In this document: one piece after another, positions 1 through 40,182 of the stretch | How positions within the stretch are numbered: the stretch's first letter is position 1 | How the letters are laid out: each line of letters starts with the position of its first letter | Source: Thermomicrobiales bacterium | GTDB taxonomy: Bacteria; Chloroflexota; Chloroflexia; Thermomicrobiales; UBA6265 | Length of the DNA stretch: 40,182 bases | Reading direction: 5' to 3' | Assembly: GCA_020432165.1 (NCBI GenBank) | Contig: JAGQGU010000059.1 | Location: 1 to 40,182 of the forward strand | The notes under the pieces: model-generated | The model's input: only the letters and a program-made list of their open reading frames with translations | What the model was told of the DNA's origin: nothing | The model's database searches: none | Made by a program: the position numbers and the translations under genes

Positions 1-652
1 TTGGTGCGACAGGTGTGAGTGTAATTTCATTGGATTTATAGAGGACGCCACTTACCAGCATATTGCCGAAGAAGGTGTATGTGCAGTTCTCCATCGCGCC
101 CTGGTAGGTCGCAGAACCGTCGTTCACCGTGACGCCGAGGTTTCCATCTCCATCTTGTGAAGGACCGCAGTCGTAGACTGTGGTGATGCCGACCGTTGGA
201 TCCCCTGTTGACCAGGGGCCGGTGAGGACGATGTTGAGCGCCGTTCCAACTGGTACCTCCCGATCTGCGTCACTGCCATTGACGGTCAGATGGAGAGTTG
301 GCACATCGGCGATTACTGGGTTGGATGCGCTTTGTGCCGTCTTCGGAGAGTTCTGTGTAGCATGGGCCGTGGGTGTTGAGCCCGGCTCGATAGTGGGTGT
401 CTCATTCTCATCTACATCGACTGGCGCTTCTTCATGCGGGTTCGCCACATCTGATGCGGGCACATCGGTAGGTAGCTCTTCCGCCGAGCGCGGTGGAGCA
501 TCATCCATAGTGGGTGTTGCACCGGATTCAGTTGTCTGCGCCTGGGAATGAGATTGCCCTGCGACGGGCGTTGGCGTCAGTACCGAGAGGCAGAGATACG
601 CTACCACTATCCAATATGTCAGCCCATGGCGCAGATCAGTGAAGAGGTGCAT
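1..652 (-). CDS. Secreted protein with acidic linker and C-terminal beta-type domain, partial (3' end beyond left edge)
   Basis: Reading the minus strand from ATG at 652 gives an open frame of 217 codons that runs off the left edge without a stop. A Shine-Dalgarno AAGGA lies 8 nt upstream. Residues 1-32 look like a Sec signal peptide: short basic start, hydrophobic YWIVVAYLCLSVL, then a small-residue TPVAGQ cleavage region. Residues about 38-115 are a Thr/Pro/Glu-rich, acidic, probably disordered linker. From about residue 118 there is a compact region (PTLHLTVNG, then VGTALNIVLTGPW) with two cysteines (YDCGP and MENCTY) that could pair outside the cell; it resembles an immunoglobulin-like beta-sandwich. 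It lies downstream of the LuxR-type regulator on the same strand. I do not recognise the family; function unknown. Confidence 0.72.
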   Translation of the reverse strand, partial: MHLFTDLRHGLTYWIVVAYLCLSVLTPTPVAGQSHSQAQTTESGATPTMDDAPPRSAEELPTDVPASDVANPHEEAPVDVDENETPTIEPGSTPTAHATQNSPKTAQSASNPVIADVPTLHLTVNGSDADREVPVGTALNIVLTGPWSTGDPTVGITTVYDCGPSQDGDGNLGVTVNDGSATYQGAMENCTYTFFGNMLVSGVLYKSNEITLTPVAP

Positions 653-680
653 ATCGCCTATCCTTACGTACACAAAACCA

Positions 681-696
681 AGCCGTCGGAACGGCT
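681..696 (-). terminator. Weak terminator-like hairpin after the LuxR-type gene
   Basis: Six-base arms AGCCGT/ACGGCT flank a CGGA loop. On the minus strand the stem is followed by TGGTTTTGTG, a partial U-tract. It lies about 75 nt past the LuxR-type stop and 28 nt before the secreted-protein start, so it may only attenuate read-through between them. The rest of 653-771 holds nothing I can assign with confidence. Confidence 0.35.
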
Positions 697-771
697 AGCC
701 ATATGTTTCAGCTTGGATCAGGGTGAGAAGAATGGATAGTAGTAATTTTCGCTATTTCATGAAGTGAGGAT

Positions 772-3084
772 TCAGGAGTCAACAATCCCCCGCCGATAGG
801 CAATCGCCACTGCGGTGGTGCGGTTCGGTGCCTGCAGTTTCTCCAGAATGGCAGCCACATGCTTGGAGGCCGTGTGGCGGGAGATGTAGAGTCGTTCGGC
901 GATCTCAACATCGGAAGCACCTTCAGCCATGAATCGCAGCACCTCACGCTCGCGCGAGGTCAGACCGATTCGAGGAGGCAGATCACTGAGGAATCCCATC
1001 ACGGCATCCAGTGCTTCCGGCAGTGCCTGGGCGGTCCCTTCGCTCCATACCCGACTGAAAACCGGTGCAGCCAACTCGCTCCGCAGTGTCTCGATCTGCT
1101 TCGCCAACAGATCGACAAAGTAGGGACGAAATTCGGCACCCATCACACGGCGCAGATGAGTTGCCGCTCCCAGGAATCGTACCGCTGGAACGGGCAAATC
1201 AACCCCCACGGCGATGATGGCAGAGGTTGCCATCGCCATCGTGGCTTCCGGGGAAATCGTTATGCGGTCGATTTGCGGCACGAACCTAAGCAGGATAGAA
1301 GTCGCCTCCTCGAATTCGCCAGTCTCGGCGAGGACGGATGCCAGCCCCGTCGCGGCAACTCCGGCGTGACCCTGAAAGCCCGCTGTCTGCCACCCCGCGA
1401 GAGCGGCGCGATGCCAGGCGGCGGCGCCGACCGGATCGCCCTGAGCCGCGGCCAGAGTAGCGCGCAAGTTGGCGAACGCGGCGATGTGCCAGACATCCTG
1501 CAGCTCTTCGGCGAGCACGTGTCCTTCCCGGAAATAGTGTTCGGCCAGAACCAGATCGGACTCGTCGAAGTAGACATTGCCAAGATGTAGCAGCACTTCC
1601 ATCTCGGCCATGCGATCACCAGCCTGGCGAGCAAGATCGTAGGACTGGGTGGCGTAATCGAGAGCCGCCTCGGTCTGGTTGAGCCAGTCGGCAATTGAAC
1701 TGGCAGCGGACAGCGCGGAGGCCCGCAACGAAGACGGCACCGTTTCGTCGATTCCAGCCAGCAAATCCGATAGCCAGACGAGTCCCTCCTGAAGATAGCC
1801 GGGGTCGGTCCAGAACCAATGCAGGTGCGTGACCATCGTGAGCGGACGGAGGAGTTGTCCGGCCTTTTGGTCGCGATGGAGAACGACCCGGATGTTGGCC
1901 ATCTCGGCATTCACCCGCGCGAACCAGGTAGTGCCTTCGGGTCCCATCAAGCCGGGCTCGGCTTCGGCGCAGAATTGGGCAACGATTTCCGATTGTGACT
2001 CCAGCACGGTGGGATATTGTTCTTCGGTCTCTAGTGCTGCCAGGGCAACTTCACGGGTGAATCGCAGCATGGAATAGCGCGGTTCGCCCAGCGAATTGGT
2101 TCCCAGGTGCACCAACCCATGCATCTCCAGTTCATCCAGCATCGCGGGAACCGACGCAACCGGTAGCCCGGATCTGCTGGCCATCGCTTCCGCCGTCTCC
2201 AGAGTGAATCCACCCTCGAACACTCCCATGATCCGCCACAACTCTGCGACCCTTGGGTCCAGCAGGTTGACACTCCAGGCCACGGTGGCCTGCATCGACT
2301 GGTGACGCGGGGGTACGTTGTGTAGACCGCTGGCTGGCAACGTCGCCCGGGTGTGTATGCGCTGGGCAAGCGCGTGTGGTGCCAGTTGACGACAATGGGC
2401 AGCCGCCAACTCGATCGCCAGGGGCATGCCGTCAAGCTGCTGGCATACCGAGGTAATGTCGGCAAGCGCGCCCGGTGTTATGTGAAAGGAAGGCAGTACC
2501 AGGCGCACGCGGTCGATGAAGAGTTGTATGGCGGGCGCCTCCATCGCCGTCGAACCCTCGATCGATACTTCCAGCGGTTCTAGTGGGTATAGTTGCTCGC
2601 CGGAGATACCAATCGGAATCCTGCTGGTGGCGAGAATCTGCAGTCCACGGCACTGGTCAAGCAGTCTGGAAATTACGGGCGCGCACTGCAAATGCTCCAG
2701 ATTGTCCAACACCAGTAAGGCACCATCCGCCAGGCTGGCAACAACCACATCTTCTACCGACTGGCCAGGGAGCACTTCCAGCCCCAGTGCGCGCAGAATC
2801 GTTGCCGGGATCAGTGCAGCATCCTGCACCTCGGCCAGTGCCACCACGCCAATTCGCTCTGCAAAACCAGGCTGCTCGGCCAACGCCAAGGCCAGGCGGG
2901 TCTTGCCCATCCCGCCGGGGCCGGTAATGGTAAGCAGACGACACGAGGGATCCGACAGCAGGTCTTGGAGTTGTTGTAGTTGGCGGTCTCGCCCGATGAA
3001 CCGTGTCCGGGGAGCGGAAAGGCCCGCCCAGAGTGCCCACCGGTTGTCTTCGGCCTCTGGTCCCATCACTGGTTCATTCATCAT
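772..3084 (-). CDS. LuxR-family transcriptional regulator with NB-ARC/AAA-like ATPase and TPR-like region
   Basis: 770 aa. The N-terminal signal-transduction ATPase has Walker A GPGGMGKT (residues 55-62) and Walker B LLVLDN (about 123-128), followed by a typical NTPase winged-helix part. Residues about 400-690 are helical and resemble TPR repeats. The C-terminus (about 708-765) is a LuxR/GerE helix-turn-helix: LTSREREVL, then EIAERLYISRHTASKHV. The architecture is that of MalT/AfsR-like sensors, in which ligand and ATP binding switch oligomerisation and DNA binding; the ligand is not apparent. Two adjacent ATGs (3084 and 3081) are possible starts. GGGAG sits 3 nt from the first and 6 nt from the second, so 3081 may be the real one. 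It has its own promoter (3111-3139). Confidence 0.9.
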   Translation of the reverse strand: MMNEPVMGPEAEDNRWALWAGLSAPRTRFIGRDRQLQQLQDLLSDPSCRLLTITGPGGMGKTRLALALAEQPGFAERIGVVALAEVQDAALIPATILRALGLEVLPGQSVEDVVVASLADGALLVLDNLEHLQCAPVISRLLDQCRGLQILATSRIPIGISGEQLYPLEPLEVSIEGSTAMEAPAIQLFIDRVRLVLPSFHITPGALADITSVCQQLDGMPLAIELAAAHCRQLAPHALAQRIHTRATLPASGLHNVPPRHQSMQATVAWSVNLLDPRVAELWRIMGVFEGGFTLETAEAMASRSGLPVASVPAMLDELEMHGLVHLGTNSLGEPRYSMLRFTREVALAALETEEQYPTVLESQSEIVAQFCAEAEPGLMGPEGTTWFARVNAEMANIRVVLHRDQKAGQLLRPLTMVTHLHWFWTDPGYLQEGLVWLSDLLAGIDETVPSSLRASALSAASSIADWLNQTEAALDYATQSYDLARQAGDRMAEMEVLLHLGNVYFDESDLVLAEHYFREGHVLAEELQDVWHIAAFANLRATLAAAQGDPVGAAAWHRAALAGWQTAGFQGHAGVAATGLASVLAETGEFEEATSILLRFVPQIDRITISPEATMAMATSAIIAVGVDLPVPAVRFLGAATHLRRVMGAEFRPYFVDLLAKQIETLRSELAAPVFSRVWSEGTAQALPEALDAVMGFLSDLPPRIGLTSREREVLRFMAEGASDVEIAERLYISRHTASKHVAAILEKLQAPNRTTAVAIAYRRGIVDS

Positions 3085-3110
3085 ACGCTCCCGCTGCTGA
3101 GTGTCTTCCC

Positions 3111-3139
3111 ATCATACAAGCTGGAGCAGAGCATCACAA
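3111..3139 (-). promoter_or_regulatory. Sigma-A-type promoter of the LuxR-family gene
   Basis: On the minus strand, TTGTGA (-35, 3139-3134) and TATGAT (-10, 3116-3111) are separated by 17 nt. Matches to consensus are 4/6 and 5/6. Transcription would start near 3104, about 20 nt upstream of the ATG, leaving room for the GGGAG ribosome site. Confidence 0.6.
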
Positions 3140-3192
3140 TTTATTGCTACTCACCTATTTTGGGTTCTCTACGGAATATTTGGGGGAAGAAA

Positions 3193-3216
3193 ACGCGGTG
3201 GCCATAACCACCGCGT
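3193..3216 (-). terminator. Rho-independent-like terminator after the alpha-toroid gene
   Basis: A perfect 9-bp stem ACGCGGTGG/CCACCGCGT encloses a 6-nt loop. On the minus strand it is followed by TTTCTTCC. It lies about 57 nt past the stop of the gene ending at 3273 and upstream of the LuxR promoter, where it would insulate the two transcription units. Confidence 0.65.
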
Positions 3217-3272
3217 CGACATTGCGAGTCTTTGCGCTATGAGTAACGCAGGATTCCGTAGCGCCGCAGGTC

Positions 3273-4136
3273 CTAAGCGGATGATAGTCGGGCCAAAATC
3301 ATCATTGCATTCGCAGTCGTCCAAACCCGCCAGGCATCGTCGTACGGTGTCGGCCAACCCCCATCCTCTCCCTGCTCCGCAATCAGCTGATCGCAGTATC
3401 GGGAGATCAGTTCCGCCGGTATCTTTGCGGTGATCTCCGCCGATCCACCTGTGGCCAGTGTAAAGAAGTGTTCTGCATCCTCGAACTCGCCAGCTTCGGA
3501 GCGGCGGATAATACTGGCTGCAATCGCATCCAGATACTCATTTGGTAGCTGCACACCGAGAGAGTACTCGACGTAAGGCAAGAGATCGTAGAATCCACCA
3601 TTGCTAATCTGACTCAGCGATGCTTTCTGATCGAAGAGTTTCGATACGCGCGCCATCATTTCATCGCTGACCAGCCCCAGCGAACCCGCCAATCCGCTGA
3701 CGCAACACGCTGGATTCAGTGCGGGGAACTCCCAGGCTGCGAACCAGGGCTGCATGAACCCGGCCTTGGTAGCGGTGCTGAAATGCCAGTCTCCATCTTG
3801 ATGCTGGTTTGTGGTAAGCCATTCCTGGAGACGGGTGCGCATCACCGGAGCGCTATCGTCCGGAAGGAAGCGCAGATACTGCATTGCGACTCTTGCCGCG
3901 AAGGGATTACTGGCGACAGCATGGATATCGGGTTCGAGGCGATGGCCGAAGCCACCGTCCTCATTTTGATAGGCCGCCAGTGCTTCCACCACGACAGTTG
4001 CGGAACCGCCATCCCACAGATAGCGAATCAGTGCAGTCGGCAAATCCGCTTGTCTGGCGGTGGTAAGCTCCGCTGCCGTTTTTGCCGACTCGGTGGCCCG
4101 CGAGGTCTGGTCCGTGCTTAATGCGAAGTGACCCAT
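3273..4136 (-). CDS. Small alpha-toroid protein with prenyltransferase/squalene-cyclase-like repeats
   Basis: 287 aa from ATG at 4136, chosen because GGGAG lies 6 nt upstream and because the longer frame (from 4190) would overlap the preceding VOC gene. At least three QW-like repeats are visible: QNEDGGFGH, NQHQDGDWHF and EQGEDGGWPT, spaced through a helical protein. These mark the (alpha/alpha)6 toroid fold of prenyltransferases and terpene cyclases. The protein is much shorter than squalene-hopene cyclase and I see no DXDD acid motif, so a cyclase role is not supported; it may bind or process a ligand. The VOC gene ends 19 nt upstream, so they are probably cotranscribed. Fold assignment is fair; function is unknown. 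Confidence 0.78.
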   Translation of the reverse strand: MGHFALSTDQTSRATESAKTAAELTTARQADLPTALIRYLWDGGSATVVVEALAAYQNEDGGFGHRLEPDIHAVASNPFAARVAMQYLRFLPDDSAPVMRTRLQEWLTTNQHQDGDWHFSTATKAGFMQPWFAAWEFPALNPACCVSGLAGSLGLVSDEMMARVSKLFDQKASLSQISNGGFYDLLPYVEYSLGVQLPNEYLDAIAASIIRRSEAGEFEDAEHFFTLATGGSAEITAKIPAELISRYCDQLIAEQGEDGGWPTPYDDAWRVWTTANAMMILARLSSA

Positions 4137-4155
4137 GATTCGCTCCCGTTTCCTG

Positions 4156-4524
4156 CTAATCGACCGGTGCCATGCGAATGAGATTACCATCCGGATCGGC
4201 TACCAGGAATGTTCTGCCGAAGACCGCATCGTAGGGTGCCTCCACTGTTGTTGCACCATGCTCCAGCCAACATTCATAGAGTGCGTCAATTTCCGCAGGC
4301 TGGAGATTGATGTTGAGACCCAGCTCGGTCGTGCGCACCGGATTCCCCTCCAGTGCACCGCTATTGCCAGCCCAGAGCGCCATGGTGATACCATCATCGA
4401 TCCCATACGCCACATAGAATGGCGAACTGAATACCGGCGTAATCTCAAAGAGCGATTCGTAGAATGCTGTGCTCCGCTCGATATCGGAAACATAGATATA
4501 GAACGCGTTGGGTACCAGTTTCAT
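4156..4524 (-). CDS. VOC/glyoxalase-fold protein
   Basis: 122 aa from ATG at 4524, supported by AAAGGTGAG just upstream; an upstream TTG at 4542 would add six residues but lacks this ribosome site. Two beta-alpha-beta-beta-beta modules are recognisable: YIYVSDIERSTAFYESLF at the N-terminus and FLVADPDGNLIRMAPVD at the C-terminus, the usual vicinal-oxygen-chelate signatures. Members are metal-dependent glyoxalases, dioxygenases or binding/resistance proteins; the substrate cannot be read from sequence. The gene sits between the WYL regulator and the alpha-toroid gene on the same strand, with a palindrome (4574-4595) about 50 nt before its start, so it may be a target of that regulator. Confidence 0.85.
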   Translation of the reverse strand: MKLVPNAFYIYVSDIERSTAFYESLFEITPVFSSPFYVAYGIDDGITMALWAGNSGALEGNPVRTTELGLNINLQPAEIDALYECWLEHGATTVEAPYDAVFGRTFLVADPDGNLIRMAPVD

Positions 4525-4573
4525 CTTCTCACCTTTCTTCAAAACGAATACTGAGGTGAGCTTAGAGGGGTAA

Positions 4574-4595
4574 TCAGGACATCGTTATGTCCTGA
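4574..4595 (-). promoter_or_regulatory. Perfect inverted repeat spanning the WYL-gene stop codon
   Basis: Nine-base arms TCAGGACAT/ATGTCCTGA flank a 4-nt centre. On the minus strand the last bases are the TGA stop of the WYL regulator. A consensus -35 hexamer TTGACA is at 4605-4600, but no good -10 follows at normal spacing. The element could be an operator for the downstream VOC gene or an RNA hairpin that ends or attenuates the helicase-WYL message. No U-tract follows. Confidence 0.45.
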
Positions 4596-5500
4596 CTGCT
4601 GTCAAGATGTTGACCAATTTCGTTGAGGATATCTCGCATCGCTTCGATCAACGCGGGGGGCGCCAGAACGCGGCAATTTGTTTCCATGCGCAGGAGCTCA
4701 CGTGCAACATAGCGATATTCCCCTGGCGGACACCGGAATCGCAATTGTTGCCCGCGGGTGCTCTTGTGGAAATGGCTATGATCGCGACAGAACTGGATGC
4801 CGGCTGCGTTGAGGTCGACCACGATCTCCGGATAGGTTTCCGACTGGTAATGCGGTCGTGACGCGGCATCGACGATGATATCGGCAGCATGCGCAGGTGC
4901 CAGGGTCGGAGCGATATCCCGAATTCGGTCAACGCGGAAGTTACGGCTATCGCGAGAGCGTTCATCGATGGCCCACAAATACCATCGTCCTTCCAGCAGA
5001 TGAATCTCGCGTGGCAGCACGATACGCCAGCCGGGAGTGCTACCTCCGGAGTAATCGATGCGGCACCAGAGCTCGCGATGCATCACCTTGCGCAACTGAT
5101 CGACAGCAGAGGGCATCGATACGGGCGCAATCCTTTGAGCGTGGGGACGGACTGGACTCTCGGCCACGCTATCGAAATAGTTGGGCTTGGCTGCGGCGCG
5201 AATCTTGGCGAGTGTTTCTTCGGCAGCGGGGAGATAGACAGCATTTTCCAGCGCCAGAATCACTGTCTCGATCTCGTCAGCCGTGAGATTGAGTGGACTC
5301 AGCGTCCAGGTTGCATCGAGCCAGATACCGCCATTGGCACCCGCCGCACTGTGCACCGGGATATTCAGCTCCGTCAGCGAAGAGATATCCCGTTGAATGG
5401 TTTTGGTCGAACACTCGTATTTGGCGGCGAGTTGCGCCAGTGTGCGTGATCCTGCCTGCAGATCGATGAGGATACCAAGCATCCGCAGAGATCGATGCAT
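4574..5500 (-). CDS. HTH-WYL domain transcriptional regulator (YafY type)
   Basis: 308 aa. An N-terminal winged helix-turn-helix (residues about 5-50: LAQLAAKYECSTKTIQRDI) is the HTH_11/DeoR-like DNA-binding part. The WYL domain follows, with the diagnostic WYL at 173-175 in GRWYLWAIDE and the conserved FRVDRI at 188-193. A WCX-like C-terminal extension completes it. WYL proteins are usually ligand- or nucleic-acid-responsive regulators of DNA damage, metabolism or defence genes. The ATG lies 3 nt after the helicase stop, so the two are almost certainly cotranscribed. The ligand is unknown. Confidence 0.92.
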   Translation of the reverse strand: MHRSLRMLGILIDLQAGSRTLAQLAAKYECSTKTIQRDISSLTELNIPVHSAAGANGGIWLDATWTLSPLNLTADEIETVILALENAVYLPAAEETLAKIRAAAKPNYFDSVAESPVRPHAQRIAPVSMPSAVDQLRKVMHRELWCRIDYSGGSTPGWRIVLPREIHLLEGRWYLWAIDERSRDSRNFRVDRIRDIAPTLAPAHAADIIVDAASRPHYQSETYPEIVVDLNAAGIQFCRDHSHFHKSTRGQQLRFRCPPGEYRYVARELLRMETNCRVLAPPALIEAMRDILNEIGQHLDSSQDITMS

Positions 5501-5503
5501 GGT

Positions 5504-8413
5504 TCAGTCCGTGAACTCGGAAGGATTGTCACCAATCTCTTCATCAGGATCAGTATCTTCATCCGCGATCGGAGTGAATCCGAGGGTGAGGCTCTGCTCC
5601 ACGATACCGCGACGCACCAGTTTCTCGGCTTCGCGGAAACGATCGATGAGGGTATGCTCAGGATCGACATCAATCAGCATCTCGCGCAGCTGCCGCATCA
5701 GATCGATCGTCTTGTTGAAGGTCATCACCAGATCGCCTTCGCTCAATTCGATCGCTTCGCCGATCTGCGCCATACTCCAGCCGCGACACCAGTGGAAGGC
5801 TGGACCGTAAAAGCTGGGATTGTGACCTTCGCTGATGAAGAGGCGGTGATCGCGCTCTTCCCCGAGAATCTCGTGTTCCAGATCCTCGAGTCGACGTCTT
5901 AGATTCACCAGTCGTGTGCCCAGAGAGAAGCCATTGTTGTAGCGGAAGTCCCGATCAAAGCTGAACCAGCTGCATACTTCGGCTAGCTCGGCGGCGCTCA
6001 ATGGTGTGAGCATCCCCTGATCGATCATCTCGCAGAGAATCAGACCATCGGTATCGAAGATATCCGCGAGCATGTCAGCCTTTTCGGTTGGATAACCTCG
6101 CTGTAGATAACCGAAACGATGAAGCACATCGCGGATACCACGGATGATGCCGCGTATACGTACGTCTTCGGCATCCACCTCGCGCTCAAGGATATTTGTG
6201 AGCGTATTGCGCTCTTTCTCGAGCTCGTCCCGCACCTTCACGCTGCGGGCGTGTTCCTTGCGTACCTTGCTGTCGCGGAAGGGATGATCACGGCGTTGCT
6301 CTTCGATACTTTCGAGGTGTGCCCTGATCTCTTTGCGTTGTTCTTCCAGTGCACTGATCTCGGCATCGCTTTGCTCACGCAGAAGCTGGCGATGCGCCGC
6401 TGCCATCGCATCCAGATCGGGTAGGTAGTGGCTCTCCAGCTCGGCCAGCATCGCATCGATGGCGGTGTTGTCCTGATCGAGTTCAGCGATGTTTTCATCG
6501 GCCGGACGTTGCCAATTCTCCGGTACGGACACCGTGGCGGCATTCTCGACGTAGTCGATACGGCGATATTCCTCTACGATCCGAATCGCGTGATCCTTCG
6601 CGCTCAATACGAAGCCGATCCCGCTCGCTGTTGCCCGTCCCAGCCAGATTGACCAGCCGCCATTGCGGGTGTGAAGGATGAGGCCGGGTTTGGCGGTCTT
6701 CAGCAGTTTGCGGAGCGCCAGCCGGCCTGGCTCGCTCCAGGGGGTAGAGGCATCTACCTCTGTTCGCAACGCCAGAATCGTGGTGATCAGATCTGCGTCT
6801 TGTCGCTGGAGACCGGTCGCAGTGCGTTGCAGACTTTGATATTCCTCGAAGAGTGTATCGGCGCGGGCAAGATCCTCACCGTGACCGGCCATGATACCGG
6901 CGAGCTCCGCCTCAATCTCGAGAATGTCGTTTTCGATCAGACGAATACGCTGACTCGTCTGGTATTGCGCCAGCGAGCGCTGCAGCATCTGCCGCACCCG
7001 ATCACCGCGCGGTGGATCCCACAGATTCAGCACGGTGTTGTAACGAATGGCAAACGCAGACTGCACCGGATGCAGATCACCGGTGGCGACATCGAGCGCT
7101 TCCTGGAACGGGATAATCGGCGAGTAGGGGATGACGACGTGGCCGAAAACATCCATGCCCCGCCGCCCGGCCCGGCCCGCCATCTGCTGAAATTCGTTTG
7201 GTATAAGGATGCGCCGTCGACGTCCATCCCACTTGGTCATGCGCCCGATCACAACGGTCCTGGCCGGCATATTCACACCTAGTGCCAGAGTATCGGTCGC
7301 AAAAACGACCTGCATCAGCCCCCGCCCGAAGAGCACTTCCACCAGTTGCTTCAGCACCGGCAGGAGACCGGCATGATGGAAGCCGATTCCCTTCCGCGCC
7401 AGATCGGCGATGAGCTGTACCTGCTCGAGTTCGACATCTTCCGGGCGCATGGAGCTCATATAGCTCTGCAACACTGCTTCGATCTGCTCGAGCTGGCCGG
7501 GAGCCACCAATTGCGGTCGCATCATCGCGAGCCGCTCCGCAAAGATCTGACAATCGTTGCGGCTGAAGAGGAAGTAGATTGCCGGTAGCAGATTCTGTTG
7601 CTTGAGGGCGTCCACAATCTCGTGGGGCTGTGGCTCCTCCAATGCTTCGCGCACGAAGTCTTTGCCGCGCCGACCACCGGGCCGACGTCGGGCTTCGCCA
7701 CCAACATTGCGGAAGTCACGCACCTGCTCACCATGATGATCGATCACCATACTGAGCTCGTTTTCGTGGAAATAGTAGAGAGCCAACGGCACGGGGCGGC
7801 TGAAGTGCTCGATCAGTCGAATCGGCCTGTGGGTGCGACCGATCCAGCCCGCGATTTCGTGCGCGTTGGTGACCGTGGCGCTCAGGCAGATGAATTGAAT
7901 ATGCTCCGGACAGAGAATAATGCTCTCTTCCCAGGTGGTACCACGTTCCGGATCAGCCAGATAGTGAATCTCGTCGAAGATGACGGTTTCCACATCATCG
8001 AGTTCCCATGGACTCTGCAGCAGCATATTCCGCAGAATCTCGGTGGTCATCACTACAATGCGCGCATCGCGATTCTCGGTGACATCTCCGGTGAGGAGCC
8101 CGACCTCGTTGCCATAGGTGGAACGGAGATCGCGGAATTTTTGGTTGCTGAGGGCCTTGATTGGCGCGGTGTAGATGACGCGTCCGGTACGCTTGAATGC
8201 ATCCCAGATACCGAACTCGGCTACCACGGTTTTGCCACTACCGGTGGGCGCCGCTACCATCACCGAATCACCGCGGAGAAATGTCGCGATCGCCTCCCGT
8301 TGGAAATCATCGAGGGGGAAAGGGTACATCGCGGCGAACTGATCGATCGCGTATCCGATCTCGACATCATCGTCGTGATCCACATATTCCATTTCGAGGG
8401 TGCGATCGGTCAC
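5504..8413 (-). CDS. DEAD/DEAH-box helicase of the Ski2/Mtr4 (HelY-like) family
   Basis: 969 aa. Q-like motif PLDDFQREA (33-41), motif I APTGSGKT (55-62), motif II DEIH (147-150), motif III SAT (178-180) and motif VI QMAGRAGRRGMD are all present, so both RecA lobes look intact. A charged helical insertion follows (around residues 640-750), and the C-terminal region (LSAAELAEVCSWF) matches the DSHCT domain typical of Ski2/Mtr4 helicases. Such proteins unwind RNA or RNA/DNA using ATP; bacterial HelY is poorly characterised. The start is GTG at 8413 with GGAG 11 nt upstream; an in-frame ATG at 8392 lacks a ribosome site. It is the first gene of a codirectional group with the WYL regulator. Confidence 0.9.
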   Translation of the reverse strand: MTDRTLEMEYVDHDDDVEIGYAIDQFAAMYPFPLDDFQREAIATFLRGDSVMVAAPTGSGKTVVAEFGIWDAFKRTGRVIYTAPIKALSNQKFRDLRSTYGNEVGLLTGDVTENRDARIVVMTTEILRNMLLQSPWELDDVETVIFDEIHYLADPERGTTWEESIILCPEHIQFICLSATVTNAHEIAGWIGRTHRPIRLIEHFSRPVPLALYYFHENELSMVIDHHGEQVRDFRNVGGEARRRPGGRRGKDFVREALEEPQPHEIVDALKQQNLLPAIYFLFSRNDCQIFAERLAMMRPQLVAPGQLEQIEAVLQSYMSSMRPEDVELEQVQLIADLARKGIGFHHAGLLPVLKQLVEVLFGRGLMQVVFATDTLALGVNMPARTVVIGRMTKWDGRRRRILIPNEFQQMAGRAGRRGMDVFGHVVIPYSPIIPFQEALDVATGDLHPVQSAFAIRYNTVLNLWDPPRGDRVRQMLQRSLAQYQTSQRIRLIENDILEIEAELAGIMAGHGEDLARADTLFEEYQSLQRTATGLQRQDADLITTILALRTEVDASTPWSEPGRLALRKLLKTAKPGLILHTRNGGWSIWLGRATASGIGFVLSAKDHAIRIVEEYRRIDYVENAATVSVPENWQRPADENIAELDQDNTAIDAMLAELESHYLPDLDAMAAAHRQLLREQSDAEISALEEQRKEIRAHLESIEEQRRDHPFRDSKVRKEHARSVKVRDELEKERNTLTNILEREVDAEDVRIRGIIRGIRDVLHRFGYLQRGYPTEKADMLADIFDTDGLILCEMIDQGMLTPLSAAELAEVCSWFSFDRDFRYNNGFSLGTRLVNLRRRLEDLEHEILGEERDHRLFISEGHNPSFYGPAFHWCRGWSMAQIGEAIELSEGDLVMTFNKTIDLMRQLREMLIDVDPEHTLIDRFREAEKLVRRGIVEQSLTLGFTPIADEDTDPDEEIGDNPSEFTD

Positions 8414-8535
8414 GCGTCTGAATACTCCGGCAATTGGCGTTGAGCAAGGAAAGATTCCCGCACACGCACATCATTTCAACGTAAAGTATAGGGGTACAGG
8501 GCGATTCACTCGCCAGAGGGCAGATTGGGTTATCC

Positions 8536-9618
8536 ATGCGCATCGGTATCAATGCAGCGTTGTTCAGTGCTCGCGAGGGCTATCGACAAACCGGTATCAG
8601 CCGCTATATCAGCGAACTGATTACCGGGCTTGATCACGTGCGCGGATCATCGGATAGAGTCATTCTTCTCGGCCGCCACACAGGGCCGATCAAGGAGAAT
8701 CCGATGGCGCGTATCGTGTGGGAACAGACCTGCATGCCGGTGAATATCGCTGCCCAACGTCTTAACGTGGTCCATTGTCCCATCGGTGCTGCTCCGCTCC
8801 TGAGTGTTGCTCCACCGGTTGTGACGGTCCACGATTTGGCGTTTCTCAAGTATCCGGATCAGCTTCCTGGCTCTCGACGCAATTGGCTGATCGGCGCAAC
8901 CCGACTCAGCGCGAAACGTGCGGCGAAGATCATCACCGTCAGCCATGCTACCGCCAACGATCTGCGCGAATGGCTCGATATTCCCGAGGAGAAGGTGCAG
9001 GCGATTCCGCTGGCGACGAGTGGCAAGGTTGCTCGGGTTGAAGGCAGAGGCCTGGATATCTTTCGCATGAAATGGGAGATCGATCGGCCCTACGTGCTGG
9101 CAGTGGGCACCCTCGAGCCGCGCAAGAATTTGCCGACGCTGCTACGCGCCTTCGCCCGGATCAAGGACAAGATTGATCATCAACTTGTGTTGGTTGGACC
9201 GGAAGGTTGGCTCACTGGCGAATTGAAGGCCACCCTGGAGGAACTCAATCTGGGTGATCGTGTGCGTCTCACGGGCTGGGTCTCCGATGAGGAGCTTGGG
9301 GGCTGGTACTCGGGGGCCGATCTCTACACTTTCCCCAGCTACTACGAGGGCTTTGGCCTCCCTGCGATCGAAGCGATGCGCTGTGGCGCGCCAGTATTAT
9401 GCAGCGATAACTCAGCCTTTCCGGAAGTCGTTGGCGATGCGGGTGTATTGATTCCGGCAGAGAGTATCGATGCGTGGGCGGAGACGATGCTGGCAGTGTT
9501 GGAGGATGAAGCGTTACGACGTGAACTCCGAGAACGCGGCTTTGCCCGCGCCAATATGTTCAGTTGGGAGCGTACGGCGCAGGAAACCTATGACGTCTAT
9601 AAGGAAGTGAGTCGGTGA
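8536..9618 (+). CDS. GT4-type glycosyltransferase (family 1 fold)
   Basis: 360 aa with the GT-B layout. The N-terminal lobe begins MRIGINAALFS and contains the acceptor-side GISRYISELI segment. The C-terminal donor-binding lobe starts near VGTLEPRKNLPTLLRAF and has the retaining-enzyme EX7E motif, with E271 and E279 in EGFGLPAIE, followed by CGAPVLCSDNSAFPEV. It most likely transfers a sugar from an NDP-sugar to an envelope or polysaccharide acceptor, as in mannosyltransferases of O-antigen type; the sugar is not predictable. Its TGA overlaps the thiL GTG by 4 nt, making it the first gene of a four-gene operon. It is divergent from the helicase gene across 122 bp in which I see no clear two-part promoter. 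Confidence 0.92.
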   Translation: MRIGINAALFSAREGYRQTGISRYISELITGLDHVRGSSDRVILLGRHTGPIKENPMARIVWEQTCMPVNIAAQRLNVVHCPIGAAPLLSVAPPVVTVHDLAFLKYPDQLPGSRRNWLIGATRLSAKRAAKIITVSHATANDLREWLDIPEEKVQAIPLATSGKVARVEGRGLDIFRMKWEIDRPYVLAVGTLEPRKNLPTLLRAFARIKDKIDHQLVLVGPEGWLTGELKATLEELNLGDRVRLTGWVSDEELGGWYSGADLYTFPSYYEGFGLPAIEAMRCGAPVLCSDNSAFPEVVGDAGVLIPAESIDAWAETMLAVLEDEALRRELRERGFARANMFSWERTAQETYDVYKEVSR

Positions 9619-10625
9619 CAGAGCGGGTTAAACATCTCGGCGAGTTTGCGCTGATCGATCGGTTGATTGCGGCGTTACCGGCGGAAGTGCGATCGAATGA
9701 TCGCGTTTGTGGTGCAGGCGATGATTGCGCCTGGTGGCAGAACAGCGGTGATCGTACCGTCGTTACCGCCGATACCATGGTGGCCGGTGTGCATTTTCGG
9801 CTGGACTGGACCGATTGGCGCAGCCTGGGCCACAAGCTATTGGCAGTCAATCTCAGCGATCTCGCCAGTATGGGTGCCGCACCGAAACTGGCTATCGTGA
9901 CGCTGGCACTGACCGGCGATGAACTGGTTGCCGATCTCGAGGACATGTACCGGGGCATGGGTGAGTTGGCGGCGATCTACGGTGTTGTCATTGCTGGTGG
10001 CGATATCGTGCGTACGCAGGGACCACAGGTCTTCAATCTCACGGCTATTGGTGAAGTCGGTGTAGGCCAATCGCTCATGACCCGGGCCGCGGCCCGATCC
10101 GGCGATGCAATCCTGGTCAGCGGCACACTTGGCGCGAGCGCAGCCGGTATGCGTTTACTCGCCGAGCCGAATCCGGAGGCGAAGTCTGCCGATCTGCTCA
10201 TAGCCGACCATTTGCGGCCGAGTCCGCGCATCTCGCTCGGGCGGCTCCTGGCATCATCCGGTGTGCGTTGCTGCATGGATCTCAGCGATGGTCTCGCGGG
10301 TGACTTGCCGAAGTTGCTGACCGCCAGTGGTGTTGGGGCGATCGTGGACACAACACTGATCCCGGTTGCGCCCGCCGTGCATGCGAATTTCCCTGATCTT
10401 TGGTTGGATCTCGCTATTCGTGGCGGTGAGGACTACGAGTTGCTCTTCACCGTATCCCCGGATCAGGTAGCCGCGCTTCAGGTAGCGGCCAGGGATGTCG
10501 GCGCCACACTCACGCCAATAGGACAGATCACTGTTGAACCTGGATTGATTTGGCTGGATGAACTTCACCATCCAGTTCGACTTGATGTCGGCGCCTGGGA
10601 TCACTTTGAACACAGTAATGACTGA
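9615..10625 (+). CDS. thiL: Thiamine-monophosphate kinase
   Basis: 336 aa, GTG start overlapping the previous stop as GTGA. ThiL phosphorylates thiamine monophosphate with ATP to give the cofactor thiamine diphosphate. Family motifs are in order: GDD (35-37), DTMVAGVHF (53-61), NLSDLASMGA (79-88), GGDIVR, the AIRS-type DLSDGLAGDLPKLL, and GGEDYELLFTV near the C-terminus. Length is normal for the family. It is coupled to a glycosyltransferase upstream and tsaE downstream; a thiL-tsaE neighbourhood is seen in other bacteria and need not mean shared chemistry. Confidence 0.96.
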   Translation: MTERVKHLGEFALIDRLIAALPAEVRSNDRVCGAGDDCAWWQNSGDRTVVTADTMVAGVHFRLDWTDWRSLGHKLLAVNLSDLASMGAAPKLAIVTLALTGDELVADLEDMYRGMGELAAIYGVVIAGGDIVRTQGPQVFNLTAIGEVGVGQSLMTRAAARSGDAILVSGTLGASAAGMRLLAEPNPEAKSADLLIADHLRPSPRISLGRLLASSGVRCCMDLSDGLAGDLPKLLTASGVGAIVDTTLIPVAPAVHANFPDLWLDLAIRGGEDYELLFTVSPDQVAALQVAARDVGATLTPIGQITVEPGLIWLDELHHPVRLDVGAWDHFEHSND

Positions 10626-11058
10626 AGAACTCACGATTACCAGTGCCAAAGCCATGCAGGAACTTGCAGGCGAGTTCGCGCAGCGGTTGCATTCCGGGGA
10701 TGTTGTGCTTCTGCATGGTGATCTCGGTGCGGGCAAGACGACATTCACGCAGGGAGTCGCCAACGCTTTTGGTGTTCAGGGATCGGTGCAGAGCCCTACT
10801 TTCACGCTCGTGCGCGAGCACGAGGGGAGGGAGATGCGCCTTTATCACCTCGATCTCTATCGCCTCGATGATCCGGATGAGCTGGAAGATATCGGCTATG
10901 AGACCTATATCGATCCCACCGATGGTGTTAGTCTCATCGAGTGGCCGGAGAGGGCTGGAAGTTGGCTGCCAGCTTCGTTCTGGCTGGTACGGATAGAACA
11001 CCTTGGCGGTGATAATCGGCGATTGACTCTGCAGTACATTGATAAGGATGCTTCGTGA
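10618..11058 (+). CDS. tsaE: tRNA threonylcarbamoyladenosine biosynthesis ATPase TsaE
   Basis: 146 aa from ATG at 10618, which overlaps the thiL stop by 8 nt; a longer frame from 10558 would overlap thiL far more and adds non-homologous residues. Walker A is GDLGAGKTT (34-42), with the family motifs SPTFTLV (59-65), YHLDLYRL (76-83) and IEWPE (107-111). TsaE is the ATPase that, with TsaB and TsaD, makes the t6A37 modification of ANN-decoding tRNAs. tsaB is in this window too (15564-16244), in a separate unit; tsaD is not seen. Confidence 0.95.
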   Translation: MTEELTITSAKAMQELAGEFAQRLHSGDVVLLHGDLGAGKTTFTQGVANAFGVQGSVQSPTFTLVREHEGREMRLYHLDLYRLDDPDELEDIGYETYIDPTDGVSLIEWPERAGSWLPASFWLVRIEHLGGDNRRLTLQYIDKDAS

Positions 11059-11912
11059 AATTGCGATTTCTTGGTACCGGTGCCTCGGGTGGTTTCCCGA
11101 ATCCGCATTGTCGTTGTGAAAATTGCGTGGCGGCCCGAGAAGCCGGGGGTAAATCGATTCGCATGATGTGCTCGGCCATGATCGATGACGAGCTCCTCAT
11201 CGATTTCGGTCCCGATCTCAATGGTGCCTGTATCCGTTTTGGTTTCGATCTGGCTGATATTCGATGGGTTCTGCAAACTCACGATCATGGTGATCACCTG
11301 CTGCCATTGCATGCCACCATCCGCGCCGCCAGCTGGGCGGCCCAGAACGCGCAACCGCTCACATGGTACGTGAACGAGGTCGGTCTGCAGGCGATTCGTG
11401 ATGGCAACCGGAAATCCTGGGAGAAGATCGATCTCGCGATTGACGAGCCTGGCAAGGATGCTGCGCTCAATATCGTTACCATCGCGCCTTGGCAGCAGCT
11501 GACATTTGGCGAGTATGAGGTTCTCACCATTCCGTCCAATCATGGCTCGGCGAAGCATCCAATGCTTTTCGCTATTCGCAAGGGCGATCGATCGCTTCTC
11601 TACGCCTCTGATACCAGCGAACTCCCGGATGAGGTGTGGCCTTGCGTGGCCGAATATGGCTGGCGCTTCGATATCGTCGTTTTCGATCACAACGATGGTT
11701 TCCAACGCGCCTACAGCCCCACGCATTCGGGTTCGGCAGGGGTGTTGCAAGAGATGGAGCGCATGCAAGCCGTTGGCCTCGTGGATGAGAATACCCTCCT
11801 GTACGGTACTCATCTCGGCCATCACAGCAATACGATCCACGAGGTGGAGTCCGCCCGGGCGCAGGCGCTGGGATACGATATTGCCTGGGACGGTCTTACG
11901 ATCGAGGTCTAG
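11055..11912 (+). CDS. MBL-fold metallohydrolase, PhnP/PqqB-like
   Basis: 285 aa, GTG start overlapping the tsaE stop by 4 nt. The metallo-beta-lactamase signature THDHGDH is at residues 75-81, with later metal ligands in SNHGSAKHP, LLYASDTSE and a C-terminal GTHLGHHSN. The N-terminal GTGASGGFPNPHCRCENC has Cys19, Cys21 and Cys24, the extra zinc-site pattern of PhnP/PqqB-type proteins. PhnP hydrolyses cyclic ribose phosphates and PqqB acts in PQQ synthesis, but no phn or pqq gene lies nearby, so I do not assign either symbol. It ends the operon at the bidirectional terminator near 11950. Confidence 0.9.
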   Translation: MKLRFLGTGASGGFPNPHCRCENCVAAREAGGKSIRMMCSAMIDDELLIDFGPDLNGACIRFGFDLADIRWVLQTHDHGDHLLPLHATIRAASWAAQNAQPLTWYVNEVGLQAIRDGNRKSWEKIDLAIDEPGKDAALNIVTIAPWQQLTFGEYEVLTIPSNHGSAKHPMLFAIRKGDRSLLYASDTSELPDEVWPCVAEYGWRFDIVVFDHNDGFQRAYSPTHSGSAGVLQEMERMQAVGLVDENTLLYGTHLGHHSNTIHEVESARAQALGYDIAWDGLTIEV

Positions 11913-11937
11913 GTTCGTCAAGGCAGTGTGACAAAAA

Positions 11938-11967
11938 GAACCCTCGGAGCATGCGCCCCGAGGGTTC
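11938..11967 (-). terminator. Terminator between convergent MBL and sugar-binding protein genes
   Basis: A 10-bp perfect stem GAACCCTCGG/CCGAGGGTTC encloses a 10-nt loop. On the minus strand the stem is followed directly by TTTTTGT, a proper U-tract, so it ends the sugar transporter transcript. On the plus strand the following CGTTTA is weak, but the hairpin may also serve the thiL-tsaE-MBL operon. Confidence 0.85.
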
Positions 11968-11991
11968 CGTTTACGCTTGAGATATAACCGA

Positions 11992-13293
11992 TTAGCCCTC
12001 GATTGCGGAGAGCGCCTCGATTACCGGTGCCTTGTCCTCTTCCAGAAGGGCGGCGACTTCGTCGAACGCCTGCTGGGCAGGAGTGTTGTTCACCAGAATC
12101 TGCTCCCAGGCCTTACCAATGTTGGCATCGCCATTCGGGATGAAGACGCGAGCACTATCCTGCGGCTGTGTCAGCGGCAGCTGCTCAATGGCGACCTGGT
12201 TGTTCGGGTGCTCAGCCAGGAATGCCTGATAATCTTCGCTCTCGATTGCGCTGGTGCGTACTGGCATGTAGCCGGTGTATTGGCTCCAGAAGGACGCATT
12301 CTCAGTGTTTGTGCAGAAGTTCATGAATGTAGCGGCAGCCTGCTGCTGCTCATCGGTGGCGCCAGCGATGATGCTGAGGCCAGTACCGCCGGTCGGGCAG
12401 CCGAACTTGATCTCCTCGGGCAGCTTGGCGGTCTTGAACTCCACCGTGCCGTCCTTGGTGATGGTGCCGAGCGATCCAGTCGAGCCGATCATTGCGGCCA
12501 ATGTGCCTGCAATGAACTCGTTGGTCGGGTTATCGACGGTGCCGGCCTTCTTGGTCTGAACCATATCGCGCATGAACTCACCGGCAGCGACGGAGCCTTC
12601 CTTGTTGATGAGGATATTGAAATCCTCGTCGGAGTAGCGGCCATCGAACGCCCACACAGCACCGTGCATTGTCCAGGCACCGTAGGAGGCAGCGTTACCG
12701 AAGCCGAAGGAGTAGGTAACATCGCTGGCATCGACCAGGCTGGCGGATGCACCGGCGAAATCACTCCACTTGCCAACAACGGCCGGATCAACACCTGCAG
12801 CATCGAATGCTTCGACGTTGTAGTAGAAGATCGGGGTGGATCGGGCAAACGGTACGCCCCACTGGCCGCCATTGCGGGTGTAGTCGCCGAACAGGCTGGC
12901 GATGTAATCGTCTGGATTCTCGGCAAATGGGCTGAGCTCCACCAGCGCCTGGCGCAGGTAGAAGGAGAACCACCAAACATCGCTCAAAGTGGCGATGTGC
13001 GGAACGTCACCGGAATCGAGACCGGTGAGGATCGCATTGGCGACTTCCTCATAATTCGCGTAACCGGTTGGGACAACCGTGACGCCATTGCCCAGTGCAT
13101 TGAAGTCTTCAATCAGCTTGGTCTGGGCTTCGCCGTTTGCGCCGGAGTTGAACGCGTGCCAGTAGATCAGCTCAACGCCAGATCCCTGCGCGCTGATCAT
13201 GGTCGGGGCAAAGAAGCGGGAGCTGGCTGCACCAACGGCAGCAGCACCTGCAGCACCCTTGATAAATGATCGTCGAGATACATTCTTGATCAT
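11992..13293 (-). CDS. Sugar ABC transporter substrate-binding protein (extracellular, TAT signal)
   Basis: 433 aa from ATG at 13293, with GGAGG 9 nt upstream; a longer frame upstream lacks support. The N-terminus MIKNVSRRSFIKGAAG has twin arginines (7-8) and an Ala-rich hydrophobic stretch ending near ISAQG, a twin-arginine export signal. The mature part starts VELIYWHAFNSG and continues as a family 1 extracellular solute-binding protein (LWALWF-free, MalE/UgpB type) with the NGDANIGKAWEQIL C-terminal motif. It captures a sugar or glycerol-phosphate-like ligand for the two permeases encoded upstream. Unusually it follows the permease genes, separated by 293 bp with its own promoter. No ATPase gene accompanies the set; a shared MsmK-type ATPase is likely elsewhere. 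Confidence 0.92.
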   Translation of the reverse strand: MIKNVSRRSFIKGAAGAAAVGAASSRFFAPTMISAQGSGVELIYWHAFNSGANGEAQTKLIEDFNALGNGVTVVPTGYANYEEVANAILTGLDSGDVPHIATLSDVWWFSFYLRQALVELSPFAENPDDYIASLFGDYTRNGGQWGVPFARSTPIFYYNVEAFDAAGVDPAVVGKWSDFAGASASLVDASDVTYSFGFGNAASYGAWTMHGAVWAFDGRYSDEDFNILINKEGSVAAGEFMRDMVQTKKAGTVDNPTNEFIAGTLAAMIGSTGSLGTITKDGTVEFKTAKLPEEIKFGCPTGGTGLSIIAGATDEQQQAAATFMNFCTNTENASFWSQYTGYMPVRTSAIESEDYQAFLAEHPNNQVAIEQLPLTQPQDSARVFIPNGDANIGKAWEQILVNNTPAQQAFDEVAALLEEDKAPVIEALSAIEG

Positions 13294-13466
13294 GAGAATC
13301 GGCCTCCTCTGGACGACTTCCTGAACATGTCGAGTGTCACCACCCTGGTGACCTCTGCGGTTACGCCACACCCGCGTGCGACGCGATTGTGCGGAGCACT
13401 AACGAAACCGTACTGCATCCGCCTTTCCCGTTTGGGAACAAACTGTTAAATCGTTCGTGCCGCAAG

Positions 13467-13494
13467 CTTAGACCCTGCTGATACCGTATGTCAA
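13467..13494 (-). promoter_or_regulatory. Promoter of the sugar-binding protein gene
   Basis: On the minus strand a perfect -35 TTGACA (13494-13489) is 16 nt from TCTAAG (13472-13467), a 4/6 match to the -10 consensus. Transcription would begin near 13460, giving a leader of about 165 nt before the ATG at 13293. This accounts for most of the long gap to the permease gene. Confidence 0.6.
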
Positions 13495-13548
13495 TCGCAC
13501 ATCTGTCGTGACTAATGAATTGTGCACACAGTCGACATATGAGTCGTG

Positions 13549-13582
13549 GTTATCAACGGGACTGCCTCGTCCCGTTGATAAC
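13549..13582 (-). terminator. Long perfect hairpin directly after the permease stop
   Basis: Fourteen-base arms GTTATCAACGGGAC/GTCCCGTTGATAAC enclose a 6-nt loop, beginning 4 nt past the permease TAG. No U-tract follows on either strand. It could be a Rho-assisted terminator or a 3'-end stabiliser that separates permease expression from the downstream binding-protein gene. Confidence 0.6.
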
Positions 13583-13586
13583 TCCG

Positions 13587-14444
13587 CTATCCCTTGGTGG
13601 CACCGGCCGTCAAACCATCAATGATGAATCGTTGCAGGAAGGTGTAGACAACAAGCATGGGCACGACGACGAAGGCAGTACCAGCCATGATGATGCCCCA
13701 GTTGTTATTGCCTTCCGTATCGTTGAGCAAGCGCAGACCGACGGTGACTGGTCGCATATTGTCGGTATTGGTGATGATGAGTGGCCAGAGATACTCGTTC
13801 CACTCGCCCACCACAGCGATAAGCGCAAACGTGACTACAATCGGCTTTGCCATGGGCAGAATGATCTGCCACATGGTGCGGAAGTGTCCGGCGCCATCGA
13901 CCTTGGCGGCGTCCAGCACATCCTTTGGCAGTCCCATGAATCCCTGACGCATGAGGAAGGTGCCGAATGCTGTTGCTGCGCTTGGCAGGATAATGCCCTG
14001 ATAGGTATCGACCCAGTTATCTTCTGTTCCCAGGATATTGCGAATCGTGGTTGCCATGAACTGATAGTTCGGGATAATCACGACCTGGCTGGGAACCATC
14101 AGACTGGCCAGCACGACCAGAAAGAGGATGTTCTTGCCCGGGAACTTAAGGAAGGCAAAGGCATACGCGCAGAGCACACCCAGTACCACTTTGGCGCCTG
14201 CTCCGAAGAAGGTGATGATGAGCGAGTTCAGGAAGAAGCGAGCAAACGGCAGGGAGTTCCAGGCATCTGGGTAGTTATCCCAGACCGGTGTGCTCGGCAA
14301 CCATTGATTGGGGTTGAGGATGTCGCGGTTGGACATCAGCGAACCGGAAAGCATCCAGAAAATTGGTATGCCAATCACCAGTCCGACGAAGACCATTGCG
14401 GCATATCCGCCGAATTTGGCCGGAGTGAGTTTGCTAGTTTCCAT
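13587..14444 (-). CDS. Sugar ABC transporter permease, MalG/UgpE-like
   Basis: 285 aa, six predicted membrane segments beginning with YAAMVFVGLVIGIPIFWML. The cytoplasmic EAA loop, which contacts the ATPase, reads DAAKVDGAGHFRTMWQIILP and is well conserved. It is the second inner-membrane subunit of a CUT1 carbohydrate importer. The start overlaps the 3' end of the MalF-like gene by 11 nt, showing translational coupling. Substrate is not predictable from the permease. Confidence 0.93.
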   Translation of the reverse strand: METSKLTPAKFGGYAAMVFVGLVIGIPIFWMLSGSLMSNRDILNPNQWLPSTPVWDNYPDAWNSLPFARFFLNSLIITFFGAGAKVVLGVLCAYAFAFLKFPGKNILFLVVLASLMVPSQVVIIPNYQFMATTIRNILGTEDNWVDTYQGIILPSAATAFGTFLMRQGFMGLPKDVLDAAKVDGAGHFRTMWQIILPMAKPIVVTFALIAVVGEWNEYLWPLIITNTDNMRPVTVGLRLLNDTEGNNNWGIIMAGTAFVVVPMLVVYTFLQRFIIDGLTAGATKG

Positions 14445-15396
14445 CGTAGTGAACCTGCCTGCGTTCCCAAAGCATCTGCATTCCTGTCACTGTCAGCATC
14501 AGGATGAAGAGCACTACCGCCGCTGCAGCGGCTCGTTCCCAGCGTTGAGCCATCCAGCCCTGTTCGTACACGTAGTAGACCAATGTGGTGGTGGAGTTGA
14601 CCGGGCCACCGCTTGTCATTACGTCAATGAGATCGAAGGCCTGGAACGTTGAAAGTACGGATGTCACCACCAGGAAGAAGGAGATTGGTGAGAGCATAGG
14701 CAGCGTTACCGAGCGGAATCGCCACCATGCCGAGGCACCATCGAGCTTGGCTGCTTCATAAAGGTCTTTCGGAATACCTTGCAGGCCTGCGAGGAAGACG
14801 ACCGCAGCAAACCCCATATTCTTCCAGACATACGTGATAATCACTGCCGCCAATGCCCAGTTCGGATCCTCCAGCCAGCGGGGTGAGCTTATATCGAACC
14901 ATCCCAGGATCATAGCGAAGAGCCCGAAGCGTGGATTGAAGATATAGGACCATACCAACGCCACCGCCGAACCAGCGATGAGATATGGGGCAAAGACCAT
15001 CGCCCGAACAGCAGTGCGTCCCTTCAGCTTCTCGTTCAGCAGAAGTGCCACCAACAGGCCAAGACCAAGCGTGAAGAAAACACAGCAGACAATGAAGATC
15101 GCTGTGTTACTTACGACCTGCTTGAAGACGCGATCGTTGAACAGCCAGCGAAAATTGTCCAGCCCTGCATAGCTCTGGGCTTTGGTGTAGGGGTTGACCT
15201 TTTGCGTGCTGAGGACGAAATTGCGGATCAGTGGCCAATAGGTGAATGTGGCCAGAAAGATGAAGTTCGGCAAAACCAAAAGCAGGAATAGAACCCATTC
15301 CTTGCCCAATATGCCGCCAAACGATCCTTTTGGCCTGACGAATTCTTTGCCGATCGGCTGTGGATTCCATTCGGTAGGATTGTTGTTCACTGCCAT
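14434..15396 (-). CDS. Sugar ABC transporter permease, MalF/UgpA-like
   Basis: 320 aa from ATG at 15396, with GAGGG 6 nt upstream; a TTG two codons earlier is a poorer start. A cytoplasmic N-terminus of about 30 residues precedes six membrane segments (first WVLFLLLVLPNFIFLATFTYW). The EAA loop is EAAKLDGASAWWRFRSVTLP. It pairs with the MalG-like subunit to form the channel of a CUT1 importer. It is the first gene of the transporter unit and is divergent from tsaB. Confidence 0.93.
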   Translation of the reverse strand: MAVNNNPTEWNPQPIGKEFVRPKGSFGGILGKEWVLFLLLVLPNFIFLATFTYWPLIRNFVLSTQKVNPYTKAQSYAGLDNFRWLFNDRVFKQVVSNTAIFIVCCVFFTLGLGLLVALLLNEKLKGRTAVRAMVFAPYLIAGSAVALVWSYIFNPRFGLFAMILGWFDISSPRWLEDPNWALAAVIITYVWKNMGFAAVVFLAGLQGIPKDLYEAAKLDGASAWWRFRSVTLPMLSPISFFLVVTSVLSTFQAFDLIDVMTSGGPVNSTTTLVYYVYEQGWMAQRWERAAAAAVVLFILMLTVTGMQMLWERRQVHYDGN

Positions 15397-15563
15397 GCAC
15401 AACCCTCTGCCGTGGATGATTCGAACATTGGTTTCTCCCCCCTCGTGCGTCGGTCGACCTGAATGCGCTAATCAGGACTTCCGAACGATGCTAGAAATGT
15501 ACGCCATGCGTTGAAGAGAATTTGTCGCCAAATGTTAACATATTGCAGACCTTTGGAGGGCCA

Positions 15564-16244
15564 ATGAAGACAGGTTCGCTATCAATCCCATCCGGATATC
15601 TTGCCATCGATACCTCTACGGAATCCGCCGGGATCGCGATGTCTACAACATACAGGATACTCGCACGTAATTGGAACGCAGGTCGCACCCAGACCACCAC
15701 ACTGCTACCGGAGATTGATAATCTGTTGCAGGAAGCCGATATGACGCCTGGGGATATTACCGGTCTGGTTGTTGCCACCGGCCCAGGCACCTTTACCGGC
15801 TTGCGTGTTGGTCTCGCTGTCGCCAAGGGAATCATCGCAGCCCACAATGTGCCACTGGTTGGTATTCCGACGCTTGATGTTGTGCTCGCCGAGCGGCAGG
15901 AAGAGGATGTCGTTGCGGTGCTGCCTGCGGGCCGAGGTCGGGTTGTCTGGCAGCGTCGAGGAATATCGCCGGTAAACTCCACCGTGGCAGAGATGTTGAC
16001 TGCCCTTGCATCGACCCCGGAATTGCTACTCGTTGGGGAAGTGCCAGACGCTTATCGGTCTGAAATCGAAACTGCCCATCTAGCTCACAGTTGGCAACCC
16101 CGCAATCCCGAAATTCTGCTGCGATTGGGTGCAGCGCGCATTGCTGCCGGTGATCTCGATGACCCGATCACGCTGGAGCCTACCTATCTGCACGGTATTA
16201 CCGTGAACGCCCCGGTGATTGAGGATCGGCTTAAGCGCTCATAA
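15564..16244 (+). CDS. tsaB: tRNA threonylcarbamoyladenosine biosynthesis protein TsaB
   Basis: 226 aa from ATG at 15564, immediately after GGAGGG; the frame can extend to 15522 but without a ribosome site. The ASKHA-fold N-terminus YLAIDTSTESAGIAM and the motif VVATGPGTFTGLRVGLAVAKG are characteristic. TsaB is the non-catalytic partner that dimerises with TsaD and works with TsaE (present at 10618) in making t6A in tRNA. Family members are often followed by rimI or tsaD; here the gene appears monocistronic, with a GntR-type gene starting about 130 nt downstream. Confidence 0.92.
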   Translation: MKTGSLSIPSGYLAIDTSTESAGIAMSTTYRILARNWNAGRTQTTTLLPEIDNLLQEADMTPGDITGLVVATGPGTFTGLRVGLAVAKGIIAAHNVPLVGIPTLDVVLAERQEEDVVAVLPAGRGRVVWQRRGISPVNSTVAEMLTALASTPELLLVGEVPDAYRSEIETAHLAHSWQPRNPEILLRLGAARIAAGDLDDPITLEPTYLHGITVNAPVIEDRLKRS

Positions 16245-16304
16245 GATCCACTCGCAACCAGAAACGCTAGAGGTCGTCTCGTCTGACGGATGGGGCGTTA
16301 TTCC

Positions 16305-16333
16305 TTGTGGTTTTTCTCTGTAGGTGGTATGGT
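16305..16333 (+). promoter_or_regulatory. Extended -10 promoter of the ytrA-like operon
   Basis: TTGTGG (16305-16310) is 17 nt from TATGGT (16328-16333), which is preceded by TGG, the extended -10 element. The predicted start near 16340 lies inside the inverted repeat at 16331-16354, so repressor binding there would block initiation. Confidence 0.5.
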
Positions 16334-16354
16334 TCATTACATGACTAATGAACC
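16331..16354 (+). promoter_or_regulatory. Probable operator of the GntR/YtrA-type repressor
   Basis: Perfect nine-base arms GGTTCATTA and TAATGAACC are separated by 6 nt. The repeat overlaps the predicted -10 and transcription start and ends 17 nt before the preferred ATG of the GntR-family gene. This placement fits autoregulation by a dimeric winged-helix repressor. Binding by this particular protein is inferred. Confidence 0.7.
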
Positions 16355-16371
16355 AATGGAGCGCATCCATC

Positions 16372-16743
16372 ATGTTCGATGATCAACAGCCCATCTACCG
16401 GCAGATCGCCGACCAAATCCGCCAGGACATCCTTGGCGGTCGGCTCGAAGAGGAAGAGCAGGTGATGTCGACCAATCAGTACGCAGCGTTCTATCGCATT
16501 AATCCTGCAACCGCCCAGAAAGCCTTCCAGAACCTCGTCGACGATGGCGTTCTTTACAAGAAGCGAGGCATTGGCATGTTTGTCCAGGCTGGCGCGCGGG
16601 CAAAGCTGCAGGAAGAGCACCGTGCCAGCTTTTTCGGACAAAGGCTTGATCCGATCTTGACGGAGGCACGCGTGATCGGTATTTCTGCCGCGGACTTGAT
16701 CGCCTACATCAGCCTGAAACAGGGGAAGGACTCCGGACAATGA
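16372..16743 (+). CDS. GntR-family transcriptional regulator, YtrA subfamily
   Basis: 123 aa from ATG at 16372, with GGAG 10 nt upstream; an earlier in-frame ATG at 16348 lies inside the operator-like repeat and lacks a ribosome site. The winged helix covers residues 1-75: PIYRQIADQIRQDILGG, then the recognition region RINPATAQKAFQNLVDDGVLYKKRGIGMFV. The short helical tail, without a large effector domain, is typical of YtrA-type repressors, which usually control a neighbouring ABC transporter and respond to cell-envelope antibiotics. The stop overlaps the ABC ATPase start as ATGA. Confidence 0.92.
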   Translation: MFDDQQPIYRQIADQIRQDILGGRLEEEEQVMSTNQYAAFYRINPATAQKAFQNLVDDGVLYKKRGIGMFVQAGARAKLQEEHRASFFGQRLDPILTEARVIGISAADLIAYISLKQGKDSGQ

Positions 16744-17612
16744 ATATCGAGATTCGGAACATACATCAGCGCTTTGGAGACACAATTGCGCTCAATGATC
16801 TTTCCCTTTCGATTGAAGGGACGAAAATCATCGGCTTGCTGGGGAGAAATGGATCAGGGAAGTCTACCCTGCTCAACATTATCGCCGGATTTCGCAAGCC
16901 AACCTCGGGCAAAGTGCTGATGGATGGCGAACCCGTATTCGAAAACGGCCGTATCACGGAGCGTTTGGCCTTGATTCGGGAGGTTGGCGATACCGTAGAG
17001 GACTCCGAGAAAGTCGAGGAGGCGCTTCGATATGCCGCCTACCTTCGGCCCAACTGGAACGATGAGCGTGCGCGATATCTCCTGGATCGCTTCGAGGTGT
17101 CTCTCAAATCGAAGATCAGTAGCCTGTCACGCGGGCGTCGATCTGCTCTCGGCATTGCACTGGGTCTCGCCGCACAGGCCGATCTCACCATGTTGGATGA
17201 GACCTATTTGGGGCTCGACGCACCGTCACGCTACCTCTTCTATGATGAGCTATTGCAGGACTACATGAATCAACCTCGCACCTTTATCTTGTCGTCGCAT
17301 CTGATCGAAGAGATAGCACGGTTCCTCGAAGACATCGTGATCATTGATCACGGGAAGCTGATGTTTCACGGCAACACCGAACAGTTCGTTTCTCAGGGAG
17401 CGGCCGTGACCGGGAATGCGGCGGATGTGGATCGATTTGTGGTTGGTAAGAAGGTAATTGGTGAACGACAGCTGGGTCGTACCAAATCCGCAATGGTCTA
17501 TGGCGAGATCAACATCGGATTCCTGGAGCAGGCCAGTACCGATGGACTTGATGTGGAATCACTGGGAGTCCAGGACCTCTTTGTCTATCTCACCCAACCG
17601 AAAGACGAATGA
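16740..17612 (+). CDS. ABC transporter ATP-binding protein, YtrB-like
   Basis: 290 aa. Walker A GRNGSGKST (35-43) is canonical. The signature is LSRGR (129-133) instead of LSGGQ, and Walker B with the D-loop reads TMLDETYLGLD (150-160) instead of the common DEPTNGLD; the catalytic Glu154 is kept. The switch histidine is in SSHLIEE. The last 80 residues form a C-terminal regulatory extension. Such ATPases are partners of YtrA-regulated exporters. It is translationally coupled to the repressor gene and 72 nt upstream of a six-helix membrane protein that is probably its permease. Confidence 0.92.
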   Translation: MNIEIRNIHQRFGDTIALNDLSLSIEGTKIIGLLGRNGSGKSTLLNIIAGFRKPTSGKVLMDGEPVFENGRITERLALIREVGDTVEDSEKVEEALRYAAYLRPNWNDERARYLLDRFEVSLKSKISSLSRGRRSALGIALGLAAQADLTMLDETYLGLDAPSRYLFYDELLQDYMNQPRTFILSSHLIEEIARFLEDIVIIDHGKLMFHGNTEQFVSQGAAVTGNAADVDRFVVGKKVIGERQLGRTKSAMVYGEINIGFLEQASTDGLDVESLGVQDLFVYLTQPKDE

Positions 17613-17684
17613 CACGCAAATGGCATTGTTAACCAGGGAGAAATGCAGGTTGCCGCTCTCTGATCACCTTAAGGAGGAGTCCTG

Positions 17685-18395
17685 ATGAACACGCAGTCGT
17701 CACGGAACAACGATCGGTTCTCACTATCACCGATGCACACCGATCAGGTATTGATGCTGGTGATACTTGGCGGTGCCTGTCTTGTCATCGCACTAGGGGT
17801 GGTGTTCGTGGTGAGCCGGTTCACGGATGCGCCATCGTTTTCCTGGGCCGCAGTGGGCGCTATTGCGCCGTGGTACCTGGCGGTCATCTCGGGTTGGATC
17901 ATGTTCGTCATGGTTCCCATCTACGTCGCACATGGCCGCACGCGGCAGGCCGGATTCGTGGAATGGATGCAGACGGGCGTTCTGCTGGCGGTCATAGGTG
18001 CCGCGATCATGGGAGTTGGGTATCTGATCGAGCGTGGATTCTACAACCTCCTCGGACTTGAGAAGGGTGCAGAGGATATCTATTTCTCAATTTCATCAGG
18101 ATCAATAGTCATGATCTTCGCGCACTACATGCTCACCTTTGCGGTTTGGTTCGCGCTTGGCGGATTTGTCGGTGTATCACTGTATCGTTTCACCGATTGG
18201 GGGTGGATAAGCATTCCCATCGCGTTGGCGACGGCGTCGCTGACCGGGCTATGGAACTTCACTGGTGTAAGCATCTTCGGGTTTGTCAGACGCCTCGTGC
18301 CTACTGTCGATACCGGTTTGGCTGTTGTCGTCGTTGTGTGTCTGTGCTACCTGACCTGGCGGATGGTTCAGGATATGTCTCTCCGCAATCCATAG
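17685..18395 (+). CDS. Six-helix membrane protein, probable permease partner of the YtrB-like ATPase
   Basis: 236 aa, starting after a strong AAGGAGG. Hydrophobic segments lie near residues 22-45, 57-82, 98-117, 136-165, 172-195 and 206-226, with almost no long loops. There is no EAA loop, which is normal for ABC-2-like exporters. I do not recognise a named family. Position directly behind the repressor and ATPase genes and the shared strand suggest it is the transmembrane half of this transporter, perhaps working as a homodimer. A strong hairpin follows the stop. Confidence 0.82.
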   Translation: MNTQSSRNNDRFSLSPMHTDQVLMLVILGGACLVIALGVVFVVSRFTDAPSFSWAAVGAIAPWYLAVISGWIMFVMVPIYVAHGRTRQAGFVEWMQTGVLLAVIGAAIMGVGYLIERGFYNLLGLEKGAEDIYFSISSGSIVMIFAHYMLTFAVWFALGGFVGVSLYRFTDWGWISIPIALATASLTGLWNFTGVSIFGFVRRLVPTVDTGLAVVVVVCLCYLTWRMVQDMSLRNP

Positions 18396-18399
18396 TGAC

Positions 18400-18434
18400 G
18401 AGGAAGCTGACTCATCACACTGGTCAGCTTCCTC
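18400..18434 (+). terminator. Terminator-like hairpin after the ytr-like operon
   Basis: Twelve-base arms GAGGAAGCTGAC/GTCAGCTTCCTC enclose an 11-nt loop and begin 5 nt after the membrane-protein stop. No U-tract follows (ATTCCC). It separates this operon from the MoxR gene 30 nt downstream. Confidence 0.65.
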
Positions 18435-18464
18435 ATTCCCGGTGATACTGACCGGTAGTTTGAA

Positions 18465-19415
18465 TTGACTTCTACCGAACAGGATCCACTGTTGAGTACC
18501 AATATCCCTGATACCTCTGATTTCACGACGGTTGATGAACTGGCGGACATTCTTGAGTCCGAAAAGTACATCGCCGATCGTAGTCTCGCCACGACACTCT
18601 ATCTCACATTGAAGCTTGGCAAACCACTCTTGTTGGAGGGTGAGGCGGGTGTCGGCAAGACCGAAATCGCCAAGGTGCTGAGCGCTGCGTTGGATGCACC
18701 CTTGATCCGTCTCCAATGCTATGAAGGTCTTGATGCCGCCAACGCCATCTACGAATGGGATTACCCGCGGCAGATGCTCTATCTCCGCACCATCGATGCC
18801 AGTGGCGGTGTCGATCAGGCGCAGGTGCGACGTGATCTCTTTAGCGATGAGTTCCTGCTGAAGCGACCGCTGCTGCAGGCGATCGATGCCTCACATGACA
18901 AATCACCAGTGCTGTTGATTGATGAGATCGACCGTGCCGATCAGGAACTGGAAGCATTCCTGCTGGAGCTGCTCAGCGATTTCCAGGTAACCGTGCCTGA
19001 ACTCGGTACGATTCGTGCCGAGCATCGACCCATCGTTATCCTCACCAGCAACCGCACGCGCGAAATTCATGATGCACTCAAGCGTCGCTGTCTCTATTTC
19101 TGGGTCGATTTCCCGAGCTTCGAGAAGGAATTGAAGATTCTCTCCGCGAAGGTTCCGGATGTTCCACAGAAACTGGCGAAGCAGATCGTTACGTTCACGC
19201 AGGCGTTACGTGAGGTCGATCTCTTCAAGCTTCCCGGTATGGCGGAGACACTCGATTGGAGTGCTGCACTCACCGCACTCGGTACGAACGAACTCAACGA
19301 TGCCGTGGTCGATGACACCCTCGGCGTGATCCTGAAATACCAGGAAGATATCGAACGAATTCAGGGCGATGTGGCCGGTCGACTGGTGGAGCGGGCGCTA
19401 CAGGCGGCTAACTAA
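18465..19415 (+). CDS. MoxR-family AAA+ ATPase
   Basis: 316 aa. Walker A GEAGVGKT (59-66), Walker B LLIDEID (150-156) with sensor-1 SNRTREIHDALKRRCLYFW are all present, as in CoxD/MoxR chaperones that remodel or insert metal into protein complexes using ATP. The start is uncertain: TTG at 18465 lacks a clear ribosome site, whereas TTG at 18492 has AGGA 7 nt upstream. No early ATG exists. The VWA gene begins 3 nt after the stop, so the two products probably act together, as MoxR-VWA pairs do elsewhere (CoxD-CoxE, RavA-ViaA). The client protein is not encoded here. Confidence 0.92.
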   Translation: MTSTEQDPLLSTNIPDTSDFTTVDELADILESEKYIADRSLATTLYLTLKLGKPLLLEGEAGVGKTEIAKVLSAALDAPLIRLQCYEGLDAANAIYEWDYPRQMLYLRTIDASGGVDQAQVRRDLFSDEFLLKRPLLQAIDASHDKSPVLLIDEIDRADQELEAFLLELLSDFQVTVPELGTIRAEHRPIVILTSNRTREIHDALKRRCLYFWVDFPSFEKELKILSAKVPDVPQKLAKQIVTFTQALREVDLFKLPGMAETLDWSAALTALGTNELNDAVVDDTLGVILKYQEDIERIQGDVAGRLVERALQAAN

Positions 19416-19418
19416 CGT

Positions 19419-20699
19419 ATGAGCGATACGCAACTGAGTGGAGCGCTCATCGAGCGGAATTTGGCGCACTTTGCCCGTCGTCTCCGACAGGCTGGTATCA
19501 AGGTCGGTACCGGCCATGTCATGGAGATGTTCCAGGCAATGGAGGTGGTGGGACCACAGCGTCGTGCCGATCTGGCGGCGGCGATGCAGGCCATCGCGGT
19601 CTATCGTCCCGATCAAATCCCGGTTTTCCAGCGCGAATTTGACCGTTTTTGGCAGGATATCTTGCGCGCCCAGCCGCCGATTTTCGAGCAGTCCGCGCCC
19701 ATGGATGACGCTGCCAATACCCAGCCTCCGCAGGAGCAGCGCGAACCTGAACAAAAGAAGAAGAGCGAGGAGGGGGGTGACGAGAGCGAGGAGACCACCA
19801 TCAGCGTAAGCGCCGATGAGGTGGCCGACGAGCAATCCGATGCCGAGGAACCCGATGCTCCTCCACAGGATGTGCTCATGTTCAGCGCTGAGGAGGCGTT
19901 GCGCAAGAAGGATTTCGGTCAGTTCACGCCAGATGAGTTGGCCACGGCACGCCGACTGATGGCGCGGATCAACTGGAAGCTGGGTACACGCAAAACCCGT
20001 CGCATGGAGCGCGCCCATAAGGGCGAGAGTATCGATCAACGGGCGATGCTGCGTGGATCGTTGCGACAGGGTGGTATCCCCATTGATCTTCGCTATCGTC
20101 GCCGCAAAGAAAAGATGCGCCCCCTGGTATTGATCTGCGATATCAGTGGCTCAATGGATCGCTACTCGCGCACACTTCTGCAGTTCGTGCATACGCTGGA
20201 GTCTGGACTCGATAACGTCGAGGTCTTCGTCTTCGGCACCCGCCTTACACGCATTACCCGCGAGTTGCGCAAGCGCGATGTCGATCAGGCGATTACCGAT
20301 GTCGTCAATGCCGTGGACGATTGGTCCGGCGGTACTCGTATCGGCGAGGCGGTGCGCGATTTCAATTTCCGCTGGAGTCGACGTGTATTGCGCTCCAATG
20401 CCACCGTTGTTTTTATCAGCGATGGCTGGGATCGTGGCGATCCGATTCTCCTCGGCGAGGAGATGGCGCGGCTGCAGCGTAGCTGTCGCCGGCTGATCTG
20501 GTTGAATCCTCTGCTGGGAGCATCCGGCTATCAGCCACTTACTCAGGGGATCAAGGCGGCACTGCCATACATCGACTATTTCATGCCGATTCACAATCTG
20601 CAGAGTCTGGAGGCGCTGGCCGAGCTTTTGAGCTCGGTGGACGATACTCCGCCTCTTCGCCGGCAACAGGGTGCCGAGACCTTCCGCCACGGGAAATAA
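19419..20699 (+). CDS. VWA domain protein, CoxE-like, partner of MoxR ATPase
   Basis: 426 aa. A helical N-terminal region (1-85) is followed by a highly charged, Glu/Gln/Lys-rich disordered linker (about 95-150). The von Willebrand A domain has a complete metal-ion-dependent adhesion site: DISGSMD at 241-247, the threonine in GGTRIGEAV, and the aspartate of FISDGWDRG. The C-terminal part matches CoxE-like proteins. In this family the VWA subunit delivers the MoxR ATPase to its client. No signal peptide or membrane segment is seen, so it acts in the cytoplasm. The client here is unknown, as no cox or mox enzyme genes are nearby. Confidence 0.92.
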   Translation: MSDTQLSGALIERNLAHFARRLRQAGIKVGTGHVMEMFQAMEVVGPQRRADLAAAMQAIAVYRPDQIPVFQREFDRFWQDILRAQPPIFEQSAPMDDAANTQPPQEQREPEQKKKSEEGGDESEETTISVSADEVADEQSDAEEPDAPPQDVLMFSAEEALRKKDFGQFTPDELATARRLMARINWKLGTRKTRRMERAHKGESIDQRAMLRGSLRQGGIPIDLRYRRRKEKMRPLVLICDISGSMDRYSRTLLQFVHTLESGLDNVEVFVFGTRLTRITRELRKRDVDQAITDVVNAVDDWSGGTRIGEAVRDFNFRWSRRVLRSNATVVFISDGWDRGDPILLGEEMARLQRSCRRLIWLNPLLGASGYQPLTQGIKAALPYIDYFMPIHNLQSLEALAELLSSVDDTPPLRRQQGAETFRHGK

Positions 20700-20710
20700 T
20701 CGTGTCGTAG

Positions 20711-20730
20711 CGCCGGGTTTCTACCCGGCG
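20711..20730. terminator. Hairpin in the convergent gap between VWA and alcohol dehydrogenase genes
   Basis: Perfect eight-base arms CGCCGGGT/ACCCGGCG enclose a TTCT loop, preceded by GTAG. It sits in a 65-bp gap between two convergent stops and may end transcription from both sides, although neither side has a U-tract. Its form also suggests a dispersed intergenic repeat. Confidence 0.5.
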
Positions 20731-20764
20731 AAGAGGCGGCAACCCTGCCCAAACCTCATACGAC

Positions 20765-21826
20765 TTACGGCACCAACACCCCTCGACCCACAATCCGACC
20801 AGCGCGCAGTTCGTCCAACACCAACTGGGCGTCATCCAGCGGATGGCACTCAATTGGCGGGGTAGGCAGGTTGTGCGCGCGCACCAGCTGCATCAGTTCG
20901 CGCATATCCTGGAGCGTCCCGACGTAACTGCCCTCAATCGTGAGCGCGCGGGAGGGGATGAATGGGATTGGGATGGTGATTTCGCCACCCATCAGACCCA
21001 CCACGACCACCTTGCCGCCCTTGACCTGGCAATCGATACAGAATTGCAATGTCTGCGGACCACCAACGAGATCGATAGCCATGCGCAAACCACGGCCACT
21101 CGGTGCCAACGCTTTTGCCTGCGGGATCGCATCGGCATCCCGCGGATCGATCACAGCCAGGGCACCAGCCGCAAGTGCTGCCTCGCGCTTGGTGGCATCG
21201 ATATCGGCCACGATTGCGCCATAGCCGCCCATGGCCTTAATCATGGTTAGCGCCATTAATCCGAGGCCGCCCGCACCGACAATGAGCACAGGTTCGTTCG
21301 CAAAGATCCTGGTATCGAACTTGCGTAGTGCGTGATAGGTGGTGATACCGCTGCAGGCATAGAGAGCTGCCACTTCCGGAGCGATTCCGTCCAACGGCAG
21401 ACAGTATTTGGCGGCAGGTACGAGCACATGAGTGCTATAGCCACCATCGGTGAGTATGCCTAACGTCCGCGGGGTGGGGCAGTTCTGCTCGTCGCCTAAT
21501 GCGCAGGCATCGCAGTGTCCACAACCGATCCAGGGATAGATCGCGACATCGTCGCTGACGTTCACACCAACGACATCCGGTCCGACCGCCTCCACTGTGC
21601 CAGCTATCTCGTGACCCATCACCCGCGGCGCGGTAACCCCACGATCATTGTTCAGGAGCTTCTTGCCACCACCGAGATCGTAGTAGCCATCGTGAATGTG
21701 GAGATCGCTGTGACAGACGCCCGCCGCAGTCACTCGTACCAACACCTCACCACCGGTCGGTACCGGCGTCGGTTGCTCGGTGAGTTCCAGCGGTTCACCC
21801 CAGGCTGGCACGGTGTAGCTGCGCAT
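20765..21826 (-). CDS. Zinc-dependent alcohol dehydrogenase (MDR superfamily)
   Basis: 353 aa from ATG at 21826, with GGGAG 6 nt upstream; the frame extends further upstream but would then run into the aminotransferase gene. The catalytic-zinc residues are in GVCHSDLHIHDG and GHEIAGTVEAVG. The structural-zinc cysteine cluster is CGHCDACALGDEQNC. The Rossmann motif GAGGLGLMAL binds NAD(P). It oxidises an alcohol or reduces an aldehyde; substrate not predictable. It follows the aminotransferase by 58 nt on the same strand, so the two may serve one pathway, for example conversion of an amino compound to an aldehyde and alcohol. Confidence 0.92.
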   Translation of the reverse strand: MRSYTVPAWGEPLELTEQPTPVPTGGEVLVRVTAAGVCHSDLHIHDGYYDLGGGKKLLNNDRGVTAPRVMGHEIAGTVEAVGPDVVGVNVSDDVAIYPWIGCGHCDACALGDEQNCPTPRTLGILTDGGYSTHVLVPAAKYCLPLDGIAPEVAALYACSGITTYHALRKFDTRIFANEPVLIVGAGGLGLMALTMIKAMGGYGAIVADIDATKREAALAAGALAVIDPRDADAIPQAKALAPSGRGLRMAIDLVGGPQTLQFCIDCQVKGGKVVVVGLMGGEITIPIPFIPSRALTIEGSYVGTLQDMRELMQLVRAHNLPTPPIECHPLDDAQLVLDELRAGRIVGRGVLVP

Positions 21827-21884
21827 GATGGTCTCCCACATTCGAGTACGCCCGCGTTTCACACGCGAGCGTGCTCCAGAAAGG

Positions 21885-23249
21885 CTACATTCCCGCGAAG
21901 TCACCTTCGTCGTTCATACGCTTTACCACGGTCTCGAAGGCGGTCAGCGTGTTCGCCACATCCTCATCGGTGTGACGTGTGCAGGTGAGGCCACCGCCAT
22001 GGAAAAGGTGGACGCCTTCCAACAGCATGCCGATCTCGCTCTTCATACCCAGCTTGGTGCCACCGCTGCTCTTCAGGAATTCTGGTGTGACACCTTGCGG
22101 TCGGGTGAGATCGCCACTCGTCATATTCGTGATCCGGGAACCGAAGGCGATATGGAATACGCTGCTTTCTCCCCAGGCGAAACCGGGGATGTCGTGGCGT
22201 ACCAGAATCTCGTTGAATCCTGCGCGAATCTGCGCCGCGATATTGTCACAATATGCCTGTACGGCCGGATCGGCGCACTTCTCTACCGCCTTCGTGCCAG
22301 CGGCAGCAGCCAGCGGATTGGCATTGTAGGTCCCCATATGCGGCACCTTCTTCGCCTGCACGGCGGGATCATCGGAGAATGCGACCACATTCATCACATC
22401 GGCCCGACCGCTCACAGCACCGCCCGGCATACCACCGGCCACGATCTTGGCCATAGTGGTCATATCCGGTGTCACGCCGAAGCGTTCCTGGGCTCCACCT
22501 GGTGCCCAGCGGAAGCCGGTGATGACCTCATCGAAGATCAGCAGGGCGTCATATTTGGTTGTGAGATCACGCACACCCTGCAGGAACTCCTCAATCAGCG
22601 GAATACTGGTCCAGCTACCGCCGCTCGGCTCCATGATCACTGCAGCGATATCGCCCTGAACCAGGCGTTCTTCGAGCATGGCGAGCTCGTTCGATGGCAA
22701 CACCGCCACCGTGGTGAGACTCTCGCTGGGTACACCGTTAACGGTCGTTTTCTCGAAGGGCGGCTTCTCGCCCTTGAGCGCGTAATCCTGCCAGCCGTGG
22801 AAGTGTCCCTCGAACTTGAGGATGCCATTCTTACCGGTCGCGCCGCGGGCGATACGCATTGCCAGCAGTGTGCTCTCGGTACCGGAGCCAGTGAAGCGGG
22901 TGAGTTCCGCACTGGGCACGATCTTGTTGATCGCCTCGGCCCAACGGACTTCCGCCTCGTGACCGGCACTATGATGGGTGCCTCGCGGGACCTGATTCAC
23001 CATGGCGGCGGTTAGATCGGGATCATTGTGGCCAAAGATCAGCGATCCGTGACCGACGCAGAAATCGATGAGTTTGTGCCCCTCGATACTCCACTTATAG
23101 GCGCCATCGGCTTTGGCCATATAGGGCGGGAAGGGCTTAATGTGCCGACCATCGTGGGTGATACCCCCAACAATCGCCTTGCGCGATCGCTCCCACATCT
23201 CGTTGCTGGCCGCATACTGATCGAAATACTGCTCGTTAATCGAAGCCAT
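21885..23249 (-). CDS. Class III PLP aminotransferase, glutamate-1-semialdehyde aminomutase-like paralogue
   Basis: 454 aa. PLP-fold landmarks: GSGTES (121-126), FHGW (150-153), FDEVITGFR with Asp240, and the likely Schiff-base Lys268 in MAKIVAGG. It resembles HemL in the N-terminal half, but a true hemL is encoded at 24807. This copy differs in the region around the active site (GHFHGWQDYA against YHGHADMLL), so a different substrate is likely. Start ATG at 23249 has an AGGGGA ribosome site, and a good promoter is at 23294-23322. It is followed by the alcohol dehydrogenase and is divergent from hemA. I give no gene symbol because the substrate is open. Confidence 0.88.
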   Translation of the reverse strand: MASINEQYFDQYAASNEMWERSRKAIVGGITHDGRHIKPFPPYMAKADGAYKWSIEGHKLIDFCVGHGSLIFGHNDPDLTAAMVNQVPRGTHHSAGHEAEVRWAEAINKIVPSAELTRFTGSGTESTLLAMRIARGATGKNGILKFEGHFHGWQDYALKGEKPPFEKTTVNGVPSESLTTVAVLPSNELAMLEERLVQGDIAAVIMEPSGGSWTSIPLIEEFLQGVRDLTTKYDALLIFDEVITGFRWAPGGAQERFGVTPDMTTMAKIVAGGMPGGAVSGRADVMNVVAFSDDPAVQAKKVPHMGTYNANPLAAAAGTKAVEKCADPAVQAYCDNIAAQIRAGFNEILVRHDIPGFAWGESSVFHIAFGSRITNMTSGDLTRPQGVTPEFLKSSGGTKLGMKSEIGMLLEGVHLFHGGGLTCTRHTDEDVANTLTAFETVVKRMNDEGDFAGM

Positions 23250-23293
23250 GAAATTCCCCTTGCCAAGGCGCGTGCTACATATGTACTGCCTGC

Positions 23294-23322
23294 ATTATGA
23301 TGCGCAAAATCCCCATTGTGAA
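23294..23322 (-). promoter_or_regulatory. Promoter of the aminotransferase-alcohol dehydrogenase unit
   Basis: On the minus strand TTCACA (23322-23317) and CATAAT (23299-23294) are 17 nt apart, each matching consensus at 5 of 6 positions. Transcription would start near 23287. A 10-bp palindrome TACATATGTA (23276-23285) sits just inside the transcript and might be an operator. Confidence 0.6.
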
Positions 23323-23447
23323 CCCCAATCTGCTTGCCCAAACCCTGACGAAATGTGAGAATGATTCCTGACAAGGCGAACCGGGTCGTGTGGAGAGACC
23401 GGTGCAGCACAGGGCGATCTATTGGCGTCCACTTCCAGGCAGATTGC

Positions 23448-24710
23448 ATGACAGCGAAGTCGCCCACCATTGTGGTGGTGGGATCGAATCACGAATATGC
23501 TCCGGTTGAAATCCGGGAGCGACTGGCCTTCAGCGGTGATGATCTCGCCCGAGGGCTGGATTCGTTACGCGCCGAAGTGCCAGAAGGCATGATCCTCAGC
23601 ACCTGTAATCGCACCGAGGTCTACGCCGTCGGTGGCGAAGAGGATGATGTTGAGGGTGAGATCTTCCGCTGGCTGCATCAGTATCACTCCGTACCAGTCG
23701 AGATGCTGCAGCGTGCAAGCTATGTCCATCGGGGACGAGATGCGGTTGATCATATCTTTCGGGTCGCCAGCGGTCTGGATAGCATGGTGCTTGGCGAGCC
23801 GCAGATTCTCAGCCAACTACGTGATGCCCTCGAGATCGCCCGTGAGCGTGAGAGTGTCGGTCCCATGCTCCAGCGCCTCGCACTGGACGCTCTCACGGTC
23901 GGAAAAAAAGCCCGCACCAGCACCGATATCGCCCGTAACAACGTCTCCATCGCTCACGCTGCCATAGAGCTCGCCAAACTGGAACTCGGTAGCTTCAGCC
24001 ACGTTAATGTGACCATCATCGGCGCCGGCAAGATGGCGACACTGGCGGCCAAGCTGCTACGTGCCCAGGGCTGCGAGCGCATCTTTGTCGTCAATCGCAC
24101 ACTGGATAAGGCTCAGGATCTCGCCGCAAGTGTCGATGGTGATGCCTTCCCGTTCGCTGGACTGGACGATGCCATTATGGCGAGCACATTGGTGATCGGT
24201 GCTGCCTTTGCTGACGATCCGATCCTGCAGTCACAGCACATCCGCCCTCGCGACCATCGTTTGCTATGCATCGATCTTTCGGTTCCGCGCGTGATCGCGC
24301 CGGAAGTCGGGCAACTTCCCTTCGTGGCTGTGCGTGATGTCGACGCACTGGAGCCGATTCATGATGGTTATCGCCAGCAGTACGCCAGCGAGGTGAAGAA
24401 GGTCGAAGAGTTGGTTGAGCTCGCCTCCAGCGGATTTGAGACCTGGATCGAGAGTCGACAGGGTGTCGCTGCTATCGCCGCTGTGCGCGAGCGCGGTGAC
24501 GAGATTCGGGAAGCAGAGCTCACTAAAGCGTTGCGTAAGCTCGGTCATCTGAGCGAGCGTGACCAAAACGTCGTCCGCGCCATGGCGGTTGGACTCGTGA
24601 ACAAGATGCTGCATCAACCGATTCAGGAACTGCGCAATATCACCGATCCCACCGAACGTGCTGCTGTGCTCCGCGCCCTCGGCCTGCACGAAACGGACGC
24701 CACGAAGTAG
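23448..24710 (+). CDS. hemA: Glutamyl-tRNA reductase
   Basis: 420 aa from ATG at 23448; the frame extends to 23355 but the added residues do not fit the family, whose N-terminus is the VVVGSNHEYAPVEIRE segment seen here at 9-24. The catalytic cysteine is Cys53 in ILSTCNRTEVYA. GLDSMVLGEPQI (109-120) is the highly conserved family signature, the NADPH domain has IIGAGKMATLAA, and a helical dimerisation domain closes the protein. HemA reduces glutamyl-tRNA(Glu) to glutamate-1-semialdehyde, the first step of C5-pathway tetrapyrrole synthesis. The product is the substrate of HemL encoded 96 nt downstream. Confidence 0.96.
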   Translation: MTAKSPTIVVVGSNHEYAPVEIRERLAFSGDDLARGLDSLRAEVPEGMILSTCNRTEVYAVGGEEDDVEGEIFRWLHQYHSVPVEMLQRASYVHRGRDAVDHIFRVASGLDSMVLGEPQILSQLRDALEIARERESVGPMLQRLALDALTVGKKARTSTDIARNNVSIAHAAIELAKLELGSFSHVNVTIIGAGKMATLAAKLLRAQGCERIFVVNRTLDKAQDLAASVDGDAFPFAGLDDAIMASTLVIGAAFADDPILQSQHIRPRDHRLLCIDLSVPRVIAPEVGQLPFVAVRDVDALEPIHDGYRQQYASEVKKVEELVELASSGFETWIESRQGVAAIAAVRERGDEIREAELTKALRKLGHLSERDQNVVRAMAVGLVNKMLHQPIQELRNITDPTERAAVLRALGLHETDATK

Positions 24711-24712
24711 CC

Positions 24713-24729
24713 CCGCATCTCATATGCGG
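24713..24729 (+). terminator. Hairpin 2 nt after the hemA stop
   Basis: Six-base arms CCGCAT/ATGCGG enclose a 5-nt loop, preceded by GTAG, which includes the hemA stop. No U-tract follows. The same arms and loop length recur after hemL. A TACAAT that could serve as a -10 for hemL lies at 24761-24766, but I see no matching -35. Confidence 0.4.
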
Positions 24730-24806
24730 CGAGGTTCGCCCAATCCCTCTTATCCCAGCCTACAATCATCATAGTAGTTGTTTGCGATGATGCATCAGGA
24801 GCCCGC

Positions 24807-26096
24807 ATGTCCCTCGATCTAAGTCAATCTCGATCCGCCTTCGAGTCCGCCAAATCCGTCATTCCCGGGGGCGTCAATTCTCCCGTTCGTGCCTTCCGTT
24901 CGGTTGGGGGATCACCCGTCTTTATCGACCATGGTACCGGAAGCACCATCACTGATATCGATGGCAATACCTACATCGATTACGTGCTTAGCTGGGGACC
25001 ACTCATTCTCGGACATGCTCATCCGGAAGTGATCGCGCGCACGATTGCTGCCATGCAGAAAGGCACCAGTTTTGGTGCTCCGACGCTGGCGGAGACTCAA
25101 CTCGCCAGACTGATCGTGGATGCGGTACCGGGTATCGATATGGTCCGGCTGGTCAATAGCGGTACCGAGGCCACCATGAGTGCGCTTCGGCTTGCCCGGG
25201 CTGCGACTGGTCGTAACAAGATCCTCAAATTCGCGGGTTGCTATCACGGGCATGCCGATATGCTGCTTGTACAGGCGGGCAGTGGTGTCGCCACGCTTGG
25301 GTTGCCCGATTCGCCGGGTGTCCCGGCTGGTGCCACCCAGGATACGCTTGTAGCGCCCTATAACGATCTGGACGCTGTGCGCGCGATCTTCGCCGAGCAG
25401 GGCGAACAGATCGCGGCGGTCATTGTGGAGCCTGTTGCAGGCAACATGGGCATGGTACCGCCGGTGGGGGGCTTCCTGGCCGGTCTGCGAGAGGTCACGC
25501 AGAATAGTGGCTCACTCCTTATCTTCGATGAAGTGATGACCGGTTTCCGTGTCTCCCCAAATGGCGCGGTTGGACTCTACGGCATCCAGCCCGATCTCGT
25601 CACCTTCGGCAAGGTCGTTGGTGGTGGTTTCCCGCTGGCTGCTTACGGTGGTCGTGCCGATATCATGCAGCACGTCGCACCGTCTGGCACGATGTATCAG
25701 GCCGGGACATTGAGTGGTAATCCGGTGGCAACCGCAGCGGGTATCGCGACTCTGGAGTTGCTGGCCGAAGAGGGTGTTTGGCAGGGCATTTCTGCGCAGA
25801 CCGCGCGACTGGTGGATGGTCTCAACGCGGCAGCAGATGCCCGCGAGATCGCTTTCAACGCGCAGGCTGTCGGTACCATGTTCGGCTTCTTCTTCACCGA
25901 TCAACCGGTCCGCAATTACGAGGATGCCAAAACGGCCGATGCGGAACGTTTCGTGCATTTCTTCGCAGGTATGTTGGAGCGCGGCATTTACCTGGCCCCA
26001 TCGGCCTATGAGAGCGGTTTCCTCAGCAGTGCCCATAGCGACGCGGATATTGATCGCACGATTGCCGCGGCGGATGAGGTGTTTGCAACCCTGTAG
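24807..26096 (+). CDS. hemL: Glutamate-1-semialdehyde 2,1-aminomutase
   Basis: 429 aa, ATG preceded by AGGAG. The protein is a class III PLP enzyme with all HemL landmarks: IPGGVNSPVRAF (19-30), NSGTEATMSA (117-126), YHGHADMLLVQAGSG (146-160), DEVMTGFR (241-248) and the PLP-binding Lys269 in FGKVVGGGFP. HemL converts glutamate-1-semialdehyde to 5-aminolevulinate. It lies directly behind hemA on the same strand. Length and conservation are normal, in contrast to the paralogue at 21885-23249. Confidence 0.96.
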   Translation: MSLDLSQSRSAFESAKSVIPGGVNSPVRAFRSVGGSPVFIDHGTGSTITDIDGNTYIDYVLSWGPLILGHAHPEVIARTIAAMQKGTSFGAPTLAETQLARLIVDAVPGIDMVRLVNSGTEATMSALRLARAATGRNKILKFAGCYHGHADMLLVQAGSGVATLGLPDSPGVPAGATQDTLVAPYNDLDAVRAIFAEQGEQIAAVIVEPVAGNMGMVPPVGGFLAGLREVTQNSGSLLIFDEVMTGFRVSPNGAVGLYGIQPDLVTFGKVVGGGFPLAAYGGRADIMQHVAPSGTMYQAGTLSGNPVATAAGIATLELLAEEGVWQGISAQTARLVDGLNAAADAREIAFNAQAVGTMFGFFFTDQPVRNYEDAKTADAERFVHFFAGMLERGIYLAPSAYESGFLSSAHSDADIDRTIAAADEVFATL

Positions 26097-26115
26097 AGCT
26101 GCATGTGATATGCAC

Positions 26116-26136
26116 CACCGCATTGCACATGCGGTG
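26116..26136. terminator. Hairpin in the convergent gap between hemL and the EEP gene
   Basis: Eight-base arms CACCGCAT/ATGCGGTG enclose a 5-nt loop, filling half of the 40-bp gap between two convergent stops. On the plus strand it is followed by CTATATATCT, not a clear U-tract. It probably limits read-through in both directions. Confidence 0.5.
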
Positions 26137-26949
26137 CTATATATCTGCGGCTCTCACCACCACCGGGAAATGATCGCTCGGCACTGGTTGCTGGCGGTGC
26201 GTATGCACTGTCTCAACCGTGACAGCGGGTAACGATTCGCCATCGGCGGGTCTTACGCACACCCAATCGATGCGATTCTCCTGATCGATCGAGCTGACGC
26301 GACTATCGTCCCAAAGATCCCAATCGGGAAAGGTAAAGTGCGGCCCCAACTCTTGCTGTGCGAAGCTCCACATATCCGTGAATCCGAGCGCGTTCAGGTG
26401 CTGCATCGGCTCGCGGTGTCGACCGATATTGAAATCGCCCGAGATGATGGTCTCGATCTCAGGATTGATGAGCGGAGCAATCTGCTCTACCAGCACAGCC
26501 ATTTGCGCGGGTATCTGTGGCTCGATATAGGTGAGATGGGTGTTGATATAGAGGAGTGGTGTGTCATGCACTGTCATGCGCACCCAGCTGGCTACCCGCG
26601 GAAGATCTTCGTTGGGCATGCGTGAGCCCTTTACCTCCGGGGTTGGACTCAGCCAGAAGGTGCCAGACTCGGTGACATTACAGACACGTCGATCAACGAA
26701 GATAGCGGCATACTCGCCACCCCACGCCGGATCGCGACCTTCGCCATACATGTCGTAATGCTGAAGTTCATCGCGTAGATAGGCGAGTTGATACTCGTAA
26801 CCTTCCTGCGTCCCGAAGAAGGTTGGCTGCTGCTCCCGAATCGTATCGACGAGCGCCTGCTTTCGTTGTTCCCAATGCGGGAGATCACCGCCATTCTTGA
26901 GGTTGTAGGTCATTACACGCGTGTTGGGATGATCGAAAACGGATGGCAT
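26137..26949 (-). CDS. Endonuclease/exonuclease/phosphatase (EEP) family hydrolase
   Basis: 270 aa. Active-site landmarks of the DNase I-like fold are in order: MTYNLKNG with Asn16, GTQEG with the metal-binding Glu49, NTHLTY (His138), GDFNIG (171-176) and SDHFPV with the catalytic His260. These proteins cleave phosphodiesters in nucleic acids, inositol phosphates or phospholipids. No signal peptide is seen. Its position at the end of an operon with a lipid-linked glycosyltransferase and a flippase-like protein may hint at a phospholipid or sugar-phosphate substrate, but nuclease activity is equally possible. Confidence 0.88.
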   Translation of the reverse strand: MPSVFDHPNTRVMTYNLKNGGDLPHWEQRKQALVDTIREQQPTFFGTQEGYEYQLAYLRDELQHYDMYGEGRDPAWGGEYAAIFVDRRVCNVTESGTFWLSPTPEVKGSRMPNEDLPRVASWVRMTVHDTPLLYINTHLTYIEPQIPAQMAVLVEQIAPLINPEIETIISGDFNIGRHREPMQHLNALGFTDMWSFAQQELGPHFTFPDWDLWDDSRVSSIDQENRIDWVCVRPADGESLPAVTVETVHTHRQQPVPSDHFPVVVRAADI

Positions 26950-26970
26950 TACTGGACTCCAGGTCGTTGG

Positions 26971-27609
26971 CTACTTCCGTACCTTGCCCACGCAAATCGT
27001 CCAGGGCATCGAACCGGTAAGCAGCACGACATCCAACTCTTGGCCGACGAACGCGCCAAAATCGCTCTGACTCCAGAAATTGCGATGATCCGGATCGCTC
27101 CCCTTTGGCGTGATATCCAGATTCTTGCCGCGGGCCGCATTGGCGAGGCAGAAGAAAGGCTCATGCGGCACGCTGAGCACCACGTAGTCTTTGGCTACGC
27201 GAGCAATCTCCTTGAGCGCCTTGTCTGGCTCATAGAGATGCTCGAAGACCTCGAATGAAACCGCAACGTCGAACGAGTTATCAGCTTGTTTGATGTCGTA
27301 AATGCTGCCGACATCGAAGGTTGCTCGCGGATTCCGTCGGCGCGCCAGTTCCACGCTATCGGGGAGCACATCGAAGCCGGTGATGCTCAGCGCGGGAATC
27401 TCGGTGAGGAGTACTTCGTCAACAAAACCTTCGCCACAGCCGCAATCGAGCAGCGTCGTTGGATGCAAATCCTTGACGATACCGGCGATTTTTCCATGGA
27501 AGCGATTGATCAACGTCCGCTGAAGTTTGCTGGAGCTTGTGTGCTTGCGATAGTTGCTGGTATCGACAGACGTCTCCGGTTCGTAGCGAAATGTTTCGGA
27601 AATGCTCAT
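26971..27609 (-). CDS. Class I SAM-dependent methyltransferase
   Basis: 212 aa. Motif I is LLDCGCGEG (53-61), followed by the acidic residue of the second strand in ITGFDVLPDSVELARRR and motif IV-like SFDVAVSFEVFEHLYEP. It resembles UbiE/small-molecule methyltransferases. The start overlaps the flippase-like gene's stop by 4 nt (ATGA), and the EEP gene begins 21 nt downstream. It probably methylates a lipid, sugar or isoprenoid intermediate made by this operon; the acceptor is not predictable. Confidence 0.9.
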   Translation of the reverse strand: MSISETFRYEPETSVDTSNYRKHTSSSKLQRTLINRFHGKIAGIVKDLHPTTLLDCGCGEGFVDEVLLTEIPALSITGFDVLPDSVELARRRNPRATFDVGSIYDIKQADNSFDVAVSFEVFEHLYEPDKALKEIARVAKDYVVLSVPHEPFFCLANAARGKNLDITPKGSDPDHRNFWSQSDFGAFVGQELDVVLLTGSMPWTICVGKVRK

Positions 27610-28622
27610 GGAATGGACTCCTCTACAGATTCAGGATGCGGATGGCCGCCATCTCGTTTGGTCAGCCAGATACGGGTAATGCCATAAAGAATGGGGATCG
27701 CCAGGAAGAGTGCCATGCGATAGATGACTGCCGCTGCCACTACCTCTGCACCGGGTACTCCGGCCAACCGTGCGACAACATACATCATCGCCTCGCGCAC
27801 CACTGCGCCGCCCGGAATGGGACTCAACATACCGACCAGCATCGGCAAGGTGGTGAGGCCAAGAATGAGTTCAAAGGTTGTGTCCACTCCCATTGCATTC
27901 ACCAAAAGGGCCAGCACCACACCCTGAACGATCCAGTAGATAGTAGTGGACGCCAGGGCCAGGGCAGCCTCTCTCGGGCGCTGGAGCGGTGATACCAGAA
28001 TACGTCGGATGAAGTTGATGGCGCGGCGGCGCTGCTCCGCCTTCCGGAAGAAGAAGATCAGCAGCACAAGGACAACAGCAACGAGCAGGAGCGCGACTGA
28101 CTGATAGCGTGAGGCGTTATCCTCCAGTTCGCTGGCAACAGCGCTGGTGCTCCCCTGCGCCATGATCAGCCAGACGAGTGTGCCAAACCCCAGCACAATC
28201 ACGTCCATGCCGATTTCCCACAGCGCGACAACCCCGGTTGCATGTCCATCCAGCCCGAGGGCGCGTTTGGTCAGGGCCGCCCGGCTGGGAACCGCCAGCC
28301 CCACCGGGGCGGCATAGTTGATCACAATCGATGTCAGGAACGCTTCGGCGGCGCGGGGGAGATCGCTCCATCCTTGCGCCATTTGTACGAGCTGATGCCA
28401 ACGTACAGCCAGCAGCCAGAGACTGGCCACGTAGATCGGTGTCGCGATGAGGAGTTGGGTAGTGTTCGCCTCCCGTACCACCTCCCACAACTCGGCCAGC
28501 GCACCCTGCCACCACAGCAATAACGTCGCTGCGACAATGCAGATCGCGAAAATGAGAGGTGTCGGGATATTCAGGAGCTTCCGTAACCCGCCCTTTGCAT
28601 TGTCAGCGGAAGATTGGTTCAC
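27606..28622 (-). CDS. Flippase-like integral membrane protein (lysylphosphatidylglycerol synthase TM-region/UPF0104 family)
   Basis: 338 aa with about eight membrane helices (first IFAICIVAATLLLWW). Family hallmarks include a central VPSRAALTKRALG and the loop PIPGGAVVREAMM, the Pro-Gly-Gly motif typical of this family. There is no attached aminoacyl-transferase domain, so it is the stand-alone form often found next to polyprenyl-phosphate glycosyltransferases. It may move a lipid-linked sugar across the membrane. It overlaps both neighbours by 4 nt, in an operon with the GT2 enzyme and a methyltransferase. Confidence 0.88.
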   Translation of the reverse strand: MNQSSADNAKGGLRKLLNIPTPLIFAICIVAATLLLWWQGALAELWEVVREANTTQLLIATPIYVASLWLLAVRWHQLVQMAQGWSDLPRAAEAFLTSIVINYAAPVGLAVPSRAALTKRALGLDGHATGVVALWEIGMDVIVLGFGTLVWLIMAQGSTSAVASELEDNASRYQSVALLLVAVVLVLLIFFFRKAEQRRRAINFIRRILVSPLQRPREAALALASTTIYWIVQGVVLALLVNAMGVDTTFELILGLTTLPMLVGMLSPIPGGAVVREAMMYVVARLAGVPGAEVVAAAVIYRMALFLAIPILYGITRIWLTKRDGGHPHPESVEESIP

Positions 28623-29725
28623 GGGGTTGTTGTGGCCTCCGATGAGGTCAACTGTGGACGATTGCCGAGTCCGGTTGTCTCGCGTAATGGCATCAACTTA
28701 TCTGGTTGGGGGGCATTGTTGCCAAAGCTGAGATATTCGCCCAGCAGACCCAAACCGAAGAACTGCGTGCCAATTACCATCAGCAATACAGCCAGCATCA
28801 GCAATGGCCTGCTGCCAATGGCCTCGTGGTTGATGAATTTCTCAATCGCCAGCCAGAACCCGGCCAATCCACCCAGAGCCATGAAGACAATGCCAGGCAG
28901 CCCGAAGAGGTGCATTGGTCGTTGACGATACTGCGTCAGAAATACGACCGTGAGCAGATCCAGGAAGCCCTTCATCAGGCGTCCCCAGCCATACTTACTG
29001 CTCCCCCAGGTGCGGGGATGATGCTCAACAGGCAGTTCCGCAATCCGGAACCCCTCAGCGTTCGCCAGGACCGGGGTGAAGCGATGGAGTTCGCCATAGA
29101 GACGGATGCTCTGCGTCACCTCGCGTCGGTAGGCCTTGAATCCGCAATTGAAATCGTGCAGCTGTACACCCGTGCTCTTGCGCACGGTCCAGTTGAAGAT
29201 CTTGCTCGGGAACGTCTTGCCCAAAGGATCCTGGCGACGCTGCTTCCAACCGCTGACAAGATCGTAGCCCTCGTCGATTGTGGCGAGGAATCGGCTGATT
29301 TCCTTGGGATCGTCCTGAAGATCGCCATCCATGGTGATGATGAGATCACCGCGGGCAGCTGCGAAGCCATGACTTAGCCCTTGTGCCTTACCGAAGTTGC
29401 GGCGATGGCGAAGCCCGATCACACGATTGTCGCGGGTGTTGAGATCCTGGATGATCTCCCAGCTACGATCGCTGGATCCATCGTCCACAAACAATACCTC
29501 GAATGGCAGATGTGTGGCTTCCAGTTCGGGTATCAGCGCATCGTAAAGATCAGGGAGGTTGCCCTCTTCATTCATGATCGGAATGAGCACGGTCAGAGAT
29601 CGGAGCGGATCCTGATGGATATCCGCAACCAATCGCGGCACCGTCGCGAACGATACCGTTTGTGGAGGCAATGGCTGGATTGCTGTTTGCACCATGATGA
29701 TGTCGACTCCAACGCTGGTACGCAT
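28619..29725 (-). CDS. Family 2 glycosyltransferase with C-terminal membrane helices (DPMS/GtrB-like)
   Basis: 368 aa from ATG at 29725 (GGGAAG 6 nt upstream). The GT-A catalytic part has LTVLIPIMNEEGN (44-56), the nucleotide-binding DDGS (81-84) and the metal-binding DGDLQDDP (133-140). Two membrane helices follow at about 280-345. This layout matches polyprenyl-phosphate glycosyltransferases (dolichol-phosphate mannose synthase, GtrB, ArnC). It most likely makes a lipid-linked sugar on the inner face of the membrane for the flippase-like protein encoded next to it. The sugar is unknown. Confidence 0.93.
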   Translation of the reverse strand: MRTSVGVDIIMVQTAIQPLPPQTVSFATVPRLVADIHQDPLRSLTVLIPIMNEEGNLPDLYDALIPELEATHLPFEVLFVDDGSSDRSWEIIQDLNTRDNRVIGLRHRRNFGKAQGLSHGFAAARGDLIITMDGDLQDDPKEISRFLATIDEGYDLVSGWKQRRQDPLGKTFPSKIFNWTVRKSTGVQLHDFNCGFKAYRREVTQSIRLYGELHRFTPVLANAEGFRIAELPVEHHPRTWGSSKYGWGRLMKGFLDLLTVVFLTQYRQRPMHLFGLPGIVFMALGGLAGFWLAIEKFINHEAIGSRPLLMLAVLLMVIGTQFFGLGLLGEYLSFGNNAPQPDKLMPLRETTGLGNRPQLTSSEATTTP

Positions 29726-29783
29726 GCAAGTCTTCCCTGCATCGGCCCTGACTATACGTCTGCAAGCCGTTCAGGCGCAAACA

Positions 29784-30584
29784 TTACTCACCTGTAGGGG
29801 TCGATTCCTTCGTTGCTGGCTCATCACCATTCACCGTGCGATTCGGAGTAACGGTGAGTTCTTCTGTGCCATCGTTGCGGGCAACATAGATTTGCTTGTA
29901 GCTCCCGATCTCTTCCGGGAAGGTGACCGTTTGCATTGCTGCACCCGATTCGGCCACGATCAGGTCATCGACCTTCCATTTGTTATCGTCGCTATCCACG
30001 CACCAGATTTCATGGGTTGTGCTGGGATCGAGATTCCAGGCCATGACTGTTCCATCTTTGGCATCCAGATCAGCACCGATATGGCCAGCCGATGTGGAAT
30101 CGCTTGACGACATCGCGTAGACCTGAAAATCCTGACCGACTGTTGTGCGTGAGGTATTGTCCGATGGCAGGAGTGTCCATAACCCAATGACGGCCAGCGC
30201 GACGCAGAGTCCGGAGACGAAAGTGGAGATCGTCCAGAGTGGCCGCCCTGGTGCAAAACGGGCTTGTTTGCGTTGTTCCGGTTTACGGGGCGAGGGGATG
30301 GAGACGTGCTCCTCCCCTTGTGCGGTCAGGAATCGATGCTGCAGCTTCGCCTTCAGATCGTCAGAAGGAGATTCCAGAGGGATGGTGAGCGGCAGAAGCT
30401 GTACGGCATTATCCAGACGCGTAAGCTCGGCACGGCAGATCGAGCAACGGGTCAGATGGTACTCGAAGCGCTCGCGATCGTCGCACTCCAGAATGCCCAG
30501 AGCGGCCTCTTCCATATGCTCGGCGCAGAAGAGACAGTCCTCGGCATCAATATCAGATTGGTTGTGGATGATGTCGTCGTTCAT
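29784..30584 (-). CDS. Zinc-finger anti-sigma factor, RskA-like
   Basis: 266 aa. The N-terminal anti-sigma domain has His43-X3-Cys47-X2-Cys50 in YHLTRCSICRAEL, the ZAS-type zinc motif. A single membrane helix lies near residues 116-139 (LWTISTFVSGLCVALAVIGLW). The C-terminal part (about 145-255) is extracytoplasmic and resembles the anti-sigma-K RskA domain (HIGADLDAKDGTVMAW). The protein would hold the ECF sigma factor at the membrane until a signal releases it. The start overlaps the sigma gene stop as ATGA, a classic coupled pair. Confidence 0.92.
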   Translation of the reverse strand: MNDDIIHNQSDIDAEDCLFCAEHMEEAALGILECDDRERFEYHLTRCSICRAELTRLDNAVQLLPLTIPLESPSDDLKAKLQHRFLTAQGEEHVSIPSPRKPEQRKQARFAPGRPLWTISTFVSGLCVALAVIGLWTLLPSDNTSRTTVGQDFQVYAMSSSDSTSAGHIGADLDAKDGTVMAWNLDPSTTHEIWCVDSDDNKWKVDDLIVAESGAAMQTVTFPEEIGSYKQIYVARNDGTEELTVTPNRTVNGDEPATKESTPTGE

Positions 30585-31213
30585 AGTTCATCCAGTGACT
30601 GGAGTTCAGCAGAATCCTGTAGTTTCCGTAGACCCAGTCGCATGCGGGTCTTGATCGTTCCCAAAGGTACATTGAGTGCGTCTGAAATCTCGCGTTGGGT
30701 TAGACCACGGAAATAGGCGAGTTCCAGAACCTCTTGTTGCGGCAGTGGAAGTTCCTCCAACGCATTTCGTACGCGTTCGCCGCGATCGCTCAGAATTGCA
30801 TGTGTCTCCAAACTTGGACGCTCGTCTCGCAGCGTTGCCATAAACTCGATCTGGTCCTCGGTGTGCTGCTTCTGCGGTCGTCGTTGCTGCTTGCGTAGTT
30901 CATCGATAGCCATATTGTGTGTGATGCTTAGCAACCAACTAATCAGGCTCCCGCGCGCATCCGTGAAGCGATTTGCTCGCCGCCATGCGCGTAGATAGAC
31001 CTCCTGCAGCAACTCCTCCGCCTGCTCGCGATCTCCCAGCATTCGCAGCGCAAATGAATAGACCGGCCGATGATAGCGATCATAGAGAAGCTCCATGGCA
31101 TCGGGATGACCATTGGCCAACTCGACCATGAGATCGGCGTCCGAGGCCTCCGCCGAGAGCGGAGCGTATGGTGAAGGTTGCTGGCTACTCACGTTCCGCT
31201 TGCCAGAAGCCAC
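30581..31213 (-). CDS. ECF-family RNA polymerase sigma factor (SigK/RpoE-like)
   Basis: 210 aa. Region 2 includes ELLYDRYHRPVYSFALRML and AEELLQEVYLRAWRRANRF. Region 4 ends with EVLELAYFRGLTQREISDALNVPLGTIKTRMRLG, split here as a promoter -35-binding helix-turn-helix. The start is GTG at 31213 without a visible ribosome site; a second GTG at 31192 is possible. It is paired with its anti-sigma factor and sits just upstream of envelope-type genes. Its promoter and regulon are not evident from the window. Confidence 0.92.
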   Translation of the reverse strand: MASGKRNVSSQQPSPYAPLSAEASDADLMVELANGHPDAMELLYDRYHRPVYSFALRMLGDREQAEELLQEVYLRAWRRANRFTDARGSLISWLLSITHNMAIDELRKQQRRPQKQHTEDQIEFMATLRDERPSLETHAILSDRGERVRNALEELPLPQQEVLELAYFRGLTQREISDALNVPLGTIKTRMRLGLRKLQDSAELQSLDEL

Positions 31214-31273
31214 CGGACGTAACCGATCTGCTTGGGTATACGCGGGGGTGAGATTGTCGGATGCATGGAATTC

Positions 31274-32914
31274 TCACGTCCAGGGCCAATCGTTATGCAA
31301 ATCACCGAACCAGCGCACGACTTCTCTGCCATTCTCACCATCAAATGTACTGACGATTTGATGCATGCCATCCAGATCAGGATCACTTTCTGGCCAATCG
31401 GAGCGAATATGCCCGCCCCGGCTCTCCTCGCGATCCAGTGCCGAGAGAATGACCTGTTTGCTCACCAGCCGCATATTGCGTGTGATCATCGCCATTCGGT
31501 CGCGCGATAGCGGTAAGTCCGGCGTGGCGTCGACGAACGCCAACGCTTTCAGCATATCTTCCCGGTTACGTACCACGCCAACCCATTCGGTCATACGGCG
31601 GCGGCAATTCTTCTGCGTTTCGATTGTATCGCCGACTTCCACCATCTCCTGTTCCAGCCGTTCTTCCGGAGTTCCGAAAGGCAATAACCCCACTGTATCG
31701 AGTGTATCGGCGGCATTGATGCCGAAGACCAGTCCTTCAAGCAGGCTATTGCTGGCCAGGCGATTGGCGCCGTGCACGCCGGTGCAGGCGACCTCTCCAA
31801 TTGCGAGCAGTCCGGATTTGGATGTTCGCCCCTGAGCATCGGCGATGACCCCACCCATGTAGTAGTGCGCCGCGGGGGCGACCGGAATCAACTCCGTAGC
31901 CATGGATACACCCGCATCCGCCAACATCTGCTCGATAGTCGGGAAGCGATGGTGAATGAGTTCAGGATCCAGATGGCGAAGATCAAGATAGACCAAATTG
32001 CCTGGTTGATTAAGTTGATCCTGAATCGCGCCAGCCACCACATTGCGGGGGGCAAGTTCGGCGCGGGGATCGATGGCGAGCATGAAGCGCTCACCCGCCG
32101 AGTTGACCAGATGGGCACCCTCACCGCGAACTGCTTCGGAGATGAGGAAGGGTGCGACATCGGCTTTGCGTAACACTGTGGGATGGAACTGCACAAACTC
32201 GAGATCGGCCAGATCGACGCCCGCCCGCAACGCCATGGCAACACCATCGGCGGTCGCTTCCTTCGGATTGCTGGTGATATTCCAGAGTCGTCCGGCGCCG
32301 CCATTGGCGAGCACGGTCGTGCGCGCAAGCATGCGTTCGACACGACCATCCTCCAGGAGCACGATCACGCCACCAATGCTATCGTCCGTATTGAGCACCA
32401 GATCGATAGCGAGACAGTTCTCGACAATGCGCGTGTTCTTGCGCTTACGTAGTCGCTCCACCAGTGCGCGCTCGATTTCGGCGCCGGTGGCATCACCGCC
32501 AGCATGCAGAATACGGCGGCGACTATGGGCCGCCTCGTGCCCCAGCTGCAGGGTATTACCATCCAGATCGAAGCGAGCACCCTGGCGGAGAAGCCAGCGC
32601 ACAGCACTGGCCCCGCGATCAACCAGACCGGTGGCAGTTTCTCTATCAGTCAAACCTGCACCGGCATCGATCGTGTCGGCCAGATGGAGTTCAGCGCTAT
32701 CCTCCGGACCGATCGCCGCGGCCATACCGCCTTGGGCGTATTTCGTATTGCTTTCGCCAAGAGCACTCTTGGTCAGCACCGTGATCGAGATATCGTCGTT
32801 TGTGCGCAAGGCAAAGCTGAGTCCGGCAATGCCAGCGCCAACCACCACGATATCCTGGCTGCTTTCTGTATCGCAGGTGCGAAGTCGGGTCGATTCGTTA
32901 TGAGAGAGAGTCAT
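31274..32914 (-). CDS. nadB: L-aspartate oxidase
   Basis: 546 aa. The FAD-binding motif VVVGAGIAG is at 23-31, followed by the family signature SNTKYAQGGMAAA (55-67). The active-site region HEAAHSRRRILHAGGDATG and the C-terminal helical domain (RRRMTEWVGVVRNREDM) fit NadB rather than the related succinate dehydrogenase flavoprotein. NadB oxidises L-aspartate to iminoaspartate for NAD synthesis. nadA and nadC are not in the window. The start overlaps the adenine deaminase stop by 4 nt, so they are translated from one message. Confidence 0.93.
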   Translation of the reverse strand: MTLSHNESTRLRTCDTESSQDIVVVGAGIAGLSFALRTNDDISITVLTKSALGESNTKYAQGGMAAAIGPEDSAELHLADTIDAGAGLTDRETATGLVDRGASAVRWLLRQGARFDLDGNTLQLGHEAAHSRRRILHAGGDATGAEIERALVERLRKRKNTRIVENCLAIDLVLNTDDSIGGVIVLLEDGRVERMLARTTVLANGGAGRLWNITSNPKEATADGVAMALRAGVDLADLEFVQFHPTVLRKADVAPFLISEAVRGEGAHLVNSAGERFMLAIDPRAELAPRNVVAGAIQDQLNQPGNLVYLDLRHLDPELIHHRFPTIEQMLADAGVSMATELIPVAPAAHYYMGGVIADAQGRTSKSGLLAIGEVACTGVHGANRLASNSLLEGLVFGINAADTLDTVGLLPFGTPEERLEQEMVEVGDTIETQKNCRRRMTEWVGVVRNREDMLKALAFVDATPDLPLSRDRMAMITRNMRLVSKQVILSALDREESRGGHIRSDWPESDPDLDGMHQIVSTFDGENGREVVRWFGDLHNDWPWT

Positions 32915-34656
32915 GCATCATTCTCGTTGGTGAGATCGAGCAAGCCGCGATCAGTCAGGCGTGCCTCGGGAATCACAGACAGGCTTAGGAAGGCGAGCGT
33001 GCCGAAAGGATCGTGCAGGGTGGAGCCGAGCCTCTGCACCTCCTTGCGCATAGCATCGTACGCGGAAGCAACGTTCGGCAATGGTTCGTCTGTCATCAAT
33101 CCGGCAATTGGCAGCGAAATATGAGCAAGAACCTCGCCATCGGCCACGACGGCCAATCCGCCCTGGGACTCCGCCACAATCGCTATTGCTGCCAGAATGT
33201 CCTCATCGCTCACACCCACAGCAATGATGTTGTGAGCGTCGTGCGCGATTGTGCTGGCGATAGCTCCACGTTTCAAGCCAAAGCCGCGGGTGAAACCGAC
33301 ACCGACTCGCCCGGTGGCATGATGGCGTTCAACCGAGACGGTCTTAAGGAGATCATTGGCGGAATCGCTAACTGCACGATCACCATCGACGGCGGGAGTG
33401 ATATGGATCAGTTTCGTCACGATTTGACCGGGGATAATTTCGATACCCCTGGTAACGTTCGCCGCGTCGATCTGCAGCTGCGATCGTCGGACCGGCGCAA
33501 GGTGGATCGTTTGCAGGAGCTCCAGTGGTACCGGTGATTCCGGTAACTCGGTGGTGAGTTGCCCATTCTCCGCCACGACGCGCCCATGGAAGAGCGTCTG
33601 CTTTACTCGAACTTCTTCGAGGCTGTCCAGAATCACCAGATTGGCTTCATAGCCGGGTGCGATGGCACCGATCTTCTCCAGCTGCCAGTACTGTGCTGCA
33701 TTCCAGGTTGCCATGCGAATCGCCCGGATCGGGTCGAGTCCGCCTGCAATGGCGAGGCGGAGGATATCGTCCACATGACCGACCTCGGCCAAATCGTGGC
33801 AGTCGCGATCATCCGAGGCGAAGCAGATGCGGGGATAGGTATGATCGGAGACCAGTGGCAGGAGTTCGTGGAGATTCTTCTCACTTGAACCCTCCCGAAT
33901 CATGATCATCAGGCCATTGCGCAGCTTGTCTCGCGCTTCATCCAACGTCACGGATTCGTGATCGGAATCGATGCCCGCTGCGATATAGGCAGTCAGCGGA
34001 CTTCCGGCCATCATCGGGCTGTGGCCATCGATACGATGATGGCGTGCGGCGGCGAAGATATCGGCGATATTCTGGTCCCCGGCAAGTACTGCCGGGACAT
34101 TCATCATCTCCCCGAGCCCCACCGTTTCGGGCCAGGTCAGCATTTCTTCGATATCGGTGATCGGCCATTCTGCCCCCGGACTCTCATGCTGACTCGCAGG
34201 CACGCAGCTTGGCACCGTGAACCGAACGTGCAGAGGCAGACCTTCTGCTGCGGACCGCATTGCGCGGATACCGTCGAGTCCGGCGACGTTGGCCATCTCG
34301 TGCGGATCGGTAACGATCAATCCGGTGCCGTGCGGCACTACTGCCTCGGCGAAGCGTGGCATCCACAGGAGACTTGCCTCGGTGTGGATATGCGCATCAA
34401 TGAACGATGGTGCGATGATCTCCCCATTCAGGACGATCTCTGTGCGAGCAAGGGGGAATTTGCCGATACCGACAATACGGCCGGTATCAATCGCGACGTC
34501 TGCTTCGATAAGCTCCTCGGTGAAGACATTTAGTACGCGGCCACCGCGGATCACCAGTTCCGCTTCATATAATCCTTGTGCGACAGCAATGCGGCGACGC
34601 CATTGCCATTTCCACATATTGGTAAGCGCCTGATCGGGCGTGAGATCCTCTGCCAT
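32911..34656 (-). CDS. ade: Adenine deaminase
   Basis: 581 aa. The amidohydrolase metal site DAHIHTEASLL places His89 and His91, followed by DPHEMANVAG, characteristic of Ade. Later features include GHSPMM, the HESV segment and SDDRDCHDL, and a C-terminal domain beginning near HGRVVAENGQ. The enzyme hydrolyses adenine to hypoxanthine and ammonia using two metal ions. The N-terminus has about 30 extra residues (from MAEDLTPDQ) before the usual beta-sandwich start, seen also in some relatives. It is coupled to nadB and preceded by a small unknown gene. Confidence 0.94.
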   Translation of the reverse strand: MAEDLTPDQALTNMWKWQWRRRIAVAQGLYEAELVIRGGRVLNVFTEELIEADVAIDTGRIVGIGKFPLARTEIVLNGEIIAPSFIDAHIHTEASLLWMPRFAEAVVPHGTGLIVTDPHEMANVAGLDGIRAMRSAAEGLPLHVRFTVPSCVPASQHESPGAEWPITDIEEMLTWPETVGLGEMMNVPAVLAGDQNIADIFAAARHHRIDGHSPMMAGSPLTAYIAAGIDSDHESVTLDEARDKLRNGLMIMIREGSSEKNLHELLPLVSDHTYPRICFASDDRDCHDLAEVGHVDDILRLAIAGGLDPIRAIRMATWNAAQYWQLEKIGAIAPGYEANLVILDSLEEVRVKQTLFHGRVVAENGQLTTELPESPVPLELLQTIHLAPVRRSQLQIDAANVTRGIEIIPGQIVTKLIHITPAVDGDRAVSDSANDLLKTVSVERHHATGRVGVGFTRGFGLKRGAIASTIAHDAHNIIAVGVSDEDILAAIAIVAESQGGLAVVADGEVLAHISLPIAGLMTDEPLPNVASAYDAMRKEVQRLGSTLHDPFGTLAFLSLSVIPEARLTDRGLLDLTNENDA

Positions 34657-34671
34657 GGGTACCTTTCGGAA

Positions 34672-35217
34672 TTAGTCCAGTTGCTGTTCGACGAGTGTCA
34701 GAATCTGCTCAAGTTGCGGATGTTGTTGACGCACAAACTCGCCAACATCTCCGCCGCGCGCAAAGGGAAGTTCGTAATGTTCGGTTACCGCCACACCCTG
34801 ATCGACATCGTCCCAGCGCGCAGTTTGATGCGGCTCCAGAAAACCACGGGCGATGCGCGGGATCGCGATACGGGCCAGACGGCTGCGTGATGATTGTTTG
34901 TACGGATTCTCTTCGTCCGCATACAACCCGGGCGAGCTCATTTGGAGCACGACCTCGAAGCCATCTTCACCGACCCGTACATCAATGCGGCCAAGTTCGT
35001 CATCGGCAGCAATCGTCCAGCGATTGGTTTCGTCCAACATTCCATACGCGTAATAGCCAGCAGTTTTCAGCGAGTCGAGAACTGGTTGGAGTGTGAGCCG
35101 ATCCTGGGCGATCTGGTCATCTGGTAATTGATCGGAAAGGGGAGAAGTGTCATCTGGATACACGATAGCAAGCGCTCCATGTGGTACGCGATTCCTCGCC
35201 AAACCATTGGGCTGCAT
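34672..35217 (-). CDS. Protein of unknown function
   Basis: 181 aa if started at ATG 35217. The frame can extend to 35334, but the extra 39 residues look non-coding (cysteine-rich, low order) and would cover the livK promoter. The protein is soluble, acidic, with GYYAYGMLDETNRWTIAADD and a central RIDVRVGEDGFEVVLQMSSPG, which could be a small beta-sheet domain. It ends in a run of glutamine-rich helix. I do not recognise a family. It lies 15 nt upstream of ade and is probably cotranscribed with it. Confidence 0.65.
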   Translation of the reverse strand: MQPNGLARNRVPHGALAIVYPDDTSPLSDQLPDDQIAQDRLTLQPVLDSLKTAGYYAYGMLDETNRWTIAADDELGRIDVRVGEDGFEVVLQMSSPGLYADEENPYKQSSRSRLARIAIPRIARGFLEPHQTARWDDVDQGVAVTEHYELPFARGGDVGEFVRQQHPQLEQILTLVEQQLD

Positions 35218-35295
35218 TGTACCGGGTGATAGAGCAGTACGTCGCGATATTGGGCAGAGTGAACAGCATTTGATGGATGGTATTGCGCTCCCTGG

Positions 35296-35325
35296 TTGAC
35301 AATTGGCGTGGAATCCGATTAAGGT
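35296..35325 (+). promoter_or_regulatory. Candidate promoter of the liv operon
   Basis: A perfect TTGACA (35296-35301) is followed after 18 nt by TAAGGT (35320-35325), a weak -10. Transcription would begin near 35333 and give a leader of about 185 nt before livK. The region 35218-35517 is otherwise gene-free and holds this promoter and several inverted repeats. Confidence 0.45.
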
Positions 35326-35430
35326 TCCGCACAATCAGACAAATCGAGAAGGACGTGCGCGAGCGAAGTTGCCGCGCAGTGACAGGGTCCGATGGAGTAT
35401 CCGCTCAGTGGTCTGAATGATTTTTGCGAA

Positions 35431-35510
35431 TCCAGGTGAGTCACCTGGAAATGGCACGTAGTTGCCATACGCACATTCATGTATGCGGGCGTCGCCCGAT
35501 ATCGGAGGTA
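35431..35510 (+). promoter_or_regulatory. Structured leader with palindromes upstream of livK
   Basis: Within 80 nt lie a 19-bp palindrome TCCAGGTGAGTCACCTGGA (35431-35449), a 6-bp stem ATGGCA/TGCCAT (35451-35468), a short CATAC/GTATG stem, and a compact CGGGCG/CGCCCG palindrome (35486-35498) just before the GGAGG ribosome site (35504-35508). The first could be a repressor site; together they could form RNA structure that controls initiation. No known riboswitch class is recognised. Confidence 0.5.
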
Positions 35511-35517
35511 AACGGAA

Positions 35518-36888
35518 ATGGTTGATTCTCGTTTCGATGGCCTTCTGTCCGATTTTCGGGCGGGCAAGGTAGATCGCCGCACCTTCATCGTGCGTGCGGT
35601 CGCGCTCGGTGTATCCGTAGGCGCCATTGGTAGCTATATGAATGCTGCCGCGCAGGATGCGTCGCCGGAAGCCGGTGCTCTTGGTCCCGGTTCTATCGGC
35701 ACCAGCGTCGAGCACATCTCGACCACGGATAAGGGAACCATCAAGGTCTACAGCTCCTTCCCGCTCAGTGCCTCCTACGAGCAGATCGGTGGCGATAGCC
35801 GTGAGGCCATCAAGTACGCCATTGAGCTCTGGGGCGGTGCTGCCGGTGGTTACGCCATTGAGTATGTAGCGCTCGATGATGGTGTCGCTGCAAACCAGGG
35901 CAACTGGGATGGAGCTCTCGAAGCCGAAAACGCCGCTCAGGCGATTGGCGATGCCGACTGCATGGCATACATGGCCACCTACAACTCTGGTGCCGCCATG
36001 GTTTCCATTCCTTTGACCAACGAAGCCGGTCTCGTTATGGTGAGTGGTGCTAACACCGCCATTCAGCTTACCCGACCTGATCCTCAGAACCCGGATGCCG
36101 AAGGCTACCCGGATGTGCTGTATCCGTCTGGCACCCGCAACTACTGCCGTGTGATTGCCGCCGATGATCTTCAGGGTGCCGCTGGTGCCAACTACGCCAT
36201 CAATGAGCTCGGCCGAACCCGAGCATTTGTGCTGCACGACAACCAGACCTACGGTAAGGGCCTGGCCGATGTCTTCAAGCGCACGTTTGAGGAGCTTGGT
36301 GGTGAGGTTCTCGGATTCGAGGGCTATGATGCCAACGCACCTGACTATCAGGCGCTGATGAGCCGCATCGCTGCCCTTGGTCCGGACATTGTGTACGCCG
36401 GAGCTATCGTCAGCCTCAACACCTCCAAGGTGCTGATCGATATGCGTGATGTGATGCCAGATCCCGAAGAAGTCGTCTTCATGGGTCCGGATGGTCTCAT
36501 CAATCAGGCATTCGTTGACGGTGCCGGTGAAGCGGCCGAAGGCGCGCTGCTCACCTTTGGTGGTCTTCCGCCGGAATCCCTTGAGGCACTCGGTGGCGCG
36601 GGTGCCGAGTGGGTGGGCCAGATGCGTGAGCGACTTGGTCGCGACCCAGATGCCTATGCGTCCTACTGGTTCCAGGTGGCCGTTGTGGTGCTGAATGGTA
36701 TTGATGCTGCCGCTGACAAGGACCGCGCCAAGGTTCTCGAAGCTGTAATGGGTACCACCGACTTCCAGGGCCTCGCTGGCTCGTGGAGCTTCACCGAAAC
36801 CGGTGATGCGGATGCCCCACAGCTTACGGTGAACAAGGTGGTCGATGGCGTGATCAAGTTCGATGCCGCTATTGCCCCACCAGCCTAG
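35518..36888 (+). CDS. livK: Branched-chain amino acid ABC transporter substrate-binding protein (LivK-like, TAT signal)
   Basis: 456 aa, ATG with GGAGG 9 nt upstream. The N-terminus has a 19-residue leader before twin arginines (20-21, VDRRTFIVRA) and a hydrophobic stretch to about residue 46, an export signal of twin-arginine type. The mature part is a type I periplasmic-binding fold: KVYSSFPLSASYEQIGGDSREAIKYA, then AFVLHDNQTYGKGLADVF and YASYWFQVAVVVLNGID. It captures branched-chain or related amino acids, amides or urea for the LivHM channel. The gene symbol reflects position and family; the ligand is not proven. Confidence 0.9.
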   Translation: MVDSRFDGLLSDFRAGKVDRRTFIVRAVALGVSVGAIGSYMNAAAQDASPEAGALGPGSIGTSVEHISTTDKGTIKVYSSFPLSASYEQIGGDSREAIKYAIELWGGAAGGYAIEYVALDDGVAANQGNWDGALEAENAAQAIGDADCMAYMATYNSGAAMVSIPLTNEAGLVMVSGANTAIQLTRPDPQNPDAEGYPDVLYPSGTRNYCRVIAADDLQGAAGANYAINELGRTRAFVLHDNQTYGKGLADVFKRTFEELGGEVLGFEGYDANAPDYQALMSRIAALGPDIVYAGAIVSLNTSKVLIDMRDVMPDPEEVVFMGPDGLINQAFVDGAGEAAEGALLTFGGLPPESLEALGGAGAEWVGQMRERLGRDPDAYASYWFQVAVVVLNGIDAAADKDRAKVLEAVMGTTDFQGLAGSWSFTETGDADAPQLTVNKVVDGVIKFDAAIAPPA

Positions 36889-36915
36889 GTAACCATAGAA
36901 CGAGAGTTGCTTAGC

Positions 36916-36947
36916 CAGTCCGGATCGGGGCAACCCGATCCGGACTG
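36916..36947 (+). terminator. Long hairpin with GCAA tetraloop between livK and livH
   Basis: Fourteen-base perfect arms CAGTCCGGATCGGG/CCCGATCCGGACTG enclose GCAA, a stable GNRA loop, 27 nt after the livK stop. No U-tract follows. Such structures between binding-protein and permease genes commonly protect the upstream message and lower downstream expression. Confidence 0.65.
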
Positions 36948-37005
36948 ATCTAGCCGCGAGTCTGTCGTCTATGACGGTAGTGGATATGGGGTAAGGGCGA
37001 GGACT

Positions 37006-37989
37006 ATGAACTGGACGTTATTCTTCCAGATGGTGATTATCGGCATCGCCACTGGATCGCTTATTGCGTTGATCGCGTTAGGCTACACCCTCGTTTACGG
37101 TATTGTGGAACTCATCAACTTTGCTCACGGCGAAGTCTTCATGTTAGGGGCCTTCTTTGCCGGCTCCTTTATTGGAGTGACGGGTGTCACGAGTGAGAAC
37201 TCTACGCTTCAGATCGTCGGGACGTTGTTGTTAGCACTTGTAGCCAGCATGGTGTTCTGTGCGGTATTGAACGCGTTGATCGATCGCGTGGCCTACAGAC
37301 GCCTCCGTAACGCACCCCGTCTGGCGCCTTTGATTGCTGCTATTGGTTTCAGTTTCATTCTGCAAAACGTCGCCATCTATTGGAAAGGGCCGAATCCGCT
37401 CATTGCTCCGAAGATTCTGCCGAAAGAGTTTACCCAATACAACATTCTCAAACGCTGGGATATCTTTGGCGGTTACTTTGATGACAAGTTCATTCGCTTC
37501 ATGGCAAAAGATGTCATGGTGATTGCTATCACGATTCCCCTCTTGATCGGTATGAGCTGGTTTGTGTATCACACCCGCATTGGCACCGCCATGCGCGCAA
37601 CTGCCCAGGATCGCGAAGCCGCAGCGCTGATGGGTATTGATATCAACCGCACCATTCAGGTTGCATTTCTTGTTGGTGGCGCACTTGCCGGTGCGGCTGG
37701 TATGGTCGCGTTGATCTACAACAGTTCGGCGCGATTCAATATGGGATTCCAGTACGGATTGTTTGCCTTCACCGCGGCCGTACTTGGCGGCATCGGGAAC
37801 CTCTTCGGCGCTGTGGTGGGTGGCCTGCTCATCGGTCTGATCTGGGCAATGAGCGATGGCTGGATGCCAACCGTCGTTCCGGGTTGGGGGGCGCAGTGGA
37901 CAAACACTGTCATCTTCTCCATCCTCGTTCTCGTCCTCATCTTCCGTCCTGCCGGTCTCTTTGGTAAAGCTACGACTGAGAAGGTCTGA
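37006..37989 (+). CDS. livH: Branched-chain amino acid ABC transporter permease LivH
   Basis: 327 aa with about eight membrane helices, starting FFQMVIIGIATGSLIALIALGYTLVYG, a conserved LivH opening that continues into ELINFAHGEVFMLGAF. The cytoplasmic motif GTAMRATAQDREAAALMGI is the family's EAA-like ATPase-contact loop. It forms the channel with LivM. The start has AGGA close upstream. It is separated from livK by a 117-nt gap that contains the hairpin and precedes livM by 20 nt. Confidence 0.95.
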   Translation: MNWTLFFQMVIIGIATGSLIALIALGYTLVYGIVELINFAHGEVFMLGAFFAGSFIGVTGVTSENSTLQIVGTLLLALVASMVFCAVLNALIDRVAYRRLRNAPRLAPLIAAIGFSFILQNVAIYWKGPNPLIAPKILPKEFTQYNILKRWDIFGGYFDDKFIRFMAKDVMVIAITIPLLIGMSWFVYHTRIGTAMRATAQDREAAALMGIDINRTIQVAFLVGGALAGAAGMVALIYNSSARFNMGFQYGLFAFTAAVLGGIGNLFGAVVGGLLIGLIWAMSDGWMPTVVPGWGAQWTNTVIFSILVLVLIFRPAGLFGKATTEKV

Positions 37990-38009
37990 ACCAGAAAGGA
38001 TCATCCTCA

Positions 38010-39233
38010 ATGGCCGTTTCCTCCGTTCAGGCCAGAACCGAAGCATTCTTTGCAGAACGCAAGTCAGAAAGCAACGACCGGCTGCGTAAGGTGCTGATTG
38101 GTCTCATTGTCGTGAGTCTCTATCCGATTCTTGACCAGTGGTTGGGTATTGGACTGCTGGGATCGTTGATTCCCATTCTCATGTACGCGCTACTGGCTAT
38201 GGGACTCAACATCGTGGTCGGGTACGCTGGCTTGCTCGATATCGGGTATGTCGCGTTCTTTATCATCGGTGCCTACGCTCAGGCTTTTCTGACCTCCCCC
38301 AACTCATTCTTCATTCGGAATGGAGTGGTGCCAGGGTTCGTGCAGAATTTCTGGGTAGCAATGCTCTTCTCATGGGTTCTGGCTGCCATCTTCGGTGTGC
38401 TGATCGGTGCGCCAACGTTGCGACTACGCGGCGACTATTTGGCGATTGTGACCCTTGGCTTCGGCGAAATCGTGCCAGATTTCTTCACCAATGCCGCGGG
38501 CATCACTGGTGGCCCTCGGGGTATTGGGCAGATTGCGAAACCGCCCGCCATTCCATTGCCGGGAGACAGGAGTATCTCCTTCTCGTCCACAGATCATGTT
38601 TCTTGGTTCTATCTTCTTCTGGCGGTGGGTCTGCTCACACTGTTCGTCATTACACGTCTCTACGATTCCCGTATGGGTCGCGCCTGGCAGGCAATCCGTG
38701 AAGACGAGATCGCTGCCGCCAGCATGGGCATCCCTCCTGTTTCGACCAAGCTTTGGGCGTTTGCACTCGGCGCGTCGTTCGCCGGATTCGCTGGTTCCGT
38801 GTACTCGGGCTATGTCCAATCGGTATACCCGGATCAGTTCCAGTTCTCGATCTCCATTCTCGTACTCTCCATGGTCATCCTGGGTGGTATCGGGAACATC
38901 TATGGTGTTCTGGCTGGCGCGCTCATCATCGGCTCGTTCGATCGCATCTTGTCAATCAAGCTGACACCACCGATCAATTCGCTCGGTCGCACGATTTCCG
39001 ATTGGCCAACACCGTTTGGGAACATCGGAGAGTTCCTCTCCACCCATGAGCTCAGCTCGGATCGGTTCTTCATTTTCGGTCTCGCGTTGGTGTTGGTCAT
39101 GATCCTCAAACCGGGTGGTCTCTTCCCGAGCAAGCAGCGTGCTGCCGAAATGCAGGGCGATGACGACAACTTTGAGTTCGACGATTACGAGACGAATCAG
39201 ACGCTGCGCGCGGCGCGACGAAAGGAGGCCTGA
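38010..39233 (+). CDS. livM: Branched-chain amino acid ABC transporter permease LivM
   Basis: 407 aa, ATG after AGAAAGGATC. A 35-residue charged N-terminus is followed by about ten hydrophobic segments. Family motifs are GLNIVVGYAGLLDIGYVAFF, LRLRGDYLAIVTLGFGEIV and the ATPase-contact loop GRAWQAIREDEIAAASMGI. The cytoplasmic tail of about 45 residues is acidic then basic. It is the second channel subunit of the importer. The livG start follows its stop by 1 nt, with a shared AAAGGAGG ribosome site inside the livM end. Confidence 0.95.
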   Translation: MAVSSVQARTEAFFAERKSESNDRLRKVLIGLIVVSLYPILDQWLGIGLLGSLIPILMYALLAMGLNIVVGYAGLLDIGYVAFFIIGAYAQAFLTSPNSFFIRNGVVPGFVQNFWVAMLFSWVLAAIFGVLIGAPTLRLRGDYLAIVTLGFGEIVPDFFTNAAGITGGPRGIGQIAKPPAIPLPGDRSISFSSTDHVSWFYLLLAVGLLTLFVITRLYDSRMGRAWQAIREDEIAAASMGIPPVSTKLWAFALGASFAGFAGSVYSGYVQSVYPDQFQFSISILVLSMVILGGIGNIYGVLAGALIIGSFDRILSIKLTPPINSLGRTISDWPTPFGNIGEFLSTHELSSDRFFIFGLALVLVMILKPGGLFPSKQRAAEMQGDDDNFEFDDYETNQTLRAARRKEA

Positions 39234-39234
39234 G

Positions 39235-40137
39235 ATGGCAAACGCAACGCTGACCAGCGCCCCGGTTTCCGCACCGCAGTCAAGCGATATTGTGTTGGAG
39301 ACTCGCGGGTTGACCCAGATATTCGGTGGGTTGGTGGCTGTTGATTCCGTCGACCTCCAGATCAGACGAGGATCAATCACCAGTGTCATCGGCCCCAACG
39401 GTGCCGGAAAAACGACCTACTTCAACATGATCGCGGGTATCTATCGGCCGACCCGCGGTGAGATTCTGTTCAACGGGGAACCGATCGCCAAAGGATCGAA
39501 GAGCCTGGGGCCGCATCAGGTGACGAAAGCGGGGATCGCGCGGACCTTCCAGAACATCCGCCTCTTCAGCAACGTCAGTGCCATCGACAATGTCTTGATG
39601 GGGATGCACTGCCGTATGCACTCAATGCCGTGGCACGCGATTGTGCGATCCAAGAGTCAGCGAGAAGAAGAGTTCCGTAGTATGGAGCGCGCATATGAGT
39701 TGCTCGACTATGTTGGTCTGAGCGGAACGGCCCGCGTCGCCGCGAAGAATCTTAGTTACGGTGACCAACGTCGTTTGGAGATCGCCAGGGCGTTGGCCAG
39801 TGATCCCAAGTTGCTGTTGCTGGATGAACCTGCCGCGGGCATGAATCCGCGTGAAACAGCTACTCTCACCGAGTTTATTAGCACCATGCGGACGGATCTG
39901 GATGTCACGATCTTGTTGATCGAGCACGATATGAAGGTCGTTATGGGTATCTCCGATCACATCGCCGTGCTTGACCATGGTGTCAAGATCGCCGATGGGA
40001 GCCCGGAAGAGATTCGCGAGAATCCGCAGGTGATTGAGGCCTATCTGGGTGCAGGATCGGCAGAGGTTATTGCCAGGCTTTCCGGTGAATCGACGGCTGT
40101 TGCGCAGGAGGTATCGACAGATGTCAGCAACGGCTGA
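39235..40137 (+). CDS. livG: Branched-chain amino acid ABC transporter ATPase LivG
   Basis: 300 aa from ATG at 39235, chosen because AAAGGAGG lies 6 nt upstream; the longer frame would start deep inside livM. Walker A GPNGAGKT (53-60), signature LSYGDQRRLEIARAL, Walker B LLLLDEPAAGMNP and the LivG-specific AGIARTFQNIRLF are present. An 18-residue low-complexity N-terminus precedes the domain. With LivF it powers the LivHM channel. Confidence 0.95.
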   Translation: MANATLTSAPVSAPQSSDIVLETRGLTQIFGGLVAVDSVDLQIRRGSITSVIGPNGAGKTTYFNMIAGIYRPTRGEILFNGEPIAKGSKSLGPHQVTKAGIARTFQNIRLFSNVSAIDNVLMGMHCRMHSMPWHAIVRSKSQREEEFRSMERAYELLDYVGLSGTARVAAKNLSYGDQRRLEIARALASDPKLLLLDEPAAGMNPRETATLTEFISTMRTDLDVTILLIEHDMKVVMGISDHIAVLDHGVKIADGSPEEIRENPQVIEAYLGAGSAEVIARLSGESTAVAQEVSTDVSNG

Positions 40138-40182
40138 ACGTGAGAGCATGCTCAAGCTCAACGATGTGCATTCCTATTACGG
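40121..40182 (+). CDS. livF: Branched-chain amino acid ABC transporter ATPase LivF, 5' fragment
   Basis: ATG at 40121 overlaps the end of livG by 17 nt and has GGAGG 9 nt upstream. The 20 complete codons visible give MSATAERESMLKLNDVHSYY, and the next codon begins GG, matching the LivF N-terminus (a strand then the Y-loop tyrosine). The gene continues past the right edge. The overlap and gene order livK-livH-livM-livG-livF make the identity likely. Confidence 0.8.
   Translation, partial: MSATAERESMLKLNDVHSYY

Follow-up and report, generated by a model that had tools for sequence, protein, structure and literature searches.

The six minus-strand genes at positions 26137-31213 of the window (the whole stretch of DNA analyzed, 40,182 nucleotides from a Thermomicrobiales bacterium) probably constitute two adjacent transcription units, a self-regulating sigma/anti-sigma switch and a lipid-sugar unit, rather than one sigma-driven operon. 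This reading corrects the operon model suggested by gene spacing alone. The gene identities, two distinct conserved motifs, the order-wide presence of the sigma gene without GT2 linkage, and the confinement of the EEP gene at the locus to one genus were all computed directly. With these we propose promoter functions, substrates, a direction of flipping, and a role for the EEP protein.

The ORFs run in the order sigma, anti-sigma, GT2, flippase-like protein, methyltransferase, and EEP phosphoesterase (Table 1), and the family matches agree with the gene calls and positions of the original prediction. Its description of the spacing (4-nucleotide overlaps or gaps of at most 58 nucleotides) is likewise accurate. 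Overlaps of 4 nucleotides occur at the sigma/anti-sigma, GT2/flippase, and flippase/methyltransferase boundaries, whereas gaps of 58 and 21 nucleotides precede the GT2 and EEP genes, respectively. Its surface-glycan theme and membrane anti-sigma are also supported. Pfam matches exceed their cut-offs for five of the six proteins (sigma, GT2, flippase-like, methyltransferase, and EEP), and each of the genes in the row evolves under purifying selection, as shown by pN/pS values of 0.12-0.52 among the three locus-bearing genomes of the genus. The six-gene order, whose conservation had been proposed as a check, is complete in three of the four genomes of this genus and recurs in G001 and G003. On the same strand, nadB ends 60 nucleotides upstream of sigma, and thus sigma can be said to "lead" the row only when the promoter of sigma itself is taken into account. 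An Rfam search gave no match.

Table 1. Coordinates of genes and putative promoter elements within the window.
Feature	Position	Strand	Basis
ECF sigma factor, SigK-like, 210 aa, GTG start	30581..31213	-	Pfam PF04542+PF08281; 4nqw
Membrane anti-sigma, 266 aa, zinc motif and one TM	29784..30584	-	NCBIfam antisigma; motif; hydropathy
GT2 polyprenyl-phosphate glycosyltransferase (predicted), ArnC/CsbB/GtrB type, two C-terminal TM segments	28619..29725	-	PF00535
Flippase-like membrane protein, LPG_synthase_TM family, MprF flippase-domain fold (predicted)	27606..28622	-	PF03706 8.9e-31
Class I SAM-dependent methyltransferase	26971..27609	-	PF08241 1.3e-18
EEP-family metal-dependent phosphoesterase (predicted), 270 aa, no TM/signal segment	26137..26949	-	PF03372 2.5e-9
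-35 (GCATCC) of putative autoregulated ECF promoter of sigma	31259..31264	-	motif conservation
-10 (CGTATA) of putative autoregulated ECF promoter of sigma	31237..31242	-	motif conservation
-35 (TTGCGC) of putative independent GT2 promoter	29775..29780	-	motif in GT2 upstreams
-10 (TATAGT) of putative GT2 promoter, 25 nt before GT2 ATG	29751..29756	-	same motif

The first two proteins are predicted to be an ECF sigma factor and its class I (zinc) anti-sigma. The sigma protein carries regions 2 and 4 only (Sigma70_r2 at residues 42-111 and r4_2 at 145-197). Among 24 solved matches, its best relative is SigK of M. tuberculosis (4nqw, 3.6e-28), and the second-best model match is PRK09646 SigK, which falls below the model cut-off. 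The anti-sigma has no Pfam match and matches the NCBIfam anti-sigma model at 4.1e-14, also below the cut-off. It carries an HX3CX2C motif at residues 43-50 and a single transmembrane segment at residues 121-139, and the motif and hydrophobic segment are also present in all nine relatives examined. The pair resembles SigK/RskA (ECF19-like) systems in its closest solved sigma, in the membrane anti-sigma gene that overlaps by 4 nucleotides, and in a putative autoregulation, which here is suggested by a motif. However, the window anti-sigma keeps the zinc motif, whereas PMC7406223 describes RskA of M. tuberculosis as not reliant on one, and the window sigma has no detectable regulon except itself.

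The sequence [A/G]CATCC-N16/17-CGTATA precedes 36 of 39 sigma orthologues (shuffles average 0.3; the misses are L093, L153, and L164) in the wide test, the strict one having used 14 sigma loci, and both this motif and the GT2 motif described below were first scored on the same data in which they were discovered. The search for an autoregulated ECF promoter that accompanied the original prediction has therefore yielded a motif of the autoregulated type at a putative promoter. In its own genome, a tight version of the pattern has a single match, located before sigma itself. Over eight genomes this version gives 23 matches compared to 5 in the reversed control, and seven of the 23 sit at sigma's own promoter in seven of the eight genomes. 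Two of the other matches, L236 and L241, lie ahead of plausible gene starts, both within the single genome G033, and most others lie inside ORFs. A loose version gives 80 matches in G000, G001, and G003, nearly all within long ORFs according to a context check of 79 (all except the window's own site). Besides sigma's own site, its intergenic matches are L126 and L209, each found in a single genome. On these matches, a wider sigma regulon was not retained as a candidate. The first unit probably operates as a two-gene SigK/RskA-like switch, wherein an envelope signal would free sigma from its zinc anti-sigma, which has one transmembrane segment, to fire its own promoter.

The ECF motif is found at none of 27 GT2 upstreams. 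Instead, the gap between the anti-sigma and GT2 genes holds the sequence TTGCG[C/T]-N17/18-TATAGTC. Scored as TTGYR-N16..20-TATAGT, it is present in 19 of 27 GT2 upstreams of the family and in none of 300 dinucleotide shuffles; the test covered 27 of 28 family loci, with G010 left out because its GT2 is cut at the start. All 14 sigma-linked genomes carry the motif, compared to 3 of 11 unlinked genomes by the strict pattern (5 of 11 for TATAGT), and therefore it is not independent of linkage. TATAGT is absent from the 14 sigma upstreams. TTGCG-TATAGT is not enriched genome-wide (2 matches in G000 versus 4 in the reversed control), and was rejected as a genome-wide regulon, whereas TTGAC-TATART is enriched in six genomes (56 versus 15 reversed). 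Thus, the GT2 -10 element is of the housekeeping kind and its -35 element is local, with TTGCG differing from the sigma-A consensus. A generic sigma-70 scan of positions 26000-33000 returned 0 promoters where 3.8 are expected in shuffles, and hence is uninformative. We propose that the second unit starts at its own promoter, with a housekeeping-type -10 and an unusual but conserved -35. The non-consensus -35, the lack of genome-wide enrichment, and the bias of the strict motif toward linked genomes count against this proposal. Two testable promoter sequences are thereby provided, one of which is an order-wide ECF promoter motif in Thermomicrobiales; a literature search found no paper containing both 'Thermomicrobiales' and 'ECF sigma'.

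These data do not support the original suggestion that a surface signal could directly control the GT2 genes through sigma. An independent GT2 promoter without sigma dependence had been named as refuting it, and the separate promoter-like site, which occurs even where sigma is located elsewhere, answers to that description in silico. A single operon, in which freed sigma transcribes from CATCC-CGTATA through the EEP gene and an envelope signal induces lipid-sugar assembly, is in our view an unlikely arrangement, although several features are consistent with it. Gene spacing is tight. In a generic scan, nothing resembling a terminator turned up on the minus strand from the anti-sigma gene to the GT2 gene, and thus read-through is physically possible. 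There is also precedent in Bacillus subtilis, where PMC8035078 places csbB/yfhO under sigma-B and sigma-X. Linkage between sigma and GT2 adds further weight. Such a GT2 is present in 28 genomes of the family and absent from G013, G018, G023, and G025. Of the 28, G010, G014, and G017 were set aside because their contigs end too close, and sigma adjoins GT2 in 14 of the remaining 25, with only two changes on the GT2 tree compared to a shuffled mean of 8.5. This linkage is phylogenetically persistent, a pattern that selection for coupling would also produce. However, the unrelated nadB likewise keeps its place upstream of sigma, and therefore synteny here need not mean a functional tie.

The conserved linkage expected in relatives is thus kept in part of the family and absent in the other 11 resolvable genomes, where the GT2-flippase-methyltransferase unit has no adjoining sigma. 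Sigma orthologues are found across the order, usually away from GT2; in other families they lie apart from it, as in G045, where separate contigs (C2 versus C1) carry the two. When the sigma/anti-sigma pair is unlinked, unrelated genes come downstream. Together with the GT2-proximal site and the missing ECF motif there, these distributions count against a single operon. With two units, read-through from the first may still raise expression of the second under stress.

The GT2 protein is predicted to be a polyprenyl-phosphate glycosyltransferase with a GT-A domain, a DxD motif, and two C-terminal transmembrane helices. Its matches to ArnC structures (9bhc/8vxh) reach 2.9e-56, and residues D133 and D135 are invariant. 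The NCBIfam equivalog cut-offs are not reached for NF007986 ArnC (1.6e-58, 198 versus 529 bits) or for the PgfS model (153 versus 500 bits), and the protein was rejected as ArnC or PgfS proper. Among the best 80 of 590 confirmed loci in a GT2 scan of named genomes, two are from Thermomicrobiales. The flippase-like protein matches the MprF-type flippase domain in both PF03706 and fold. The top four Foldseek matches are all MprF (best 1.6e-4), whereas a sequence profile gave no match to solved structures. GT2 would make a polyprenyl-phosphate-linked sugar, the MprF-fold protein would carry it across the membrane, and the methyltransferase probably methylates the sugar or its acceptor. The unit recalls three-component CsbB-GtcA-YfhO glycosylation in its ArnC/CsbB/GtrB-group GT2 with an adjoining flippase-like protein, and in a sister family a gene with weak YfhO similarity (PF09586, below cut-off) lies just ahead of the GT2. 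For the GT-C transferase that would complete a three-component system, a PF09586 search of G000, G001, and G003 gave no match. The window unit differs in that its flippase has the MprF fold (PF03706) rather than the GtrA type, and in that a methyltransferase is fixed within it.

The sixth protein is predicted to be an EEP phosphoesterase by PF03372 and by its N/E, NTH, GDFN, and SDH motifs, which we take to be the active-site motifs of this fold. It shares 25-27% identity over the fold with its solved relatives 3mpr and 4c1r (the latter being the mannosyl-6-phosphatase Bt3783), and the predicted active-site positions are kept. It differs from this group in lacking a signal segment and in being embedded among polyprenyl-sugar genes. 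The original prediction considered EEP an unexpected member, and indeed it is found in the locus only in this genus, whereas a PQQ-propeller gene holds its place in most of the family. Hydrolysis of a sugar phosphate or polyprenyl-phospho-sugar is plausible, and this presumably cytosolic enzyme most likely has as its substrate either a phosphosugar or the sugar in its lipid-linked form. Literature searches found nothing related on EEP proteins acting on undecaprenyl phosphate and nothing relevant on mannosyl-6-phosphatase.

The pair might alternatively sense envelope or carrier-lipid stress, with read-through producing an EEP that cleaves the polyprenyl-phosphate-sugar to free the carrier, as an unrelated-fold analogue of SigM-controlled UshA/UpsH in Bacillus subtilis. 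In both systems an ECF system and a cytosolic hydrolase are found beside lipid-linked sugar enzymes, and here the EEP gene lies downstream of the ECF pair and accompanies a polyprenyl-phosphate-sugar synthase and a flippase. The absence of signal or transmembrane segments and the mannosyl-6-phosphatase among its solved relatives are also consistent with this role, and Roney and Rudner (PMC11898649) predict analogous hydrolases in envelope-stress regulons. However, the restriction of EEP to one genus, the PQQ propeller elsewhere, the lack of a sigma promoter at GT2, and the gap of just 21 nucleotides before EEP make this explanation quite improbable. Moreover, UshA (alpha-beta hydrolase) and UpsH (metallophosphoesterase COG1408) have other folds; because the matches listed are EEP-fold, the protein was rejected as a UshA/UpsH-type enzyme and could be an analogue at most. 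We assign a slightly lower chance still, and thus regard as speculative, that such co-induction by read-through of a polyprenyl-phosphate-sugar unit and a carrier-releasing EEP-fold hydrolase gives Chloroflexota its own, unrelated answer to the carrier-recycling problem, the third after UshA and UpsH of the SigM system. If the enzyme does hydrolyze lipid-linked sugars, it would represent a new fold for carrier-lipid recycling. Across the phylum, EEP is found at 1e-15 in 19 of 400 genomes including its own, and the best other match has 33% identity.

The six genes lie in a single row on the minus strand (table), with 4-nt overlaps at three junctions and gaps of 58 and 21 nt at the other two. 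ORF coordinates, junctions and domain matches all agree with the gene row described in the original prediction, which took it for one operon driven by the ECF sigma factor. We lean toward another arrangement, in which a self-regulating ECF sigma/anti-sigma pair would adjoin a lipid-sugar unit with its own promoter, the EEP gene would be a genus-level addition, and read-through from the pair into the unit might couple the two. All six genes are under purifying selection (pN/pS 0.12-0.52, rough values given saturated dS), and the genome carrying the window (as contig C55) is 3.2 Mb and 98% complete.

Coordinates of the six genes and the promoter-like site in the window
Feature	Position	Strand	Description
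sigma	31213-30581	minus	ORF
anti-sigma	30584-29784	minus	ORF
GT2 promoter-like site	29751-29780		wholly inside the 58-nt anti-sigma/GT2 gap
GT2	29725-28619	minus	ORF
flippase-like	28622-27606	minus	ORF
methyltransferase	27609-26971	minus	ORF
EEP	26949-26137	minus	ORF

The search for an ECF-type promoter at the sigma gene yielded a conserved candidate. The sequence [A/G]CATCC or a near form, followed by N16/17 and CGTA, precedes 36 of 39 sigma orthologues, both linked (upstream of GT2 on the same strand) and unlinked, in a set of 14 loci where the motif was first seen and 25 fetched later, after which the near forms were admitted. Mononucleotide shuffles gave a mean of 0.3 and a maximum of 3. 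In eight genomes the tight form had 23 matches versus 5 in a reversed control; it lies at sigma itself in seven of the eight genomes, and in the genome carrying the window it occurs nowhere else. Conservation of [A/G]CATCC-N16/17-CGTAT before one orthologous sigma gene extends across the order (39 loci). In the relative G033, the motif also lies ahead of two other genes (L236, L241), which we take to be DtxR-like and DnaA-like.

The sigma motif was found at none of 27 GT2 upstream regions, most of which carry a separate motif; direct sigma control of the GT2 genes is unsupported. Such control has a precedent in Bacillus subtilis, where sigma-B and sigma-X control csbB and yfhO, according to PMC8035078. 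The separate motif, TTGYR-N16..20-TATAGT, is present at 19 of the 27 loci versus none in any of 300 dinucleotide shuffles, although both motifs were defined on the same data where they were first scored. Among the 19 sites, TTGCG occurs in 18, with C or T as the next base, the spacer is 17 (n=9) or 18 (n=10), and C follows TATAGT in 18. All 14 linked loci carry the motif. In unlinked genomes the strict form is found in 3 of 11 and TATAGT in 5 of 11; four of the others have CATACT or CATAAT at a comparable position and two have nothing. The -10 element is of the housekeeping kind that also occurs in TTGAC-N17..19-TATART, a pattern with 56 matches across six genomes against 15 for its reversed control, and the TTGCG -35 is off consensus and lacks genome-wide enrichment. 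Because of this combination, we call the site an independent, putative promoter, most likely read by the housekeeping sigma factor.

Gene order also bears on the matter. Among 28 family genomes with GT2, sigma is upstream on the same strand in 14 and not in 11; the other three were left out because of contig ends. On the GT2 tree, the linkage label changes twice versus a shuffled mean of 8.5. One of these changes covers ten unlinked genomes, which group in a single well-supported clade that also includes an unresolved genome; the other is at G022. Most of the 61 genomes compared (own, genus, family and order) have sigma relatives (<= 1e-49), many with GT2 on a different contig, and G045 has GT2 on C1 and sigma on C2. 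The genes after the unlinked pair differ from the GT2 unit and include what are presumably an aminopeptidase-like gene (opposite strand) or a Lon-like gene.

Many linked genomes retain nadB upstream of sigma. We know of no connection between nadB and glycolipids, and thus shared position is weak evidence for shared function. In the window, nadB ends 60 nt upstream of sigma on the same strand and is preceded by a long ORF that we take to be adenine-deaminase-like. At the other end, hemL is convergent with EEP. A 454-aa ORF (21885-23249, minus strand) adjoins hemA and hemL and, by our reading of its translation, resembles a class-III aminotransferase.

The anti-sigma protein has an HX3CX2C motif and one predicted TM segment, both present in 9 of 9 relatives tested. 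The GT2 has two C-terminal TM segments, and its nearest solved structure is ArnC (2.9e-56), followed by cyanobacterial sll0501 and dolichol-phosphate mannose synthase. Judging by these relatives, it should charge polyprenyl phosphate with a sugar, left unnamed here because the protein falls short of equivalog cut-offs in the family-model search. The flippase-like model (pLDDT 80.8) has MprF as all of its top four fold matches (TMq ~0.5), and the methyltransferase is class I. The EEP model (pLDDT 87) best matches 3mpr, 4c1r (mannosyl-6-phosphatase Bt3783), 3g6s and 3l1w, then TDP2. A scan of the EEP sequence found neither signal nor TM segment, so the protein is probably cytosolic and would meet inner-leaflet lipid-linked sugar.

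Related studies report that B. subtilis SigM responds to carrier-lipid level (PMC11081497) and that it switches on two proteins that release UndP, UshA and UpsH, with analogues predicted by the authors in other envelope-stress regulons (PMC11898649). Background papers cover SigK/RskA (PMC7509140, PMC7406223), Und-P sequestration (review, PMC12826051) and the Thermomicrobium envelope (PMC2615216).

Relatives of GT2 (<= about 1e-100) are found in 28 of 32 family genomes, normally followed by flippase and methyltransferase genes in the same direction. Among the 61 genomes, EEP at 70-80% identity occurs only in G000 (the genome carrying the window) and its genus members G001 and G003, always behind the methyltransferase. 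The fourth genus member, G002, has a break inside GT2 and a best EEP match of 25%. In 18 other family genomes this place is taken by X (PF13360), a zinc-ribbon/PQQ-propeller protein, and the best match to X in G000 is only 2.3e-6. Thus, judging from gene content, this genus has EEP at the position of X. In G013 and G031, sequence is present behind the methyltransferase and no X was recognized there. One example of X (L079:10713-12341) is about 540 aa, with a zinc ribbon and a PQQ propeller, and 17 other family genomes have it at the same spot. In G003 there are two EEP copies that differ slightly (L074:1-648, L075:4676-5470), on two contig ends and each beside methyltransferase sequence; either the assembly mixes two strains or the gene is duplicated.

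A family search found no PF09586, the YfhO-like family, in G000, G001 or G003. In sister families a methyltransferase also follows GT2, and one of these families has a weak, below-cut-off YfhO-like gene before GT2; such surroundings fit an extracytoplasmic glycosylation system. The product of the YfhO-like gene is a candidate for transferring the sugar in the last step. This large membrane protein (L108:5043-7352, L109:906-3332) overlaps the GT2 start.
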